A stretch of 64,000 nucleotides of DNA from Prauserella cavernicola (GTDB lineage Bacteria; Actinomycetota; Actinomycetes; Mycobacteriales; Pseudonocardiaceae): the NCBI RefSeq assembly GCF_016595675.1, contig NZ_JAENJH010000001.1, positions 1,177,137 through 1,241,136 on the forward strand, read 5' to 3'. The translations under genes were made by a program, and so were the position numbers. Below the pieces are notes generated by a model. It was not told the DNA's origin. It worked only from the letters and a program-made list of their open reading frames with translations, and made no database searches. Shown in pieces: positions 1 to 64,000 of this stretch (the first letter of the stretch is position 1; every line of letters begins with the position of its first letter).

Positions 1-2
1 TG

Positions 3-593
3 CGGCGCGGCCGCGCCGCCGACCACACCGTGTCCGGCATCAGCCTGGTGATCGCGGCGCTGCCCGAGTTCGTGATCGGTGTCGCGCTGATCGTGCTGCT
101 GTCCACCACGGTGTTCCCGCTGCTGCCGTCGGTGACGCTCGCCCCACCGGGCGAGCCAGTGTGGTCGCAACCACTGCAGCTGATCCTGCCGGTGCTCACG
201 CTCACGCTCGTGGTCACGCCCTACATCACGAGGATGATGCGCGCGACGATGAGCGAGGTGCTCGACAGCGGCTATGTCGAGATGGCGCGGCTGAAGGGAA
301 TCCCCGAGCGCACCGTCCTCACGCGACACGCGCTGCCGCACGCGATCGGCCCGGTCGCGCAGGTGATCGCGCTGCAGCTCGCGTGGCTCGCCGGCGGCGT
401 CGTGGTGGTCGAGTTCCTGTTCCGCTACCCCGGTGTCGGGCAGGCGCTGATCGACGCGGTGAACAACCGCGACGTCGAGGTGGTGCAGGCGATCACGCTG
501 CTCATCGCCGCGGTCTACATCGTGGTGAACCTGCTGGCCGACATCGTCGGCATCGTGACCAACCCCAGACTGCGGACCGAGGTGAGCCGATGA
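3..593 (+). CDS. Dipeptide/nickel-type ABC transporter permease (DppB-like), 5' truncated
   Basis: Inner-membrane permease of a peptide- or nickel-type ABC importer. The reading frame is open from base 3, so the first half of the protein lies outside the window. The visible 196 residues hold about four hydrophobic segments and the cytoplasmic coupling loop typical of the family (EMARLKGIPERTVLTRHALP), followed by the usual GVVVVEFLFRYPGVG stretch of DppB-type permeases. The stop codon overlaps the start of the next permease (ATGA), so the two are translationally coupled. The substrate cannot be told because the binding-protein gene is not in view. Family assignment is secure; substrate is unknown. 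Confidence 0.9.
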   Translation, partial: RRGRAADHTVSGISLVIAALPEFVIGVALIVLLSTTVFPLLPSVTLAPPGEPVWSQPLQLILPVLTLTLVVTPYITRMMRATMSEVLDSGYVEMARLKGIPERTVLTRHALPHAIGPVAQVIALQLAWLAGGVVVVEFLFRYPGVGQALIDAVNNRDVEVVQAITLLIAAVYIVVNLLADIVGIVTNPRLRTEVSR

Positions 594-1465
594 GTACCCC
601 GACCGTCCCGTCCACCCGGTCCCGCAAGTCCACCGTGTTCCGGCGCGCGCTGGCGTTGCCCCAGGCGAAGATCGGGCTCACGCTCACGGCCGTCGTGGTG
701 CTGCTGGCGGTGCTCGGACCGTGGCTCGGACCGTGGCTCACCGGCTACGACACCACCGGTTTCGCGGGCAAACCGTTCCACTCCGACGGCGTCGCGGGCA
801 CCGACGGACTCGGCCGCGACGTGTTCACGCGCTTCCTCGCGGGCGGCGCGACGCTGCTGCTCTACGCCGTGCTGGCCACCGCGATCGGCATCGTGCTCGG
901 CACCGCACTGGGCATGCTCGCCGGCTACACCGGCGGACGGCTCGACAGCATCATCATGCGCGGCAACGACGTGCTGCTGTCGTTCCCGCAGCTGGTGTTC
1001 GCGCTGCTGGCCATCGCGATGCTCGGGCCGCAGGGCTGGCTGCTGGTGCTGGTCATCGGCATCACCCACGCACCGCGCGTGGCCAGGGTCGCGCGGCAGG
1101 CCACCGTCGCGGTGAAGGACAGCGACTACATCAAGGCCGCGCAGCTCTACGCGATGCCAAGGCGACGCATCCTGTTGCGCGAGGTGCTGCCGAACATCAC
1201 CGGCCCGCTGATGGTGGAGCTGGGCCTGCGCCTGACCTACTCCATCGGCTACGTCGCCTCGCTGTCGTTCCTGGGCCTCGGCATCCAGCCGCCCGCGGCC
1301 GACTGGGGCCTGATGATCAACGAGAACCGCATCGCACTGGTGCTGGAGCCGTGGGGCGTGCTGCTGCCGGTGCTGGCCATCGCGGTGCTGACGGTGGGCA
1401 CCAACCTCGTCACCGACTCGCTCGCGTCCGCGGCGGCAGGCCGCGAGAAGGAGGCCGCCGCATGA
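590..1465 (+). CDS. Dipeptide/nickel-type ABC transporter permease (DppC-like)
   Basis: Second permease subunit of the importer, 291 residues. The ATG at 590 overlaps the upstream stop; longer frames further upstream only read through the previous gene. A hydrophilic N-terminal arm is followed by one membrane helix, then the GTDGLGRDVFTRFLAGG signature that DppC/OppC proteins carry before their permease domain, about five further helices, and a coupling loop around AAQLYAMPRRRILLREVLPN. The family hallmark SFLGLGIQPPAADWG is present near the C-terminus. The stop overlaps the start of the ATPase gene. The gene forms one operon with its neighbours; the transported solute is not deducible from sequence alone. 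Confidence 0.93.
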   Translation: MSTPTVPSTRSRKSTVFRRALALPQAKIGLTLTAVVVLLAVLGPWLGPWLTGYDTTGFAGKPFHSDGVAGTDGLGRDVFTRFLAGGATLLLYAVLATAIGIVLGTALGMLAGYTGGRLDSIIMRGNDVLLSFPQLVFALLAIAMLGPQGWLLVLVIGITHAPRVARVARQATVAVKDSDYIKAAQLYAMPRRRILLREVLPNITGPLMVELGLRLTYSIGYVASLSFLGLGIQPPAADWGLMINENRIALVLEPWGVLLPVLAIAVLTVGTNLVTDSLASAAAGREKEAAA

Positions 1466-3057
1466 CCGCGCAGGTGACACTCACCCACGCGCTCGAGGTC
1501 GAGGACCTGCGAGTGAACACGCTCGCGGGCTCGCCCGTGCTGAAGGGAGTCTCGTACTCGATCGCGCCCGGCGAGGTGCTCGCGCTGGTCGGCGAGTCGG
1601 GCTCGGGCAAGACCACGGCGGGACTGGCCGCGCTGGGCCACTTCCGCCGGGGCCTCGCTCCGGCGGGCGGCACCGTCACCGCGAACCCCCGCGACGGGCA
1701 GTCCGTCGAGGTGCTCGGGCTCGCCGAGCGCAGGCGCAGGGCGCTGCGCGGGCACACGCTGTCCTATGTCCCGCAGGATCCCGCGCTCTCGCTCAACCCC
1801 GCGCTGCGCATCGGTCTCCAGATCGCTGAGGTGCTGGAGGCGCACGGCTACGGCGCGTCCGACGACGAGCGCTCCGCACGCGTCGCGGAGGTGCTCGGCG
1901 AGGTCGGGCTGCCCGCCGACGAGGACTACCAGCGGCGCTACCCGCACCAGCTCTCCGGCGGCCAGCAGCAGCGAGTGGGCATCGCGATGGCGTTCGCGTG
2001 CAGGCCGAGCGTCGTGGTGCTCGACGAGCCGACCACCGGGCTCGACGTGACCACGCAGACGCTCGTGCTGCGCACCGTGTCCGAGCTGACCACCGAGCAC
2101 GGCGTGGCGGCGCTCTACATCACCCACGACCTCGCGGTGGTGGCCGCCATCGCCGACCGGGTCGCCGTGATGCGCGGTGGCGAGATCGTGGAGAGCGGCA
2201 CGGTCGAGGAGGTGCTGCGCCGCCCGTCGCACTCCTACACGCGTGAGCTCGTCGACGCGGTGCCCGACCTCGACGGTGGCGGCGAGCTGCCCACTCCCGA
2301 CGCTGACGCGGCGACACTGCGGGTCACCGATCTCTCGGTGTCCTTCGGCGAACACCGGGTGCTGAGCGACGTGTCGCTCACCGTCCACTCCGGAGAGTGC
2401 CTGCTGCTGCTCGGTGAGTCCGGGTCGGGCAAGACCACCCTGTCGCGCTGCGTGGCGGGGCTCAACGACGACCACTCCGGCAGCGTGGAGCTGGACGGCA
2501 CCGCGCTGGCCGCGTCGACGCGGAGGCGCTCGGCCGACCAGCTGCGCGCCGTGCAGTACGTGTTCCAGAGCCCGTACTCGTCGCTGAACCCCCGCCGCAC
2601 CATCGCGCAGTCGGTGGAGGTGCCGCTGGAGATGCTCACGGACCTGGACCGGGCGCAGCGGCGCGAGCGGGTCGGCCAGACGCTGGACAAGGTGCGGCTC
2701 AGCCGTGAGCTCGCACAGCGGCTGCCCGACCAGCTCAGCGGCGGGGAGCGACAGCGCGCCGCCATCGCGCGGGCGCTGGTCACCACACCGAAGGTGCTGC
2801 TGTGCGACGAGGTCACCTCGGCGCTGGACGTCTCGGTGCAGGCCACGATCATCGACCTGCTCTGTGAGCTGCGGGCCGAACTGGGCACCGCGATGGTGTT
2901 CGTGACCCACAACATCGCGCTCGCGCGGCACGTCGCGGACCGGATCGCGGTGCTGCGTGGTGGCGAGATCGTCGAGACGGGGCCCGTGGACGACGTGCTG
3001 AGCGATCCGCGGCACGAGTACACGCGCCAGCTGCTCGCCAACACCCCCCGGATGTGA
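1462..3057 (+). CDS. Peptide-type ABC transporter, double ATP-binding protein (DppD-DppF fusion)
   Basis: Single 531-residue protein carrying both nucleotide-binding domains of the importer, equivalent to DppD and DppF joined. Domain 1 has Walker A GESGSGKTT, signature LSGGQQQR and Walker B VVVLDEPTTGLD; domain 2 repeats these as GESGSGKTT, LSGGERQR and VLLCDEVTSALD. Each domain has its Q-loop and switch His (ITHD, VTHN). Such fused ATPases are common in actinobacteria. The ATG at 1462 overlaps the permease stop and the end overlaps the GTG of the serine hydrolase gene, so four proteins are coupled. The protein energises solute import from the cytoplasmic face. Confidence 0.95.
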   Translation: MTAQVTLTHALEVEDLRVNTLAGSPVLKGVSYSIAPGEVLALVGESGSGKTTAGLAALGHFRRGLAPAGGTVTANPRDGQSVEVLGLAERRRRALRGHTLSYVPQDPALSLNPALRIGLQIAEVLEAHGYGASDDERSARVAEVLGEVGLPADEDYQRRYPHQLSGGQQQRVGIAMAFACRPSVVVLDEPTTGLDVTTQTLVLRTVSELTTEHGVAALYITHDLAVVAAIADRVAVMRGGEIVESGTVEEVLRRPSHSYTRELVDAVPDLDGGGELPTPDADAATLRVTDLSVSFGEHRVLSDVSLTVHSGECLLLLGESGSGKTTLSRCVAGLNDDHSGSVELDGTALAASTRRRSADQLRAVQYVFQSPYSSLNPRRTIAQSVEVPLEMLTDLDRAQRRERVGQTLDKVRLSRELAQRLPDQLSGGERQRAAIARALVTTPKVLLCDEVTSALDVSVQATIIDLLCELRAELGTAMVFVTHNIALARHVADRIAVLRGGEIVETGPVDDVLSDPRHEYTRQLLANTPRM

Positions 3058-4142
3058 GCGTGCGTACCGACGGCACCATCGCCCCCGGGTTCGAGGGCGT
3101 CCGCGACGTGTTCGCCGAGGTGGTCGCGAACGGCCACGCCGGTGCGGCGTTCTCCGTGGTGCGCCACGGCGAGGTGCTCGTGGACCTGTGGGGCGGGCTG
3201 GCCGATCCGCGGCGCGACGAGCCGTGGCGCGAGGACACGCTGTGCGTGCTGTTCTCGGGCACCAAGGGCATCGTCGCCGCGGCCCTCGCAGCGCTCGGCG
3301 TGCTGGATCCCGAGTCCGAGCTGCGGCGGTACTGGCCGGAGTTCACGCCGGGAATGCGGGTGCACCACGCACTCGCCCACACCGCGGGTCTGCCCTATGT
3401 GGACGCCGAGCACGACCTGCTCGACGTCAGCGGCTGCGCCGAACTCCTCGCCAAGCAGGATCCACTGTGGACCCCCGGCACGCGGGTGGCCTACCACGCG
3501 CTGACCTACGGCTACCTCGTGGGCGAGCTGCTGCGCAGGGCCACCGGTCAGTCGGCGGGCGAGCTGGTGGCCGAGGTGCTGGCGCGGCCGCACGGGCTGG
3601 ACCTGCACCTGGGCACGCCCGCGCACCTCGACGAGCGCGTCGCGCGGCTGGTGCGGGCCCCGGACTACCGGATCAGCACGTTCCTGGACGACCCGCAGCG
3701 GCGGCGCATCGTCGAGCGCATGTACGCGGGCCTGCTCGACTCCGACGAGCTGATGAACTCACCCGCCTACCGCAGAGCCGAGCTCGCCGCGGGCAGCGCG
3801 ACGGGCACCGCCAGGTCGATGGCGACGCTGTACGACCTGCTCGCCGCGGGCCTGCTCGCCTCGCCCGAGGCGCTCGCGGCGGCCACCCGCACGTGGTCGG
3901 AGGGCACCGACGCGATCAACGACCGGCCCGTGCACTTCGGGCTCGGCTTCGAGCTGGCCGACCCCATCGGCACGTACGGCCCGGCCACGGTCGCCTTCGG
4001 CCACTCGGGCGCGGGCGGCGGAAGGCACGGCGCGTGGCCCGACGCGGGACTCGGCTTCTCGTTCGTCACCAACGAACTGCGGGCCGAGAACTCCGACGGC
4101 AGAGCCGACCGGCTGCTCGCCGCGGTGCACGACGCGCTCTGA
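3054..4142 (+). CDS. Beta-lactamase-fold serine hydrolase (class C / EstB type)
   Basis: Cytoplasmic serine hydrolase of 362 residues with a beta-lactamase class C fold. The SxxK catalytic motif is SGTK (Ser68, Lys71), the Tyr-containing motif is YHALTYGYL, and a GHSGAGG segment occupies the third-motif region. There is no signal peptide, which argues against a true beta-lactamase and for an EstB-type esterase or peptidase. GTG at 3054 overlaps the ATPase stop (GTGA), tying its expression to the ABC importer. A role in hydrolysing the imported compound is inference. It ends seven bases before the stop of the convergent antiporter gene. Confidence 0.88.
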   Translation: MSVRTDGTIAPGFEGVRDVFAEVVANGHAGAAFSVVRHGEVLVDLWGGLADPRRDEPWREDTLCVLFSGTKGIVAAALAALGVLDPESELRRYWPEFTPGMRVHHALAHTAGLPYVDAEHDLLDVSGCAELLAKQDPLWTPGTRVAYHALTYGYLVGELLRRATGQSAGELVAEVLARPHGLDLHLGTPAHLDERVARLVRAPDYRISTFLDDPQRRRIVERMYAGLLDSDELMNSPAYRRAELAAGSATGTARSMATLYDLLAAGLLASPEALAAATRTWSEGTDAINDRPVHFGLGFELADPIGTYGPATVAFGHSGAGGGRHGAWPDAGLGFSFVTNELRAENSDGRADRLLAAVHDAL

Positions 4143-4149
4143 GCGCGGC

Positions 4150-5856
4150 TCACGTGGTGAACCTGGCCGCCTGGTTGTCGATGACGTGCTGGGCCCGCTC
4201 CAGGGTGTGCGAACCGTAGGTCCCCGTGGCGCGGGCGTCGAGCAGCGCGTTCTGCTGGGCGTCGACGAGCAGGCGCAGCAGTTCGCGGCGTTGCCGGTGA
4301 GGACTGTCGGGATCGGGGTCGGTCAGCATCCGCTCGATCACGTCGGCGGTGGCGAGCACCCGTTCGCGCGCCTGGTCCAGCACCTCGTCGTCGAAGGGCT
4401 CGCCGTTCTCCCGCCGCAGCGCCGGGCTGTCCAGCACGGACTGGGTGGCGTCGTGCAGCTCGGTGGCCAGGCGGCCGAGCTCGCGCCGGTCGTGCTCGAC
4501 GTCGGTGCCCTGGATGCCGAGCTTCGCGATGAGCACGGGCAGCGTGCCGCCCTGCAGGATCAGCGTGACGATCGCGACGGTGAAGGCGATCAGCACGAGC
4601 TCGGCCCGGTGCGGCACGTCGGTGGGCAGCGACTGGGCGGCGGCCAGCGTCACCACTCCGCGCATTCCCGACCACGCGAGCACGGCACCACCGCGCCAGT
4701 CGAGTCCCTCGCTGGCGAAGAACGTGGCGTCGGCGTGGCGGCGCTGAAGGATCCGCGTCACCTTGTCGTAGCGGTGGTCCTTGCCGGGTCGCGGGCCGCG
4801 GGTGGTGATCCGGTCCAGCGCGTCCTCGATCCGCCCTGCCCGCTCCCCCGCGCCGCGCTGCTGTCTGCGCAGCGCCGCGATCAGCGGGGTGACGAACGCG
4901 ATGCGCAGCACGATCAGCACGGCCGTCGCGAGCAGCCCGAGCCCGACCGAGGTCCACACGCCCTCCCCCGAGTTGTGCACGTCGGCGAGCACGGTGGTGA
5001 TCTCGAAGCCCATCAGCAGGAAGACGCCGTTCTCGAGCAGCAGCTGGATCGTGCGCCAGTTGGTGCGCTCGGCGATGCGGTCGTGCGCGGTGAAGCGCTT
5101 CGCGCTCTGGTGGCCGGTGATCAGACCGGCCGTGACCACGGCGATCACTCCGGAGGCGTCCAGCTCCTCTGCCGGGATGAACGCGAGGAACGGGACGACG
5201 AACGAGATCGCGGTCGTGAGCACCGGCTGGCCCCTGATCCGCGAGCGGGCCCACACCGACGCGGCGCCGACGAGCGCGCCGACGGCGATGCCGATGACCA
5301 CGGCCGAGGCGAAGTCACCGAGCGCGCCCCAGAACGACACCGTGCCCGCGATCGCGGCCACGGCGGTGCGCAGCAGCACCAGCGCTGTGGCGTCGTTGAC
5401 CAGGCCCTCGCCCTCCAGGATGGTGACGAGCCGGGGCGGCAGCCCGAGTCGTTTGCCGATGGCGGTGGCGGCCACGGCGTCCGGAGGGCTGATCACCGCG
5501 CCGAGCGCCACCGCGGCGGCGAAGCCGATGTCGGGCAGCAGCCACCAGATCAGCAGCCCGGTCCCGAACGCCGACACGACGACGAGCAGCACCGACAGCG
5601 CTCCGATGGTGCCGAAGTTCCGCCGGAAGTCCACCACGGGCACGTTCACCGCGGCGGCGTGCAGGATCGGCGGCAGTACCACCACAAGGATCCAGTCGGG
5701 CTCGAGGAACAGCTCCGGCGCGCCCGGCAGCACGCTGCATCCCATGCCGACCAGTACGAGCAGCACCGGCGCCGCGACACCGAGCTTGGGAGCGGCGTAC
5801 GAGACCGCCACGATGATCAGCACCGCCACGACGACGAGCAACGCGAGTTCCTGCAT
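4150..5856 (-). CDS. CPA1-family Na+/H+ antiporter
   Basis: Monovalent cation/proton antiporter, 568 residues, about twelve membrane helices in the first 420 residues and a hydrophilic, cytosolic C-terminal tail of about 140 residues rich in Arg and Asp. The transport-core motifs SPPDAVAATAIG and EGEGLVNDATALV are present; the ND pair in the second is the ion-binding signature of electroneutral CPA1 exchangers. The start MQELALLVVV places the first helix immediately at the N-terminus, as is usual for the family. Its physiological role would be pH and Na+ homeostasis. It appears monocistronic; a terminator-like hairpin separates it from the upstream dioxygenase gene. Confidence 0.92.
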   Translation of the reverse strand: MQELALLVVVAVLIIVAVSYAAPKLGVAAPVLLVLVGMGCSVLPGAPELFLEPDWILVVVLPPILHAAAVNVPVVDFRRNFGTIGALSVLLVVVSAFGTGLLIWWLLPDIGFAAAVALGAVISPPDAVAATAIGKRLGLPPRLVTILEGEGLVNDATALVLLRTAVAAIAGTVSFWGALGDFASAVVIGIAVGALVGAASVWARSRIRGQPVLTTAISFVVPFLAFIPAEELDASGVIAVVTAGLITGHQSAKRFTAHDRIAERTNWRTIQLLLENGVFLLMGFEITTVLADVHNSGEGVWTSVGLGLLATAVLIVLRIAFVTPLIAALRRQQRGAGERAGRIEDALDRITTRGPRPGKDHRYDKVTRILQRRHADATFFASEGLDWRGGAVLAWSGMRGVVTLAAAQSLPTDVPHRAELVLIAFTVAIVTLILQGGTLPVLIAKLGIQGTDVEHDRRELGRLATELHDATQSVLDSPALRRENGEPFDDEVLDQARERVLATADVIERMLTDPDPDSPHRQRRELLRLLVDAQQNALLDARATGTYGSHTLERAQHVIDNQAARFTT

Positions 5857-5957
5857 GAAGTCGTACTCTTTCGTCTCCTCGACCGGCCTCTGCCGGAGGC
5901 AGACACTACGACGGCCCGCCCGTTCCCGCAGGTCGAGATCGAGTACGACAGTGCGGG

Positions 5958-5990
5958 CCGCGGAGGAGCCACCGGCCGGCTCCTCCGCGG
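5958..5990 (-). terminator. Hairpin terminator of the TauD-like gene
   Basis: A perfect 13-bp inverted repeat (5958-5970 with 5978-5990) encloses a 7-base loop, just downstream of the dioxygenase stop at 5998. No T-run follows, which is usual for actinobacterial terminators. Confidence 0.65.
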
Positions 5991-5997
5991 CGGCTGC

Positions 5998-6927
5998 TCA
6001 GGTGAGCGACGAGTAGTGCGACGCGTCCCCGGTCCTGGCCGTGCTGCGGACCCCGTCGACGCTCTCGGGAACGGTGCCCGCGACGGTGATCCGGTGCAGC
6101 CTGCGTGCCTGGTCGCCGTAGTCGGCCACGCCGTAGTGCTGGGTCGCGCGGTTGTCCCAGATCGCCAGGTCACCGGGCTCCCACTGCCAGCGCACGGTGT
6201 TCTCGAGCCGGGTCACGCGGGCCTGCAGCAGTGCGAAGATCGCGTTCGACTCCGCCGAGGACAGGCCGACGAGCTGTTTCACGAAGTGGCCGAGCAGCAG
6301 CACGCGTTCCCCGGTCTCGGGGTGCACCCGGACGACGGGGTGTTCGGTCTCGTAGACGTCCGAGCGGAACTCGTCCCGGTAGGCCTGCTCCTTCACGTCG
6401 ACGCCGCCGATCCGGCGCTCGTCGACGTGGCGCGAGTAGTCGTAGAGGTTCGTGTGCACGGCCCACAGCTGCCCGGCGAGCGCCTTGAGCGACTCGGGCA
6501 GGCCCGCGTACGCGGCGGCGGTGTTGGCCCAGACGGTGGTACCGCCGTGGTCCGGGATCGTGAGGGCACGCAACAGGCTGAACGCCGGGATCCGGTCGAC
6601 GAACGTGACGTCGGAGTGCCAGCTGTTGGCCCTGCCGTACTCGGCGTCGATGGGCAGGACGTTGTCCAGTCCCACACTCCGCACGGTCGGGTGCGGCCGA
6701 GTCAGTTCGCCGAGCAGGCGGCCGAACTCCTGCTGACCGGTGTCGTCGAGGTGGTGCTGGCCGCGGAAGAAGACCACCTTGTGCGTCAGCAGCTCCGTCC
6801 TGATCCGCGCGACCGTCGCCGCGTCGAGGTCGCCGCCGAGCCGGACCCCGTCGATCCGCGCGCCGATGTTGCCGCCGATCTTGGTCACGGAAATTCCGAC
6901 AGGTGTCGTTGCCACGTCAAGACTCAT
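5998..6927 (-). CDS. TauD/TfdA-family Fe(II)/2-oxoglutarate dioxygenase
   Basis: Non-haem iron dioxygenase of 309 residues that couples 2-oxoglutarate decarboxylation to substrate hydroxylation; taurine, alkylsulfonates and alkyl sulfates are the classic substrates. The iron triad is visible as H104-x-D106 (NSWHSDVTF) and H264 ([10 protein letters not shown]); R275 or R279 should bind 2-oxoglutarate. Length matches TauD. The start is supported by GGGAG five bases upstream. It diverges from an SsuACB-like importer and an LLM monooxygenase, so sulfonate or sulfate-ester use as a sulfur source is the likely context, but the exact substrate is inference. Confidence 0.9.
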
Positions 6928-7003
6928 GAGAGCTCCCTGTTGTTTTCGCGCTGGGTTCGCCCAGTCTGAGCCAGAATTGACGAACTAGGCAATATTGCAC
7001 GCA

Positions 7004-7034
7004 GTACGAAACTAATTCGTCTCACGGTACGAAA
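7004..7034. promoter_or_regulatory. Operator-like repeats between divergent sulfur-scavenging genes
   Basis: Two direct copies of GTACGAAA lie at 7004-7011 and 7027-7034. The first overlaps a perfect dyad ACGAA-N5-TTCGT (7006-7020). The site sits in the 235-bp AT-richer gap between the TauD-like gene and the SsuA-like gene and could serve both promoters. No regulator gene lies beside it, so the binding protein is unknown. Confidence 0.45.
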
Positions 7035-7162
7035 TCCCTTGCACAGCAACACAGTTCAAATCATGGGAATCGTTGATTCCCGCCGGAAGCGCGTGCCAGC
7101 CTGGCCCGCGGTTCAGTATTTCCGCCACGGATCCCCACCACTTCGCCACAAAGGACATATTC

Positions 7163-8185
7163 GTGACAACGACCAATCGACGACAATTCCTGGGGTTCAC
7201 CGCGCTCGGGCTCACCGCCGCCGCCGGAGTGCTCACCGGCTGCGGCACCGCGAGCGGACGGGCCACCAAGACCATCCGCTACCAGGGCTGGGCAGGCCAG
7301 GTCACGCCTCCCGAACTGGCCGCGGAACTCGGCTACCTCGGCGACGTCACGCTCGAGTGGGTCGGCAACACCATCAGCGGGCCACAGGACATCCAGTCCG
7401 CCGCCACCGGCCAGGTGGACTTCGGCGGCGCGTTCAACGGAGCGGTGGTCAAGCTGGCCGCCCGCCAGGCGCCGATCACCGCGGTCATCGGCTACTACGG
7501 CGTCGACAAGGACGAGGCAGGCGGCTACTACGTGCGGGAGGACAGCCCCATCACCGACCCCAGGGACCTGCTGGGCACGAAGGTCGGCATGAACACCCTC
7601 GGCGCGCACAGCGAGGCGATGCTGGACATCTACCTGGAGCGCAACGGGCTGTCCCCGGCGGAGATCGAGCAGGTGCAGCCCACGGTGGTGCCCCCGGTCA
7701 ACATCGAGCAGTCGCTGCGGCAGCGACAGATCGACGTGGCCGTGCTCGGCGGGATCCTCAGGGAGAAGGCGCTCGAGCGAGGCGGCATTCGCAAGCTGTT
7801 CAGCGACTTCGAACTGCTCGGCGACTTCACCGCGGGCAGCTACGTGTTCCGCGACGACTTCCTCGCGGCCAACGGCGAGACCGTGCGCACCTTCGTCTCC
7901 GGCGTCGCCAAGGCCATCGAGTGGAGCAAGAGCACACCACACGAACAGGTCGTCGAGCGCTTCACCAAGATCGTCGCCGACCGCAAGCGCAACGAGGACA
8001 CCGACCCGCTCCGGTACTGGCGTTCCTACGGCGTGGCCGGCACCGGCGGCCTGATCAATGACGAGGAACTCCAGCTCTGGGTCGACTGGCTCGGCAAGCG
8101 CGGCGAGCTCGACCAGGGCGCGCTCACGGTCTCCGACATCTACTCCAACGAGTACAACTCCTACGCGAAGGAGTCCCGGGCATGA
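7163..8185 (+). CDS. SsuA/TauA/NitT-type ABC substrate-binding lipoprotein
   Basis: Extracellular solute receptor of 340 residues. The GTG at 7163 is preferred because AAAGGA lies eight bases upstream and because it places a Tat signal (twin Arg at 6-7 in NRRQFLGF) and a lipobox LTGC with Cys27 at the correct distance. The mature part has the two-lobed periplasmic-binding fold of the sulfonate/nitrate/taurine group (region PRDLLGTKVGMN and following). It starts an operon with ATPase, permease and flavin monooxygenase genes linked by overlaps or a 4-bp gap. The ligand is probably an organosulfur compound, an inference from neighbours. Confidence 0.9.
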   Translation: MTTTNRRQFLGFTALGLTAAAGVLTGCGTASGRATKTIRYQGWAGQVTPPELAAELGYLGDVTLEWVGNTISGPQDIQSAATGQVDFGGAFNGAVVKLAARQAPITAVIGYYGVDKDEAGGYYVREDSPITDPRDLLGTKVGMNTLGAHSEAMLDIYLERNGLSPAEIEQVQPTVVPPVNIEQSLRQRQIDVAVLGGILREKALERGGIRKLFSDFELLGDFTAGSYVFRDDFLAANGETVRTFVSGVAKAIEWSKSTPHEQVVERFTKIVADRKRNEDTDPLRYWRSYGVAGTGGLINDEELQLWVDWLGKRGELDQGALTVSDIYSNEYNSYAKESRA

Positions 8186-8988
8186 GCACGAAGATCAGCT
8201 TCGACGGCGTCGGCCACACGTTCCCGATCAGGGGCAGCCACGACCGGCTCACGGCGCTGGAGGACATCGACCTCGACATCGCCGACGGCGAGTTCGCCGT
8301 GCTCGTCGGGCCGAGCGGGTGCGGCAAGTCGACCCTGCTCGACCTGCTGGCCGGTCTATCGGCACCGAGCTCGGGGCGCATCCTGCTCAACGGCGAGCCG
8401 GTGTCCGGGCCCGGCGTCGACCGCGGGATCGTGTTCCAGCAGTACGCGCTGCTGCCGTGGCGCACCGCGCAGGGCAACGTCGAGTTCGGTCTCGAGGCCA
8501 CCGGTGTGCCCAAGCGGGAGCGCGCGGAGCGGGCCCGCGAGTACCTCGAGCTCGTGGACCTCGCCGCCTTCGCCGACCGGCACCCGCACGAGCTCTCCGG
8601 CGGCATGAAGCAGCGGGTGGCGATCGCGCGCAGCCTCGCCTACGACCCCGACGTGCTGCTGATGGACGAGCCGTTCGCCGCGCTCGACGCCCAGACCCGC
8701 GAGTCGCTGCAGGACGAGCTGCGCCGAATCTGGCGGCGCACCGGAAAGACCGTCGTGTTCATCACCCACGGCATCGACGAGGCCGTCTACCTCGGGCAGC
8801 GGGTTGCCGTGCTGACGTCGAGGCCGGGCCGGATCAAGTCCATTGTGGAGGTGGATCTGGACCGCGAGGCCGCCGACGACATCCGCTCCACCCCCGAGTT
8901 CGCCCAGCACCGGCACGAGATCTGGTCGCTGTTGCACGACGAGGTCGTGCGCGCGCAGGAACAGGAGAAGGAGGCGGTGTCGGCATGA
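8182..8988 (+). CDS. SsuB-like ABC transporter ATP-binding protein
   Basis: Cytoplasmic ATPase of 268 residues. Walker A is GPSGCGKST at residues 43-51, the signature is LSGGMKQRVAIAR, and Walker B is VLLMDEPFAALD, the form typical of the nitrate/sulfonate/taurine (SsuB, TauB) subfamily, with switch His in FITHGIDEA. ATG at 8182 overlaps the receptor stop by four bases. It pairs with the permease that follows. Confidence 0.94.
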   Translation: MSTKISFDGVGHTFPIRGSHDRLTALEDIDLDIADGEFAVLVGPSGCGKSTLLDLLAGLSAPSSGRILLNGEPVSGPGVDRGIVFQQYALLPWRTAQGNVEFGLEATGVPKRERAERAREYLELVDLAAFADRHPHELSGGMKQRVAIARSLAYDPDVLLMDEPFAALDAQTRESLQDELRRIWRRTGKTVVFITHGIDEAVYLGQRVAVLTSRPGRIKSIVEVDLDREAADDIRSTPEFAQHRHEIWSLLHDEVVRAQEQEKEAVSA

Positions 8989-9827
8989 GCACGTCCACGA
9001 TCACCGAGCCGGTCACCGGACCCGGCGGCAGGCACGCGCCCGCCGCGCCCCGGCGCCCGCGCCCAGCACGCCGCGACCGCTCGGTGCTGTTCCGGTTGTT
9101 CACCAAGGTCGTCGCGATCGTGCTGTTGCTGGCGGCGTGGGAGTTCGCGCCGAGGGCGGGGCTGATCGACCCCACGTTCCTGACGCCGTTCTCGGAGGTG
9201 GCGAGCGCGCTGGCCGAGCTGGCCGCCAACGGTCAGCTCGCCGAGCACGTCCAGGCGAGCCTGACGCGGTCGCTGTCCGGGTTCGGGATCGCGGTGCTCG
9301 TCGCGGTGCCGCTCGGTGTCCTGATCGGCTGGTACCGCGTCGTCTCCGACGTACTGACGCCGTTGGTGCAGCTGTTCCTCAACACCGCCGCACTGGCCCT
9401 GCTGCCGGTGTTCGTGCTGATCCTCGGCATCGGGGAGGCATCCAAGATCGCGATCGTGATCTACGCCTGCACGTGGCCGATCCTGCTCAACACGATCAGC
9501 GCGGTCCGCAACGTCGACCCGACGCTGCTGAAGCTCGCGAGATCGCTCGACCTGCCCCCGCTGCAACTGTTCGGCAAGGTCGTGCTGCCCGCGTCGATCC
9601 CGACGATCTTCACGGGCCTGCGGCTCGCCGGGGCCGCCGCGATCGTCGTGGTGATCGCCGCGGAGATGGTCGGGGCCAAGGCCGGGCTCGGTTTCCTGAT
9701 CAACGACTCGCAGTACAACTTCGCCATTCCGTCCATGTACGCCGGCATCGTCGCCATCTCGGTGATCGGCGTCGGCTTCAACCAGCTGCTGGTGTTCATC
9801 GAGCGGCGACTGACGAACTGGAAGTGA
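8985..9827 (+). CDS. SsuC-like ABC transporter permease
   Basis: Membrane subunit of the importer, 280 residues, with a basic Pro/Arg-rich N-terminus (about 35 residues) followed by six predicted helices. The coupling helix lies around KLARSLDLPPLQLFGKVVLP and is followed by the SIPTIFTGLRLAGAAAIVVV segment characteristic of SsuC/TauC. The chosen ATG overlaps the ATPase stop; the longer open frame upstream is the shadow of that gene. Four bases separate it from the monooxygenase gene. Confidence 0.93.
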   Translation: MSTSTITEPVTGPGGRHAPAAPRRPRPARRDRSVLFRLFTKVVAIVLLLAAWEFAPRAGLIDPTFLTPFSEVASALAELAANGQLAEHVQASLTRSLSGFGIAVLVAVPLGVLIGWYRVVSDVLTPLVQLFLNTAALALLPVFVLILGIGEASKIAIVIYACTWPILLNTISAVRNVDPTLLKLARSLDLPPLQLFGKVVLPASIPTIFTGLRLAGAAAIVVVIAAEMVGAKAGLGFLINDSQYNFAIPSMYAGIVAISVIGVGFNQLLVFIERRLTNWK

Positions 9828-9831
9828 CACC

Positions 9832-11163
9832 ATGACCCGACGACAACTCCACCTGAACGCGTTCCTGATGGGAGTCGGCCACCACGAGGCGGCGTGGCGG
9901 CATCCGCGCACCGATCCCACCGTGCTCTCCGACGTCCGGCACTACCAGAACCTCGCGCGGATCGCGGAGCGCGGCACGTTCGACTCGGTGTTCCTCGCCG
10001 ACGGCGTGCAGCTCATGGGCGACGTGGCCCACACAGCCGCACCGCACTTCGAGCCGCTCACGCTGCTGTCGGCCATCGCGACGGCGACCGAGCACATCGG
10101 ACTCGTCGCGACCGCCTCCACGGGTTTCTCTGAGCCCTACAACCTGGCGCGCTGGTTCTCCTCGCTCGACCACATCAGCGGCGGCAGGGCCGGCTGGAAC
10201 ATCGTCACCACCGCGGGCGACCGCGCGGCACAGAACTTCGGCAGGGACCACAACGCCGAGCACGCCGAGCGCTACCGGCGGGCAGCGGAGTTCGTCGAGG
10301 TCGCCACCGCGCTCTGGGACTCGTGGGAGGACGACGCGGTGCTCGCCGACCAGGCCTCGGGCCACTTCGCCGACCCCGACAGGGTGCACGAGATCGGCCA
10401 TCGGGGACCGTTCTTCGGGGTCCGCGGCCCGCTCAACCACGTCCGCAGCCCGCAGGGCAGACCGCTGCTCGTCCAGGCCGGGTCATCGGAGGACGGCAGG
10501 GACTTCGCCGCGGCACACGCCGAAGCGGTGTTCACCGCACAGCAGCAGCTCGCCGACGCCCAGGGCTTCTACCGCGACCTCAAGGCTCGCGCGACGGCAA
10601 CGGGCAGGGAGCCGGAGTCGCTGAAGGTGCTGCCGGGGATCGTCCCGGTACTGGGCTCGACGACCGAGGAGGCCGCACGCCTGTCCGCCGAGCTGGACGG
10701 GCTGATCGTGCCGGAGCGCGCGGTGCGGGCGCTGTCGGAGCTGATCGGTGTCGACCTCACCGGCCATCCGCTGGACGAGCCGCTGCCCCCGCTGCCGCCC
10801 GTGAGCCGGATCAACGGTGCCAAGAGCCGGTTCGAGCTGGTCCGCGACCTCGCCGAGCGGGAGCGGCTGACGTTGCGCAGTCTGCTGGGCAGGCTCGGCG
10901 GCGGCAGAGGGCACCAGGTCGTCGCAGGCACGCCGGAGCAGCTCGCCGACCACATCGAGCACTGGTTCACCCACGACGCGGCGGACGGGTTCAACATCAT
11001 GGCCGCGCTGCTGCCCTCCGGCCTCGAGGAGTTCGTCGACCACGTGGTGCCCGAGCTCCGGCGGCGCGGGCTGTTCCGCACGGGCTACACCGGCCGCACC
11101 CTGCGCGAGCACTACGGCCTGCCCCGGCCCGCGAGCCGCTACACCGCGCCAGCACTGGCGTGA
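9832..11163 (+). CDS. LLM-class FMN-dependent monooxygenase (NtaA/SnaA/DszA type)
   Basis: Bacterial luciferase-like TIM-barrel monooxygenase of 443 residues using reduced FMN supplied by a separate reductase, which is not encoded nearby. N-terminal MTRRQLHLNAFLMGVGHHEAAWR and ISGGRAGWNIVTT in the first half are hallmarks of the NtaA/SnaA/SoxA/DszA branch; family members oxidise nitrilotriacetate, dibenzothiophene sulfone and dimethylsulfone-type compounds. Its place directly behind the SsuACB-like importer suggests it cleaves the imported compound, with the divergent dioxygenase as an alternative route. The substrate is not determined by sequence. Confidence 0.9.
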   Translation: MTRRQLHLNAFLMGVGHHEAAWRHPRTDPTVLSDVRHYQNLARIAERGTFDSVFLADGVQLMGDVAHTAAPHFEPLTLLSAIATATEHIGLVATASTGFSEPYNLARWFSSLDHISGGRAGWNIVTTAGDRAAQNFGRDHNAEHAERYRRAAEFVEVATALWDSWEDDAVLADQASGHFADPDRVHEIGHRGPFFGVRGPLNHVRSPQGRPLLVQAGSSEDGRDFAAAHAEAVFTAQQQLADAQGFYRDLKARATATGREPESLKVLPGIVPVLGSTTEEAARLSAELDGLIVPERAVRALSELIGVDLTGHPLDEPLPPLPPVSRINGAKSRFELVRDLAERERLTLRSLLGRLGGGRGHQVVAGTPEQLADHIEHWFTHDAADGFNIMAALLPSGLEEFVDHVVPELRRRGLFRTGYTGRTLREHYGLPRPASRYTAPALA

Positions 11164-11252
11164 TGTGCCAGATCCATGTTGCGGCGGCCGATCAACCCCT
11201 ACAGTTACAGGGAGGTTCCGGAGAGTGACGCCAGTCAGCGGGGAGGGCACCG

Positions 11253-13220
11253 ATGCCGAGCAGGCACGCCCAGCGGATCGCCGAGCGCGAGTCGTCGGAC
11301 CTGCTGAGCAGGCACCACCCTCATCTCGACGCCCCGCGGCGCCGCGTGCTTGCCGCGCTGCTGAGCCGCACCGCGGGCGCCTGGCGGCTGCTCGTCGACG
11401 ACGCGCTGCCGGAGCGCGCCGCCAGAGCCGAGGCGTTCCTGGCAGGGCCGGGCGGTCTGTTCGCGGTGCTGCTCGGCGAGCACCCGCCCGACGAGGACAC
11501 CTTCGAGACCATCCGGCGGCACGCCGAAGAGCGCTGCGCCGGGATCCGCGATCACCGGGGACAGGTCCTGACCGGCAGCGGGCTGCACTTCGTCTTCATC
11601 GGGCCTGGCCGCTCCGGCCGGGGGGTCGAGCGGTACTGGACGCTGACCGAACGCGACCTGCCTCGGCTGTTCCGGCGCGACGCGGCGCACCTGACCCGCC
11701 GCCACGTCGACGCGATCGTCGAGCAGGCCGCCACGCGGCTGACCGGATACCGGGAACTGCGGGTCCGGCCGCCCGAGCGGGCACCGGAACCGGACGGGCT
11801 GCTGTCGGCCGACGAGCTGACCGAGGACGAGGTGAGCGGCGCTCAGCTGCGGCCGTTCGACAGCTGGCTCACCTTCCTGCACCCGCAGCAGCGGGCCGTG
11901 GTCACGCGCCACTACAACGGTCCGGCGCGGATCAGCGGCCCCGCGGGCACCGGCAAGACCGTGGTGGTGCTGCACCGGTTGCGGCACCTGGCGCGGCGCA
12001 GCACCGGCCCGTTGCTGTTCACGACGTTCGTGCGCACCCTGCCCGCGGTGCACGAGCAGTCGTTCCGGCGACTGGCTCCCGAGGTCGGCGACCGCGTCGA
12101 GTTCGTCAACCTGCACGCGTGGGTGCGGGAGTTCCTCCAGTCGCGCGGCGTGCGGCTCAACGTGCAGCGCGAAGCGATCACCACGGCGTTCGCACTCGCC
12201 TGGCGCAAGCACGGAGCGCCGCTGGCCGCGATCGAACCGACCGAGGACTACTGGCGGACCGAGCTCCACCGCGTCATCAAGGGCCGGGGCATCACCACCG
12301 TCGACGACTACCTGCGCGCGGCGCGCAAGGGCCGCGCGCTGCGCCTCGGCGCGGCGCAGAAGGAACTCGTGTGGAGGCTGTACGAGGCCTACGAGGAACG
12401 GCTCGCGGCACGAGCGGCACACGACTACAACGACATGATCTCCGTCGCGCTCGAGGAACTCACCACGCGACCGCTCGAGCACGGCTACGCGGCCGTGGTG
12501 GTGGACGAGGTCCAGGACATCACCCTGACCGGGCTGCGGCTGATCAACCGGCTCGCGGGCGAGGGCCCGAACCGGCTGCTGCTGGTCGGCGACGGCCAGC
12601 AGCAGGTCTACCCGGGCGGCTGGTCGCTGTCCGACGCGGGAATCCCGATCCAGGGCCGCGGCGAGGTGCTGCGCGTCAACTACCGCAACCGGGCCGGAGT
12701 GCTCACCTTCGCCCGCCGCTTCGACGCGACCACCCAGGTCGACGACCTCGACGGCCAGGCCGGGGTGTCGCTGCTGCAGGCGGAGTCGGCCAACCCCGGC
12801 GGTCACAGCCACACCTGGACGGGCACGGAGGACGAGCTGGCAGGCGAACTGCTGCGGCAGGTCCGCGAGCTGCCGGTACCGCTGGGCCAGACCGCGCTGA
12901 TCGTCTTCCCGCCCGCGCAGCTGAGCCGCTGCACCCGCGTCCTGCGCGAGGCCGGTGTCCCGATGCTGTCGCTGGACCGCTACGCCGGCGAGGCGGGCGA
13001 GTCGCTCAAGGTCGGCTCGGTCCACCGCGCCAAGGGACTGGACTTCCAGGCAGTGCTGGTGGTCGAGTTCCCCGAGCGTGAGCGGGCCGGGCCGGCCGCC
13101 GAACAGGAGTCGGATGAGCTGCGCGGACGCCAGAACCTGGTGGCGGCCACCCGGGCCCGTGACTTCCTCTGGTGGGCCACAGTGCGGGACCAGGTTCCGG
13201 CGTCCACTGTGGAGGGCTAG
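11253..13220 (+). CDS. UvrD/Rep-like superfamily 1 helicase with an unassigned N-terminal domain
   Basis: Predicted 3'-5' DNA helicase of 655 residues. ATP-site motifs are in order: GPAGTGKTVV (about 229-238), VVVDEVQDIT (about 417), LLLVGDGQQQVYPGG, VNYRNR, and near the C-terminus SVHRAKGLDFQAVLVVE and NLVAATRARDFLWWA. The first 200 residues are not helicase; they include a HFVFIGPGRSGRGVE segment reminiscent of NERD nuclease-like domains that precede some actinobacterial helicases, but I cannot see the expected acidic/ExK catalytic residues. The start has GGGGAGGG five bases upstream. It is a single gene, convergent with a peptidase three bases away. DNA repair is a likely role. Confidence 0.85.
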   Translation: MPSRHAQRIAERESSDLLSRHHPHLDAPRRRVLAALLSRTAGAWRLLVDDALPERAARAEAFLAGPGGLFAVLLGEHPPDEDTFETIRRHAEERCAGIRDHRGQVLTGSGLHFVFIGPGRSGRGVERYWTLTERDLPRLFRRDAAHLTRRHVDAIVEQAATRLTGYRELRVRPPERAPEPDGLLSADELTEDEVSGAQLRPFDSWLTFLHPQQRAVVTRHYNGPARISGPAGTGKTVVVLHRLRHLARRSTGPLLFTTFVRTLPAVHEQSFRRLAPEVGDRVEFVNLHAWVREFLQSRGVRLNVQREAITTAFALAWRKHGAPLAAIEPTEDYWRTELHRVIKGRGITTVDDYLRAARKGRALRLGAAQKELVWRLYEAYEERLAARAAHDYNDMISVALEELTTRPLEHGYAAVVVDEVQDITLTGLRLINRLAGEGPNRLLLVGDGQQQVYPGGWSLSDAGIPIQGRGEVLRVNYRNRAGVLTFARRFDATTQVDDLDGQAGVSLLQAESANPGGHSHTWTGTEDELAGELLRQVRELPVPLGQTALIVFPPAQLSRCTRVLREAGVPMLSLDRYAGEAGESLKVGSVHRAKGLDFQAVLVVEFPERERAGPAAEQESDELRGRQNLVAATRARDFLWWATVRDQVPASTVEG

Positions 13221-13223
13221 ACA

Positions 13224-15155
<1,932 letters not shown>

Positions 15156-15358
15156 CCGGCACTCCAGTCGGTCGGCCCGCGCGACGAGCGGGTGGTCATG
15201 TCCCCACCGACGACACACCGTGCCGTCGCGGCACGCTCAAGTCGCAACGTGGTGATTCACCTCATTTCGCCCGAGCCCGGTTGACGAACCGGCGAGCCCG
15301 TGGTTCCGTGGATCATGCTTTCACTAGTTAAGTAGTGTTTTAGGGATTGGGGAGACTG

Positions 15359-15730
15359 ATGACGCACAAGCTGACCCGGACCGTCCGCATCGGTGCCGGT
15401 ATCGCCGCCGCGGCGGCGCTGACCGTCGCCGGAGCCGGAGCGGCGAACGCGAACGAGACCGCCGAGCCCGATCTCACGCCCATGCACGTGGTCACCGCCG
15501 AGTACCCGATGGAGGTGAAGGTGACCAACGCCAACGGTGACGGGATCTACTACACCCAGAAGCCGGACTCGACCCGCACCTTCAAGACCGAACCGGGCGG
15601 CTGGACCAACGTGTCCTTCACGGTGAACGGCCAGCTGGTCAACTCCTGGGCGCTGACCTCGACAGAGGACACGTTCACCTGCTCGGCCGGTGGCAGCGCC
15701 GCCGAACCCGAGGTGACCTGCGTGTACTGA
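15359..15730 (+). CDS. Small secreted protein with a C-terminal cysteine pair
   Basis: A 123-residue protein I do not recognise. Residues 1-33 form a classical signal peptide (basic THKLTRTVR, Ala-rich core, cleavage near GAANA/NETAEP). The mature portion of about 90 residues is rich in Thr, Asn and beta-prone stretches (MEVKVTNANGDGIYYTQ) and ends TFTCSAGGSAAEPEVTCVY, so the two Cys should form a disulfide. GGGGAG just upstream of the ATG supports the start. A strong hairpin follows the gene. It appears to be monocistronic, with an AT-rich promoter region at 15300-15345. Similar small secreted proteins are common in actinomycetes, function unknown. Confidence 0.75.
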   Translation: MTHKLTRTVRIGAGIAAAAALTVAGAGAANANETAEPDLTPMHVVTAEYPMEVKVTNANGDGIYYTQKPDSTRTFKTEPGGWTNVSFTVNGQLVNSWALTSTEDTFTCSAGGSAAEPEVTCVY

Positions 15731-15765
15731 GGCGGCGCAGCGACGGTTCGTCGGGGGAGTCGTCG

Positions 15766-15802
15766 CTCCGGGTGGGCACGGGCTTTCCGGGCCCACCCGG
15801 AG
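15766..15802 (+). terminator. Hairpin terminator after the small secreted protein
   Basis: A perfect 12-bp inverted repeat (15766-15777 with 15791-15802) encloses a 13-base loop, 35 bases beyond the stop codon of the secreted protein and just before the GntR gene. Confidence 0.65.
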
Positions 15803-15852
15803 CCGTTCGGTGAGGCACCGCCAGAATGACCGCCAGAGGAGGTGGCAGCGCG

Positions 15853-16245
15853 GTGATCGAGTTCCGGATCGACCGACGCTCGGGCGTCGCCGCCTACCTC
15901 CAGATAGTCCAGCAGGCACGGCAGGCGCTGCTGCTCGGAATCCTCGTGCCCGGCGACCGGCTGCCCACCGCGAAAGAGGTGGTCGCGGCCACCGCGATCA
16001 ACCCGAACACGGTGCTCAAGGCTTATCGCGAACTGGAACGCGAGGGCCTGGTCGAGGGACGGCGCGGGCTGGGCACGTTCGTACTGGACTCCGCGTCGAT
16101 CTCCGACCGCGTTCGCGAGTCACCACTGCGGGCCGAGCTCGCCGACTGGATGCGCCGCGCGCGCGAGGCCGGGCTCACCTACGAGGACGTGACCGCGCTC
16201 GTCGACAGCGCCCGCGAACAGTACTTCGACAACCAGGGGTCGTGA
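15853..16245 (+). CDS. GntR-family regulator, YtrA subfamily
   Basis: DNA-binding repressor of 130 residues: a winged helix (GDRLPTAKEVVAATAINPNTVLKAYRELEREG) plus a short C-terminal dimerisation tail, the compact architecture of YtrA-type GntR proteins that regulate neighbouring ABC transporters. The GTG at 15853 starts VIEFRIDRRSGVAAYLQI, matching the usual family N-terminus, and AGGAGG lies at 15837-15842, ten bases upstream; an ATG at 15826 would add nine residues. It is followed at once by ATPase and permease genes and probably represses that operon until an effector, often a cell-envelope stress or antibiotic, is present. Confidence 0.9.
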   Translation: MIEFRIDRRSGVAAYLQIVQQARQALLLGILVPGDRLPTAKEVVAATAINPNTVLKAYRELEREGLVEGRRGLGTFVLDSASISDRVRESPLRAELADWMRRAREAGLTYEDVTALVDSAREQYFDNQGS

Positions 16246-16253
16246 CACCACCG

Positions 16254-17147
16254 ATGTCCCTTTTGGACACCACCGGCGGCAGCGCCGTCCGCGCGAGCGG
16301 GCTGGGGCGCCGTTTCCACCGGACCTGGGCCCTGCGCGAGGCGGACTTCGCCGTGCCAGCGGGCGCGATCACGGCCGTGGTCGGCGCACACGGCAGCGGC
16401 AAGTCCACCCTGCTGAGCCTGCTCGCGGGACTGGACCTGCCCACCACCGGGTACGCTGAGGTCCTGGGCGCCGATCCCCGGCGTCGACCGCAACCGGCGG
16501 TGAGCCATCTCGGCCAGAGCCGCCCGCTCTACGACTACCTGACGGTCGCGGAGACGCTGCGCCTCGGGCGCGAGCTCAACCGCGAGCGCTGGGACGAGCC
16601 CTACGCGCGCAGGCTCGCCGAGCTCGGAGAGCTCTCCCCCACCGCACGCGTGCGCACTCTGTCCGGCGGTGAACGAGTACATCTGGCGCTCGCACTGGCA
16701 CTGGGCCCGCACCCGGACGTCCTGCTGCTCGACGAACCGCTCGCCGGACTCGACCCGCTGGCACGCGGGCGCGTACTGCGCGCGATCCTCGGCGAGGCGG
16801 CCGAATCCGGCGCCACCGTGCTGCTCGCCTCGCACGAGATCGACGACCTCGCCGACACGTGCGACCACCTGCTCCTGCTCGACCACGGTCGCGTGCGCCT
16901 CGCGGGCGAGCTCGCGCCGCTGCTCGACGAGCACCTGCTGCTGACCGGTTCCGCGGGCGAGATTCCCGCCTGGCTCCGCGCTCACGACGTGGTGCGCTCG
17001 CGTCACACGGGACGACAGCTCACGGCGCTGGTGCGCCGCACCGGCGAGCTCGACGTGCCGGCGCAGTGGCGTGCCGACGCGCCGACCCTGCCCGAGCTCG
17101 TCCTCGCCTACCTGGATCCGGCGGCCGAATCGGTGGTGCCCGCATGA
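16254..17147 (+). CDS. ABC transporter ATP-binding protein (export type)
   Basis: Cytoplasmic ATPase of 297 residues with Walker A GAHGSGKST, signature LSGGE and Walker B VLLLDEPLAGLDP; the switch His is in LASHEIDDLAD. About 90 residues beyond the core form the C-terminal extension seen in export ATPases of the CcmA/YtrB type. The ATG at 16254 is assumed; a GTG at 16242 overlapping the regulator stop is an alternative giving four more residues. The stop overlaps the permease ATG. Together with the GntR gene it forms the standard YtrA-type module. Confidence 0.9.
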   Translation: MSLLDTTGGSAVRASGLGRRFHRTWALREADFAVPAGAITAVVGAHGSGKSTLLSLLAGLDLPTTGYAEVLGADPRRRPQPAVSHLGQSRPLYDYLTVAETLRLGRELNRERWDEPYARRLAELGELSPTARVRTLSGGERVHLALALALGPHPDVLLLDEPLAGLDPLARGRVLRAILGEAAESGATVLLASHEIDDLADTCDHLLLLDHGRVRLAGELAPLLDEHLLLTGSAGEIPAWLRAHDVVRSRHTGRQLTALVRRTGELDVPAQWRADAPTLPELVLAYLDPAAESVVPA

Positions 17148-17992
17148 TCTGGCTCGCCTGGCGGCAACACCGCGCCGCGCTCGTCACGGCCGCGGCCACG
17201 TTCGCCGCGTTCTGCCTCGCGCTGGTGCTGCTCTCCGCGCTGGAGCTCACGAGTCCGGTCGCCGACCCGCTGGGGCTCACCAACAACCGGCCCGCCGACT
17301 ACCTCGGCTACGTGCTCCTGGCGGGGCCGACGCTGCTCGCCGCGCTGTTCGCCGCGCCGCTGCTGGCACGCGAGCTCGAGCACGGCACCCACCTGTTCGC
17401 GTTGTCCCAGTCGGTCAGCCGCGGCCGGTGGCTCACGGGACACCTGCTGGTCGGCGGCCTGCCTCCGGTGCTGCTCTTCGCGGTCGCGGCGGCCCTCTAC
17501 CACCAGGTGGTCGCACCGGGTCCGTGGTACGACGGCATGGCCGAAGGTGTGTACGGGGCGCTGCCCCTCGTCAGGGGACTCTTCGCGCTCAGCGTGGGCG
17601 CGCTGTTCGGGGTGCTCGCGCGGCGCGTGCTCACCGCGGCGACCCTCGCGGGCGTCACCGTCACCGTGGTGGAGGTGCTCGCCGACCTCGTGCGGCCGTA
17701 CCTGTTCGCCCCGGACGTGCTCCTGCACCCGGTGACAGCGTCGTGGAGCGCCGAGGTGTGGACGCTCGCGTCCGGCTACGTGCGGGGCGGGCAACTGCTG
17801 CCGGACGGCGCCGTCGTCGGGTGCACGCGGGACGACGCGGCCTGCCTGGACAACGCGGGCATCACCGGACGCTGGACCGAGCTGCACCCGATCGGGCACC
17901 GCGTTCCGCTGCACTGGATCGAGTGCGCCGTCTACGTCGCTCTCGCGCTCGCGGCCCTCGCACTGCTGTGGCGGCGCACCCGGCGAATCTGA
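17144..17992 (+). CDS. ABC-2-type transporter permease
   Basis: Integral membrane partner of the preceding ATPase, 282 residues, with six predicted helices. It begins MIWLAWRQHRAALVTAA, the usual start of actinobacterial permeases in GntR-linked ABC modules, and contains a large extracytoplasmic loop between the last two helices with two Cys (VGCTRDDAACLDN) that may form a disulfide. ATG at 17144 overlaps the ATPase stop. The transported molecule is unknown; peptide or drug export or envelope-stress relief is typical of this class. Confidence 0.85.
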   Translation: MIWLAWRQHRAALVTAAATFAAFCLALVLLSALELTSPVADPLGLTNNRPADYLGYVLLAGPTLLAALFAAPLLARELEHGTHLFALSQSVSRGRWLTGHLLVGGLPPVLLFAVAAALYHQVVAPGPWYDGMAEGVYGALPLVRGLFALSVGALFGVLARRVLTAATLAGVTVTVVEVLADLVRPYLFAPDVLLHPVTASWSAEVWTLASGYVRGGQLLPDGAVVGCTRDDAACLDNAGITGRWTELHPIGHRVPLHWIECAVYVALALAALALLWRRTRRI

Positions 17993-18017
17993 TCCACTGT
18001 GGACAGGGCATGGAGAA

Positions 18018-18054
18018 GGCCCGCCGCCCGGACTGGAGTCCGAAGCGGCGGGCC
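18018..18054. terminator. Bidirectional hairpin terminator
   Basis: A perfect 10-bp inverted repeat (18018-18027 with 18045-18054) contains a second nested dyad (18029-18034 with 18037-18042). It lies between the convergent permease gene and the small coiled-coil gene, so it can terminate both. Confidence 0.7.
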
Positions 18055-18075
18055 CCTACCCCTGGGGCTCGCGCG

Positions 18076-18309
18076 TTACGGCACGGCGGCGGCGGGCGGA
18101 GTGTCGTCCGCACCACGCACCGACGTGTACACGCGCGAGCGTTCTTCCGAGTCGGCCGGATCACCCGCGGCACTGCCCGGAGCCGACGCGCCGGTCAGCT
18201 CCTCGATCCTGCGCAACGCGGCCTCCGCGCGATCGGCCGCGTGCTCGGCGTTCTCGGCGTGCTCCTGCGCCTGCGAGCGCCACTTCTTGAGCTTCTTGGG
18301 GCTCGGCAT
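18076..18309 (-). CDS. Small hydrophilic coiled-coil protein
   Basis: A 77-residue hydrophilic protein. The first 45 residues (PSPKKLKKWRSQAQEHAENAEHAADRAEAALRRIEEL) have the regular charged heptad pattern of one amphipathic helix or coiled coil; the remainder is acidic, Pro/Ala-rich and probably disordered. The start at 18309 is chosen because GGAGGA lies nine bases upstream; the frame stays open further but without a ribosome site or protein-like composition. No membrane or catalytic features. I do not recognise a family; small charged proteins of this kind are common in Pseudonocardiaceae. Confidence 0.65.
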   Translation of the reverse strand: MPSPKKLKKWRSQAQEHAENAEHAADRAEAALRRIEELTGASAPGSAAGDPADSEERSRVYTSVRGADDTPPAAAVP

Positions 18310-18494
18310 CGTGTGTGTTCCTCCACCCTGGCATCCCACGATCAGGTGATGAACGGCTACCCGAGGACCGTCGAGATCAAACGCCGTCCGGCCCACTGTC
18401 CACTTGGAACAGTCCGGGAACCGGGCCACGTAGCGTTCCACATGGTGACAGTTGACAGCCACCGAGTACGGCCTTAGCTTCCTGAGCCGTGGCC

Positions 18495-19319
18495 ATGACA
18501 GAACAATCGATCCACGATGTGGAACGATCGGGCGACCGTCCTCGCGCGGGCGACCAGGCCGGTCAGGGGTCGCAGAGCGTACGGCGCGCGCTGGACCTGC
18601 TGACCCTGATCGCCGCGGGGGAACGCCGGGGCGGGCTCTCGGTGGCCGAGGTGACCGACGAGACCGCGCTGACCAAACCCACCGTGCACCGGCTCCTGCG
18701 CGAACTGCTGCACGCCGGCTACGTCGAACAGGCCCCGGACCGGCGGTACCGCCTCGGACCCGAGGCCTACGCGGTCGGCGCCGCGGCCGAGGCCAGGTAC
18801 GGCATCCGGCAGCACGCGCTCGTGGCCGCCACCCGAGTGGCGGCCGCGTGCGAGGACGTCGCCGTGGCGACCGTGCGGCGCGGCCTGCACTACGTCTGCG
18901 TCCACCGCGAAGAGGGGCGCTGGCCGGTGCGCAGCCACGTCCTTCAGGTGGGCGACCGGATGCCGCTCGGCGTCGGCTCCAACGGGGTCGCGTTCCTCGC
19001 GGCGATGCCGCCCGCGCAGGCCGACGAGATCGTGGCCGCCGTCGCCGACGAGGTGACCCGTAAGTTCCCCCACCTGACGCCCGACGTGATCGCCGGGCTC
19101 GTCGACGAGGCCCGCGAGCGCGACGGCATCGGCATCGTGCGCGGCCTCATCAGCAGCGACAGCGCGGGCGCGGCGCTGGCGGTGCCGGCCCACGGCGGGC
19201 CGAACGGCTTGTCGATCGGCATCGTGACTCCGGCCTCTCGCCTGGCGCCGGACCGCGAACCGCTGCTCTGCTCACTGCTGCGCGCGGAGACCGGACAACT
19301 CGCGAAGGAGCACCCATGA
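18495..19319 (+). CDS. IclR-family transcriptional regulator
   Basis: Regulator of 274 residues: winged helix near residues 25-85 (SVRRALDLLTLI, ALTKPTVHRLLRELL) and a C-terminal IclR effector-binding domain with the usual VGDRMPLGVGSNGVAFLA signature. ATG at 18495 is assumed; a GTG six bases upstream is equally possible and neither has a strong ribosome site. The stop overlaps the ATG of the large oxidoreductase, an unusually tight coupling that implies the regulator and enzyme are made together and that the regulator probably senses the enzyme substrate, likely a hydroxy acid. Confidence 0.92.
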   Translation: MTEQSIHDVERSGDRPRAGDQAGQGSQSVRRALDLLTLIAAGERRGGLSVAEVTDETALTKPTVHRLLRELLHAGYVEQAPDRRYRLGPEAYAVGAAAEARYGIRQHALVAATRVAAACEDVAVATVRRGLHYVCVHREEGRWPVRSHVLQVGDRMPLGVGSNGVAFLAAMPPAQADEIVAAVADEVTRKFPHLTPDVIAGLVDEARERDGIGIVRGLISSDSAGAALAVPAHGGPNGLSIGIVTPASRLAPDREPLLCSLLRAETGQLAKEHP

Positions 19320-22198
19320 CCGTCCAGCCCTTCCCGGGTACCGACGAGACCACGACCACCGCGGAGCTGCACGACCAGCTGGAGGCGGTGCTGCCCCGGG
19401 GCGAGGTGCGCACGCGCGCGATCGACCGGCTCCGGCTCGCCCACGACGCCTCGCACTTCGCGCGCACCCCGCGCGCGGTGGCCACGGCCGCCTCGGCCAC
19501 CGACGTCGGCGGGCTGTTCATGGTCGCCGCGCGCACCGGTGTCCCGCTGACCTTCCGCTCCGGCGGCACGAGCCTGTCGGGCCAGAGCGTCACCGACGGC
19601 GTGCTGGTCGACACCAGACGGCACTTCCGCGACATCGAGGTCCTCGACGACGGCGCGAGGGTGCGCGTGGGTCCGGGCGCCACCGTGCGCGCGGTGAACG
19701 CGCGGCTGGCGCGCCACGGCCGGATGCTCGGCCCGGACCCGGCGAGCGAGGTCGCCTGCACGCTCGGAGGAGTCGTCGCCAACAACTCCTCCGGGATGGC
19801 GTGCGGGACGGCCGGGAACAGCTACGCGTTGCTGGACTCGCTGGAACTGGTGCTGCCCTCGGGAACCGTCCTGGACACCGGCACGCCCGGCGCCGACGAC
19901 GAACTGCGCGCCAGGGAACCGCGACTGTGGGCGGGACTGTCCCGCTTGCGCGACCGGCTGCGCGGCGACGAGCTCACCCGGCGCACCATCGAACGGCAGT
20001 TCTCGCTCAAGAACACCATGGGCTACGGGCTGAACTCATTCCTTGACCACGACCGGCCCTCCGACATCCTCGCGCGGCTGGTGGTGGGCAGCGAGGGCAC
20101 GCTCGCGTTCATCGCCTCGATCGTGATGCGCACCGTGCCCGTGCTGGCCCACACGCGCACGGGTCTGCTGGTGTTTCCCGGCCTGGCCGAGGCCAACCGG
20201 GCGCTGCCCGCGCTGGTCGACTCGGGACCGGCGACGATCGAGCTGCTCGATGCCACGTCGCTGCGGGTCGGACAGGCCGACGCCGGAGCCGATCCGCGGC
20301 TGCGCGCGCTCGACGTCGACCAGCATGCCGCACTGCTCGTCGAGTACCGGGCGAGCACGGCGGAGGAGGTCGAGGCCCTCGCCGCCGACACGGAGCCGCT
20401 GCTGCGGACGCTGCCGTTGACGGGTCCGCGCGAGCTCTCCGGGGACCCGGCGTCGAAGGCAGCGCTGTGGCAGCTGCGCAAGGGCCTCTACGCCAAGGTC
20501 GCCGAGGCCCGCCCGTCCGGAACCGCGGCACTGCTGGAGGACATCGCCGTGCCCGTGCCGGAGCTGCTGCCCACCTGCGAGGGCCTGATCGGGCTGTTCG
20601 GCGAGCACGGTTACGAGCACGCCGTGATCTTCGGCCACGCGAAGGACGGCAACATCCACTTCATGCTCACCGAGCGCCTCGGCGACGGTGGCGGCCGCGA
20701 CCGGTTCGGGCGCTTCACCGACGACATGGTGGACCTCGTGCTCGGCCACGGCGGCACTCTCAAGGCCGAGCACGGCACGGGCCGGATGATGACGCCGTTC
20801 GTCCGCCGCCAGTACGGCGACGACCTCTACGACGTGATGCGCGAGATCAAGCGGCTCTGCGACCCGGCCGGGCTGCTCAGCCCCGGCGTGATCCTCGACG
20901 ACGACCCCACCGCGCACCTGTCCGACCTCAAGTCGGCGCCCGAGGTGGAGTCCGAAGTAGACCGTTGCGTGGAGTGCGGGTTCTGCGAGCCGGTCTGCCC
21001 GAGCCGCGACCTCACGACCACGCCGAGGCAGCGGATCGTGCTGCGCCGTGAGCTGGAACGTGCCAGGCAGGCCGGAAATCACACGCTGGTCGCCGAGCTC
21101 GAGCAGGACTTCGCCTACGACGGCGTGGACACCTGCGCCGTGGACGGCATGTGCGCCACCGCCTGCCCCGTGCTGATCAACACCGGCGACCTGGTGCGGC
21201 GGCTCCGCGCCGAACGTCCACAGAAGACGGCCGCGAAGGCGTGGACGGTCGCCGCGAAGCACTGGGGCGCCACCACGAGGCTCGCGGGCGCCGCGCTGAC
21301 GGCCGCGCGGGCTCTGCCAGGTGACCTCGCAGGGAAGGTCACCGCGGCCGCGCGCGCGGTCGGCGACCCGGAGCAGGTGCCGCTGTGGTCGCCGGATCTG
21401 CCCGGCGGGGGCGGCGCGCGCGTGCCCGAGGGCCTGGTCGACACCGCGGCCGACCTCGTGCTGTTCTCCTCGTGCACCACGGCGATGTTCGGCTCGGGCA
21501 CAGGCTCCGGCACAGGCTCCGGCACCGGCTCCGACGGCGCCGCCGCGGCGTTCGTGCGGCTGTGCCACCGCGCGGGCGTGCGCCCGACGGCGCCCGCGCG
21601 GCTGGGTTCCCTGTGCTGCGGGACCCCGTGGAAGTCGAAGGGGCTGCGCGACGGCGCCGCCGCGATGGCCGAGCGGGTGCTGCCCGCGCTGTGGGAGGCG
21701 AGCGGGCAGGGCGCGCTGCCAGTGGTCAGCGACGCGTCGTCGTGCACCGAGGGGCTGCGGGTGATGATCGACGGCGGGCCGGAGCGGTACCGGTCGCTGC
21801 GGGTCGTCGACGCCGTCGGCTTCGCCGCCGAGCACCTGCTGCCGAAGCTCACCGTGTCCGGGCGACTGGACCGGATCGTGCTGCACCCCACGTGCTCGGC
21901 GACCCAGCTCGGTCTGGTGGAACCGTTGCGGCGCCTCGCCGGTGCGGTCGCGGCCGACGTCGTGGTGCCCGACTCGTGGGGCTGCTGCGGTTTCGCGGGC
22001 GACCGCGGCCTGCTCCACCCGGAGCTGACCGCGGCGGCCACCGCGCCGCAGGCGGCCGAGCTCGCCGGGCTCGACGCCGACGCCTGGGCCTCGTGCAACC
22101 GCACCTGCGAGCTCGGCATGAGCCGGGCGACGGGACAGGACTACGAGCACGTGCTGGAGATCCTGGAGCGGCACACCCGCACCGCCCAGGACCAGTAG
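19316..22198 (+). CDS. Fused FAD/iron-sulfur oxidoreductase (GlcD-GlcF, D-lactate dehydrogenase type)
   Basis: Large 960-residue D-2-hydroxyacid dehydrogenase. Residues to about 270 form the PCMH FAD-binding domain (TFRSGGTSLSGQ, GGVVANNSSGM), followed by the FAD-oxidase C-terminal domain ending near ILDDDPTAHL. Two 4Fe-4S motifs follow, CVECGFCEPVCP near 550 and CAVDGMCATACP near 606, and then a CCG-type domain with CCGTPW near 766 and CCGFAGD near 889. This matches GlcD and GlcF of glycolate oxidase fused, as in DLD-type quinone-linked D-lactate dehydrogenases. An odd Gly-Ser-Thr repeat sits between domains. D-lactate, D-2-hydroxyglutarate and glycolate are all possible substrates. Coupled to an IclR regulator. 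Confidence 0.9.
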   Translation: MTVQPFPGTDETTTTAELHDQLEAVLPRGEVRTRAIDRLRLAHDASHFARTPRAVATAASATDVGGLFMVAARTGVPLTFRSGGTSLSGQSVTDGVLVDTRRHFRDIEVLDDGARVRVGPGATVRAVNARLARHGRMLGPDPASEVACTLGGVVANNSSGMACGTAGNSYALLDSLELVLPSGTVLDTGTPGADDELRAREPRLWAGLSRLRDRLRGDELTRRTIERQFSLKNTMGYGLNSFLDHDRPSDILARLVVGSEGTLAFIASIVMRTVPVLAHTRTGLLVFPGLAEANRALPALVDSGPATIELLDATSLRVGQADAGADPRLRALDVDQHAALLVEYRASTAEEVEALAADTEPLLRTLPLTGPRELSGDPASKAALWQLRKGLYAKVAEARPSGTAALLEDIAVPVPELLPTCEGLIGLFGEHGYEHAVIFGHAKDGNIHFMLTERLGDGGGRDRFGRFTDDMVDLVLGHGGTLKAEHGTGRMMTPFVRRQYGDDLYDVMREIKRLCDPAGLLSPGVILDDDPTAHLSDLKSAPEVESEVDRCVECGFCEPVCPSRDLTTTPRQRIVLRRELERARQAGNHTLVAELEQDFAYDGVDTCAVDGMCATACPVLINTGDLVRRLRAERPQKTAAKAWTVAAKHWGATTRLAGAALTAARALPGDLAGKVTAAARAVGDPEQVPLWSPDLPGGGGARVPEGLVDTAADLVLFSSCTTAMFGSGTGSGTGSGTGSDGAAAAFVRLCHRAGVRPTAPARLGSLCCGTPWKSKGLRDGAAAMAERVLPALWEASGQGALPVVSDASSCTEGLRVMIDGGPERYRSLRVVDAVGFAAEHLLPKLTVSGRLDRIVLHPTCSATQLGLVEPLRRLAGAVAADVVVPDSWGCCGFAGDRGLLHPELTAAATAPQAAELAGLDADAWASCNRTCELGMSRATGQDYEHVLEILERHTRTAQDQ
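21497..21532 (+). repeat. 12-bp tandem repeat inside the fused oxidoreductase gene
   Basis: Three near-identical copies of GGCACAGGCTCC encode a GTGS repeat in the inter-domain linker of the oxidoreductase. In-frame and flexible, it probably arose by slippage and may vary in copy number between strains. Confidence 0.85.
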
Positions 22199-22201
22199 CG
22201 C

Positions 22202-24448
22202 TTACATCAGCACCGAACCGGACGGCAGCGGCAGCTTCGCCAGCCGGTACTCCGGCGGCTCGGCGCCGTGCAGGTGCCGCACGAAGTAGTCCCACAGGCG
22301 ACGGGTCACGTAGTGCATGCGGCCGAACATCGCGTGCTCGACACCGGGCACCAGTAGCAGGTCGAAGTCCTTGTCGGCCTCGATCAGCGCGTCGGCCAGG
22401 CGCAGCGTCTGGTATGGGTGCACGTTGTCGTCGAGCTCGCCGTGCATGAGCAGCAGCTTGCCGCGCAGGTTCGCGGCCAGCGCGGTGTTGGAGATCGCGC
22501 GCTTGCCCTCGTCGCTGACGTCGCCGTGGTACTGCTCGGCCCACATCGAGAGGTAGACACCGCTGTCGTGGTTTCCCGCCACGGCGACCCCGACCGAGTA
22601 GAACTCCGGATGCGTCAGCAGTGCGCGGGCGGTGGCGAACCCGCCGCCGGAGTGCCCGGTCATGCCGACCCGCTCCGTGTCCAGCCACGGGTACCGGTGG
22701 CCGAGCTCGCGAATCGCCGCGACGTGGTCGGCCAGCTCGCTGGACTCGCCGAGCGCGCCGTAGGAGTAGTCGTGGAACGCCTTGCCACGGCCAGGTGTTC
22801 CACGACCGTCGATGGCGACGACGGCGAAGCCCAGTGCGGCGAGCGCCTCCGGATCTCCGGTCCCGGTGTTGTCGAACGACGACGCGGTGCGGCACACCTG
22901 CGGCCCGGGATAGCTGTGGTCGATCACCGGGTAACGGCGATCCGGGTCGAAGCCGTGCGGGCGCCAGAGCAGGCCGTAGATCGAGGTCTTGCCGTCCGCC
23001 GCGGTCGTGCGGAACCGTTCCGGCGGCGTCCAGCCGAGGGCGGCGAGCTCGCTCGCGTCCGGTGACTCCAGCTCCACCAGTACCAGCCCGTCGCCGTCGA
23101 GCACCGCCGACCGCGGCGGCGTGCTCACCGTCGAGGCGCGGTCGACGAGGTAACCGCCCTCGGGCGGGCTGATCGCGTCGTGGTCGAACTCGTCGTCGGT
23201 CAGGCGCGCGAAACCGGTGCCGTCGAGCCCGATCCGGCAGATCTGACGGACGTAGGGGTCACCGTCCACCAGCCCGGCGGCGACGAACCACACCTGCCTG
23301 CGCTCTTCGTCGACCCACAGCACGCGGCGCACGAGCCACTGTCCCGAGGTGAGCTGCGTGGGCACGGTCGCCTCGGCCGGGTAGAGGTAGAGGTGACCCC
23401 AGCCGTCGCGCTGCGACCACCACAGGACCTCACCGGAGTCGAGCACGCGCGCCATCGGCGGCTCCCAGTACTCCGGGGTCGGGTCGACGCGGGTCCGGCC
23501 GGTCTCGGCCAGCACCGTCGTCACCTCGCCGGTGGCCGGGTCGAGCCTGCGCAGCTCCAGTGCGAGCCCGTCGCGGGACTGGTGCAGGAAGTGCACCGCC
23601 TCGCCCTGCTTTCCGGTCCACCACCGGAACTCCTCCAGCATCGACGGATGGGTCGCCAGGAAGGGCTCGCCCTGCTGGCGCACGATCTCGCGCGTGGTGA
23701 CGTCGAGGACCGTCCACGACGCCGTCGCCGTGGTCTCGTCGCCCGCGATCGGGTAGCGGTAGCGGTGCGCCACGGGCCTGCCGCCGTCGCGGGGAGCGGA
23801 CTCCACGAGCACCTGCTCGGCGAGCGCGCGCTGGTCGAGCCGGTGGGTCAGGATCCGCGTCGAGTCGGGCGACCACACCAGCACCGGCGCGGGTTCGAGC
23901 CCGAACGCCCGCAGCAGCGTCCGCGAACTCAGCGCGTCGACGGTGACGCCGTAGCCGAAGTCCGGCTCGGCGTCGTCGGTGAGCGCGAACTCCTGCTCGC
24001 CGTCGCGGGAGCGGACCCAGATGTCGCCGTCGCGGCGGAACGCGCACCACTTCTTGTCGGGTGAGGCCACCTCGCCCGGCCCCTCGGGCCGGTCCCTTTC
24101 CACCCGGACACACTCACCAGAACGGAACTCCCACCGCGCATCGAACGCCGAGAACCGGACGGAGTCCCCGAGCTCCACCGAAGTGATCGGCAGGTCGGTG
24201 GCCTCCACCGCGTGGCCCGAGGCCGCCGACAATGCCGCGGCGAGCCGGTCGGCGTCGACCGCGTCGCGCTTGGTGCCCTCGGCCGGGTCGACCACGACGA
24301 ACCGTGACCCGGCCTGATAGGCGAACCGCGCTCCCCCGGCCAGCCATCGCGGCTGCACCGCGCCGGGCACCCGCAGTGCCCGGTTCGGCGCCAGCATCTG
24401 CTCGGCTCGTGCGTAGTCCGCATCGGACAGTCTGGTCACTGTTCTCAT
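22202..24448 (-). CDS. S9B-type prolyl oligopeptidase (dipeptidyl-peptidase IV-like)
   Basis: Serine peptidase of 748 residues. The N-terminal 480 residues form an eight-bladed DPP-IV-type propeller and the rest is an alpha/beta-hydrolase domain with Ser in GMTGHSGGGFA (near residue 600), Asp in HGELDDNVHP and His in PGVEHAMFG. No signal peptide is visible, so it is probably cytoplasmic and removes dipeptides from Pro-containing peptides. ATG at 24448 is preceded five bases upstream by GGAGG; the frame extends 26 codons upstream without support. It is the second S9 peptidase in the window and is not closely similar to the first. It is convergent with the oxidoreductase, three bases apart. Confidence 0.92.
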   Translation of the reverse strand: MRTVTRLSDADYARAEQMLAPNRALRVPGAVQPRWLAGGARFAYQAGSRFVVVDPAEGTKRDAVDADRLAAALSAASGHAVEATDLPITSVELGDSVRFSAFDARWEFRSGECVRVERDRPEGPGEVASPDKKWCAFRRDGDIWVRSRDGEQEFALTDDAEPDFGYGVTVDALSSRTLLRAFGLEPAPVLVWSPDSTRILTHRLDQRALAEQVLVESAPRDGGRPVAHRYRYPIAGDETTATASWTVLDVTTREIVRQQGEPFLATHPSMLEEFRWWTGKQGEAVHFLHQSRDGLALELRRLDPATGEVTTVLAETGRTRVDPTPEYWEPPMARVLDSGEVLWWSQRDGWGHLYLYPAEATVPTQLTSGQWLVRRVLWVDEERRQVWFVAAGLVDGDPYVRQICRIGLDGTGFARLTDDEFDHDAISPPEGGYLVDRASTVSTPPRSAVLDGDGLVLVELESPDASELAALGWTPPERFRTTAADGKTSIYGLLWRPHGFDPDRRYPVIDHSYPGPQVCRTASSFDNTGTGDPEALAALGFAVVAIDGRGTPGRGKAFHDYSYGALGESSELADHVAAIRELGHRYPWLDTERVGMTGHSGGGFATARALLTHPEFYSVGVAVAGNHDSGVYLSMWAEQYHGDVSDEGKRAISNTALAANLRGKLLLMHGELDDNVHPYQTLRLADALIEADKDFDLLLVPGVEHAMFGRMHYVTRRLWDYFVRHLHGAEPPEYRLAKLPLPSGSVLM

Positions 24449-24591
24449 CCCTTCCTCCGGCTGCGTCGACACCGAGGACACACCCTGACGTCGCGTCGGG
24501 CTCAAGGCGGAGGTGATCCGGGCCACGCGACGACCACCCGATCGCGGCGCGGAGTTGACCCCGACCCGACGTCACGGTTTCTGCTGTGCCC

Positions 24592-25812
24592 ATGCCATTC
24601 GTCGCGATCGTCTACCTCGGCTCACACTTCCTGAGCCTGCTGGGCAACGGGATCGTCGCGGTCGCGCTGCCGCTGATCGTCCTGCAGACCACGGGCAGCC
24701 CGCTCAGCGTCAGCGCGGTCTCGACCGCCACCGCAGGGCCCGCGCTGCTGGTCGGACTGTTCGCCGGAGTCGTGCTCGACCGGGTCAACCGGAGGAACTG
24801 CTCGGTGCTCGCCGACGTCGTCTCGGCCGGTGCGGTCGCGGCGATCCCGCTCGTCGAGGTGCTGTGGGGACTGAACCTGTGGTGGTTCGTGGCGCTCGCG
24901 ATCGTCGGCTCGTTCGGCGACGTCCCCGGGATGACGGCGCGCGAGGTGCTCGTCCCCGCGGTCGCGCGGCACACCGGCATCCCGCTCGAACGACTGGTCG
25001 GCCTGCGACAGTCGCTGACCTCGATGGGACTGGTGATCGGGCCCGCGGCGGCGGGCGGCCTGCTCGCGCTGTTCGACGGCAGCACGGTCCTGCTCGTCAC
25101 GGCGGCGACCTCGGCGACGGCCGCGCTGCTCACCGCGTTGATGCCGCGTCACTTCGGCCGCATCGACAGTGCACCGGGCGAGCGGGCGTCGGTGTGGGCA
25201 CAACTGGTCGCCGGTGTGGGGGTGCTGCGCCGCAGCCGCTTCCTGACCGGGATGGTCGGCCTCACGGTCGGCCTCGCGACGGTGGTCGGCGGGTTGCAGG
25301 GCCTGGTGCTGCCGCTGTACTTCAGCGTTATCGGCCGGCCCGATCTGCTCGGGTTCGTCCTGACGGCACTGGCGATCGGGATGCTCGCCGGCGCGGGCCT
25401 GTTCGCGGCCGTCGGCACCCGCAGGTCGCGCAGGTTCTGGATGACCATCGCGCTGGCCGGGACCACGACCGGGTTCGTGCTCATCGCCACGCTCGCCGCA
25501 CCGGCGACGGTGTTCGCGGGCGCGGCACTGGTCGGCGTGTCCAACGCCCTGCTGGGCGCCGTGGTGGGAGTCCTGCAGGCCGAGCGCATCCCGGAAACCC
25601 TGCGCGGCAGGGTGCTCAGCCTGCAGAACTCGTTCCTGCAGGTCGCCGCACCGGCGGGCATCGGGCTCGCCGGGGCCGTCGCCGAGTACGGTTCCCCCGT
25701 CCTGGCGGGTCTGGCCGTCACCGCCGTGTGGCTGGTCGTGCTCGTCGCCGTCGTCGGGTCGCGGGCACTGACCGACCTGGAGCCGAAGGAGCAGACCGTT
25801 GCGCAGCAGTGA
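24592..25812 (+). CDS. MFS transporter (drug-efflux type)
   Basis: Major facilitator protein of 406 residues with twelve predicted helices and the MFS motif A-like loop GVVLDRVNRRNCSVLAD between helices 2 and 3. Similar proteins are annotated as multidrug or macrolide efflux pumps. The ATG at 24592 is used; a GTG six bases upstream is possible and no clear ribosome site distinguishes them. The end overlaps the start of a MerR regulator by 14 bases, so pump and regulator are co-expressed, which suggests ligand-responsive control of efflux. The substrate is unknown. Confidence 0.88.
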   Translation: MPFVAIVYLGSHFLSLLGNGIVAVALPLIVLQTTGSPLSVSAVSTATAGPALLVGLFAGVVLDRVNRRNCSVLADVVSAGAVAAIPLVEVLWGLNLWWFVALAIVGSFGDVPGMTAREVLVPAVARHTGIPLERLVGLRQSLTSMGLVIGPAAAGGLLALFDGSTVLLVTAATSATAALLTALMPRHFGRIDSAPGERASVWAQLVAGVGVLRRSRFLTGMVGLTVGLATVVGGLQGLVLPLYFSVIGRPDLLGFVLTALAIGMLAGAGLFAAVGTRRSRRFWMTIALAGTTTGFVLIATLAAPATVFAGAALVGVSNALLGAVVGVLQAERIPETLRGRVLSLQNSFLQVAAPAGIGLAGAVAEYGSPVLAGLAVTAVWLVVLVAVVGSRALTDLEPKEQTVAQQ

Positions 25813-26539
25813 ACTCGCCGCACTCGCCGGGGTCACCGTCCGCACCCTGCGGCACTACCACCAGATCGGTCTGCTCGAGGAACCCGAGCGCTCGGTCAAC
25901 GGCTACCGCGACTACGACGTGCGGCACCTGGTGCGGATCCTGCGGATCAGCCGCCTGACGGGGCTCGGCGTCCCGCTCGCGGCACTGCCGGACGTACTCG
26001 ACGACCAGGTGGCCGCCGACGAGCTGCTCGACGAGCTGGACCAGCAGGCCGCCGCCGAGATCGAGCGGCTCACCAGCAGGCGGGCCGTGATCGCCGGACT
26101 CCGCCGCCACGGCGCGCTGCCCGACCTCCCACCCGCGCTGGCGTCGTACGGAGCGTCGCTCAGCGCCACCGCGGACATCGCTCCCGATCTGGCGCGCCAC
26201 GAGCGCGAGCAGATGGTCCTGCTCGCGCACCTGGTCGGCGAGCAGGGAACCACCGCACTGGCCGGATTCCTGGGGCGGGCCAGCGCGCTGACGCCGGGCG
26301 CGACGGCGCTGCTGAGGCGCTTCGCCGAACTCGGCCCGGACACCCCGGAGCGCGACGTCGAGCAGCTCGCCGAGGACTTCGCGGAGCACTACCGCCCCGT
26401 CCTCGAGGCGCTGCCCGACATCGAGGTCGGCGCCGACGCCCTCCCGCTGCTGGCGGCCTACAGCGAGCAGACGCTCAACGACCAGCAGCGCCGTGCCAAC
26501 CGGCTGCTCCAGGATCGGATCACCAGCTGGCACGGTTAG
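25799..26539 (+). CDS. MerR-family transcriptional regulator
   Basis: Regulator of 246 residues with an N-terminal MerR winged helix (SSELAALAGVTVRTLRHYHQIGLL, residues 2-70), a dimerisation helix, and a C-terminal all-helical domain of about 150 residues that probably binds an effector. The TTG at 25799 is the start because AAGGAG lies seven bases upstream and the protein begins exactly at the HTH. It overlaps the MFS gene by 14 bases. No metal-binding Cys of the MerR/CueR type are present, so a drug-type ligand (BmrR/TipA logic) is more likely than a metal. Confidence 0.9.
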   Translation: MRSSELAALAGVTVRTLRHYHQIGLLEEPERSVNGYRDYDVRHLVRILRISRLTGLGVPLAALPDVLDDQVAADELLDELDQQAAAEIERLTSRRAVIAGLRRHGALPDLPPALASYGASLSATADIAPDLARHEREQMVLLAHLVGEQGTTALAGFLGRASALTPGATALLRRFAELGPDTPERDVEQLAEDFAEHYRPVLEALPDIEVGADALPLLAAYSEQTLNDQQRRANRLLQDRITSWHG

Positions 26540-26543
26540 GGCG

Positions 26544-26696
26544 TCAGGCGGGTTCGGCCACGCACGTGAGGTCACCCTCGGGACGCGGTCCTGTCTTCAG
26601 GAACGTCGTCACCGCGTCGTTGGCACACTGGTTCTCGCCGATCAGGTACGTGCCGTGGCCGCCCTGGTCCGCCGTCACCATCCGGGCCCGGTCCCC
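26544..26696 (-). pseudogene. 3' remnant of a TAP-like secreted alpha/beta-hydrolase
   Basis: On the minus strand the last 50 or so codons read RMVTADQGGHGTYLIGENQC...CVAEPA and a stop. This matches the C-terminal TAP-like domain of secreted tripeptidyl aminopeptidase-type hydrolases, including the catalytic-His neighbourhood (GGHG) and the paired Cys. Upstream of about 26696 the frame no longer resembles a hydrolase, and a remnant on the other strand begins, so the first roughly 450 residues are missing. The boundary is an estimate. Confidence 0.65.
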
Positions 26697-26702
26697 GGGT
26701 CG

Positions 26703-27287
26703 ATGGCCGAGGCCACGGTCGTGGACTCCCGGGCGACGGAGCAGGTCTGCGACGGTCCGGTGTGCGTCACCGCGATCCACGAGAACGAACTCGCCCGGCG
26801 CTCCGGGCCGGGCGAGCGGGCGCTGCGGCTGCTCGCCACGCTGCCGGGCGCACCGTCGCGCATCGCCGAGGTCGATCACGCCGTCTCGCCCGACGAGGTG
26901 CCGCCCCGTGCCGGGGACACCGTGCTCGTCGACCTCATGACGCCGTCCCTGCGCTCCGCCACCGAGCCCGACGACGTGACGCGGTCGTTGCTCGCGGGAG
27001 CCGGAACACCGTCGTGCTATCCGGCGTGGGAGGAGACCACCGACGCCGCGCTGCACGAGCGTGCCGCGCGAACGGTCATGGCGGGCTGGTTCACCGGCGA
27101 GCCGACACCGCTGCGCGGGCACAGTGTGTCCGATGTGGACCTGCGGCCGGTGCTCGAACGGTCGTGGGCCGCGCTGCGCGCGCTGCCCGACGAGGAACAG
27201 CGCAGCCGCGTCATCGCGGTCAGGGAGGCGGGGCTGACCTGCCGGGGCGACCAGCTCGAGATCCTCACCGGCGGGACGACCGGATGA
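26703..27287 (+). pseudogene. C-terminal remnant of an actinobacterial ABC-linked membrane protein (DUF7224-like)
   Basis: An open frame of 194 residues without any membrane helix. The sequence (EQVCDGPVCVTAIHENEL, TPSCYPAWEE, RTVMAGWFTGEPTPLRG, EAGLTCRGDQL) resembles the extracytoplasmic C-terminal domain of large membrane proteins that normally follow an ABC ATPase gene in actinomycetes. The N-terminal membrane half and the ATPase are absent; the fragment begins where the reverse-strand hydrolase remnant ends. It overlaps the next short frame by ATGA, as intact copies of this operon do. I judge it a decayed gene rather than a functional short protein; the family name is from memory. Confidence 0.6.
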
Positions 27288-27466
27288 GATGGGCGATGCT
27301 CTACGCCCGCTCGCGACAAGTACCCGCGGCCGTGGCCTCGGTACTGGTGAGCACCGCGCTGGTGGCGGTGGCGGCGCGAACGGGCTGGTCGCTGCTGCCG
27401 GTGACGCTCGCGCTCACGGTGGCGATCGCCGTGGCCGCCACCGGGCTGCACGGCGCTCGTCGCTGA
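27284..27466 (+). pseudogene. Truncated membrane protein, partner of the preceding remnant
   Basis: A 60-residue frame starting MRWAMLYARSRQVPAAVAS with two predicted helices, the usual start of the roughly 200-residue membrane protein that follows the DUF7224-like gene. It stops after GLHGARR. A different frame just downstream (27459-27540, SLSTASSAPWPVPQRTEL) looks like the continuation of the family, consistent with a frameshift followed by loss of the rest. It is overlapped by ATGA with the upstream remnant. Confidence 0.55.
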
Positions 27467-27528
27467 GCACGGCCTCCTCGGCGCCGTGGCCGGTGCCGCA
27501 GCGCACCGAGCTGGGCCGAGCGAGCCCG

Positions 27529-27789
27529 TCAGTGCCCGGACAGCTCCATCGTCCAGAGCAACAGCGCAAAGAACAGCTGGGCCGAGGCGATGCAGCAGCC
27601 CGCGACCGCGAAGCCGTCCAGCCGCAGGCGCCGTCCGAGCCACAGCGCGAGTGCGCCCGCACCGAGCGCGAGAACGGAGAGCACCTCACCGAACGGCACC
27701 AACCAGCCGAGAATCGCGAGCACCAGAGAGACGGGACCGAGCGAGCCGCGCAGTCCGGGCCGCTCGTCCGTGGGCACTGGTCGGGTCAC
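27529..27789 (-). CDS. Small membrane protein (DUF4190-like)
   Basis: An 86-residue protein with a short hydrophilic N-terminus (TRPVPTDERPGLRG) and two to three hydrophobic segments (VSLVLAILGWLVPFGEVLSV, LALGAGALALWL, AVAGCCIASAQLFFALLLW). The pattern resembles small DUF4190-type membrane proteins. GTG at 27789 has a GAGGGGG ribosome site six bases upstream. It is flanked by the gene graveyard on one side and the peptidase E gene on the other; no function can be assigned. Confidence 0.6.
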   Translation of the reverse strand: MTRPVPTDERPGLRGSLGPVSLVLAILGWLVPFGEVLSVLALGAGALALWLGRRLRLDGFAVAGCCIASAQLFFALLLWTMELSGH

Positions 27790-27867
27790 CGGCCACCCCC
27801 TCGAGTACTACCGGCGGATGCCGGTGACCCTACGCTCGCGCAGGCCGAGCGGCGAGACCTCGCGTTT

Positions 27868-28581
27868 TCAGCGCGCGGAGTCGGTCAGCGGCACGCCGAG
27901 GACGTCGAACCGCGCACCGGGCGTGAACTCCTCGGGCGACTGGCCCCGCCGGAACAACCGCGCGGTGTGCCCGTGCAGCGTCACACCGGTTCCGTTGACC
28001 CGCAGCCACGCGCCCTCGCGCAGCCCGAGCACGGCGATGTCGTTCTCCTCGTGGAACTCCGCGAGCCGCTTCTCCCTGGTCTCGCCCATGTGCGTGCTGT
28101 GGGGGTCGGGGTCCAGGTAGTGGGGGTTGATCTGGAACCCGATGAGCCCGATGGCGTCGAAGCTGTCGGGCTCGACGATGGGCATGTCGTTGGTGGTGCG
28201 CAGCGTCGGGCACGCCATGTTGGTGCCCGCGCTGGCTCCGCCGTAGCGGGCGCCGCCCCTGACCGCGTCCCGGATCGCGCCGACGAGTCCCTTTCGCTGC
28301 AGGGTGCGCAGCAGCCGGAACGAGTTGCCACCGCCGATGAACACCGCGTCGGCCGAGGCCATCGTCGCGGCGGGGTCGGCCTCGGTGTGCAGTCCGCGCA
28401 GCCGGAGACCGCTGCGGGCGAAGGCCTCGGCCATCACCTGCGTGTAGCCGTCGTGATCGGCGAGTGCGTAGGGCACGAACCACACGTCGCGGCCCGCGTA
28501 GAACTCGGCCAGCGCGTCGCGGGCGTGGGAGAGCCGCTCGGCGCCGTGGTTGGCGGAGTTGGACAGCAGCATCAGTTCCAC
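27868..28581 (-). CDS. pepE: Peptidase E (alpha-aspartyl dipeptidase, family S51)
   Basis: Cytoplasmic serine peptidase of 237 residues that cleaves N-terminal Asp from dipeptides. The class I glutamine amidotransferase-like fold shows GGGNSFRLL and the nucleophile elbow GGASAGTN with Ser117; Asp132 and His154 (FQINPHYLDPD) complete the triad at the same spacing as Ser120/Asp135/His157 of the Salmonella/E. coli enzyme. It lies 37 bases downstream of a racemase gene on the same strand and near an OPT-type transporter, so it may hydrolyse imported Asp- or isoAsp-containing peptides, which is inference. Confidence 0.93.
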   Translation of the reverse strand: MELMLLSNSANHGAERLSHARDALAEFYAGRDVWFVPYALADHDGYTQVMAEAFARSGLRLRGLHTEADPAATMASADAVFIGGGNSFRLLRTLQRKGLVGAIRDAVRGGARYGGASAGTNMACPTLRTTNDMPIVEPDSFDAIGLIGFQINPHYLDPDPHSTHMGETREKRLAEFHEENDIAVLGLREGAWLRVNGTGVTLHGHTARLFRRGQSPEEFTPGARFDVLGVPLTDSAR

Positions 28582-28618
28582 GGGCGTGTTCCTCTCGGCT
28601 GTGGAGTTCCGGCCCGCG

Positions 28619-29269
28619 TCAGCGTGCCACGTGCAGGGCCGCGATCGACCCGGTGGCTCGCACCGCGTCCACCACCGGCACGCTCCACGCCGCCCGCGCC
28701 TCGGGGCCGAGCGCGATCGAGGTCAGGCCCGTGCAGCTGAACAGGATCGTGGACGCGCCGTCGTCGACGAGCGCGCCCACCGCCGCCAGCGAGGCGCGCC
28801 TGCCCTGCTCGGTGAGCAGGTCGGTGGTCTTGCGCACGCCCTCGGGCCTGCGATAGGCGACGAGGCGCGAGCCCAGCACAGCCGAGACGGCCTCGGGAGC
28901 CTGGTCGTTGATGCCCAGCACGCCCACGTCGTTGCTCACGGCCGCGGCGACCGCTGCCGAGGTCGACCCCGCCCCGAGCACCGGAACCGGCACGGCGGCC
29001 CTGGCCTCGGCCAGCGCCGGATCGGCCGCGCAGCTGATGACGATCGCCGCAGCTCCCGACTCCGCCAGCGCGACGGACTCCGCGACGATCTTGGGCGCCG
29101 CCGCCGCGTGGCTGTCGGGGTCGAAAACACCGTGCGGCTGGTCGGGGATGCACACCGAGCGCGTGGCGATGCCGTGCTCGTCGGTGATGGCCCGGCCGTG
29201 CGCGGTCAGCAGTTCCTGGTCGGACGTGGTCAGCACCCTGACCACGCCGACGAACGGCGCGGCACTCAC
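28619..29269 (-). CDS. Asp/Glu/hydantoin racemase-family protein
   Basis: A 216-residue member of the Asp/Glu/hydantoin racemase superfamily, which interconverts amino acid or hydantoin enantiomers using two Cys as acid/base pair. Both appear to be present: VISCAADPAL near residue 83 and LFSCTGLTSI near 175, in two similar half-domains. The GTG at 29269 overlaps the stop of the DUF1177 gene (GTGA), so the two are translated together. The substrate could be an amino acid, hydantoin or another alpha-substituted acid; sequence alone does not decide. Confidence 0.85.
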   Translation of the reverse strand: MSAAPFVGVVRVLTTSDQELLTAHGRAITDEHGIATRSVCIPDQPHGVFDPDSHAAAAPKIVAESVALAESGAAAIVISCAADPALAEARAAVPVPVLGAGSTSAAVAAAVSNDVGVLGINDQAPEAVSAVLGSRLVAYRRPEGVRKTTDLLTEQGRRASLAAVGALVDDGASTILFSCTGLTSIALGPEARAAWSVPVVDAVRATGSIAALHVAR

Positions 29270-30204
29270 CGGGCGGCCGCCTCGCCGCGCAGGTGGTTGA
29301 GCGAGCCGTAGGTGCGCTCGAGCAGGGCGAACTCGTCGCGGTCGTAGAACTGCGCGCGACCGGCTCCAAACTCCTTGGCCGCCTCGATGCAGAAGCGCGC
29401 GGCGGACTCCACGCTCGTCAGGTCGGTCGCGCCGGTCGCGGAGCCGGGAACAGCCGACTCGGTGGTGATCGCCACGCCCACGACCGGGGCCGTCGTGGCC
29501 ACCGACGGCTGGAGCAGCGAGTTGATGTGGTGCACGCCGTTGCCGTAGGGGGTGATGTCCTGCGTCGTCACGGGCAGCACCACCGGGTGGGCGCCCGTGG
29601 TGATCGCGGCGACGTTCAGCAGGTCCTCGCGGACCCGCAGGATCCAGCCCTCCTTGATCGTCGGCGTGAGGGCGAACCCGCGGTGGTTGAGGATCCGGTT
29701 GCCCTTCGTGGTGTCCACGGAGAGGATCGCGTCCATCCGTTCGTCCACTTCGTACTCGTTGGTGGTGGCGAAGGCCACCGGCGAGTCCATGAACGGCACG
29801 GGGTCGTGCGGCCGGGTCGGGGCGTTCGGGCAGATGTGCGTGGTCAGCACGACGTCGCCGGGCAGCACGTCGCCACGCTTGCGCATGGTGGCGAGCTTGG
29901 CCGCGACGGTGACGACCGTGAGCGCACCGTCCCCATCGGACACGAAACCGATCTGCTCGGGCCTGGCCCCGATGCCGCCGAGCCTGCCGATCACACCGAG
30001 AGTGGGCGCGTCGCCACCGGCGGTGCGGCCCGCCGAGCCGGGGATCACGACCTTGATGAAGTCGGTCGATCCCTTCGCCTCGGTGACGGTCCGCACGGTG
30101 ACGTCCTCGACACCGGCTCCGCGCAGCCAGTCGGCGACAGACTTCCCGGTGACGGCCGGGTCGTCCAGCAGTTCCTCGGCCTCGATGACCTGGCGCCAGG
30201 GCAC
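29266..30204 (-). CDS. DUF1177 family protein
   Basis: A 312-residue soluble protein recognised as DUF1177 by TTHICPNAPTRPHDPVPFMDSP and QDITPYGNGVHHINSLLQPS; the biochemical role is unknown. The sequence carries an N-terminal helical region (EAEELLDDPAVTGKSVADWLR) and a conserved Gly/His-rich core with several potential metal ligands (His in TTHIC, HHIN). It is the first gene of an operon with the racemase and peptidase E and diverges from an IclR/OPT/AroM operon. This neighbourhood suggests amino acid or peptide metabolism. Confidence 0.85.
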   Translation of the reverse strand: MPWRQVIEAEELLDDPAVTGKSVADWLRGAGVEDVTVRTVTEAKGSTDFIKVVIPGSAGRTAGGDAPTLGVIGRLGGIGARPEQIGFVSDGDGALTVVTVAAKLATMRKRGDVLPGDVVLTTHICPNAPTRPHDPVPFMDSPVAFATTNEYEVDERMDAILSVDTTKGNRILNHRGFALTPTIKEGWILRVREDLLNVAAITTGAHPVVLPVTTQDITPYGNGVHHINSLLQPSVATTAPVVGVAITTESAVPGSATGATDLTSVESAARFCIEAAKEFGAGRAQFYDRDEFALLERTYGSLNHLRGEAAAR

Positions 30205-30299
30205 GACAGAGCCTCCTCAAATCCTGGTCGGCGCGACACGAACTCGTAACACGAGCGGCGCGGCGAACCCGTTGACATTTCCTGTGAGGATCGTGTGCC

Positions 30300-30330
30300 A
30301 TGAGGCGCGCTAAATGCAACAGCGTCTCAT
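30300..30330. promoter_or_regulatory. Inverted repeat in the divergent DUF1177/IclR promoter region
   Basis: ATGAGGCGC (30300-30308) and GCGTCTCAT (30322-30330) form a 9-bp dyad with one mismatch and a 13-base spacer, centred between the divergent DUF1177 and IclR genes. It is a plausible operator for the IclR protein encoded 28 bases downstream. Confidence 0.45.
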
Positions 30331-30357
30331 TATCAGCAACAGACAAAGGCAGTGACA

Positions 30358-31128
30358 GTGGACGAGAACCCCGCGGGACCACTTCGGACGGTGGATCGCG
30401 CCCTGGTCGTGCTCGGTGCGTTCACCGACGAACGACCCGAGCGCGGCGTCGTGGAGCTGGCCCGAGAGCTGGGCCTCGACAAGTCCCAGGTGCAGCGCAT
30501 GCTCGCCACACTGGCCGCCCGCGGGTTTCTGACCGTGAACGCCAACACCCGGCGGTACCGGCTCGGGCCCGCTCTGCTGGGACTGGGCCGCCGCGCCGAA
30601 CGCAGCATCGGGCTCGACGGAGCCATTCCCCCCACGCTGCACGACCTGGCCCACGAGTTCGAGCTCAGCGCGGTGTTCAACGTGCCCGACGGCCACCACT
30701 ACCGCTGTGCCGCCGCGGTCGACTACCCGGGACCGCTGCGCTACTCCGCCGCCATCGGCCAGCTCTACCCCGGCCACGGCGGGGCGAGCGGGCACGCCAT
30801 CTTCGCCCAGTTGCCCGCCGACCACGTACGGCAACTGTTCACCGGTCACCTCACCCCGATGACCCGGGGATCGATCACCTCCGTCGACGCACTGCTCGCC
30901 CGGCACGCGGACGTCCGCGAACAGGGCGTCGCGGTCAGCGAAGGCGAATACCACACCCAGGTCATGGCCGTCGCCGCTCCCGTTTTCGTCGCGGGCGCCG
31001 TGATCGGCTCACTGGCCATCGCGGGAGCCGCGGACAACATGCGCGACCGGGCCGAGAGCATCGCCGCCACGGTCCGGATCCGCGCGCGGGAACTGACGCT
31101 GGGCTACCAGCCCGGCGCGGCCCGCTGA
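30358..31128 (+). CDS. IclR-family transcriptional regulator
   Basis: Regulator of 256 residues with winged helix (TVDRALVVLGAF, LGLDKSQVQRMLATLAARG, residues 9-70) and an IclR effector domain (YPGHGGASGHAIFAQL). GTG at 30358 is chosen because AAAGG ends eight bases upstream; a GTG six bases earlier is too close to that site. It stands between two divergent operons (DUF1177-racemase-pepE and OPT-aroM) and probably controls both by binding the intergenic dyad. Confidence 0.9.
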   Translation: MDENPAGPLRTVDRALVVLGAFTDERPERGVVELARELGLDKSQVQRMLATLAARGFLTVNANTRRYRLGPALLGLGRRAERSIGLDGAIPPTLHDLAHEFELSAVFNVPDGHHYRCAAAVDYPGPLRYSAAIGQLYPGHGGASGHAIFAQLPADHVRQLFTGHLTPMTRGSITSVDALLARHADVREQGVAVSEGEYHTQVMAVAAPVFVAGAVIGSLAIAGAADNMRDRAESIAATVRIRARELTLGYQPGAAR

Positions 31129-31161
31129 TCCGCCTCCTCACTCTCTGTCCCAAGGACCCCC

Positions 31162-32853
31162 ATGTCAGCAGTGAACCGGTCGCGTCAGGTCTCCGACCCG
31201 ACCCACCGCCACCCCCGCGTCATCGAGCCGGTCGTGCTCGCGACCACTCTCGGCCTGAGCGTGCTCGGCGCCGTGGTCGGCATGCACATGATCACCACAC
31301 TCGGTGTCACGGCGAACACCTCGATCGTCGGCGCGCTGCTGGCGATGCTGATCGGCAGAGTCTCGGTCGGCGGGCTCAAGTCGATGCGCTCGCCACACCG
31401 GCAGAACCTGGCTCAGACGTCGATCTCGGCCGCCACGTTCTCCGCGGCCAACTCCCTGCTGACCCCGATGGCGGTGTTGTTCGCGTTCGGGCGCGCCGAC
31501 CTGGTCTGGCCGATGCTGATCGGCGCCGTGGTGGCGCTGTTCGTCGACGGCTACGTCCTGTACCGCCTGTTCGGCAGCCCAGCGCTGCCCGCCGAGGCGG
31601 CGTGGCCACCCGGTGTCGCGGCCGCCGAGACGATCAAGGCGGGTGACCGGGGCGGCAAGCAGGCCATGATCCTCGGCGCCGCGGGTGCCGTCGGTCTCGC
31701 CGGATCGCTCGCCGGGCTGTCGATGTCCGCCGCGGGTGTCGCCCTGATCGGCAACGCGTGGGCGCTCAGCATGTTCGGGCTCGGGCTGCTCACCGCCCAG
31801 TACGCACCGGACCTGCTCAACATCGACCTCGAGGGGCTCTACCTGCCGCACGGGCTCATGATCGGTGCGGGCATCGTGGCGCTGGTACAGGCAAGCGCGA
31901 TCCTGCTCCGCCGCCGGTCGAGGACGGCCGACGCCGAGCGCGCGGACAGCACTCTCGCGGAGCCGGAGACCACTGCGTCCTCCGAGACCTCCGAGACCTC
32001 CGAGATCTCGGAGGCACCGGCGGCCGACGAGCCGACCGCGCCCGCCGAGGCCCGCTCCGGCAGCCGAGGGCTGGCCGAGGGGCTCGGGTTGTTCCTCGGC
32101 GGCGCCCTGCTGCTGGCGCTGATCAGCGGGATCGCGGCCGACATGAGCGTGCTGGGCATCATCGGCTGGATCGTGTTCGCCGGGGTCGCCGCGCTCGTGC
32201 ACGAGATCATCGTCGGGCTCGCCGCCATGCACGCGGGCTGGTTCCCGGCGTTCGCGGTCACACTGATCTTCCTGTTGTTCGGTCTGCTGCTCGGCATCCC
32301 CGGACTGCCGCTGGCCGTGCTGACCGGCTACTGCGCCGCGACCGGACCCGCGTTCGCCGACATGGGCTACGACCTCAAAGCGGGCTGGATCCTGCGGCGC
32401 GACGAACCGGGAGGACGCCGGTTCGAGCTCTCGGGCCGTCGGCAGCAGTACTTCGCCTCGATGATCGGCTTCGTCGTCGCCGCCGTGGTCGTGGCGCTGC
32501 TGTGGGAGCGCTACTTCACCGCGGGCGAGGTGCCGCCGGTGGCCGAGGTGTACGCCACCACGATCCTGCAGGGACTCTCCGACCCCGACGTCCTGCTCTC
32601 GCTGGCGATCTGGGCCGTGCCCGGCGCGATCATCCAGCTCATCGGCGGCAGCAGCCGCCAGCTCGGCGTGCTGCTGGCGACCGGTCTGCTGGTGGCCACG
32701 GCGGACGCGGGCTGGCTGGTGGTCGGCGCCCTCGCGATCAGGTTCATCTACCGCAAGCTGCGCGGCCCCCGCGCGGACAAGGAACTCGCCCTCGTCGGCG
32801 CCGGCATGATCGCCGGCGACGCCATCGCAGCGACCTCGAAGGTGGTGCAGTGA
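31162..32853 (+). CDS. OPT-family-like oligopeptide transporter
   Basis: Polytopic membrane protein of 563 residues with about fourteen predicted helices. The N-terminal half (HRQNLAQTSISAATFSAANSLL, PPGVAAAETIKAGD) and the alternation of long helices with short loops fit the OPT/YSL superfamily, which imports peptides or metal chelates by proton symport. A hydrophilic loop near residues 250-305 contains a 9-bp tandem repeat (31981-32007) encoding a Thr-Ser-Glu run. GTG of aroM overlaps its stop. The family call rests on pattern similarity, not a full alignment; the substrate is unknown, with peptides likely given pepE nearby. Confidence 0.75.
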   Translation: MSAVNRSRQVSDPTHRHPRVIEPVVLATTLGLSVLGAVVGMHMITTLGVTANTSIVGALLAMLIGRVSVGGLKSMRSPHRQNLAQTSISAATFSAANSLLTPMAVLFAFGRADLVWPMLIGAVVALFVDGYVLYRLFGSPALPAEAAWPPGVAAAETIKAGDRGGKQAMILGAAGAVGLAGSLAGLSMSAAGVALIGNAWALSMFGLGLLTAQYAPDLLNIDLEGLYLPHGLMIGAGIVALVQASAILLRRRSRTADAERADSTLAEPETTASSETSETSEISEAPAADEPTAPAEARSGSRGLAEGLGLFLGGALLLALISGIAADMSVLGIIGWIVFAGVAALVHEIIVGLAAMHAGWFPAFAVTLIFLLFGLLLGIPGLPLAVLTGYCAATGPAFADMGYDLKAGWILRRDEPGGRRFELSGRRQQYFASMIGFVVAAVVVALLWERYFTAGEVPPVAEVYATTILQGLSDPDVLLSLAIWAVPGAIIQLIGGSSRQLGVLLATGLLVATADAGWLVVGALAIRFIYRKLRGPRADKELALVGAGMIAGDAIAATSKVVQ

Positions 32854-33551
32854 CCATGACGGAACCCACGCTCGGCCTCGTCACGATCGGCCAGGCTCCC
32901 CGCACGGACCTGGTGCCCGAACTGCGCGCGACGCTGCCGCCGTGCCGGATCATCGAGCACGGCGCGCTCGACGGGCTCGACGCAGCGCAGATCGCGGACC
33001 TCGCGCCCCGGCCCGGCGAGCACGCCGTGACCTCGCGCCTGGCCGACGGCGGGTCCGCGGTGTTCGGCCACGACCAGGCGCTGCCGCTGATCGGCGAAGC
33101 CATCGCCCGCGCCGAGGACGACGGCGCCGACGTGGTGCTGCTGGCCTGCAGCGGCGCGTTCCCGGACATGCCGCACCGCACGCCGCTGCTGCTCGTCGAG
33201 CAACTGGCCCACCACGGCGTGGCCGGGTTCGGAAGCGAACCGCGCATCGGGATCATCCGGCCGCTGCCCGAGCAGCTGCCCGACGCGCTGCCCGCGTGGG
33301 AGCGCTCGCTCGGCCGTCCCATCGCCGCCGCCGACGCCGCGAACCCCTACGCCGACGGGGAGTCCGCGTCCGCGGCGGCCGCCAAGCGGATCGCCGGGGA
33401 CGTGGACCTGATCGTGCTCGACTGCATGGGCTTCGACGAGCCGATGCGCCGGGCGGCCTCCGCGGCGGCGGGCAAGCCCACGCTGCTGGTCCGCTCGCTC
33501 GCGGCCCGGCTCACCGCCGAGCTGCTGGTCGCGACACCGCCCCGTGGCTAG
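32850..33551 (+). CDS. aroM: AroM-family protein
   Basis: A 233-residue protein of the AroM family, structurally related to Asp/Glu racemases but of unknown activity. It begins LGLVTIGQAPRTDLVPEL, the AroM signature, and carries two Cys in racemase-like positions, LLACSGAFPDMP and VLDCMGFDEPM. GTG at 32850 overlaps the transporter stop and has GAAGG seven bases upstream. AroM genes are named for proximity to aro genes in E. coli; no aromatic pathway gene is here, whereas a second two-Cys racemase-like protein sits in the divergent operon. Confidence 0.88.
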   Translation: MTMTEPTLGLVTIGQAPRTDLVPELRATLPPCRIIEHGALDGLDAAQIADLAPRPGEHAVTSRLADGGSAVFGHDQALPLIGEAIARAEDDGADVVLLACSGAFPDMPHRTPLLLVEQLAHHGVAGFGSEPRIGIIRPLPEQLPDALPAWERSLGRPIAAADAANPYADGESASAAAAKRIAGDVDLIVLDCMGFDEPMRRAASAAAGKPTLLVRSLAARLTAELLVATPPRG

Positions 33552-33612
33552 TGGGTCCGAACCTGTGAACTGAACCGTGCTTTTGCGGGCGGGAGCCGGG
33601 ATACTGGCGATC

Positions 33613-34011
33613 ATGACTTCGGTAGAACCTCGGACCTCGCCCGTGAAGTCCTGGCTCGTCGCCGCCCGGCTGTTCGCGGTGCTGACCGTCGCGACCGTCG
33701 TCCTGTTGTTCGGGACCGCGGGCGTGCTGGTCCAGCAGAACGAGGCGCTGGACCTGCACGGCACCGGCGCGCTGCTGCTGCACGTCACGTCCGGGCTGTT
33801 GACGCTCACGCTGGCGTTTCTGGCCTGGCGCGGCGCCGTCAGCTGGATCGGTGCCGTGGTGGCGGGGGTGTTGCTCCTGCTGTCACTGGTCCAGGCCTCG
33901 CTGGGCAGCGCGGACTCACTGAACCTGCACGTGCCGGGGGCCTTCGTGATCACCGCGATGGCCGTCGGTCTGGCGGTGTGGCTCTTCGCGCGCCGCACCA
34001 AGGCCGACTGA
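33613..34011 (+). CDS. Four-helix membrane protein (DUF6220-like)
   Basis: A 132-residue membrane protein with four predicted helices. His residues at DLHGTGALLLHV and NLHVPGAF and Gln at VLLFGTAGVLVQQ and SLVQASLG follow the pattern of DUF6220 proteins, small membrane proteins of unknown role. ATG at 33613 is preferred because the 12 upstream codons include no protein-like sequence; no strong ribosome site is seen, so translation may be leaderless. It is convergent with the deacetylase gene. Confidence 0.65.
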   Translation: MTSVEPRTSPVKSWLVAARLFAVLTVATVVLLFGTAGVLVQQNEALDLHGTGALLLHVTSGLLTLTLAFLAWRGAVSWIGAVVAGVLLLLSLVQASLGSADSLNLHVPGAFVITAMAVGLAVWLFARRTKAD

Positions 34012-34037
34012 GCGTCCATTAAGGACCGGCACGCTCG

Positions 34038-34691
34038 TCAGCAGCCGGGCACAGTGGTGAACTCGTAGCCCTGTGCCGCCAGCTTCGGCAGTGCGATGCG
34101 CAGCGCCTGCACGGTGTCCGAGCGGTCGCCGCCACCGTCGTGCAGGAGGACGACCGCACCGGGACTCGCCTGGTCGACGAGGCGCTCGGCGATCACCGAC
34201 GCTCCGGGCCTTCGCCAGTCCTCGGTGTCGACGTTCCACAGCACGCTGCGCAGGCCCCGGTCGTCGAGCCGCGCGTCCACCTCGTCGTTCGTGCTGCCGT
34301 ACGGCGGGCGGACGCAGGAGCTGGTGGAGCCGACGGCGCGCAGCGCGGCGGTGGTCCGGTCCAGTTCGGCGTCCAAGGCCGCAGGATCGAGTCGGGTGAG
34401 GTCAGCATGGGCCCAGGAGTGGTTGGCGACGACGTTGCCCTCGGCGATCGCGCGCCGGGTGACGTCGCGGTGCTGCGCGAGGTCGGCGCCGAGCGCGAAG
34501 AACACGGCCTCGGCGTCGTTGTCCGCGAGGACGTCGAGTACGGCTCCGGTCGCGCGGCCGGGACCGTCGTCGAAGGTCAGATGCAGCAGCTTGGGCTCCG
34601 TCGGAGGCGAGGCGGCGGCGCTGCAGCCGCTGAGCGCGAGCAGCACGGCGAGCGGGACGAGCAGGCGCCGGGTCAGGTTTCTCGTGGTCAT
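34038..34691 (-). CDS. Polysaccharide deacetylase lipoprotein (NodB domain)
   Basis: Carbohydrate esterase family 4 protein of 217 residues. A signal sequence ends in the lipobox ALSGC (Cys23), so it is anchored outside the membrane. The NodB motifs are complete: LTFDDGP with Asp41 and Asp42, NHSWAH with metal-binding His91 and His95, RPPYG, and the final LLHDGGG. It should remove acetyl groups from N-acetylated cell-wall or capsule glycans. It diverges from the two-component operon, with 112 bases between start codons, which hints at common control by cell-envelope signals. Confidence 0.92.
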   Translation of the reverse strand: MTTRNLTRRLLVPLAVLLALSGCSAAASPPTEPKLLHLTFDDGPGRATGAVLDVLADNDAEAVFFALGADLAQHRDVTRRAIAEGNVVANHSWAHADLTRLDPAALDAELDRTTAALRAVGSTSSCVRPPYGSTNDEVDARLDDRGLRSVLWNVDTEDWRRPGASVIAERLVDQASPGAVVLLHDGGGDRSDTVQALRIALPKLAAQGYEFTTVPGC

Positions 34692-34803
34692 GTTCCCGAC
34701 GATCGGCGCGGCATGTCGGCACGACGTCCACGGAATGTCCTGATCTCGTCGCAGAGTCGCGCACACCGGGCGTCCACACCGGCCTGACCCGATAATCGTT
34801 CCC

Positions 34804-35478
34804 GTGGCACAGGTTCTGCTGATCGAGGACGACCCCGCCATCCGCCGCAGCCTCGGCATGGCACTCGGGCGGCACGGGCACCGGGTCCGCGCCGCGGAGA
34901 CCGGCGAGGACGGGCTGCGGCAGTCGCGGGCCGAACGGCCGGAGGTGGTGGTGCTCGACCTCATGCTGCCCGGGATCGACGGATTCGAGGTGTGCCGCAG
35001 GCTGCGGGCCGACTCGGGCGTGCCCATCATCATGGTCACCGCGAGGGGCGACGACTTCGACGTGGTGAGCGGACTGGAGGCCGGAGCCGACGACTACGTG
35101 GTGAAACCCGTGGAGCCGCGGGTGCTCGACGCGCGCATCAGGGCCGTGCTGCGCCGGGGCGTCGCGGAACCGCAGCGCGTCGAGACCCACGCCGGGCTCG
35201 TGCTGGACCGGGGCGGCATGACCGTCGCCAAGGACGGCGAGCCGGTGACGCTGACCCCGACCGAACTGCGGGTGCTGCTGGAGCTGTCCCGGACGCCGGG
35301 CCAGGTGCTCAGTCGCCAGCAGCTGCTGGAATCGGTGTGGGAGCACGACTATCTCGGCGACTCCCGGCTGGTCGACAACTGCGTGCAGCGGCTGCGCGCG
35401 AAGATCGAGACCGACCCGGCCTCGCCGGTGTTCGTGCAGACCGTGCGGGGTTTCGGCTACCGCTTCGGGCCCGTATGA
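34804..35478 (+). CDS. OmpR-family response regulator
   Basis: Two-component response regulator of 224 residues. The receiver domain shows the acidic pocket (Glu8-Asp9-Asp10), phospho-acceptor Asp52 (VLDLMLPGIDGFE), Thr79 and Lys101; the C-terminal half is an OmpR/PhoB winged helix (LTPTELRVLLELSRTPGQVLSRQQLLESVW). GTG start. The stop overlaps the kinase ATG and the kinase overlaps a GerMN lipoprotein, an arrangement resembling MtrA-MtrB-LpqB and the Cse system of actinomycetes, both of which monitor the envelope. A control of the divergent deacetylase is possible but unproven. Confidence 0.93.
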   Translation: MAQVLLIEDDPAIRRSLGMALGRHGHRVRAAETGEDGLRQSRAERPEVVVLDLMLPGIDGFEVCRRLRADSGVPIIMVTARGDDFDVVSGLEAGADDYVVKPVEPRVLDARIRAVLRRGVAEPQRVETHAGLVLDRGGMTVAKDGEPVTLTPTELRVLLELSRTPGQVLSRQQLLESVWEHDYLGDSRLVDNCVQRLRAKIETDPASPVFVQTVRGFGYRFGPV

Positions 35479-36878
35479 GACCGCGCGGGCTCCGGGTCCG
35501 GTTGGTGCTGGCGTTCGTGCTGGTCACCGTGATCGGCGCGGTCGCGGCGGCGTGGGCGAGCTACGGCTCCGCCCGCGGCTCCATGGTGGACGAGGCCCAG
35601 CAGCGCGCCACCGACGAGATCCGGCGCCGGGTTGCCGCGGTGACCGCCGACCTGACTTACCCGCCCGACCAGGGTGCGCTGGACCGCCTGCGGGCGGCGG
35701 TCGGCGCGCCCGCGCTGGTCACCTACGGCTCGCTGAGCTCCGCGGAGGGCACCGGACTCGGCCTGCTCACCGGCGAGCTGCGCGCCGAGGTCCGCGACCG
35801 CGAGGCCCTGGTGTTCCAGCGGGTCACCTCGGACGAGGGGCCGAGGTTGCTGGTGGGCACGCCGGTGATGCGGACCTCCGTGGACGGCGCGCGGGCACCG
35901 TCCGGGATCGAGGTCTACGCCGTCCGCGATCTCACCCCGACCCAGCAGCGGATCGACGCCTCGGCGGAGGCGGCGGTGCGCACCAGCGCGCTGGCGCTGC
36001 CGCTGGCGATCGTGCTGGCCTTGTTCGCCGCGGGCGGTGTGCTGCGGCCGGTGCGCGAGCTGGGCGGCACCGCGCGCAGGCTCGCCGACGGCGACCTCGA
36101 CGCGCGCCTGCGGGTCCGGGGATCGGACGAGCTGGCCGAGCTGTCGGCCACGTTCAACCACATGGCGGCGGAGCTGCAGGACTCGGTGGACGAGCTGCGC
36201 AGGATGGAGGCCGACTCCCGGCGGTTCGTCGCCGACGTGTCGCACGAGCTGCGCACACCGCTCACCACGCTGACCGCGGTCGCCGAGGTCCTGGAGGGCG
36301 AGGCACAACGGATGACCCCGGACGCGCGGGAGTCGACGCTGCTCGCGGTGGAGGAGACCCGCAAGCTGACCCGGCTGGTGGAGGACCTGATCGAGGTGTC
36401 GCGCTTCGACTCCGGCACGGCGAGCCTGCGCCGGGAGCAGGTGTGGGTGCGCCGGGCCGTCGAGGACTGCCTGCGCGCCCGCGGCCTGCTCGATCAGGTG
36501 GAACTGGACGCGCCGGACGACGTCACCGCGGTGCTGGACCGGCGGCGGCTCGACGTGCTGGTGGCGAACCTCGTCGGCAACGCGTTCACCCACGGCCGCC
36601 CGCCGGTGCTGGTGCGGCTGCGCGCGGACGACGAGCAGGTCGAGGTGACCGTCGTCGACCACGGTCCCGGCCTGCCGGAGGGCGGACGGCATCGGGTGTT
36701 CGAGCGCTTCTACAAGGCCGACGCAGCGCGGACGCGGTCGGAGGGCAGCGGGCTCGGGCTGGCGCTCGCCCTCGAGAACGCCCGGCTGCACGGCGGCGAC
36801 GTCGTGGCGGGCGACGAGCCGGGAGCAGGCGCCCGGTTCGTCGCCACTCTGCGCCGGTTTCCCCGGGAGGACACATGA
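35475..36878 (+). CDS. Membrane sensor histidine kinase
   Basis: Sensor kinase of 467 residues: transmembrane helix near residues 8-28, extracytoplasmic sensor of about 135 residues, second helix near 170-190, HAMP linker (RPVRELGGTARRLADGDLDARL), His-box FVADVSHELRTPLT, and a HATPase domain with NLVGNAFTHG, DHGPGLP and GSGLGLALALENARLHGG. ATG overlaps the regulator stop. The kinase phosphorylates the upstream response regulator; the signal is unknown. The following lipoprotein gene overlaps its stop, suggesting an accessory sensor. Confidence 0.93.
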   Translation: MRPRGLRVRLVLAFVLVTVIGAVAAAWASYGSARGSMVDEAQQRATDEIRRRVAAVTADLTYPPDQGALDRLRAAVGAPALVTYGSLSSAEGTGLGLLTGELRAEVRDREALVFQRVTSDEGPRLLVGTPVMRTSVDGARAPSGIEVYAVRDLTPTQQRIDASAEAAVRTSALALPLAIVLALFAAGGVLRPVRELGGTARRLADGDLDARLRVRGSDELAELSATFNHMAAELQDSVDELRRMEADSRRFVADVSHELRTPLTTLTAVAEVLEGEAQRMTPDARESTLLAVEETRKLTRLVEDLIEVSRFDSGTASLRREQVWVRRAVEDCLRARGLLDQVELDAPDDVTAVLDRRRLDVLVANLVGNAFTHGRPPVLVRLRADDEQVEVTVVDHGPGLPEGGRHRVFERFYKADAARTRSEGSGLGLALALENARLHGGDVVAGDEPGAGARFVATLRRFPREDT

Positions 36879-37357
36879 GCAGGAGCAGGCTCGCACCGGC
36901 GCTCGCCGCGGCGGCGACGTTGCTCACCGGATGCGGGATCGACGCGAGCGGCGTGCTCGACGGTGGTGATGCGCCGACCGGCGTCGCGCCCGGGGTGACG
37001 CTGTACTTCGTCGACGATCGCGGCGAGCTGCGAGGACAGCTGACGCAGAGCTCGCGGCTCGGCGACGTCACCAACGCCGTCGACCTGCTGCTGCGGATCG
37101 GCGACGGGTCCAGCGACGGGCTGCGCTCGGACCTGCCCCGGGTCGAGTCGCTGGGCCCGACGGTGACGGTCGCCGGCACCGTCCTCACCGTGAACGTGCC
37201 GCTGGCCCGCCGCGACGTCGGACCCCTCGGTGTCGACCAGCTCGTGTGCACCGCGCTCGGCGTCCGGACGCAGAGCGGCGACACCGGCGTGACCCATGCC
37301 GTGGTGTCCTTCACCCACGGCGGCAGCACCGAGCCGGGGACCTGCCCGGCGCCGTGA
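36875..37357 (+). CDS. GerMN-domain lipoprotein linked to the two-component system
   Basis: A 160-residue lipoprotein with lipobox LLTGC (Cys20). The mature part (VTLYFVDDRGELRGQL, AVDLLLRIGDGSSDGLRSDLP, TVLTVNVPLARRDVGPLGVDQLV) matches the GerMN fold found in LpqB, the lipoprotein partner of MtrB. ATG at 36875 overlaps the kinase stop, and GGGAGGA lies upstream. It probably sits on the outer face of the membrane and modulates the kinase, by analogy with LpqB and CseA; this is inference from order and domain. Confidence 0.8.
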   Translation: MSRSRLAPALAAAATLLTGCGIDASGVLDGGDAPTGVAPGVTLYFVDDRGELRGQLTQSSRLGDVTNAVDLLLRIGDGSSDGLRSDLPRVESLGPTVTVAGTVLTVNVPLARRDVGPLGVDQLVCTALGVRTQSGDTGVTHAVVSFTHGGSTEPGTCPAP

Positions 37358-37383
37358 CGGTGCTTGGTCCAGGTCAGTCCGGG

Positions 37384-37842
37384 TCACTCCGCTTCGGCGA
37401 CCTCGGCAAGCCGGTCCAGCGAGGCGCGCAGCCGCTCCGCCGTCGTCGCGCGAGCGCGGACGAGGCGCTTCTCGTCGGTCAGGCCGGACCAGTCGTAGGT
37501 GTGGGTCACGCGGGTGCGGCCCTCGTCGAGCGGCTCCAGCTCCCAGCGCCAAAGGTGACCCGGCGGTTGCGCGCCCGGCTCGGAGGGCAGCCAGGCGATG
37601 CGCCGCCCCTCCTCGAACTCCACGACGTGGTTTTCCCGCACGGTGCCCTGCGTCAGCAGCATCGTGAACACCTCCCCCACCCCGCGAACGCGTTGTCCCT
37701 CGGGCGCTTCGGCGAGGTTCTCGTTGCCGTCCCAGCTCGGTTGCCTGGTGGGGTCGGCGATCAGGTCGAAGATCCGGTCCGCGTTCGCGGCGATCTCACG
37801 GCCGGCGGACACGACGGTCGGAGTTGCGGAGTCATCGGTCAC
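37384..37842 (-). CDS. SRPBCC (START-like) family protein
   Basis: A 152-residue polyketide cyclase/dehydrase-type SRPBCC protein with the helix-grip fold. Visible signatures are the N-terminal AREIAANADRIFDLIADPTRQPSWDG-like segment, the central strand pair around RIAWLPSEPG, HLWRWELEPLDEGRTRVTHTYDW, and a long C-terminal helix. Such proteins bind hydrophobic ligands; most small stand-alone members are uncharacterised. GTG at 37842 is the only in-frame start that keeps the conserved N-terminus; no clear ribosome site is seen. It is convergent with the GerMN gene and lies 44 bases from the FtsX-like gene end. Confidence 0.85.
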   Translation of the reverse strand: MTDDSATPTVVSAGREIAANADRIFDLIADPTRQPSWDGNENLAEAPEGQRVRGVGEVFTMLLTQGTVRENHVVEFEEGRRIAWLPSEPGAQPPGHLWRWELEPLDEGRTRVTHTYDWSGLTDEKRLVRARATTAERLRASLDRLAEVAEAE

Positions 37843-37886
37843 CGGGTGATTGAAGCATCACGACGCCTCTCGTGGCACCCTCCGGA

Positions 37887-38435
37887 TCAGTCGCGCTCAC
37901 CGCTGGTCGGGCACGGCTCGAGCTCCGACGGCAAGGAGCTCGCGGCCAGGCTCCGCACGATCTCCGCCCGGATCATCGGGTCGACCGTCGCGCCGGGGAA
38001 CTCCGCGGCGAGGTCGTCCGCCCACTCCCGGAGATCGACGCGGCCCGCGGCCACGACGCTCACCGAGGAGGGCAGCGACTCCCGCTCGCTGAGCGAGAGC
38101 GGCAGCGGACGTCCCGCGTAGATCCGCTGGAGCCGCTCGTGGGCCTCGTCCTGGGTTTCGGTGTAGACCTTGCGCGTCCGCCGGTCGTCGCGCACGGCCT
38201 CGGCGATCCGGGTCATCTCCGCGTCGGCCCGGACATAGAGCACGACCCGGTCGGCGCAGACGTCGTGCTCGGCGAGTGCCACGACGGGGGCCAGATCCGG
38301 CGGCGCCGGCGCGGGCTCGTCGTCCAGCCACACCGGAATCACGGCGGCAGCGGCGACGACGAGGAGCACGATCGCCGTGGACGCCAGGAACGGAACTCGA
38401 CGCGAGGACGGCGTCGATCTCGGGGGTTCGGTCAC
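37887..38435 (-). CDS. Single-pass protein with an FtsX extracellular-like domain
   Basis: A 182-residue protein with one N-terminal membrane anchor (VPFLASTAIVLLVVAAAAVIPVW, residues 14-36) and an extracytoplasmic domain of about 140 residues. Segments VVLYVRADAEMTRIAEAV, VYTETQDEAHERLQRIYAGRP and LPSSVSVVAAG match the ectodomain of FtsX, the division protein that activates peptidoglycan hydrolases. The four-helix permease part of FtsX and an FtsE ATPase are absent, so this is a stand-alone ectodomain. Two Cys (HDVCADR, ELEPCPT) may pair. GTG start at 38435. A role in regulating a wall hydrolase is inference. Confidence 0.75.
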   Translation of the reverse strand: MTEPPRSTPSSRRVPFLASTAIVLLVVAAAAVIPVWLDDEPAPAPPDLAPVVALAEHDVCADRVVLYVRADAEMTRIAEAVRDDRRTRKVYTETQDEAHERLQRIYAGRPLPLSLSERESLPSSVSVVAAGRVDLREWADDLAAEFPGATVDPMIRAEIVRSLAASSLPSELEPCPTSGERD

Positions 38436-38698
38436 GGCAGCACTCTAGCGGCAGAACTCGGTGCACAGTAAGGAAAATCACCACCGAGAAACACTGGCAA
38501 CCGGGCGCTTTCTCGCACTGAGCACGCCGGTCTAGTCCAGGCACCGCATCCACACCACGACCGACCGCCCGGACCCGCCGCCGACAGGCTCGGTGTGCAC
38601 AACCATGCTCCCGGTCCTGCCAGCAGACGACCCTCACTCGAGGCGGATTCGCCCGACGGGCGACGTGATCGACGCTCGCCTTGCGGGACACCTCCACT
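38436..38698. other. Intergenic region before the membrane protein/GntR operon
   Basis: No gene is supported here. The stretch contains a short perfect hairpin (TCGCCC-GAC-GGGCGA, 38649-38663) and leads into the operator at 38699-38722; otherwise I see nothing. Confidence 0.6.
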
Positions 38699-38722
38699 CT
38701 TGTACTATCTGCTTGATACAAG
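38699..38722 (+). promoter_or_regulatory. Probable GntR operator upstream of the membrane protein/GntR operon
   Basis: CTTGTA (38699-38704) and TACAAG (38717-38722) form a perfect dyad with a 12-base spacer in an AT-rich stretch 14 bases before the start codon. The position suits autoregulation by the YtrA-type GntR protein encoded second in this operon, whose family binds TTGTA-type palindromes. Confidence 0.6.
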
Positions 38723-38735
38723 AACGGAGTTGACG

Positions 38736-39461
38736 ATGAACCTGGGATCGACGCTCGGCGTGGCTCTCGTCCTGGGGCTGGTCGGGCTGGCCATCCTCAC
38801 CGCGTTGTGGCCCACCGAGAGGAGCGCTCACAAGCTGCTGGCCAAATGGGGCATCGACGATCCGGCGCAGGACGAGACCGACATCGCGATGCAGTACCTG
38901 CGCCGTCGCCGGTTCTGGTACCCGTGGCTGTTCCTCGCCCTGCCGACTCCGCTCGCGGCGATCGGGTTCGGCGACGACAACACACTGGGCGTCATCGGCG
39001 CCACACTGGTGCTCGGCGGTCTGCTGGCGGAGCTGTTCGCGCAGCGCCCGGCGATGCAGACGCGACGGGAGGCGACGCTGGAGCACCGAGGAGTGCGCGA
39101 CTTCGCTCCGATGTGGACACTCATTGTCACCGCGGTCGCGGAGATCGCCGCGCTCACCTACGTCGTGGTCCGCGCGGACTGGCCCGCGCTCGCCGTGGCC
39201 GCCGGAGCCGCCGTCGCGTCCTGGCTGATCATGGCGCTCGCCGTCCGGCGACCGGTCCAGGGCACGCGACGGGTCGACCTGGCACTGCGGCACCGCAGCG
39301 CACGAGTGGCGCTGGGGCTGGGAATCGGGACTGTCGCGGCGATGTGCTGGCAGGTCAACGCGTTCCCCGAGTTCGTCGGGTTCGTGGTGTCGATCGCCGC
39401 GATGATCGCGATCGCGTCGCCGCCCCGGCGGCTGCCCGCGATCGCGGCCCGGGCGGGCTGA
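38736..39461 (+). CDS. Seven-helix membrane protein of unknown function
   Basis: A 241-residue membrane protein with six to seven hydrophobic segments and a hydrophilic first loop (WPTERSAHKLLAKWGIDDPAQDETDIAMQYLRRRR). It is unlike an ABC permease and no ATPase gene follows. ATG at 38736 is chosen since CGGAG lies just upstream and the frame before it crosses the operator. Its stop overlaps the GntR gene (TGATG), so the two form a two-gene operon whose expression is probably controlled by that regulator. I do not recognise the family. Confidence 0.75.
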   Translation: MNLGSTLGVALVLGLVGLAILTALWPTERSAHKLLAKWGIDDPAQDETDIAMQYLRRRRFWYPWLFLALPTPLAAIGFGDDNTLGVIGATLVLGGLLAELFAQRPAMQTRREATLEHRGVRDFAPMWTLIVTAVAEIAALTYVVVRADWPALAVAAGAAVASWLIMALAVRRPVQGTRRVDLALRHRSARVALGLGIGTVAAMCWQVNAFPEFVGFVVSIAAMIAIASPPRRLPAIAARAG

Positions 39462-39841
39462 TGCCCCTGCGCATCGTCGTCGACACCGAGAGCGGGCTGG
39501 CCCCGTGGCGACAGGTGCAGGACCAGATCGTGCGCGCGATCTCGATCGGGGCACTGACCGAGGGCACGCGACTGCCACCGATTCGCCAGCTCTCCCGCGA
39601 CCTCGGTCTCGCCTCGGGGACGGTGGCCCGCGCCTACCGGGAGCTGGAGGCCGCGGGCTGGGTCGCCACGGCGAGGGCCAGAGGCACGTTCGTCACGGCG
39701 CCCACCGGCCGTCCCGATCCCGGCGAACTGCTCCGCGAGGCGGCCGAGGAGTTCGCCGCGCGGGCCAGGGAACTCGGCGCCGACCCCGACACCGCGACCG
39801 CCCTGGTCCGCGAACACTGGGCGGATCGCGACTCCCGCTAG
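39461..39841 (+). CDS. GntR-family regulator, YtrA subfamily
   Basis: A 126-residue repressor with winged helix (GTRLPPIRQLSRDLGLASGTVARAYRELEAAGW, residues 29-70) and the short helical tail typical of YtrA-type GntR proteins. ATG overlaps the membrane protein stop (TGATG). The dyad TTGTA-N12-TACAA in front of the operon is a good candidate operator. The tail FAARARELGADPDTATALVREHW is the dimerisation helix pair. Its end overlaps the convergent DMT exporter gene by four bases. Confidence 0.9.
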   Translation: MPLRIVVDTESGLAPWRQVQDQIVRAISIGALTEGTRLPPIRQLSRDLGLASGTVARAYRELEAAGWVATARARGTFVTAPTGRPDPGELLREAAEEFAARARELGADPDTATALVREHWADRDSR

Positions 39842-40752
39842 GGAGCCGGTGTCCGCGCGAACCCGCGCACCGAGACCACCACGTTGCTCAGCACGATCAG
39901 CCCGATCCCCGTCCACTCGTGGGCCTCGAGAGCCTGGTGGAGCAGCAGCCAGCCCGCCAGTGCGGCCCACACCGGGTTGACGCTGGTGAACGTGCCGAAC
40001 AGTGGTGCGGGGACCCGGCGCAGGGCGACCAGGTCGGCGACGTAGGGCACGATCGACGACAGCAACCCGCAGCCGATGGCGAGCCCGAGCGCCGCCGCGG
40101 TCGGCGGGTGCGCAGCGAACCAGCCGATCGCGATCGGCAACCACGCGCCCGCTGTGACCACACTGGCCACCGCCGTGCCCTGCAACCCCGGCAGCCGCTG
40201 GCCGAGCGTGCGATTGAGCAGGATGTAGCAGCCCCACGCCGTCGCGGCCAGCAGCGCCAGGCCGATCCCGACGACGTCGGTGGTCGGCCCCGGACTGGTC
40301 AGCACCACCACACCGGCACCGGCCAGCACGGCGCACCCGAGATCGAGCGGTCTCCGGGAACCCGCGATGGCGACCGTGAGCGGGCCGAGGAACTCCAGGG
40401 TCACGGCCAGGCCGAGTCCCACGCGGTCGATCGCGGCGTACAGGCTGAGGTTCATCACGCTGAACACCGCGACCAGGCCGAGGATCGGCCACCACTGGTC
40501 CGCGCGCAGGCCACGCAGCCGCGGGCGCACGATCGGTGTGAGCACCAGTGCGGTGACCAGCTGCCGCACCGCGACCACGCCGACCGGTCCGATCACGGGG
40601 AACGCCGTGGCACCCACGGCCGCGCCGGTCTGGTTGGACGCCGAGCTGGCGAGCATCAGTGCGATGCCCCCACCGCGCTGGCGTGGGTTCGCCGTCGCGG
40701 CGGAGAGCTGCCCGGCACCGGCCGGGCGCCGTACGGTCTCGACGCTGTCCAT
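39838..40752 (-). CDS. EamA/DMT-superfamily transporter
   Basis: Drug/metabolite transporter of 304 residues with ten predicted helices arranged as two EamA repeats, as in RhtA-type amino acid and metabolite exporters. The N-terminus is hydrophilic for about 28 residues, then IALMLASSASNQTGAAVG starts the first helix. It diverges from a LysR regulator, with 69 bases between start codons, the classic arrangement for a LysR-controlled exporter. The exported metabolite is unknown. Confidence 0.9.
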   Translation of the reverse strand: MDSVETVRRPAGAGQLSAATANPRQRGGGIALMLASSASNQTGAAVGATAFPVIGPVGVVAVRQLVTALVLTPIVRPRLRGLRADQWWPILGLVAVFSVMNLSLYAAIDRVGLGLAVTLEFLGPLTVAIAGSRRPLDLGCAVLAGAGVVVLTSPGPTTDVVGIGLALLAATAWGCYILLNRTLGQRLPGLQGTAVASVVTAGAWLPIAIGWFAAHPPTAAALGLAIGCGLLSSIVPYVADLVALRRVPAPLFGTFTSVNPVWAALAGWLLLHQALEAHEWTGIGLIVLSNVVVSVRGFARTPAP

Positions 40753-40821
40753 ACCCGCACCGTAAGTACCGGCGAGCCCATGAACCTAGTGCATGTTTCG
40801 ACGCTGCCATACGCTGAAGTT

Positions 40822-41679
40822 ATGGACTGGAGTCTGCGTGAGCTGCGGTTCTTCGTCACCGTCGCCGAGGCCGGCTCGTTCACCGAGGCGGCGACGCAGC
40901 TCTACGTCTCACAGGCGGCGGTCTCGCGCACCATCGCGGGACTGGAGCGGAGCGTGGGTGATCGGCTGCTGCGGCGGGTTCCGCGCGGGTGCGAGCTCAC
41001 CAGCACAGGCCAGCAGCTGCTGCCACCGGCCCGCCGGGTGCTGGCCGAGGCCGACAGGTTCACCGAGTTCCTGCACTCCCGCCACGGCGTTCTGCGGCTC
41101 GGCTACGCCTGGGCCGCGCTGGGCAGGCACAGCGCGCGGCTGCAGCGGGAGTGGGCGCGCCGGCACGAGACGCTCGACCTGGAACTGGTGCGCCACAACT
41201 CGACCACCGCGGGCCTGGCCGAGGGCCGGTGCGACGTGGCGATCGTGCGGCGGCCGGTCGACGACAAGCGGTTCGACTCCGTGGTGGTGGGGTTGGAGCG
41301 ACGGCTGGTCACCTTCGCCTCCGACGACCCGCGCTGGGCGCGCAGGCGAGCGCTGAGCATGGCCGAGATCGCCGAGCGCACCGTGATCATCGACCCGCGG
41401 GCCGGCACCACGAGCAGCAGCCTGTGGGAGGGAGCCGAGCAGCCGCCCCGGTTCCTCGAATCGACCGATGTGGACAGCTGGCTCGACGCGATCGCGGCGG
41501 GACGCGGCGTCGGCACCACCTCCGAGGCCACCGCGCACCACCACCCCCGGCCCGGCGTCGCCTACCGGCCCATCAAGGAGGGGCCGCGCATCCCCGTCCG
41601 GCTCGCGTGGTGGCGCGACCACCACCCCGCAGGGCTCGAGGACCTGGTCGACGCCATCACCAGGCTCTACTCGGGTTAG
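40822..41679 (+). CDS. LysR-family transcriptional regulator
   Basis: Regulator of 285 residues: N-terminal HTH (LRELRFFVTVAEAGSFTEAA, LYVSQAAVSRTIAGLE) and a periplasmic-binding-like effector domain. ATG at 40822 places the HTH at residue 4, as in the family. It is divergent from the DMT exporter gene and probably activates it in response to an effector, the usual LysR arrangement. The 69-bp gap is too short for more than one operator. Confidence 0.92.
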   Translation: MDWSLRELRFFVTVAEAGSFTEAATQLYVSQAAVSRTIAGLERSVGDRLLRRVPRGCELTSTGQQLLPPARRVLAEADRFTEFLHSRHGVLRLGYAWAALGRHSARLQREWARRHETLDLELVRHNSTTAGLAEGRCDVAIVRRPVDDKRFDSVVVGLERRLVTFASDDPRWARRRALSMAEIAERTVIIDPRAGTTSSSLWEGAEQPPRFLESTDVDSWLDAIAAGRGVGTTSEATAHHHPRPGVAYRPIKEGPRIPVRLAWWRDHHPAGLEDLVDAITRLYSG

Positions 41680-41692
41680 AGCACGACCATCC

Positions 41693-43309
41693 TCAGCCCG
41701 CCGGTTCGATCGACAGGGCGTGCCGGAACTCGTCACGCGGGTCCCACCTCGCCTTGATCCGCCGCAGGCGCGCGTAGTTGTCCTTGTAGTACAGCGTGCG
41801 CGCGGAGACCCCGGACGTGTTCCACGCCGGATCGAGCAGGTCGTTGTCGGGATAGTTGATGTAGGAACCGTCGTTGACCTCGTCGGGCACGGGCACGCCG
41901 CCGGTGTCGGCGTAGACGTCGCGGTAGAAGGAGCGGACCCAGGCGAGGTGGGCCTCGTCGCCCTCCTCGTCGGCCCAGGTCGTGTAGTAGATCACCTTCA
42001 TCACCGAGTCGCGCTGGGCGATCGCGGTGTCCCCCTGCGCCACCGCGTTCACCTGCCCGCCGTAGCCGAGCAGCAGCACTCCCGCGCTGGGCACGCCCGC
42101 GGGGTCGGTCAGGTAGCGGTACACGGCGGCGCGCTGTCGCTCGGTCATCGACCTGCGCAGGTAGCCGGCCTTGTTCTTGTAGCGACGGGTCGTCGCGTCG
42201 CCGGACTCGCCCGAGCCCGCCCAGGTCATCCGGTGCAGCCACGCCGTCGAGGTGCTGCCCGAGAACACCGGTTCGACCTCCACGCCCTCCGACACCGCGG
42301 CCACGAACTCGGCCACCAGGTCGTTCGCGCCTGGCACGTCGGCGTCGATCTGCGCGAGCAGCGCGAAGGCCCCCGCGCTGCTGTGGGACAGCACGAAGAG
42401 CCCGTACAGGTTCGTGGCGGGCGAACCGGGCGCGCTGTTGCGCTCGTGCCAGGTGCCGAAGTTGTGCAGCAGCCTGCTGAAGTCCTGTTCGGTCATGCTC
42501 TCCCACGACCACGCCACGGCGTGCTCGAGCATGGTGGCGGGCGAGGTCGGCAGCAGCCGGGACGGCTCACCGGTGGCTCCCGGCGAGCGCAGCCAGTACC
42601 GGGTCACCACCCCGACGTTGCCACCGCCGCCGCCGGTGTGCGCCCACCACAGGTCGCGGTTCGGGTCGTCGGGCTCGCGGGTTGCGATCACCGCGCGGGC
42701 CTTGCCGTTCCTGCCCACCACCACGACTTCCACCGCGTAGAGGTGGTCGACCACGGAGCCGTACCGGCGCGACAGCGCCCCGTACCCGCCGCCCGCGAAG
42801 TGGCCTCCCGCGCCCACGCCGGGGCAGCTGCCACCGGGCACCGTCACGCCCCAGCCCTGGTACAGCTTCCGGTACACCCGGCCCAGCGTGGCTCCCGGCT
42901 GCACCTCGAACGCCCGCATCGCGGGGTCGTAGGTCACCGAGTCCATCGGCGAGAGGTCGAGCAGTACCCGCACCCCCGCATCGGCCGTGAAGTCCTCGAA
43001 GCAGTGGCCGCCGCTGCGCACGGCGACCCGCCGCCCCGAGGCCACCGCCTCGGTGACCGCGCGCACCACCTGGGAAGTGGAGCCGATCACCTGGATCTCG
43101 TCCGGATCGCCCACGAACCGGAAGTTGTTGCCCCGCAACAGCGAGCCGTACCGCGCTTCACCCCGCCCGATCCGTACCGGCCCGAACGCCTCCGGCTCGG
43201 GAGCCGCCGTAGCGGGAGCGATCAGTCCCGCCCCCAGCGCGCCGCCCGCCGCCCCCGCGCCGGCGAGCAACGCCCGACGACTGACCGCGTGCCCCTGCGA
43301 CCTGCTCAT
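41693..43309 (-). CDS. Tat-exported BBE-type FAD oxidoreductase, probably bicovalently flavinylated
   Basis: Secreted flavoprotein of 538 residues of the berberine bridge enzyme/glucooligosaccharide oxidase class. A Tat signal (SRRALLAG) ends near residue 36 (ATAA). The PCMH FAD domain shows RSGGHCFEDF with His102 and GGSCPGVGAGGH with Cys162, the pair that binds FAD through two covalent bonds in GOOX-type enzymes. The C-terminal BBE motif (SYINYPDNDL, NYARLRRIKARWDPRDEF) is present. Substrates of relatives include oligosaccharides, alkaloids and polyketide sugars. ATG at 43309 has a G-rich site upstream. The gene is isolated; substrate unknown. Confidence 0.9.
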   Translation of the reverse strand: MSRSQGHAVSRRALLAGAGAAGGALGAGLIAPATAAPEPEAFGPVRIGRGEARYGSLLRGNNFRFVGDPDEIQVIGSTSQVVRAVTEAVASGRRVAVRSGGHCFEDFTADAGVRVLLDLSPMDSVTYDPAMRAFEVQPGATLGRVYRKLYQGWGVTVPGGSCPGVGAGGHFAGGGYGALSRRYGSVVDHLYAVEVVVVGRNGKARAVIATREPDDPNRDLWWAHTGGGGGNVGVVTRYWLRSPGATGEPSRLLPTSPATMLEHAVAWSWESMTEQDFSRLLHNFGTWHERNSAPGSPATNLYGLFVLSHSSAGAFALLAQIDADVPGANDLVAEFVAAVSEGVEVEPVFSGSTSTAWLHRMTWAGSGESGDATTRRYKNKAGYLRRSMTERQRAAVYRYLTDPAGVPSAGVLLLGYGGQVNAVAQGDTAIAQRDSVMKVIYYTTWADEEGDEAHLAWVRSFYRDVYADTGGVPVPDEVNDGSYINYPDNDLLDPAWNTSGVSARTLYYKDNYARLRRIKARWDPRDEFRHALSIEPAG

Positions 43310-43423
43310 CCCAACCCCCGGCTGTCGAACTCGGCGAACCACCTCACCGTGTCAGCGCGGCGGCCGGGGCCGCATCAACCGATCTTCCGATTCCGGGAAC
43401 CACCGAATGGAGGGCCGAGGGTG

Positions 43424-43525
43424 CTACGGCGCGGCGGTCAGTGCCCTCTCCCCCATCGGGCTGCGCTCGGCGTAGTCGTCGTCGACGAGCCGGGCCGATC
43501 CGGCAGAAAAGTCCTTTGTAGACAT
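43424..43525 (-). CDS. Possible 33-residue small protein
   Basis: A 33-codon frame beginning MSTKDFSAGSARLVDDDYAE and ending GERALTAAP. The second half has strongly GC-rich third positions and looks protein-coding; the first codons do not, and there is no clear ribosome site. It could be a real small protein or the 3' end of a lost gene. It lies in the 246-bp gap between the flavoprotein and the 390-residue protein. Confidence 0.3.
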   Translation of the reverse strand: MSTKDFSAGSARLVDDDYAERSPMGERALTAAP

Positions 43526-43555
43526 AATGGTGTCCGCTGAGACCCACGTGGTGCG

Positions 43556-44728
43556 TCACCTGATGTGAGAGTTGTGCTTGCGCGCCAGCACCCACACGTA
43601 ATACCACTTGTCGCTGCGCAGCGCCTGCTTGCTGTTCTCGGTGACCGCATGGATGACGCCCCAGACACCGCCGCCCGCGCCCGCGACGGCGATGGCGGCC
43701 TGCATGGCAGGGCCGTACACGGCGACGAGCACCGCGCCGACGGTTCCGATCGCGGCACCCGACACGGCGACGGCCCGCTTCCGCTTCACCTTCGCCATCT
43801 CGGCCTCGACGGCGCGGATCCCCTCCTTGATGTGCAGCCCGTGCTTGACGAGTTCACGTTCCGACTGCACGGCGTTCAGTGCGTCGTCCATGTCGTTGAA
43901 GGTCAGCCGGAGATGGTCGCGAAACGACGCGTAGGACGCGAACTCCTGCGTGGTGATCTCACTGAAATCGCGGAGTCCGACGCCATCGACGAAAGGGAGG
44001 TCGATCGTCAGCACAGGCCGTACCAAACGACTCTTCAGCGGACTCGCTCCGGACGCGTCCACGGCCCGTCGATCCCTGATCAGGTAGTCGACGCCGGGGT
44101 AGGGCTGCTGGGAGTGGAGGTGCTCCTGGCGGAGCTGAGCGCTCGACCGGACGGTACCCAGAGCAGATGCGGTCGCGTAACACGGCAGATACCAGGCCAA
44201 CCCCGCTCTGAGCAACGGCTCGGCATCGCGCAGCCACGCCCCCAGGCCGTTCAGGTCCGGGCAGTACATACCGAACCACTTCTCGTGGCGCCGCACGGTG
44301 TCATCGAGATCGGCTCTGATGTAGCCGTTGATGTCCGTGTCGACTCCGTCCATCGAGGACGCGGTGAACACGTCGTGCCTGTCGCGCGCGCTCTGTGCGC
44401 CCGGCGTGTAATTCTCCTGGACGCCGAGCTGGTGGAACTCACCCGAGCGGACATGAGAGAGCAACAGCGTGTCCGAGATCAACGTGGCCCGCTTGGTGAT
44501 CGTGTCGAAACTCCGGCCGGTGTCGTCGGTCGCCAACGCCACCGTGAACCGTTCGTGTTTCAGCTTCTGCTCATCGACCACCGCCGCGCGCCGCCGACTC
44601 CACATCGCGCGGCCGTACGCCTCGGCCAGTTGATCCGGCGAGATGCCGCGCACGTGCCTCGACGTGAAGAACCGTCGCATGTGTTTGGCGACGACCTCGT
44701 TCTGCACCGGCTCTCGGCGAGCGAACAT
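43556..44728 (-). CDS. Unrecognised 390-residue protein with a C-terminal membrane pair
   Basis: I do not recognise this family. ATG at 44728 begins FARREPVQNEVVAKHMRRFF; the frame continues upstream but that part is low-complexity shadow. The first 300 residues are soluble and mixed alpha/beta, with segments such as FDTITKRATLISDTLLLSHV and DVFTASSMDGVDTDINGYIRADLDDTVRRH. A charged helix (SERELVKHGLHIKEGIRAVEAEMAKVKRKRA) leads to two hydrophobic stretches (AVAVSGAAIGTVGAVLVAVYG and AAIAVAGAGGGVWGVIHAV) and a short basic tail. Codon use is less GC3-extreme than in neighbours, suggesting acquisition. A membrane-associated effector is one reading, unproven. Confidence 0.7.
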   Translation of the reverse strand: MFARREPVQNEVVAKHMRRFFTSRHVRGISPDQLAEAYGRAMWSRRRAAVVDEQKLKHERFTVALATDDTGRSFDTITKRATLISDTLLLSHVRSGEFHQLGVQENYTPGAQSARDRHDVFTASSMDGVDTDINGYIRADLDDTVRRHEKWFGMYCPDLNGLGAWLRDAEPLLRAGLAWYLPCYATASALGTVRSSAQLRQEHLHSQQPYPGVDYLIRDRRAVDASGASPLKSRLVRPVLTIDLPFVDGVGLRDFSEITTQEFASYASFRDHLRLTFNDMDDALNAVQSERELVKHGLHIKEGIRAVEAEMAKVKRKRAVAVSGAAIGTVGAVLVAVYGPAMQAAIAVAGAGGGVWGVIHAVTENSKQALRSDKWYYVWVLARKHNSHIR

Positions 44729-44787
44729 GCACTCATCGTATCGAGACCGCGGTGGGAGTGGGACAGAAAGAACGGCTGACCCGCCGC

Positions 44788-45570
44788 TCAGTTCCCCTCG
44801 GCCATTCCGCGCACCACGTCCTTGATGAGGTCGGCGACGGCGGCCACGCGGTCGGGTGTCGCCTGGGACTTCAGCAGCGACGAGCTCACCGCGAAGGGCT
44901 GACCGTCGGTCGCCGAGCCCGGCACGGTCGCCGCGACGCACACGATGCCCTCCGCCGCTTCCTGGTCGTCGACCGCGTGCCCGGCCGTCCGCACCGCGCG
45001 AAGGTCGGCCAGCAACGGATCGAGCGCGGTGATCGACCACGACGTCCGCGCCGCGAACGGCTCGCCGTCCGCCAGCAGAGCGCGCACGTCGTCCTCCGGC
45101 ACACCCGCCAGCATCGCCTTGCCCAGTGCCGTGCACGTGACCGGCAGCCGGGACCCTGCTTTGCTCGTCGGTCGCAACAGGACAGTGCCCTCGTGCACGG
45201 CGAGGTAGACGACGTCCGCGCCCTCCATCGTCGCCAGCTGCAGCGTCTCCTCCCGATCGCCGAGCCTGCCCATCTGTTCCTTGAAGGCCCGCACGGGATC
45301 CAGCGCGTCGAGGTAGGCCTGCGAGAGGCGCAACAGCCCCGGACCGAGCACGAAGCCCCCGTCAACGGCCCTGACCAGGTCGCGGTCGTGCAGTGCCGCA
45401 CAGACGTTGACCACCGACGCGCGAGGAATGTCGCCCGCCGCGGCGGCCAGCTGAGCGGGCGTCAGCGCGCGACCGCGAGATCTCGCGAGCGCGTCGAGGA
45501 TGGCGCCCGCTCGCAGCACCGCGGGCGCGGGCGACGCACTGGCCCAGACCGATTCGCTTCGCGTACTCAT
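44788..45570 (-). CDS. IclR-family transcriptional regulator of the deoxysugar island
   Basis: Regulator of 260 residues with winged helix (VLRAGAILDALARSRGRALTPAQLAAAAG, residues 18-75) and IclR effector domain (PVTCTALGKAMLAGVPEDD). It diverges from the FAH-family hydrolase gene, and a perfect TGTCAA-N4-TTGACA dyad lies 15 bases upstream of its start. It probably represses the hydrolase and itself until a pathway intermediate binds. The ribosome site (GGGTGGG) is weak. Confidence 0.92.
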   Translation of the reverse strand: MSTRSESVWASASPAPAVLRAGAILDALARSRGRALTPAQLAAAAGDIPRASVVNVCAALHDRDLVRAVDGGFVLGPGLLRLSQAYLDALDPVRAFKEQMGRLGDREETLQLATMEGADVVYLAVHEGTVLLRPTSKAGSRLPVTCTALGKAMLAGVPEDDVRALLADGEPFAARTSWSITALDPLLADLRAVRTAGHAVDDQEAAEGIVCVAATVPGSATDGQPFAVSSSLLKSQATPDRVAAVADLIKDVVRGMAEGN

Positions 45571-45584
45571 CCCACCCGCTTTCG

Positions 45585-45600
45585 TGTCAACCTATTGACA
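45585..45600. promoter_or_regulatory. Probable IclR operator upstream of the FAH-family gene
   Basis: TGTCAA-CCTA-TTGACA is a perfect 6-bp dyad; a further half-site TTGACT follows at 45614-45619. The site is in the 173-bp gap between the divergent IclR gene and the hydrolase gene. Confidence 0.6.
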
Positions 45601-45743
45601 GCTCGTCATCATATTGACTGCGTGGTCGTGCGTCGATAGCGTCCGCACAATCCGGCACATCGAACACCACGTCCTGCCAGGAGCCGGGCCCGCCCGCCCC
45701 AGGACCGACCGCCCATGCCGGCCTTCCCGAAGGAGAACGCAGT

Positions 45744-46595
45744 ATGCGACTGGCACGCCTCGGCGAGCCCGGGCAGGAGCGCCCCGCCGTCATCGACGAC
45801 CAGGGCCTCACCCGCGACCTCACCTCGCTCACCCACGACATCGACGGCGCGTTCCTGGCCGCGGACGGCATCGCCAGGACCCGCCGGGCGCTCGCGGAGG
45901 GCACCCTTCCCGCGCTGGAGAGCGACGAGCTCCGGTTCGGGCCGCCGGTGGCACGCCCCGGCATCGTCCTGTGCATCGGGCAGAACTACGCGGCCCACGC
46001 CGCCGAGTCCGGCGCCGAGCCGCCCACGCGCCCGGTGATCTTCTTCAAGCCCCCGAACACGGTGGTCGGCGCCTACGACGAGGTGCGGATTCCCCGCGGC
46101 TCAGCCAAAACCGACTGGGAGGTGGAGCTGGCCGTGGTCATCGGGAAGCGAGCGCAGTACCTCGACTCCCCCGAGCAGGCGCTCGAGCACGTGGCCGGCT
46201 ACACGATCGCGAACGACGTCTCGGAGCGCGACTTCCAGCTCGTCCACTCCGGCGGGCAGTGGTCGAAGGGCAAGTCCTGCGCGACGTTCAACCCGCTGGG
46301 TCCCTACCTCGTGCCCGCCGACGAGGTGCCCGACGTGCAGAACCTCCGGCTGCGCTCGTCGGTCAACGGCGAGCCGCGCCAGGACTCCAGCACCGCGGAC
46401 ATGATCTTCTCCGTCGCGCAGATCGTGCACGACCTCAGCCAGTACCTCGTGCTGGATCCGGGCGACGTCATCAGCACCGGCACGCCCGAGGGCGTGGCGC
46501 TGTCCGGGCGTTTTCCCTACCTGTCGGCGGGGGACGTCATGGAGATCGAGATCGAGGGCCTCGGCCGTCAGCGCCAGGTGCTGGGCAAGGCATAA
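45744..46595 (+). CDS. Fumarylacetoacetate hydrolase-family enzyme (2,4-diketo-3-deoxy-sugar acid hydrolase type)
   Basis: A 283-residue FAH-superfamily C-C hydrolase. Metal ligands Glu126, Glu128 (WEVELAVVIGK) and Asp158 (ANDVSERDF) are in place, as is the FFKPPNTVVG substrate loop. In 6-deoxysugar pathways this type cleaves 2,4-diketo-3-deoxy-L-fuconate or -rhamnonate to pyruvate and L-lactate; neighbouring dehydratase, SDR, lactonase and aldose dehydrogenase genes support that role here. AAGGAG precedes the ATG by seven to eight bases. It has its own promoter region with the IclR dyad; a 223-bp gap separates it from the next operon. Confidence 0.87.
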   Translation: MRLARLGEPGQERPAVIDDQGLTRDLTSLTHDIDGAFLAADGIARTRRALAEGTLPALESDELRFGPPVARPGIVLCIGQNYAAHAAESGAEPPTRPVIFFKPPNTVVGAYDEVRIPRGSAKTDWEVELAVVIGKRAQYLDSPEQALEHVAGYTIANDVSERDFQLVHSGGQWSKGKSCATFNPLGPYLVPADEVPDVQNLRLRSSVNGEPRQDSSTADMIFSVAQIVHDLSQYLVLDPGDVISTGTPEGVALSGRFPYLSAGDVMEIEIEGLGRQRQVLGKA

Positions 46596-46643
46596 CAGCA
46601 CCGAAACGGATGGGTCGCGGCCGACGAGATCCTTGCCTTCACT

Positions 46644-46666
46644 CGTAACTTGTATGATACGTTACG
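46644..46666 (+). promoter_or_regulatory. TATGA-centred dyad upstream of dehydratase 1
   Basis: CGTAAC (46644-46649) pairs with GTTACG (46661-46666), and a second dyad GTAT-G-ATAC lies inside at 46652-46660. The same GTAACTT...ATGATACG core occurs, reversed, before dehydratase 2 at 60363-60380. It is a probable site for the GntR/FCD regulator at 59524-60273. The rest of the 223-bp leader holds an 8-bp hairpin (46747-46754 with 46770-46777). Confidence 0.6.
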
Positions 46667-46818
46667 ACTGCCTCGAAGGCGCGGTAGGCGACCCTTCCTG
46701 GCAGCCGCAGACGGTTCTGTCGTCTCCAGGCGTGTTCCGGCTCCCCGCCCTGCGTCGTTGCTTCATCGGCGCAGGGCGCACGCGGAGACAGGGAACGAGA
46801 ACCACGGAAAGGGAGCGG

Positions 46819-47985
46819 ATGAGGATCACCGGCTACCGCACGCTGTCGACGTTGAACCACTGGGGCCGTCCCGTCGGGGACGCCAACGGTTTCATCGCCG
46901 ACGGCGTCACCGAGGTGCCCGTGGTGCTGCTCGAGACCGACGGCGGCCTGACCGGTGTGGGGCTCGGCGCCCACGGCGACGCCCAGCGGATCTTCCCCGC
47001 GCTCGAGGGGCAGGACCCGCGCGCGGTCACCGCGCTCTACGACCGGATGCTGGCGCACACCTTCAAGAGCGGCCACGCCGGCACGACCTTCGGCACCATC
47101 GGCGCCTTCGACATGGCCCTGTGGGACCTCAAGGCGAAGCTCGCGGGCGAACCGCTGTGGCGCACACTCGGTGCGGCCGACCGCTTCGTGCCCGGCTACG
47201 CGTCGGGCCTCGACATCGCGCTCGACGACCAGGAACTGGCCGAGCACTACACCGCCTGGGCCGAGCGTGGCTTCACGGGCGCCAAGCTCAAGGGAGGGCT
47301 CGACACCGAGCGCGACGTCGCCCGGCTGACCGCCGTGGCCGAAGTGCTGCGCGCGAACACCTCCGCCCCCGCACTGATGCTCGACGTCAACGAGGCGTGG
47401 GGTCCGCACCAGGCGGTGCGGCTGCTCGCCAGAATCGAGGACAGCATCGAACTCGCCTGGATCGAGGAGCCGGTGCGGCGGTGGGACGTGCCGGGCAACC
47501 GTGCGGTGGCGCGCGCCGCGCGCGCCGCGGTCGCCTCCGGCGAGAACCTGACCGGGCTCGAGCAGTTCCGCCCGTTGCTCGCCGCCGACGCCCTGCAGGT
47601 GGTGCAGACAGCGGGAGTCTGGGGCATCACGCACTTCCTGCGCGTCGCCACGCTCGCCCACGGCCACGACCTCCCGGTCAGCCCCGTCGGCTACCACGCG
47701 AACCCGCTGGCTCACGCCGCCGCGGCCGTGCCCAACCACCTCGTCACCGAGGTGCAGGGCACCGAAACCCCGGTGGGCGTGACGGTGGACCAGGTGATCG
47801 CCGACGGCGGCATCGTGCTCGGCGACTCCCCCGGCCTCGGGATCACGATCGACGAAAGCGCCATCGGCGAACTCGACCGCACCGGTGCCTGGTCGCACCC
47901 CGACGGCCCGCACGTGCGCCCGGCGACCGCGGGGCTGCGCCTCGTCCCGGCGCAGGGTCCCGTCGGAACGGAGGACGGATCGTGA
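46819..47985 (+). CDS. Enolase-superfamily sugar-acid dehydratase, copy 1
   Basis: Mandelate racemase-type enzyme of 388 residues that likely dehydrates a 6-carbon sugar acid such as L-fuconate to the 2-keto-3-deoxy acid. Barrel residues are Lys156-x-Lys158 (GAKLKGG), Asp189 (LDVNEAW), Glu216 (WIEEPV) and Glu242 (ASGENLTG). At the seventh strand it has SPVGYHAN with His293; the usual His of mandelate racemase appears to be replaced by Gly there. A paralogue of the same length lies at 60399 and differs at position 293. ATG at 46819 follows AAGGGAG. First gene of a long operon. Confidence 0.88.
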   Translation: MRITGYRTLSTLNHWGRPVGDANGFIADGVTEVPVVLLETDGGLTGVGLGAHGDAQRIFPALEGQDPRAVTALYDRMLAHTFKSGHAGTTFGTIGAFDMALWDLKAKLAGEPLWRTLGAADRFVPGYASGLDIALDDQELAEHYTAWAERGFTGAKLKGGLDTERDVARLTAVAEVLRANTSAPALMLDVNEAWGPHQAVRLLARIEDSIELAWIEEPVRRWDVPGNRAVARAARAAVASGENLTGLEQFRPLLAADALQVVQTAGVWGITHFLRVATLAHGHDLPVSPVGYHANPLAHAAAAVPNHLVTEVQGTETPVGVTVDQVIADGGIVLGDSPGLGITIDESAIGELDRTGAWSHPDGPHVRPATAGLRLVPAQGPVGTEDGS

Positions 47986-48992
47986 CGCGACCACGTGCGC
48001 TCCTCGCGATGGACCCGCGGCTGCCCGGCGCCCTCTTCGACGCCGGGGCGCTGGCCCGGCTGCGCGCCGCCACGGACCTCGACACCGGCCTCGTCGTGAC
48101 GGAGGCGGACTCGGCGCGCTCGCGGATTGCCCTGGCGGAGACGGAAATCCTCGTCGCCGGCTGGGACGCGCCCGTCGTCGGGTCCGCCCTGCTGCCCCGG
48201 CTGCGGGCAGTGATCTACGCGGGCGGCGTGGCCGCGACGTGCCTGGCCGATCCCGAGTCGTTCGCGGCCCGTGGAGTGGTCGCGGCCAACGCCCGCGCCG
48301 CGAACTCCGCTCCCGTCGCCGAGTACACGCTGGCGATGATCCTGCTGGCGAACAAGAACGTGCTCGGCGCCGAGCGGGAGTACCGGCGGTCAAGGACCGT
48401 CCCCGGCCCGCTCGCCGCCGATCCCCGGAACGGCAACTACCGGCAGACCGTCGGCATCGTGGGCGCCTCCACCGTCGGACGCGCGGTGCTCGCGCTGCTG
48501 CGATCCTTCGACCTGGACGTGCTGCTGCACGACCCCACGCTCACGCCGGAGCAGGCGCACGAGCTGGGAGCGCGACTCGTTCCGCTCGACGAGCTCATGG
48601 CCGCCAGCGGCGTGGTGTCGCTGCACCAGCCGCTGACGCCCGACACCCGCGGGCAGATCGACGGCGCGGCGCTCGCGCTGCTGCGTGACGGCGCCACGCT
48701 GATCAACACCGCGCGCGGCGCCGTCGTCGACCAGAACGCCCTCGTCGCGGAGCTGCGGAGCGGACGCATCACCGCCGTACTGGACGTCACCGACCCCGAA
48801 CCACCGGCAACCGACAGCGAACTGTGGACTTTGGACAACGTCGTGCTCACTCCCCACCTGGCCGGCTCCCTCGGCGGTGAACTGCGCCGCATCGGCGACG
48901 CCGTCACCGACGAGGTGGAGCGCTTCACCTCGGACCGACCGTTCGCCCACCCCGAGGACCTCGTGGCCTCCGCGCACGCGAGGGTGAGGTGA
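47982..48992 (+). CDS. D-isomer-specific 2-hydroxyacid dehydrogenase
   Basis: NAD-linked dehydrogenase of 336 residues. The Rossmann motif is VGIVGASTVGR (Ser in place of the middle Gly, seen in a known subgroup), followed by Arg in NTARGAVVDQNAL, the acidic position in LDVTDPEP and His in LTPHLAGS. It may reduce a keto acid from the pathway, for example pyruvate, to a D-hydroxy acid, but no step of the standard L-fucose route needs it, so its role here is open. GTG overlaps the dehydratase stop, with GGAGG upstream. Confidence 0.9.
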   Translation: MTRPRALLAMDPRLPGALFDAGALARLRAATDLDTGLVVTEADSARSRIALAETEILVAGWDAPVVGSALLPRLRAVIYAGGVAATCLADPESFAARGVVAANARAANSAPVAEYTLAMILLANKNVLGAEREYRRSRTVPGPLAADPRNGNYRQTVGIVGASTVGRAVLALLRSFDLDVLLHDPTLTPEQAHELGARLVPLDELMAASGVVSLHQPLTPDTRGQIDGAALALLRDGATLINTARGAVVDQNALVAELRSGRITAVLDVTDPEPPATDSELWTLDNVVLTPHLAGSLGGELRRIGDAVTDEVERFTSDRPFAHPEDLVASAHARVR

Positions 48993-49993
48993 GCCGGGTG
49001 CTGACCACCACGCTGACCTCCGGCCTCACCCTCACCGGGCTCGGCCTCGGCGCCGCGCAGCTCGGCAACCTCGGCCGCACCACCAGCGACGAGGACGCCC
49101 AGGGCGCCGTCGACGCGGCGTGGGACAGCGGCGTCCGCTATTTCGACACCGCGCCCCACTACGGCCTCGGGCTCTCGGAGAAGCGGCTCGGGGCGGCGCT
49201 CGCCGGGCGTCCGCGCTCGTCCTTCACCGTGTCCACCAAGGTGGGCAGGCTGCTGGTGCCCAGCCCTGAGACGGCCGACCAGCAGGATGACGGTGGGTTC
49301 GCCGTGCCGGCGGAGTACCGCCGCCGGTGGGACTACAGCAGGGACGGCGTCCTGCGCTCCATCGAGGCGAGCCTGCACCGGCTCGGACTCGACCACGTCG
49401 ACATCGTCTACCTGCACGACCCCGACGACCACTGGGAGCAGGCCTCCACCTCCGGGGTCGAGGCGCTGGTCGAACTGCGCGAGCAGGGCGTGGTCACGGC
49501 CATCGGCGCCGGCATGAACCAGGCCGCGATGCTCGCTGAGTTCGTGCGCCGGTGCGACATCGACATCGTGATGGTGGCAGGGCGGCACACGCTGCTCGAC
49601 CACTCCGCCCAGGACGAACTGTTGCCGCTGGCCGAGCAACGCGGGGTCGGTGTGGTGGCGGCCGCGGTCTACAACTCCGGGTTGCTCGCGGCGCCGCGTC
49701 CTCAGGCGGGCGCCAACTACGACTACCTGCCCGCCTCGCGCGAGCTGACCGAACGCGCCGTGGCGATCGCGGAGGTGTGTGAGCGCCACGGCGTGTCGCT
49801 GCCGGAAGCCGCGATCGCCCACCCGCTGCGCCACCCGGCTGTGGTCTCGGTGGTGCTCGGCGCCCGCGACGCGAAGCAGTCCCGCACCAACGCGGAACGG
49901 CTCGCGGCGTCCGTGGCCGCACAACTGTGGGACGAGCTGTCCCGGCTCGGCCTGGTCCCCGGCCCGGCTGCGCGCGAGGGGAGAGCGTCGTGA
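48989..49993 (+). CDS. Aldo/keto reductase, aldose (L-fucose type) dehydrogenase
   Basis: AKR TIM-barrel enzyme of 334 residues. The tetrad residues are visible: Asp and Tyr in FDTAPHYGLGLSE, Lys in VSTKVGRLL and His in VYLHDPDDHW. Members of this group act as D-threo-aldose 1-dehydrogenase, oxidising L-fucose to L-fucono-lactone with NAD(P)+. That fits its position between the dehydratase genes and the lactonase gene. GTG overlaps the previous stop (GTGA), as does the following gene. Confidence 0.88.
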   Translation: MSRVLTTTLTSGLTLTGLGLGAAQLGNLGRTTSDEDAQGAVDAAWDSGVRYFDTAPHYGLGLSEKRLGAALAGRPRSSFTVSTKVGRLLVPSPETADQQDDGGFAVPAEYRRRWDYSRDGVLRSIEASLHRLGLDHVDIVYLHDPDDHWEQASTSGVEALVELREQGVVTAIGAGMNQAAMLAEFVRRCDIDIVMVAGRHTLLDHSAQDELLPLAEQRGVGVVAAAVYNSGLLAAPRPQAGANYDYLPASRELTERAVAIAEVCERHGVSLPEAAIAHPLRHPAVVSVVLGARDAKQSRTNAERLAASVAAQLWDELSRLGLVPGPAAREGRAS

Positions 49994-50874
49994 TCGTCAT
50001 CGACGCGCACCAGCACGTCTGGGACCCGGCGCGCGCGACGTACGGGTGGCTGGGCCCCGCACTCGCTCCCATCAACGGTGCCATGCGGTTCGCCGACGTC
50101 CGGCCCGCGCTGAGCGCCGCGGGTGTCACCGCGACGGTGCTCGTGCAGGCCGCCGACAACTACGCCGACACCGACCACATGCTCGCCACCGCGGCCGCGC
50201 ATCCGGAGGTCGCCGCCGTGGTCGCGTGGCTCCCGCTGGACGATCCCGCGCGCGCCCGCGCCCGGCTCGCGGCGCTGCGGAACGACCCGCACGTGGTGGG
50301 CACGCGCAGCCTCATCCACGAACGGTCCGATTCGAACTGGATCCTGCGACCCGAGGTCGGCGCCGGACTCGCGCTGCTGGCTGAGGAGGGGCTCACCTTC
50401 GACTACGTCACCGCCTCCCCCGAGGCTCTGGTGCACGTGCCCGAGCTGGCCGCGCGCCATCCGCGGCTGCGGCTGGTCATCGACCACCTCGGCAAGCCGC
50501 CGATCGGCTCGGGCCGCGAGGAGCGGCTGCGCTGGCGCGAGCTCATCGCGGCGGCGGCCGGGCACCCGCAGGTGTACGCCAAGGTCTCCGGCCTGTACTC
50601 GGCGCGCGGTGCGCTCGACTCGTGGACCACCGAGCAGGTGCGCCCGTTCGTCGAGGACGCGCTGGAGCTGTTCGGGCCGGACCGCCTGATGTACGGAGGC
50701 GACTGGCCGATCTCGCTGCTGGCCGGAGGCTACGCGCGCACCTGGGAGGCGTGCCTGGAACTGCTCGCCCCGCTGGGTCCCGACGACCGGGCCGCCGTGC
50801 TCGGCGGCACGGCCACCGACTTCTACCGCATCGACGCCACCCTGCTCGACGCCGCGCACGCCGCGGCAGCGTGA
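49990..50874 (+). CDS. Amidohydrolase-family lactonase (L-fuconolactonase type)
   Basis: Amidohydrolase-2 family protein of 294 residues. N-terminal metal-site motif DAHQHVWDP (HxH) is followed by VIDHLGKPPIG and the catalytic Asp in MYGGDWPISLL. This is the L-fuconolactonase/L-rhamnono-lactonase architecture that opens sugar lactones to the acids. GTG at 49990 overlaps the AKR stop, and the order AKR then lactonase mirrors the pathway order. Family secure; exact lactone is inferred. Confidence 0.87.
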   Translation: MIVIDAHQHVWDPARATYGWLGPALAPINGAMRFADVRPALSAAGVTATVLVQAADNYADTDHMLATAAAHPEVAAVVAWLPLDDPARARARLAALRNDPHVVGTRSLIHERSDSNWILRPEVGAGLALLAEEGLTFDYVTASPEALVHVPELAARHPRLRLVIDHLGKPPIGSGREERLRWRELIAAAAGHPQVYAKVSGLYSARGALDSWTTEQVRPFVEDALELFGPDRLMYGGDWPISLLAGGYARTWEACLELLAPLGPDDRAAVLGGTATDFYRIDATLLDAAHAAAA

Positions 50875-50894
50875 CCGCCTCCGGAGGCAACGCC

Positions 50895-52337
50895 ATGGAA
50901 CACACGACGACACCGGACACCGCCGCACTCGCCGGCTGGCTGCACAGCTGGGTGACCGACGAGGGCGCGATCAACGGCTTCCACAACCACAGCGTGTGGG
51001 GCACCAACCCGTTCTCCTTCCTCGACTTCACCAGCGGCCACACGACGTTTGCGGGACCCGCCGTGGGAGCGCTGGCGCAGGCGCTGGCCCAGCGGCCCGA
51101 CGAGCGCGGCGTCGCCCTGCTGCGCAGGCTGCTGCGCTACCAGTCAAGCGAGGTCCAGCCCGACGGGCAGTACCAGCACATCGGCTTCCAGGTCGGCGAG
51201 TCGGCCACCAGCGGGCTCATCCACAACGCCGTCGGCAGTCTCGGCATGCTCCTGGCGCTCCGGCACGCGGGTCACCTGCTGCCCGACGACGACATCGCCG
51301 CCGTGCTCAAGGCCGTGCGGGCCAACCTCGACGCCTGCGAGGTCTACGGCGGTGGACGTCCCGGCGAGGACGGCACCTGCAACCAGGAGTACGCCCGCGT
51401 CTGGGTCAAGCAGCTCTACACCGAGCTCAGCGACGACAAGTCCTATGTGGACCAGATTCCGGTGGACCTCGCCGAACTGGTCCGGCTCTTCCACCACCGG
51501 GGCGTGCCCGACGCCGACAGCGCGGGCACGTTCCGCACCGTGCGCGACCGCGCCGAGGGCGGCATCCTCGAGCCCGCCGAGTACTACGGCCTCATGATCG
51601 TGCCGCTGGTACTGGGCTACCGGGCGCAGGGCGATCCGGAACTGCTCGCCGAGGCGCGCAGGCTGTGCAGGCACGTGGCGCGCGCGGCGTGGACCGACGA
51701 CGCCGGAGCCACCCGCTACCACCGCTACTTCTACGTCCAGGGCGAGCGGGTGCTCAAGACCGACACCCCGATGCTCATCGCGGGCATGGGCCTGACGCTG
51801 TACGGCATCCACGAGGTCCTGGCCGAGGGACCGGACGCCGAGCTGGAAGCGTTCACCGAGGCCTGCCTCGCGACCTACGCGCGCTACCAGACGCCCGCGG
51901 GCTACTTCGCCTCGGCGAGCGGGTGGCACAACGAGGCCGACATCGCACCCAGCACCGCCTGGCACGCCCACGACCTGATGTTCCTGATGGCCAGGTTCGG
52001 CGCGGACGAGGACTTCTGGGACCGGGTGCTCGCGCCGAGGCCCCGGCAGTCGGTGCTCGTCAGCGACCGCGCCTTCTGGGCCGAGTCCGGCGTCCACTGG
52101 TGCGTACGCAGCCCACTGACCGCGGGCGATCTGCACCTCTACGGCCGCAAGGACAGCGCGCACTTCACGCGCGAGTTCTTCGCCTGGACCGACCGCGCGC
52201 CGCTGCCCGACGAGCTCCGCTACCCGGGGCCGCCCGAGTTCTTCGTCGCCAACGACGGCATCTACCGCGTCGACCGCGGCGAGACCACCACCGACATCAC
52301 GGCCGTGGGCCCGTTGCCCTACCGGGGCCTGCTGTGA
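50895..52337 (+). CDS. Unrecognised alpha/alpha-toroid-like protein of the deoxysugar operon
   Basis: A 480-residue cytoplasmic protein I cannot assign. It starts MEHTTTPDTAALAGWLHSWV; GGAGG lies seven bases before this ATG, favoured over the GTG at 50871. Alternating helices with conserved aromatic, His and acidic residues (FHNHSVWGTNPFSFLDFTSGH, QYQHIGFQVGES, TCNQEYARVWVKQLY, YYGLMIVPLVLGYRAQ, GWHNEADIAPSTAWHAHDL) suggest a six-hairpin toroid as in glycosidases, lyases and epimerases. A C-terminal beta-like part (HWCVRSPLTAGDLHLYGRKD, FVANDGIYRVD) follows. It is in the middle of the operon between the lactonase and importer genes, so it likely acts on an imported saccharide. Confidence 0.75.
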   Translation: MEHTTTPDTAALAGWLHSWVTDEGAINGFHNHSVWGTNPFSFLDFTSGHTTFAGPAVGALAQALAQRPDERGVALLRRLLRYQSSEVQPDGQYQHIGFQVGESATSGLIHNAVGSLGMLLALRHAGHLLPDDDIAAVLKAVRANLDACEVYGGGRPGEDGTCNQEYARVWVKQLYTELSDDKSYVDQIPVDLAELVRLFHHRGVPDADSAGTFRTVRDRAEGGILEPAEYYGLMIVPLVLGYRAQGDPELLAEARRLCRHVARAAWTDDAGATRYHRYFYVQGERVLKTDTPMLIAGMGLTLYGIHEVLAEGPDAELEAFTEACLATYARYQTPAGYFASASGWHNEADIAPSTAWHAHDLMFLMARFGADEDFWDRVLAPRPRQSVLVSDRAFWAESGVHWCVRSPLTAGDLHLYGRKDSAHFTREFFAWTDRAPLPDELRYPGPPEFFVANDGIYRVDRGETTTDITAVGPLPYRGLL

Positions 52338-52403
52338 CAGCCGGAACCACCGAGGCCGCACCGGCCGACGGTTGTTGACCCACCGAGGAAGAAGGAACCG
52401 ACA

Positions 52404-53672
52404 ATGATGTCTACCCACAGAGGGCGCACGGTGCGCGGTGGTGCCGCGGTGGCCGCTGCCCTGTCGCTGGTGCTCCTCCCCGCGTGTGCGGCGGGCGGCT
52501 CGTCCGAGTCCTCCGACGGCGAGATCCGGATGATGGTCAACCTGACCGACAACCTGGACCAGGCCTACTGGGAAAAGCTCGTCAAGCCGTTCGAGGACGA
52601 GAGCGGCCTGAAGGTCAAGATCGAGGGCCCCACCGGCAAGTCCGTCGCCGAGTCGTTCCCCCAGCAGCTGGCCGCGGGCACCGCGCCCGAGGTGATCCAG
52701 TCGATCTTCCCCGACGACGACACGGCACCCGAGCTCGTCGACCTCAGCGACGAGGCGTGGGCCAAGGACACCCCGATGTTCGACGACTACGCGATGGAGG
52801 GCGCGCACTACGCCGTCGGCGTCGGCACCCAGACCCAGTCGCTGATCTACTACAACAAGACCGCGTTCACCGAAGCGGGCATCGCCGAGCCGCCCAAGAC
52901 CTGGGCCGAGCTCGACGACGCGCTGGGCAAGCTCAAGCAGGCCGGGTTCACCCCCATGCAGACCGCGGGCGACTTCCAGACCGGCCTGCAGCTGCAGCAG
53001 ATCTATCACCCCACGCTCAACCAGGAGCACCCGAAGTGGCAGGCCAAGGTCGCCGAGGGTGAGCTCAACGTCGGCGACATCTACGAGCCCGCGTTCCAGC
53101 TCTACGCCGACTGGATCAGCGAGGGCCACATCGCCAAGAGCGACGTCGGACTGAGCCCCTCGCAGGCCGACGGCAACTTCATCGCGGGCAAGGTCGGCCT
53201 CTACACCAACGGAAGCTGGTTCGCCGCCACCCTCGCCCAGGCCGAGGACCTGCCCTTCGAGGTCGGCGTGTTCTCCCCGCCGACCGAGGACGGCAGCGCC
53301 TACCCCGGCCCGCAGGGCGCCACCATGGCCAACCCGTACATGATCCGCCAGGGCGGCGGCGACGAGGACGGCGCCAAGCAGCTCGTCGAGTTCCTGGTCA
53401 CCGACCCGGCGGCCATCGAGGCGCAGCTCGGCTCCGACGGCGTGTTCCGCCAGGGCGCCGACGTCGAGCAGAGCGACGTCGAGGCCCAGATCCAGACCAT
53501 CCTCGACGACGCGCCCGAGCTGGTCGCCGTCGGCGAGGGCCAGGGCGACGTCCGCCTGCCCGTCACGGGCTTCAACCCGAAGCTCACCGAGATCGCCCAG
53601 AGCCTCTACACCGGTGCGAGCCCCGCCGACGCCGCCAGGGCCATCGACCAGTGGATCGGCAGCAGCAGCTGA
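52404..53672 (+). CDS. Sugar ABC importer substrate-binding lipoprotein (family 1)
   Basis: Extracellular solute-binding protein of 422 residues. The signal sequence ends in lipobox LLPAC and a Ser-rich linker follows. Segments DQAYWEKLVKPFEDESGLKV, YYNKTAFTEAGIAEPPKTWAEL and GKVGLYTNGSWFAATLAQA are typical of MalE/UgpB-like receptors for sugars and oligosaccharides. Two permease genes follow with 3-base spacing and an ATGA overlap. The ligand is probably the deoxysugar or an oligosaccharide containing it, judging from the enzymes around it. Confidence 0.93.
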   Translation: MMSTHRGRTVRGGAAVAAALSLVLLPACAAGGSSESSDGEIRMMVNLTDNLDQAYWEKLVKPFEDESGLKVKIEGPTGKSVAESFPQQLAAGTAPEVIQSIFPDDDTAPELVDLSDEAWAKDTPMFDDYAMEGAHYAVGVGTQTQSLIYYNKTAFTEAGIAEPPKTWAELDDALGKLKQAGFTPMQTAGDFQTGLQLQQIYHPTLNQEHPKWQAKVAEGELNVGDIYEPAFQLYADWISEGHIAKSDVGLSPSQADGNFIAGKVGLYTNGSWFAATLAQAEDLPFEVGVFSPPTEDGSAYPGPQGATMANPYMIRQGGGDEDGAKQLVEFLVTDPAAIEAQLGSDGVFRQGADVEQSDVEAQIQTILDDAPELVAVGEGQGDVRLPVTGFNPKLTEIAQSLYTGASPADAARAIDQWIGSSS

Positions 53673-53675
53673 GCC

Positions 53676-54587
53676 ATGGAACCAAGAACTTCTCTGAGAC
53701 TGCGGGGATGGCGCAACGCGGGCGTCTCCGTCGGGATGGTCGTCCCCGCAGTGCTCGTCTACGTCGCGTTGCTGGTCGTGCCCGTGGGCTATGCGTTCTA
53801 CTACAGCTTCACCGAGTACAACGGGTTTCCCACGCGTGTGCCCGAGTTCATCGGGCTGGAGAACTACCAGACCGTCTTCAGCTCCGACGACATGACGGGC
53901 ACGATGGTGACCACCGGCGTGATCGCCGTGATCGGCGCGCTCGTCGTGAACCTCGCCGCGCTGGGGCTGGCGTTGCTGTTGCAGAAGCCCAACCGGTTCA
54001 ACACCTTCGGCCGGGTCGTCATGTTCTACCCGCACGTGCTGAGCGCGCTGGTGGTCGGCTTCCTGTGGCAGGCGATTCTCGGTCCGCAGGGTGTGGTGAA
54101 CACGATGCTGGAGAAGGTGGGCTCCGACAGCCTGCCCTTCCTCAGCGACCCGAACTGGGCGCTGTGGTCGATGATCTTCGTCATCGCGTGGGCGTTGTTC
54201 GGCGTCCAGCTGATCCTCTACCTCGCCGGTCTCCAGGCGGTGTCGACGGATCTGCTGGAGGCGGCCAGGATCGACGGCGCCAGCCGGTGGCAGACGTTTC
54301 GGTCCGTCACGTGGCCGTCGCTGGCGCCGACGGTCACCGCGGCCATCATCACGTCGGGGATCTCGCTGCTGAAGACCTATGACGTGGTCGTGTCGCTGAC
54401 CGGCGGCGGTCCGGCCGGGTCCACCAAGACGCTCGCCTACCAGATCCTCGCGGTCTCCTTCCCGGAGCGCGACATCGGCGTGGCCTCGGCGCAGGCGGTG
54501 CTGCTGATCCTCGCCGCCGCGGTACTGGCCATCACCGTTCTCGTGATTCGCAGGCGCGCAGAAAACGACGCGGAGTCCATCGGATGA
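53676..54587 (+). CDS. Sugar ABC importer permease (MalF type)
   Basis: Membrane subunit of 303 residues with six helices. The coupling loop EAARIDGASRWQTFRSVTWP is the EAA motif of the carbohydrate uptake transporter-1 family. The ATG is three bases after the receptor stop and the end overlaps the next permease. It needs a cytosolic ATPase; none is encoded in the island. Confidence 0.93.
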   Translation: MEPRTSLRLRGWRNAGVSVGMVVPAVLVYVALLVVPVGYAFYYSFTEYNGFPTRVPEFIGLENYQTVFSSDDMTGTMVTTGVIAVIGALVVNLAALGLALLLQKPNRFNTFGRVVMFYPHVLSALVVGFLWQAILGPQGVVNTMLEKVGSDSLPFLSDPNWALWSMIFVIAWALFGVQLILYLAGLQAVSTDLLEAARIDGASRWQTFRSVTWPSLAPTVTAAIITSGISLLKTYDVVVSLTGGGPAGSTKTLAYQILAVSFPERDIGVASAQAVLLILAAAVLAITVLVIRRRAENDAESIG

Positions 54588-55426
54588 AGACAACAGCCAA
54601 CTCGCCCGCCGTCGCCAGGGTGACGTTCCTCAGTGTCGTGTGCGTCGGCATGCTCCTGCCGATGTACCTGCTGGTGGTCAACACGTTCAAGAGCCAGCAG
54701 GAGATCCTCGCCAATCCGTTCACGATCAACTTCGACACGGCGACGTTCGAGCATCTCGCGAACGCCTGGACCAACCCCGACTTCAACATCCTGAAGGGGT
54801 ACGCGATCACCCTGGCGCTGGTGGCCGGTGTGAACGCGCTGTCGATCGGCGTGTGCGCGCCGGCGGCGTACGTACTGGCGCGCACGCCGAAGGCGCTGTC
54901 GCGGGTGATCCTGTTCTTCTTCATCGCGGGCATGTTCATCCCGACGCAGGTGATCCTGGTCCCCGTCATCTTCGTGCTGCGCTCACTCGGGCTGATGGGC
55001 ACGCTGCCGGGGCTGATCCTGTTCATGACGGCCACCACCGTGCCGTTCACGTTGTTCGTGTTCTACGGCTACATCCGGATGCTGCCAAGGGCGCTGGACG
55101 AGGCGGCCGCGATCGACGGAGCGGGCAAGCTGTACACGCTGTGGCGGATCATCCTGCCGCTGATGCGGCCGATCATCGCGACGGTGTTCATCCTCAACTC
55201 GCTCAGCGTGTGGAACGACTTCGCCAGCCCGCAGATGATCCTCGGTCCGGGCAGCGGCATCTACACCGTCACCACCGGTGTGTACGCGGCCGTCGGCCAG
55301 TACTCCACCGACTACACCAAGGTGTTCCCGACCCTGCTGCTCGCGGTGATCCCGATCCTGGCGATCTTCATCGTGATGCAGCGCCACGTGATGAGCGGAC
55401 TCGCGGCGGGTGCCGTCAAGGGCTGA
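54584..55426 (+). CDS. Sugar ABC importer permease (MalG type)
   Basis: Second membrane subunit, 280 residues, six helices, with EAA motif DEAAAIDGAGKLYTLWRIILP. It begins MKTTANSPAVARVTFLSVVC and overlaps the MalF-type stop by ATGA. The following genes encode a mutarotase and an SDR in the same operon. In actinomycetes such importers usually share one ATPase, MsiK, encoded elsewhere; that is known family behaviour and explains the missing gene. Confidence 0.93.
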   Translation: MKTTANSPAVARVTFLSVVCVGMLLPMYLLVVNTFKSQQEILANPFTINFDTATFEHLANAWTNPDFNILKGYAITLALVAGVNALSIGVCAPAAYVLARTPKALSRVILFFFIAGMFIPTQVILVPVIFVLRSLGLMGTLPGLILFMTATTVPFTLFVFYGYIRMLPRALDEAAAIDGAGKLYTLWRIILPLMRPIIATVFILNSLSVWNDFASPQMILGPGSGIYTVTTGVYAAVGQYSTDYTKVFPTLLLAVIPILAIFIVMQRHVMSGLAAGAVKG

Positions 55427-55461
55427 CCGCCGCCAGCCGTCCCCGAAGGAGTGGATAGCCC

Positions 55462-55794
55462 ATGCCCGCACCCCGCCGCGTCGCGTCCGTGATCCGGCTG
55501 CGCCCGGAACACGAGCAGGAGTACCGGGAACTGCACCGCGACGTTCCGCGGGCGGTGCTGGACACGCTCTCGCGCGCCCACATCACCAACTACTCCATTT
55601 TCCTGCGCGAGCACACGTTGTTCGCCTACTACGAGTACACCGGCGAGGACTACGAGGCCGACCTGGCCGTCATCGCCGCCGACCCCGACACCCAGCGCTG
55701 GTGGACCCTCACCGACCCCTGTCAGCAGCCGCTCGACTCGGCGGAGCCGGGGCAGCGCTGGGTGGAGGGCGAGGAGCTGTTCCACCTGGACTGA
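55462..55794 (+). CDS. L-rhamnose/L-fucose mutarotase (RhaM family)
   Basis: A 110-residue mutarotase that interconverts alpha and beta anomers of 6-deoxysugars so that the dehydrogenase receives the right form. RhaM-type residues are present: Tyr and His in EYRELHRDVP, NYSIFL, and the double Trp in QRWWTLTDP, with the C-terminal EELFHLD. AAGGAG precedes the ATG. Its presence is good evidence for a 6-deoxyhexose substrate. Confidence 0.9.
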   Translation: MPAPRRVASVIRLRPEHEQEYRELHRDVPRAVLDTLSRAHITNYSIFLREHTLFAYYEYTGEDYEADLAVIAADPDTQRWWTLTDPCQQPLDSAEPGQRWVEGEELFHLD

Positions 55795-55838
55795 CCGGAC
55801 TGACGGACTGATCACCTACCCGCGAAGGAACACCCGAC

Positions 55839-56630
55839 ATGTCGCACTCCCCTGCCGTCCCATCGCCCGAGTTCGCAGGCCTGCGTGCCGCGGTGACCGG
55901 AGGGGCGTCGGGCATCGGGCTCGCCACCGCCCGGTACCTGGCACACCGCGGCGCCAGGGTCGCCGTGCTCGACCGCGCGCCGGAAGCCCTGCCCGACGCC
56001 GACGCGGAGCTGCTGCTCGCCGTGCGCTGCGACGTCGGTGACGACGACTCGGTCCGCGCCGCCGTCGCCACGGTCGTGGATCGCTTCGGTGGCCTCGACA
56101 TTCTCGTCAACAACGCGGGCATCGGTGCACAGGGGACGGTCGAGGACAACGACGACGCCGAGTGGAGCCGGGTGCTCGACGTCAACGTCCTCGGCATGGT
56201 GCGCACGACGCGCGCCGCTCTGCCGCACCTGCGCGCGTCGGAGCACGCGGCGGTGGTCAACACCTGTTCCATCGCCGCGACCGCGGGGCTGCCGCGCAGG
56301 GCGCTCTACGCCACGAGCAAGGGCGCGGTGCTGTCGCTGACGCTCGCCATGGCGGCCGATCACGTCCGCGAGGGCGTGCGCGTGAACTGCGTCAGCCCCG
56401 GCACGGCCGACACGCCCTGGATCGACCGGCTGCTCTCCAGCGCCGACGACCCGGCGGCCGAGCGCGCGGCGCTCAACGCCAGGCAGCCGACGGGCAGGCT
56501 CGTGTCCGCCGACGAGGTGGCGGCGGCCATCGCCTATCTCGCCTCACCCGCCGCGGCGTCGGTCACCGGCACCGCGCTGGCCGTCGACGGCGGCATGCAG
56601 GGGCTGCGATTGCGCCCCGTGGCGGACTGA
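55839..56630 (+). CDS. SDR dehydrogenase (2-keto-3-deoxy-sugar acid 4-dehydrogenase type)
   Basis: Short-chain dehydrogenase of 263 residues with cofactor motif TGGASGIG, NNAG, catalytic Ser and YATSK (Tyr-x3-Lys), and the C-terminal GTALAVDGGMQGLRLRP. Enzymes of this type oxidise 2-keto-3-deoxy-L-fuconate or -rhamnonate to the 2,4-diketo acid, which the FAH-family hydrolase then splits; that would be the missing step between dehydratase and hydrolase here. AAGGAA precedes the ATG. It is the last gene of the long operon. Confidence 0.88.
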   Translation: MSHSPAVPSPEFAGLRAAVTGGASGIGLATARYLAHRGARVAVLDRAPEALPDADAELLLAVRCDVGDDDSVRAAVATVVDRFGGLDILVNNAGIGAQGTVEDNDDAEWSRVLDVNVLGMVRTTRAALPHLRASEHAAVVNTCSIAATAGLPRRALYATSKGAVLSLTLAMAADHVREGVRVNCVSPGTADTPWIDRLLSSADDPAAERAALNARQPTGRLVSADEVAAAIAYLASPAAASVTGTALAVDGGMQGLRLRPVAD

Positions 56631-56681
56631 ACCGCCGGTTTTCTCCCCCTTTTCACCGCTTGTGCCGATCAACGCGCCCCT

Positions 56682-56714
56682 TTACTGTGCACATGTCATA
56701 CATGTTCACAGTAA
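56682..56714 (+). promoter_or_regulatory. Long near-perfect dyad upstream of the secreted beta-helix gene
   Basis: TTACTGTGCACATGT (56682-56696) and ACATGTTCACAGTAA (56700-56714) match at 14 of 15 positions around a 3-base centre. The centre reads TATGACA on the reverse strand, like the TATGATA cores upstream of both dehydratase genes. AT-rich and without a T-tract, it is more likely an operator than a terminator. It lies 82 bases before the secreted protein start. Confidence 0.6.
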
Positions 56715-56795
56715 GCCGATCTCATTTCCCGGATGGCTCGGTGGGTTCGTCATCGCGGCCGTACCAGGACACGACATCCGACGAAAGGCTTCTCC

Positions 56796-59438
56796 ATGGT
56801 GAGAACTGGGCGACGACCAGCCTGGCTCGTCACGCTCTGCGCCGCGCTGGCGCTGACCACCGCCGCCACGACGGCGACGGCGGCCTCGGCTCAGCCCTCG
56901 ACCGGCAAACTGACGGTCTACGTCGCGACCGACGGCGACGACGCGGGCAGTGGCAAGAAGAACGACCCCTTCCAGACCATCGCCGCCGCCAGGGACGCGC
57001 TGGCGGGCAAGACCTCGGAACAGACCCGTGGCACGGTCCTCATTCGCGGCGGCACCTACGTCCTCGACGACACGATCGAGCTCACCGGGCCGGAGCACTC
57101 GTGGGTCACCTACGCGCCCTACCAGAACGAGCCGGTGACCATCACCGGCTCCCACGACCTGCCCGCCGAGGGCTGGCAGCAGCTCTCCGAACTCTCGGAC
57201 GACCAGCTCGCCCAGCCGCGGTTCTCCTCCCACTCCCGGCTCGACACCCCCGAACTGAGGGAGGGCGTCTGGGTCTACGACCTCGGTGAGGCGGGCATCG
57301 ACCCGGGCACGCTCTACAAGAACGGCTTCAACTGGGTACAGGACCCGTTCGCGCCCGAACTCGCCGTCAGCGGTGAGACCCAGCAGCTGGCCGAGTACCC
57401 CAACGGCGACGACTGCTCCACCACCGAGACCGGGTGTCACCTGTGGGGCTCCGGCGACAAGTGGGGCGCCGACACCCCGCGCGACCTGATGAGCGTGGAC
57501 CTCGACGAGCGGTTCGGCCTCCAGGACCACTGGAACTTCTCCGGCACGACGCCGCGAGCCCAGTTCGAGGACAAGAAGCAGGAACGCGACCCCGAGTTCC
57601 AGGACACGTGGACGCCCGAGGAGATGCGGCGCATGACGCCGTCGATCTTCACCGTCGGCGGCCGCGCGCTCGAGGGCGAGCGCTACCAGGGCTGGGGCCC
57701 CGAGGCCGAGCCGGTGGTGGACGACCTGGGCACCCGTGGTTTCGACGACTACTCCGACGTCCCGGTGCAGCTCGACCCGCGCTGGATCGAGGACATCGAC
57801 AACACGACGACGGAGACCGAGGGCTGGCTGTCGGGCTACTTCGGCAACAACTACGCCAACGACATGGTGCGCATCCTGTCGTGGGACGGCGACCGGCTCT
57901 TCACGAAGTACCCCTCGATGTACATCCCGCAGGACGCCTGGACCAAGGTCAAGGTGCTCAACGTCCTGTCCGAAATGGACGCCGAGGGTGAGTACTACAT
58001 CGACCGGCACGACGACAACGACGTCCTGTACTACAAGCCCGAGGGCGGGACGATGGAGGGCAGCACCGCCGCCCTCCAGACTTTCGACAAGAACTTCTTC
58101 CTGATCGAGGGCACCGAGGGCGTGACCCTGCGGGGCCTGACGATGAGCGGCTCGCTCATCAGCGGCGTGCAGCTGCTCGACGCCGTGGGCACGATGATCG
58201 ACGACGTCGACATCTCCAACGTGAGCATGGACGCGATCCGCATCGGCCGCACGACAGACACGATCACGGCGATGCCCGACTACGAGACCGTGCAGGGCGG
58301 GCGGGACAACGTCGTGCAGAACTCCTACCTGCACGACCTCGGCGGAGGCGGGGTGCTACTCGGGGGCGGTGACCGCGCCACACTCGAGCGAGGCAACAAC
58401 GTCGCGCGGCACAACGAGATCACCCGCTTCTCCAAGCTCGCGACCTACACCCCGGCCGGCTACCTGTACGGCGTCGGCAACACCTTCGAGTACAACTACG
58501 TCCACGACGCCCCGCACATGTCGGTCCAGATCATGGGCAACGACATGAAGGTCAACCACAACCACTTCTACGACACCGTGAAGAACGCCGGCGACCAGGG
58601 CGTGGTCTACGCGGGCCGGGACTTCACCTACCTCGGCAACGAGGTGGCCTACAACCACTTCGAGCTGGTGGGCGGCAGCAACGACGCGCTGTATCTCGAC
58701 GACGGCGCCTCGGGCGTGCGGTTCCACCACAACGTCGTCAACGGCTCGCACTCCGGCGTGCACCTCAACTCCGGGCACAGCAACACCGCCAACGACAACG
58801 TCTTCATCGGCGGCGAGCGCGCGGGCCACGGCGGCATCTACCACCGCAAGGGCGAGACGTCCCTGCCGATCGACAACAGCTGGGTCCTGCAGAGCCGCTT
58901 CAACACCTTCCTCGACGTCCGCGAGGGCGAGAAGTACAGCGCGACGCCGGAGACCGTGGCGGCCTGGCACGAGCACTACACCAACGGCGAGCGGACGTAC
59001 TCCGACGGCACGCCGATCGTGTTCCCGGAGATCACCGAGTGGTACGTGCCGCGGGTGACGGCGACGGGCGAGGACTGCACGGCCGCCGACTACTCGACCA
59101 ACGGCACGAACGGCTGCAGCAGGGCGACGGTGTGGGACGACCCGAACTCGGTCTGGGTGCCCTCGCGGGTCGAGGTCGACCACGCGGTCGTCGTCGGCGA
59201 CACCGCTTACATCGAGAGCACGGCGACCTTCTCCGAGCCGGAGTCGGTCTACAACCTCTCGCGCTGGAGCGACAAGGTGAACACCAACACCGTCATGGCC
59301 TCGTCGGTCGAGGAGACCGGCCTCGACCTCGACACGCTCTCGTTCTCGGACTCCGGCTCGGTGGCCGAGGCCTTCGGAGCGGAGTGGATCGAGGAGTGGA
59401 ACCGGCTCGTCTCCACGGACGGGATCGGCAGGCCCTGA
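56796..59438 (+). CDS. Secreted right-handed beta-helix carbohydrate-active protein (GH141-like)
   Basis: Exported protein of 880 residues with a signal peptide (WLVTLCAALALTTAATTATA, cleavage near residue 33). It then shows the family-typical start VYVATDGDDAGSGKKNDPFQTIAAARDAL and RGGTYVLDDTIELTGPEHS, followed by parallel beta-helix repeats between about 420 and 720 (GVTLRGLTMSGSLISGV, VQNSYLHDLGGGGVLLGG, VAYNHFELVGGSNDALYLDDG). The beginning and domain order recall GH141, a family that includes alpha-L-fucosidases, which fits the L-fucose genes; I could not verify this. AAAGG precedes the ATG. It probably frees the deoxysugar from plant or microbial glycans outside the cell. Confidence 0.8.
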   Translation: MVRTGRRPAWLVTLCAALALTTAATTATAASAQPSTGKLTVYVATDGDDAGSGKKNDPFQTIAAARDALAGKTSEQTRGTVLIRGGTYVLDDTIELTGPEHSWVTYAPYQNEPVTITGSHDLPAEGWQQLSELSDDQLAQPRFSSHSRLDTPELREGVWVYDLGEAGIDPGTLYKNGFNWVQDPFAPELAVSGETQQLAEYPNGDDCSTTETGCHLWGSGDKWGADTPRDLMSVDLDERFGLQDHWNFSGTTPRAQFEDKKQERDPEFQDTWTPEEMRRMTPSIFTVGGRALEGERYQGWGPEAEPVVDDLGTRGFDDYSDVPVQLDPRWIEDIDNTTTETEGWLSGYFGNNYANDMVRILSWDGDRLFTKYPSMYIPQDAWTKVKVLNVLSEMDAEGEYYIDRHDDNDVLYYKPEGGTMEGSTAALQTFDKNFFLIEGTEGVTLRGLTMSGSLISGVQLLDAVGTMIDDVDISNVSMDAIRIGRTTDTITAMPDYETVQGGRDNVVQNSYLHDLGGGGVLLGGGDRATLERGNNVARHNEITRFSKLATYTPAGYLYGVGNTFEYNYVHDAPHMSVQIMGNDMKVNHNHFYDTVKNAGDQGVVYAGRDFTYLGNEVAYNHFELVGGSNDALYLDDGASGVRFHHNVVNGSHSGVHLNSGHSNTANDNVFIGGERAGHGGIYHRKGETSLPIDNSWVLQSRFNTFLDVREGEKYSATPETVAAWHEHYTNGERTYSDGTPIVFPEITEWYVPRVTATGEDCTAADYSTNGTNGCSRATVWDDPNSVWVPSRVEVDHAVVVGDTAYIESTATFSEPESVYNLSRWSDKVNTNTVMASSVEETGLDLDTLSFSDSGSVAEAFGAEWIEEWNRLVSTDGIGRP

Positions 59439-59469
59439 TCGACGCGGGCGCGTGAACTCGCACTCCCAG

Positions 59470-59507
59470 GACCGGGGGCATCCGTCTCAGGACGGGTGCC
59501 CCCGGTC
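59470..59507. terminator. Strong bidirectional hairpin terminator
   Basis: A 17-bp stem with one G-T wobble (59470-59486 with 59491-59507) and a TCAG tetraloop lies between the convergent beta-helix gene and the GntR/FCD gene. It can end transcription from both sides. Confidence 0.8.
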
Positions 59508-59523
59508 GTGCCGGGCGACCCGG

Positions 59524-60273
59524 TTACGCGTCGGAGGGATCGGCGGGGCGGCGGCGCGCCCACGACGACGTGATGTGCTCGCGCATCTCGTGGGCGGCGG
59601 CGTCGGAGTCCCCCGCCAGCACGGCGGCGGCGATGCGGGCGTGCGCCTGGTGGGTGAGCTCGAGGTCCTTGCGGCTCGGGCTCCCGCTGTACTGGGGCGA
59701 GCGCACGGCCTTGCCCTGGATGCTCGAGACGATGGCGCGGCCGAAGGCATCCTGCGACGCGCGGTGGATGATCTCGTGGAACTGGATGTCGGCACGCGAG
59801 TACGCCACCACGTCGCCGCGCAGCGAGGCGAGCTCGTCGAGCTTCGCGGACAGCGCCGCCGCCTGCGCCTCGTCGATGTGCTGGGCCGCGCGGGCGGCCA
59901 TGGTGCACTCCAGCGTCGTGCGGATCTCGATGAGGTTGTCGAGGAAGACCAGCCGGTCCTTGCGCTGGAACAGGGCGTCGAGGATCAGCGGGTCGAGCAG
60001 GCTCCACTGGTCCTGGTCGAGCACCACGGTGCCCCAGCCCTGGCGGGTGGCGACGAGCCCTTTCTCGGCCAGCGTCGTGGTGGCCTCGCGGATGACGGTC
60101 CGGCTCACCTCGTACTGCTCGCACAGCTCCCCCGCCGACGGCAGCGCCGTTCCGGGCGGGTACTTGCCGAGCACGATGGCCGTCGCGAGACTCTGGACGA
60201 CGGCTTCGGCCAGCGGCGGCCTGCGCCGGTGCGGCCGGGACACCGGTGTGGTGTCCGCGAATGGCTTACTCAT
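59524..60273 (-). CDS. GntR-family regulator, FCD (FadR) subfamily
   Basis: A 249-residue regulator: winged helix in residues 20-85 (GTALPSAGELCEQYEVSRTVIREATTTLAEKGL) and an all-helical FCD effector domain with metal-site His residues (FHEIIHRASQDAFGRA, HQAHARIAAAVLAGD, MREHI). FCD regulators in this context sense sugar acids. It diverges from dehydratase 2, and shared TATGATA-type dyads before both dehydratases and the secreted protein make it the best candidate for regulon control. Start at ATG 60273 with GGAG far upstream. Confidence 0.92.
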   Translation of the reverse strand: MSKPFADTTPVSRPHRRRPPLAEAVVQSLATAIVLGKYPPGTALPSAGELCEQYEVSRTVIREATTTLAEKGLVATRQGWGTVVLDQDQWSLLDPLILDALFQRKDRLVFLDNLIEIRTTLECTMAARAAQHIDEAQAAALSAKLDELASLRGDVVAYSRADIQFHEIIHRASQDAFGRAIVSSIQGKAVRSPQYSGSPSRKDLELTHQAHARIAAAVLAGDSDAAAHEMREHITSSWARRRPADPSDA

Positions 60274-60362
60274 CTGGTCGGAGACTCCCGTGTTCGTGCC
60301 GATCGCCCAGCCCCGTACTGCGCAACCACCCCAGCCTAGCCGAAGCTGCTAGAGTCATCACT

Positions 60363-60380
60363 CGTATCATAAGTTACAAG
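60363..60380 (+). promoter_or_regulatory. TATGA-centred operator upstream of dehydratase 2
   Basis: CGTATCATAAGTTACAAG, 19 bases before the dehydratase 2 start. Reversed, it reads TTGTAACTTATGATACG and matches the motif at 46644-46666 apart from a 2-base insertion. It overlaps the probable promoter between the divergent GntR/FCD gene and dehydratase 2. Confidence 0.6.
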
Positions 60381-60398
60381 TCGCGGACGAGGAGCACG

Positions 60399-61538
60399 AT
60401 GCGAATCACCGGGTACCGGTGCCTGGTCACGGTGCACGAGTGGGGCCGTCCGGTCGGTGACGTGAACGGCGTCATCGCGGGCGGGATCACCGAGGTACCC
60501 GTCGTGCTGCTCGAGACCGACGAGGGCCTCACCGGCGTCGGCCTGGGCGGGCACGCCGACGTGCACCGCGTCTTCCCCGCTCTCGAGGGCCAGGATCCCC
60601 GGGCAGTCACGTCGCTCTACGACCGCATGCTCTCCCACGTCTTCAAGTCGGGACACGGCGGAAGCACGTTCGGCACCATCGGCGCGCTGGACATGGCGCT
60701 GTGGGACCTCAAGGCGAAGCTCGCGGGCGAACCGCTGTGGCGCACGCTCGGCGCGGCCGACCGCTTCGTGCCCGGCTACGCCTCCGGCCTGGAGTACGCG
60801 CTGACCGACGAGGAACTCGTCGCGTTCTACGAGGGGTGGGCGCGGCGCGGGTTCACCGGCGCGAAGGTCAAGGGCGGCCTCGACCTCGACCGGGACGTGC
60901 GGCGCCTCGCCGCGGTGCGGGACGTGTTGCGCGCCAACACCTCGCGGCCCGCTCTGATGTACGACGTCAACGAGTCGTGGGGACGGCACCAGGCCGTCCG
61001 GTCCGCGCGCCGGGTCGAGGAGGACGTCGACCTCACCTGGATCGAGGAGCCGGTGCGCCGCTGGGACGTCGCCGGGCACCGCGCCGTGACGACCGGAGCC
61101 CGCGCCGCCGTCGCCAGCGGCGAGAACCTGACGGGACTCGAGCATTTCCGGCCGCTGCTCGACGCCGGCGCCGTGGACGTCGTGCAGACCGGCAGCGTCT
61201 GGGGCATCACGCACTTCCTGCGCGTCGCCACCGTCGCGTTCGGACACAACCTGCCGGTGAGTCCCGTCGGCTACAACGCCAACCCGGTCGCGCACGCGGC
61301 GGCCGCGGTGCCGAATCACCTGGCCACCGAGATCCAGGACCTCGCGTGGCCGGTGGGGCTGCGGGTGGACCAGGAGATCGCCGACGGCGGAATCGTGCTC
61401 GGCGACGCGCCGGGACTGGGCATCGAGGTGGACGAGGACCGGATCGCCGCGCACACCGCGTCGGGCCGCTGGTCGGTGGTGGCGGGCCCCCACGTCCGCC
61501 CCGCCGACGCCGGACTGCGACTCGCGCCCCAGGCGTGA
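60399..61538 (+). CDS. Enolase-superfamily sugar-acid dehydratase, copy 2
   Basis: Paralogue of the enzyme at 46819, 379 residues, aligned without gaps over at least the first 300 residues and very similar throughout. It keeps Lys156-x-Lys158 (GAKVKGG), Asp189 (YDVNESW), Glu216 and Glu242, but has Asn293 (SPVGYNAN) where copy 1 has His293. ATG follows GGAG closely. It diverges from the GntR/FCD regulator and is followed by a ThuA gene. It may serve a different epimer of the sugar acid or act on the same substrate under different control. Confidence 0.87.
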   Translation: MRITGYRCLVTVHEWGRPVGDVNGVIAGGITEVPVVLLETDEGLTGVGLGGHADVHRVFPALEGQDPRAVTSLYDRMLSHVFKSGHGGSTFGTIGALDMALWDLKAKLAGEPLWRTLGAADRFVPGYASGLEYALTDEELVAFYEGWARRGFTGAKVKGGLDLDRDVRRLAAVRDVLRANTSRPALMYDVNESWGRHQAVRSARRVEEDVDLTWIEEPVRRWDVAGHRAVTTGARAAVASGENLTGLEHFRPLLDAGAVDVVQTGSVWGITHFLRVATVAFGHNLPVSPVGYNANPVAHAAAAVPNHLATEIQDLAWPVGLRVDQEIADGGIVLGDAPGLGIEVDEDRIAAHTASGRWSVVAGPHVRPADAGLRLAPQA

Positions 61539-61555
61539 CGAGAGGGGAAAGCACA

Positions 61556-62227
61556 GTGAGTACGCGACACGCGCTGATCGTCCGCGGCGGCTGGGAGGGC
61601 CACGACCCCCTCGGCTGCACCGAGCTGTTCCTGCCCCGCCTGGAGCGCGCGGGCTTCGCGGTCTCGGTCAGCGAGGACCTGTCGGTCTACGAGGACGCCG
61701 ACCTGCTCGCCCGCACCGACCTCGTCGTGCACTCGTGGTCGGGCGGCGAGCTGAGCGCCGAACAGGAGGCCACGCTCGTCGCGGCGGTGGAGGCGGGCAC
61801 GGGATTCGCGGGCTGGCACGGCGGCGTCATCGGCACGAACGTCCGCAACGCACGCTACCTGCGCATGGTCGGCGGCCGGTTCGTCTGGCACCCGGAGGGC
61901 TTCCAGGAGTTCACGGTGCACGTCGCCGACGCGCCGCCCCGGGACGGGGAGATCACCGAGGGCATCGGCGACTTCGACGTCGAGACCGAGCACTACTGGG
62001 TGCTCTCCGACGCGCTCAACACGGTACTGGCCACCTCCGTGCTCGCGCCCGGTGAGCAGTGGGCCGAGCCCGTTGAGTTCCCCGTGGTGTGGACACGCCG
62101 CTGGGGAGCGGGCCGCGTGTTCGTGTGCACCCTGGGCCACCGCGTGTCCGACCTCGAGGTCCCGCAGACGGCGACGATCGTCGAGCGCGGCCTCGTGTGG
62201 GCGGCGCGCCGAGCCCCCTTGCGGTGA
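61556..62227 (+). CDS. ThuA-domain protein
   Basis: A 223-residue ThuA-like protein with the class I glutamine amidotransferase-like fold, known from trehalose and other sugar utilisation loci. Signatures are RHALIVRGGWEGHDP, FAGWHGGVIGTNVRNARYLRMVGGRF, and the C-terminal VVWTRRWGAGRVFVCTLGHR. Its activity is not established; roles in modifying or oxidising sugars have been suggested for relatives. GTG at 61556 follows AGAGGGGAA. Its stop codon lies inside the left arm of the hairpin element that follows. Confidence 0.88.
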   Translation: MSTRHALIVRGGWEGHDPLGCTELFLPRLERAGFAVSVSEDLSVYEDADLLARTDLVVHSWSGGELSAEQEATLVAAVEAGTGFAGWHGGVIGTNVRNARYLRMVGGRFVWHPEGFQEFTVHVADAPPRDGEITEGIGDFDVETEHYWVLSDALNTVLATSVLAPGEQWAEPVEFPVVWTRRWGAGRVFVCTLGHRVSDLEVPQTATIVERGLVWAARRAPLR

Positions 62228-62301
62228 AGGGCACCTTTACTGCGTTGAATGCGGTAAAGGTGCCCTTCACCACCAGTGCGCGTCAGTTGCCCCTTGCGGT
62301 G
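62215..62301. repeat. 12-bp direct repeats flanking a hairpin element
   Basis: CCCCTTGCGGTG occurs at 62215-62226 and again at 62290-62301, on either side of the 47-base hairpin. The first copy includes the end of the ThuA gene. The layout resembles insertion of a small repetitive element with a target-site duplication, or a local duplication. Confidence 0.5.
62224..62270. terminator. Perfect 17-bp inverted repeat (terminator or REP-like element)
   Basis: GTGAAGGGCACCTTTAC (62224-62240) pairs perfectly with 62254-62270 around a 13-base loop. It starts at the stop codon of the ThuA gene and would form a strong transcript-end hairpin. From memory, elements with this GTGAAGGGCACCTT core recur in Pseudonocardiaceae genomes, so it may be a dispersed repeat used as a terminator. 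Confidence 0.7.
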
Positions 62302-62340
62302 CGGGGAGCCGCGACTGAGGACGACGAGTGAGTCAACGGC

Positions 62341-62566
62341 CAGCGATGCAGTCGATGATGGGCGTCGGCCCGCAGTCCGTCCTAGGTGAGCTCGCGCTGG
62401 AGGTCGCGCTCGCCCGACACAAGGAACGAGCACGCGGCCGCACGCGGTTACCGCCGCTACGGCGGTATGTCGACCCGCTCACCGACGCGTTGGCCGGACC
62501 CGAGTCCCACTGGGAGCCGGGGCCGACTGGCTGTTCCACACCCACGTCACCGGCGCCGGGGGTGGG
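62341..62566 (+). pseudogene. Possible frameshifted gene remnant
   Basis: In the 339-bp stretch without a gene, one frame reads ELALEVALARHKERARG and DALAGPESHW, and a second frame continues ADWLFHTHVTGAG. Both pieces look protein-like and may be one decayed gene with a frameshift near 62515. No start codon with a ribosome site and no family could be recognised. Low confidence. Confidence 0.3.
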
Positions 62567-63361
62567 TCAGGTGTGGTGGGGGGTGAAGAGCATGACCCAG
62601 TGGTCGTTCTCGGGGTCGTGGAGCATTTCGCTGTCGAAGGTGAGCGGGCCCTGTGTCGGGTGGTTGACGTGTTTCATCGCTGAACTCCAGGTCCCGATCT
62701 CCCCCTTCTGCCAGTGGCGGTCGAACTCGGGGTTGCTTGTCGAGAGTTCGCGGAACAGGGAGCGGAGATACTCGTCTTCCGGGTAGTGGCTGAGTGCCTT
62801 GCGGAGTTCGGCGGTGGCCACCCGGGCTAGTTGTTCGGCCCCAACGTTTCCGAGTACTTTGTCGAGTCCCGTTGCGGTGAAGGCCTGGTAGGCGATGTTG
62901 CGGCCGTAGGATCCGTCGTCGAAGAGGGGCCCGAACAGGTCCGCGGCGGCGGTGTTGAAGGCGAGCACGTCGAGCCGGCCGTCGTGGACGGTGACCGGCA
63001 TGACGTCGTTCAGGCCGTCGAGCAGCTGCTGGAGACCGGGGCGGATCTCGGTGGCGGGTGCCCGCGATGGCGGGGGGCGCTCGCCGGCGAGGCGAAAGAG
63101 GTGGTCCCGTTCGGCGTTCGAGAGCCGGAACGCTCGGGCCAGAGACGCGAGGATCTCCCGCGACGGGCGGGCGGCACGGCCCTGTTCGAGGCGCGTGTAG
63201 TACTCGACCGAGATTCCCGCGATGTCGGCGAGTTCCTGACGCCGCAGACCCGGGACACGCCGGTGGGACAGAGGGGAGACTCCGGGCCGATCCAGGGGCG
63301 CGAGCTGGGAGCGGTGGTGACGTAGGTACTCGCCCAGACCTGACCGCTCATCTCCCCGCAT
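62567..63361 (-). CDS. MmyB-type helix-turn-helix regulator (XRE family)
   Basis: A 264-residue regulator. N-terminal XRE HTH (VPGLRRQELADIAGISVEYYTRLEQGRA, residues 36-63) is followed by a PAS-like MLTR ligand-binding domain (VHDGRLDVLAFNTAAADLFGPL and DPENDHWVMLFTP at the end), the architecture of MmyB-like regulators that bind fatty acids or other hydrophobic ligands. ATG at 63361 has GGGAGGG about 12 bases upstream. It diverges from an SDR gene, which it presumably controls; this pairing is common in actinomycetes. Confidence 0.9.
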   Translation of the reverse strand: MRGDERSGLGEYLRHHRSQLAPLDRPGVSPLSHRRVPGLRRQELADIAGISVEYYTRLEQGRAARPSREILASLARAFRLSNAERDHLFRLAGERPPPSRAPATEIRPGLQQLLDGLNDVMPVTVHDGRLDVLAFNTAAADLFGPLFDDGSYGRNIAYQAFTATGLDKVLGNVGAEQLARVATAELRKALSHYPEDEYLRSLFRELSTSNPEFDRHWQKGEIGTWSSAMKHVNHPTQGPLTFDSEMLHDPENDHWVMLFTPHHT

Positions 63362-63544
63362 GGATTCATTGTCCCTCCCCACGGGGCAAGCTCCCGGCCG
63401 GAGTGTGGCCCTGTGGGTACCAGGCTCGAGGCGATCTCCCTGACCGTCGGAGGCCGCGTCAGGGTCGGTGGTGACGCAGAACGCGGACGTCGACGCGTCG
63501 ACGCCACCGCCGGAACCCACCCGACCCAGCCCAGGAGACTCCCC

Positions 63545-64000
63545 ATGACCACAGCAAACCGATCCCTGATCATGACCGGCGCCACCCGAGGGATCGGGCT
63601 GGAGGCCGCGCGGGACGTCCTGAGACGCCGCCCCGACACCCACCTGATCGTTCTCGGACGTGCCTCATCCACCGCCGAGACTCTGCCGGGCCTGCGGGAG
63701 ATCTCCCCACACGTCTCACACGTCGACATCGATCTGGCGAGTACGGCCAGCGTCGCCGCCGCCGGCGCGCACCTGGAAGACCTCCTCGACTCCGGCGCCC
63801 TGCCTCCGCTGTGGGGACTGGTCTTCAACGCGGGCGTGCACCTGTCCAACGCGTTGGAGGCCACGGTCGACGGTTACGAGCGGACCTTCGCCGTGAACGT
63901 CATGTCCACCCACCAGCTCCTGCGGCGACTCCACCCCCATCTTCATTCACCGGCCCGCATCGTCGTCACGGTCAGCGACGCCCACTTCGGCGACCTCCGG
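63545..64000 (+). CDS. SDR-family oxidoreductase, 3' truncated by the window end
   Basis: First 152 residues of a short-chain dehydrogenase. The NAD(P) motif TGATRGIG begins at residue 11 and NAG lies in LVFNAGVHLSNALEATVDG; the catalytic Tyr and Lys lie beyond the window. The segment VNVMSTHQLLRRLHPHL and the start resemble retinol dehydrogenase/protochlorophyllide reductase-type SDRs. AGGAGA precedes the ATG. It is divergent from the MmyB-type regulator. Confidence 0.88.
   Translation, partial: MTTANRSLIMTGATRGIGLEAARDVLRRRPDTHLIVLGRASSTAETLPGLREISPHVSHVDIDLASTASVAAAGAHLEDLLDSGALPPLWGLVFNAGVHLSNALEATVDGYERTFAVNVMSTHQLLRRLHPHLHSPARIVVTVSDAHFGDLR

Follow-up and report, generated by a model that had tools for sequence, protein, structure and literature searches.

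A conserved group of six genes lies in the window, the 64,000-nucleotide stretch of the Prauserella cavernicola genome analysed here, and we suggest that it forms a module that breaks down a dipeptide-like compound. The likeliest substrates would be cyclic dipeptides (2,5-diketopiperazines), in this case Asp-X ones; we would give this reading a probability of about 0.4. The coordinates and Pfam matches bear out the preliminary description, in which pepE, a racemase gene and DUF1177 diverge from the genes for an IclR regulator, an OPT transporter and AroM; all their Pfam matches are above cut-off (Table 1). The 153 bp given there for the shared promoter region holds if IclR starts at its second GTG; otherwise the length is 147 bp. 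Within this region there is a single promoter-like match, on the minus strand, and a 71% imperfect palindrome (30294-30321), the sole such feature seen and a candidate operator. The IclR protein reached none of the NCBIfam equivalog cut-offs.

Table 1. Features of the gene module (positions in the window; scores in bits)
Feature	Position	Strand	Basis
pepE, predicted alpha-aspartyl dipeptidase (peptidase S51)	27868..28581	-	Pfam 190.4; NCBIfam PepE equivalog 277.1 (cut-off 156)
Putative two-Cys racemase, hydantoin/allantoin type (PF01177)	28619..29269	-	Pfam 75.6 (cut-off 31)
DUF1177 (PF06675), predicted metallo-exopeptidase fold, proposed amidohydrolase	29266..30204	-	Pfam 443.3
Divergent promoter region common to the DUF1177 and IclR operons	30205..30351	.	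Sequence
IclR-family regulator	30352..31128	+	Pfam IclR_C 73.0, HTH_IclR 51.0
OPT-family oligopeptide transporter, short form, 563 aa	31162..32853	+	PF03169 66.7 (cut-off 25.8), in two stretches
AroM (PF07302), predicted racemase fold, C98 and C190	32856..33551	+	Pfam 227.4

Conservation of the gene grouping

Among the best 80 of 569 DUF1177 loci, AroM lies near DUF1177 in 49, OPT in 31, the racemase in 23 and pepE in 19, and all four are absent from 39 distinct 20-kb control stretches; the grouping is far beyond chance. All six genes stand together at 9 of the 80 loci, which belong to Actinomycetota and enterobacteria, and at two of six plasmid loci. The set is arranged in a different order in enterobacteria and on plasmids of Klebsiella and Sodalis. 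AroM exceeds its cut-off in eight of 397 genomes of the order, and DUF1177 is present in 8/8 of these; both families occur in bacteria and archaea. The preliminary description had named a lack of conserved co-occurrence, in advance, as the result that would count against it. DUF1177, AroM, the racemase, OPT and pepE do occur together, over several phyla and on plasmids, and the existence of a conserved module is well supported. Tests for gene exchange based on trees gave no significant result.

The partners of DUF1177 vary from locus to locus. In 49/80 loci the neighbours include OPT or a pair of dipeptide ABC permease genes (both in 3/80), and in 50/80 a peptidase gene (pepE, M29 or M20); such counts of transporter and peptidase neighbours are to be expected if the imported compound is peptide-like. 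At the six Streptomyces loci DUF1177 stands beside pepE and M20. DUF917 is near in 21/80 loci and absent from the window's module. Finally, 11/80 loci lack all of the eight partner families, some of these loci lying on short contigs.

The racemase, AroM and PepE proteins

Both its Pfam score and its two cysteines, C81 and C180 (numbering of the 217-residue translation; 29/29 alignment rows), place the putative racemase in the Asp/Glu/hydantoin racemase superfamily. The nearest PDB entry is 2eq5 of P. horikoshii (E 9e-46), itself named only "hypothetical hydantoin racemase", and the first cysteine aligns weakly (E 0.003) with that of the allantoin racemase 3qvj. With these two proteins the window's racemase has in common the family, the two Cys and the first-Cys motif C-x-x-D-P-[AG]-L, which by eye, on the same weak alignments, is like that of allantoin racemase (CFGDPGL) and not the glutamate racemase motif. 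Both hydantoin and allantoin racemases have cyclic amides as their substrates.

The predicted AroM model (pLDDT 96.6) gave 68 Foldseek matches in the PDB at E<=0.001, with a hydantoin racemase first. Among the matches (2eq5, 3dtv, 5b19, 5lg5) are hydantoin, allantoin and Asp/Glu racemases, including the Asp racemase 5b19 and glutamate racemases. C98 and C190 are found in 61/61 rows long enough to align, and the model points to a racemase fold with two Cys; the score against PF01177 is 18.6 bits, under the cut-off of 31. The two cysteines that had been noticed in racemase-like positions in both proteins are thus conserved in each. E. coli AroM (PRK10481), whose gene adjoins aroL, belongs to the same Pfam family as the window's AroM, which passes the Pfam cut-off; as an equivalog of PRK10481 the window's protein was rejected, scoring 178.8 bits against a cut-off of 198. 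In the control genome of E. coli, AroM is present but DUF1177 is absent. The earlier statement that AroM has no known activity needs some qualification, in that PMC11055893 likens a predicted AroM structure to hydantoin and Glu/Asp racemases, so that the family is not wholly uninterpreted in print.

This racemase kinship raises the possibility of hydantoin, thiohydantoin or cyclic-ureide salvage, in which the racemase and AroM would epimerise hydantoins, DUF1177 would hydrolyse an N-carbamoyl or hydantoin amide, and PepE would be accessory. Besides the hydantoin and allantoin racemases as nearest relatives, it is favoured by one DUF917 from these clusters that is related to thiohydantoin desulfurases, by PucR regulators near in 9/80 loci and HyuA in 3/80 (7/8 in the phylum sample), and by the hydantoin/purine metabolism suggested among other roles in PMC11055893. 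We nevertheless consider it improbable: by Pfam, none of the window's six genes is a hydantoinase, a carbamoylase or DUF917, PepE is above the dipeptidase equivalog cut-off, peptide transporters and peptidases are frequent neighbours, and the sole DUF917 scored stayed below both its cut-offs, with 105 bits (cut-off 450) and 93 bits (cut-off 440).

PepE has 7c9b and 1fy2 as its nearest PDB entries and keeps the catalytic triad throughout the alignment (S117 in 28/28 rows, H154 in 27/27, E189 in 27/27); these residues align with S120/H157/E192 given in PMC9239234. With Salmonella PepE (1fy2) it shares the equivalog model and the triad, but here pepE lies in a module with the racemase, AroM, OPT, IclR and DUF1177. 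The product is predicted to be an alpha-aspartyl dipeptidase, which would hydrolyse Asp-X. A defensive role, with PepE and DUF1177 inactivating a peptide antibiotic or microcin C-like nucleotide-peptide after its import, would agree with the occurrence of the gene set on plasmids and with the resistance to processed microcin C given by S51 relatives (MccG; PMC9239234). It seems very unlikely, however: E. coli PepE overexpression gave no microcin C protection, and the third triad residue of the MccG clade is Asp, not the sole determinant in view of a D196E mutant (both PMC9239234), as against Glu in 27/27 rows for pepE. Moreover, an importer and two racemases are better suited to catabolism.

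DUF1177 and the link to cyclodipeptide oxidases

The DUF1177 model (pLDDT 87.5, pTM 0.90) gave 176 Foldseek matches in the PDB at E<=0.001, the best 50 being M17 (with BotP) and M28 aminopeptidases (E 2e-8 to 8e-7). These matches are moderate (TM about 0.5 by query, rmsd at least 5.6, 10-17% identity), and suggest an overall fold like that of the co-catalytic metallo-exopeptidases (M17/M28/M20 type). While the predicted fold is that of M17 leucyl aminopeptidase, M28 aminopeptidases and BotP, their metal ligands are not recognisably conserved and there is no match at the sequence level: the profile search found no peptidase, and the HHalign probabilities were 1.4% for M20 and 0.3% for an M28 set of two sequences. 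Nine polar residues (D90, D92, H123, H133, D164, N169, D216, H226 and N228) are invariant in 105/105 rows, and of these D90, H123, H133, D164 and H226 are candidate metal ligands; the usual peptidase ligands could not be aligned.

That canonical ligands cannot be recognised by sequence would suit DUF1177 as a metal- or substrate-binding accessory outside the main route, with hydrolysis left to DUF917, M29, M20 or PepE. Against this, which we think still less probable than hydantoin salvage, stand the nine invariant residues and the retention of DUF1177 where DUF917, the racemase or AroM is missing, at loci that were, however, selected for DUF1177.

The M17/M28-like fold suits linear peptides equally, and the main rival to our reading is a module in which OPT takes up linear dipeptides with D-residues or isomerised ones, DUF1177 acts on these as an exopeptidase, PepE cleaves Asp-X, and the racemase and AroM turn the released D-amino acids (e.g. 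D-Asp) to L. The peptidases found near so many loci together with OPT or Dpp transporters, and the Asp and glutamate racemases among the AroM fold matches, also speak for it. It is nonetheless somewhat unlikely, since the weakly aligned first-Cys motif of the racemase looks like that of allantoin racemase and the linkage to DUF917 and cyclodipeptide oxidase (CDO) genes is left unexplained.

This linkage is seen at locus L111, where CDO-B (DUF6092) and a nitroreductase are in line with DUF917, DUF1177 and AroM, and in Thermococcus (L108), where the same pair is in line with racemase-like genes, DUF917, M20, M29 and Dpp. Against a general link, CDO-B (PF19585) is present in only 4/48 DUF1177 genomes, in one of which no partner gene lies within 10 kb of it, and in 0/14 control genomes, which are no matched background. 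According to PMC11055893, racemase, DUF917, AroM, OPT and dipeptide-ABC genes are enriched near cyclodipeptide oxidases; the roles suggested there lie in purine/hydantoin or secondary metabolism, with peptidases that may process peptides. Those non-CDPS clusters bring together PF01177 racemase, PF07302 AroM, OPT/dipeptide ABC and peptidases, as here, but the window's genome has no CDO-B and the module no DUF917, and DUF1177 is the constant gene here. The module itself is ruled out as such a cluster, CDO-B having given 0 matches in the genome. The preliminary description knew of no account of such a pathway; the grouping is in part described in PMC11055893, whose main text, by full-text search, makes no mention of DUF1177, and whose proposed roles differ from the PepE-ended catabolic route proposed here.

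A possible catabolic route

Cyclic dipeptides, perhaps with Asp, are the substrate class to which the predicted DUF1177 fold and the link to CDO clusters point. In the route that we favour, OPT would import a dipeptide-like compound, perhaps cyclo(Asp-X); the racemase and AroM would use two-Cys proton transfer to invert Calpha centres, bringing D-containing stereoisomers into the same route; DUF1177, as a remodelled metallo-exopeptidase, would open the ring by amide hydrolysis to give Asp-X; PepE would cleave Asp-X to Asp and an amino acid; and IclR would control both operons. The genes, their recurrent association, the structural matches of the models and the conserved candidate residues are observations; we infer every reaction, substrate, transport direction and regulatory effect in this scheme. 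The peptide-like import, inversion and dipeptide cleavage of the preliminary description fit the alternation of OPT with dipeptide ABC, the predicted AroM fold and the PepE equivalog, and its substrate class is here refined to cyclic dipeptides. The boldest version, which we regard as doubtful, is that DUF1177 is a new diketopiperazine hydrolase family derived from a metallo-exopeptidase fold, that the racemase and AroM epimerise the intact ring, and that with OPT and PepE they form a pathway for cyclic (Asp-containing) dipeptides that is complete in itself and moves horizontally.

A reaction of the kind proposed, the inducible hydrolysis of cyclo(Asp-Phe), was described in 2013 in Streptomyces flavovirens (PMC3852281). 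That paper names no enzymes for it and leaves those responsible open, 15/15 peptidases tested having failed on cyclic dipeptides. These hydrolases are uncloned, the Streptomyces that carry DUF1177-pepE-M20 are other ones, and our literature search found no sequence of a verified diketopiperazine hydrolase. Other candidates for ring opening are DUF917 and the HyuA/HyuB-type ATP-dependent enzymes, which may include cyclic dipeptide hydrolases according to PMC6061476.

For the question of cyclic dipeptide hydrolysis, DUF1177 is a conserved and testable candidate with ready partners. If the proposal is true, two uncharacterised families, DUF1177 and AroM, would acquire functions; even with a linear-peptide substrate, there would be a recurrent, plasmid-borne catabolic unit that provides both families with a fold, a context and residues to test.

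Gene content of the window locus

The six genes of the module form two divergent operons in the window, DUF1177-racemase-pepE and IclR-OPT-AroM, and all six score above their Pfam cut-offs. PepE in addition exceeds its NCBIfam equivalog cut-off (277.1 versus 156 bits), and an assignment of the AroM protein as the equivalog of E. coli AroM was rejected, its score being below the corresponding cut-off. The spacer between the operons, given as 153 bp in the preliminary description, has this length if IclR begins at its second GTG and is otherwise 147 bp; a sequence search of this divergent intergenic region identified no IclR operator.

Genes of the six-gene module in the window
Gene	Position	Strand	Arrangement
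DUF1177	29266-30204	-	leftward operon
racemase	28619-29269	-	leftward operon, 4-bp overlap with DUF1177
pepE	27868-28581	-	leftward operon
IclR	30352-31128	+	rightward operon
OPT transporter	31162-32853	+	rightward operon
AroM	32856-33551	+	rightward operon

Two other frames nearby concern peptidases. An open frame of 192 residues at 26544-27122 (minus strand), of which only residues 144-187 match PF08386 (TAP-like, positions 62-103 of 103), is, to judge from its sequence, probably the remnant of a secreted peptidase gene. An S9 prolyl-oligopeptidase/DPP IV-like gene at 22202-24526 (minus strand), 3.3 kb from pepE, represents nearby peptide catabolism, yet is outside the partner families found at DUF1177 loci.

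Neighbors and distribution of DUF1177

A DUF1177 profile made from eight proteins and scanned, with two motifs, over named bacterial and archaeal genomes gave at least 569 confirmed relatives, the best 80 of which were employed for neighbor counts (flanks of up to 10 kb per side, six-frame domain matches with a score of at least 60). AroM is close to DUF1177 in 49 of these 80 loci, OPT and an M29 peptidase in 31 each, an M20 peptidase in 26, the racemase in 23, DUF917 and DppB in 21 each and pepE in 19; these absolute counts are biased upward because the neighbor HMMs were derived from those very loci. IclR was found in 33 loci and is undercounted by the six-frame search, since tblastn adds five more (L019, L061, L073, L075 and L092) for a total of at least 38. 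Among the individual calls, tblastn finds no pepE at L078 or L082 (the frame at L078 has no Pfam match at all), the OPT gene of L068 is recognized by our own model but not by a Pfam OPT search of its genome (G430), and some M29 calls are divergent, one of the two in L045 being below the Pfam cut-off. Eleven loci, some on short contigs, lack all eight of the partner families considered (pepE, racemase, OPT, AroM, M29, M20, DUF917, DppB).

As controls, we searched with the same models 40 stretches of 20 kb (39 distinct, one pair coming from the same genome) at hand-chosen, round-number coordinates, all from Actinomycetota and mostly from DUF1177-bearing genomes. AroM, OPT, the racemase, pepE, M29 and DUF917 occur in none of the 40. 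Matches were obtained for IclR (4/40), the oligopeptide ABC ATPase (11/40), M20 (1/40) and DppB, DppC and SBP5 (3/40 each), and the association of these families with DUF1177 is consequently weaker evidence.

The 80 loci cover 11 phyla, and AroM is near DUF1177 in nine of them, under 41 genus or record labels. In the order sample (397 genomes), DUF1177 is present in 11 and AroM above the cut-off in 8, all of which have DUF1177 (Fisher p 1.2e-14, uncorrected for kinship); the two genes are within a few kb in seven of the eight and on different contigs in G773. A ninth AroM match of this sample, below the cut-off, is in a genome lacking DUF1177 (G761). Among the 396 genomes of the phylum sample, DUF1177 is present in 9 and a strong AroM match in 4, two of them with DUF1177 (p 0.003). 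Genome G257 has AroM, IclR, OPT and DUF917 without DUF1177 (locus L112); in G212, which has a strong AroM match without DUF1177, AroM is at a contig end. A weak AroM match in G142 proved not to be AroM, the racemase model fitting it better (L113), and was left out of the counts. The module is accessory, since the sole same-genus genome of the order sample (G682) is without DUF1177.

Seven genomes of one family in the phylum sample (L011-L017) have DUF1177 immediately before M29, and their other strand carries DUF917 and a hydantoinase-like gene; neither AroM nor the racemase was found near DUF1177 in these seven. A protein family of 281 aa (c16), for which Pfam and NCBIfam searches gave no match, is part of the DUF1177 operon in seven loci of the 80 (for example L044:6155-7000); six times its gene stands between DUF1177 and AroM, and once directly behind AroM. 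Outside the prokaryotes, the part of PMC5025739 drawn on here lists an AroM gene (HGT31) as horizontally acquired in the apple fungus Valsa mali.

Complete sets, plasmids and exchange of partners

All six genes occur together in at least 9 of the 80 loci (Actinopolymorpha, two of Actinocatenispora, Actinoalloteichus, Microlunatus, Nocardiopsis, Pantoea, Serratia and Erwinia), a lower bound because of the five loci with undercounted IclR. They do so as well in 4 of 10 order relatives, among which L128 shares the gene layout of the window and L124 is probably the Actinoalloteichus record already among the 80. Seven plasmid records matched, and two of the six plasmid loci examined have the complete set. 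On a Klebsiella conjugative plasmid (L167:1616-11453) it is flanked by transposase genes, and there, as on a Sodalis plasmid, the order is IclR-OPT-DUF1177-AroM-pepE-racemase. In a quick DUF1177 tree of 104 rows, with SH-aLRT as its only support measure, the enterobacterial sequences group with those of Bacillota and Achromobacter (13 rows in all), apart from the actinobacterial OPT type.

Either OPT or a DppB-DppC pair is present in 49 of the 80 loci, and both in only 3. The peptidase partner likewise varies (pepE, M20, M29 or an alpha/beta hydrolase), and DUF917 is a partner chiefly in Bacillota and Synergistota. Paired tests on the tree gave no significance for an OPT-DppB exchange (p 0.5) or for other pairs, mostly too small (OPT-racemase, median p 0.0625; OPT-AroM and racemase-AroM, 0.5; M20-DppB, 0.125). 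Among the 81 rows whose flanks are long enough, the presence of pepE requires at least four changes, gains not being separable from losses; repeated joining of PepE to the module would be the simpler reading, but the changes may instead be losses. Such swapping of transporters and peptidases points to a peptide-like import substrate and to peptide-bond cleavage as the final step; a cyclic compound would fit this pattern as well as a linear one.

One lead towards a cyclic compound is the cyclodipeptide oxidases (CDOs). The passages of PMC11055893 drawn on here describe CDO clusters without a synthase as enriched in hydantoin racemases, DUF917, AroM, OPT and dipeptide ABC transporters and peptidases, and propose roles in purine/hydantoin metabolism or secondary metabolites. 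Parts of the gene neighborhood, namely AroM, the racemase, DUF917 and OPT around CDOs, were already known. A full-text search met DUF1177 in a single paper, which concerns an unrelated fungal family, and not in the main text of PMC11055893; PF06675 is not mentioned among the matches listed in a search for PF06675 or PF07302. In open-access PMC main texts we found no earlier description of the DUF1177-centred module or of its plasmid-borne six-gene form.

A search for the CDO-B subunit gene (PF19585, DUF6092) in 48 genomes, that of the window and 47 chosen from those of the 80 loci, mostly with partner genes, found it in four and not in the window's own. In one (L111, from the genome of L087), a single strand carries HyuA, three DUF917 genes, DUF6092, a nitroreductase, a nitrilase-like gene (under the NCBIfam cut-offs), DUF1177, AroM and a further DUF917. 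In Thermococcus (L108:1-12198), the genes around the CDO pair are DUF917, M29, a complete dipeptide ABC transporter, three racemase-like genes and an M20 gene truncated by the end of the contig; another locus of this genome (L045) reads racemase-DUF917-DUF1177-AroM-M29-OPT. At L110, CDO-B adjoins PucR, Dpp, M29 and DUF917; at L109, no partner gene was found near it.

Predicted folds and a possible catabolic route

The AlphaFold2 model of DUF1177 (54 sequences; pLDDT 87.5, pTM 0.90) has 176 Foldseek matches in the PDB at E<=0.001; the 50 listed (E 2e-8 to 8e-7) comprise BotP together with M17 leucyl and M28 aminopeptidases, with a TM of about 0.5 by query. Sequence-profile searches gave no link to peptidases. 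Nine residues (D90, D92, H123, H133, D164, N169, D216, H226 and N228) are the same in all 105 rows, and a weak HHalign alignment with M20 (1.4% probability) places the D90 segment on the M20 segment that carries the bridging Asp; that with M28 has little weight, since the set had just two usable sequences. A metal site can only be proposed, because the remaining ligand set is not recognizable. We found no earlier description of this fold in open-access PMC main texts.

The AroM model (pLDDT 96.6) has as its nearest structures the hydantoin racemase 2eq5, arylmalonate decarboxylase and the aspartate, allantoin and glutamate racemases, and C98 and C190 are kept in 61 of 61 rows. The relationship of the racemase itself to 2eq5 extends through residues 8-215 of its 217 (E 9e-46); a weak alignment with allantoin racemase (E 0.003) pairs the first Cys of the two enzymes, within C-x-x-D-P-[AG]-L. 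PepE keeps the Ser-His-Glu triad, its closest structure being the alpha-aspartyl dipeptidase 7c9b; to microcin-C-type immunity as the role of the module we give low weight.

In the extracts of PMC3852281 used here, 15 peptidases failed to cut the cyclic dipeptides tested, some strains can do so, and Streptomyces flavovirens hydrolyses cyclo(Asp-Phe) inducibly, the responsible enzymes not being known then. DUF1177 as ring opener has a competitor: according to a suggestion in PMC6061476, genes for cyclic dipeptide hydrolases may be among the 5-oxoprolinase-like ones of HyuA/HyuB type. HyuA is near DUF1177 in 3 of the 80 loci, as well as in 7 of the 8 loci of the phylum sample.

The mechanism outlined here is a proposal; what was observed is the set of genes, how conserved it is and which folds the models match. 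OPT would import the compound, and the racemase and AroM would invert Calpha through two-Cys proton transfer, perhaps while the substrate is still cyclic, given that cyclic ureides are the substrates of hydantoin and allantoin racemases. DUF1177 would carry out the hydrolysis; opening of a cyclo(Asp-X) ring would give a dipeptide usable by PepE, provided that Asp is N-terminal, and PepE would cleave it, with IclR as the putative regulator. We give catabolism of a cyclic dipeptide a probability of roughly 0.4, slightly lowered by the HyuA/HyuB suggestion and by the possible losses of pepE; that the module serves dipeptide-type catabolism, the cyclic and linear versions taken together, seems to us quite probable.
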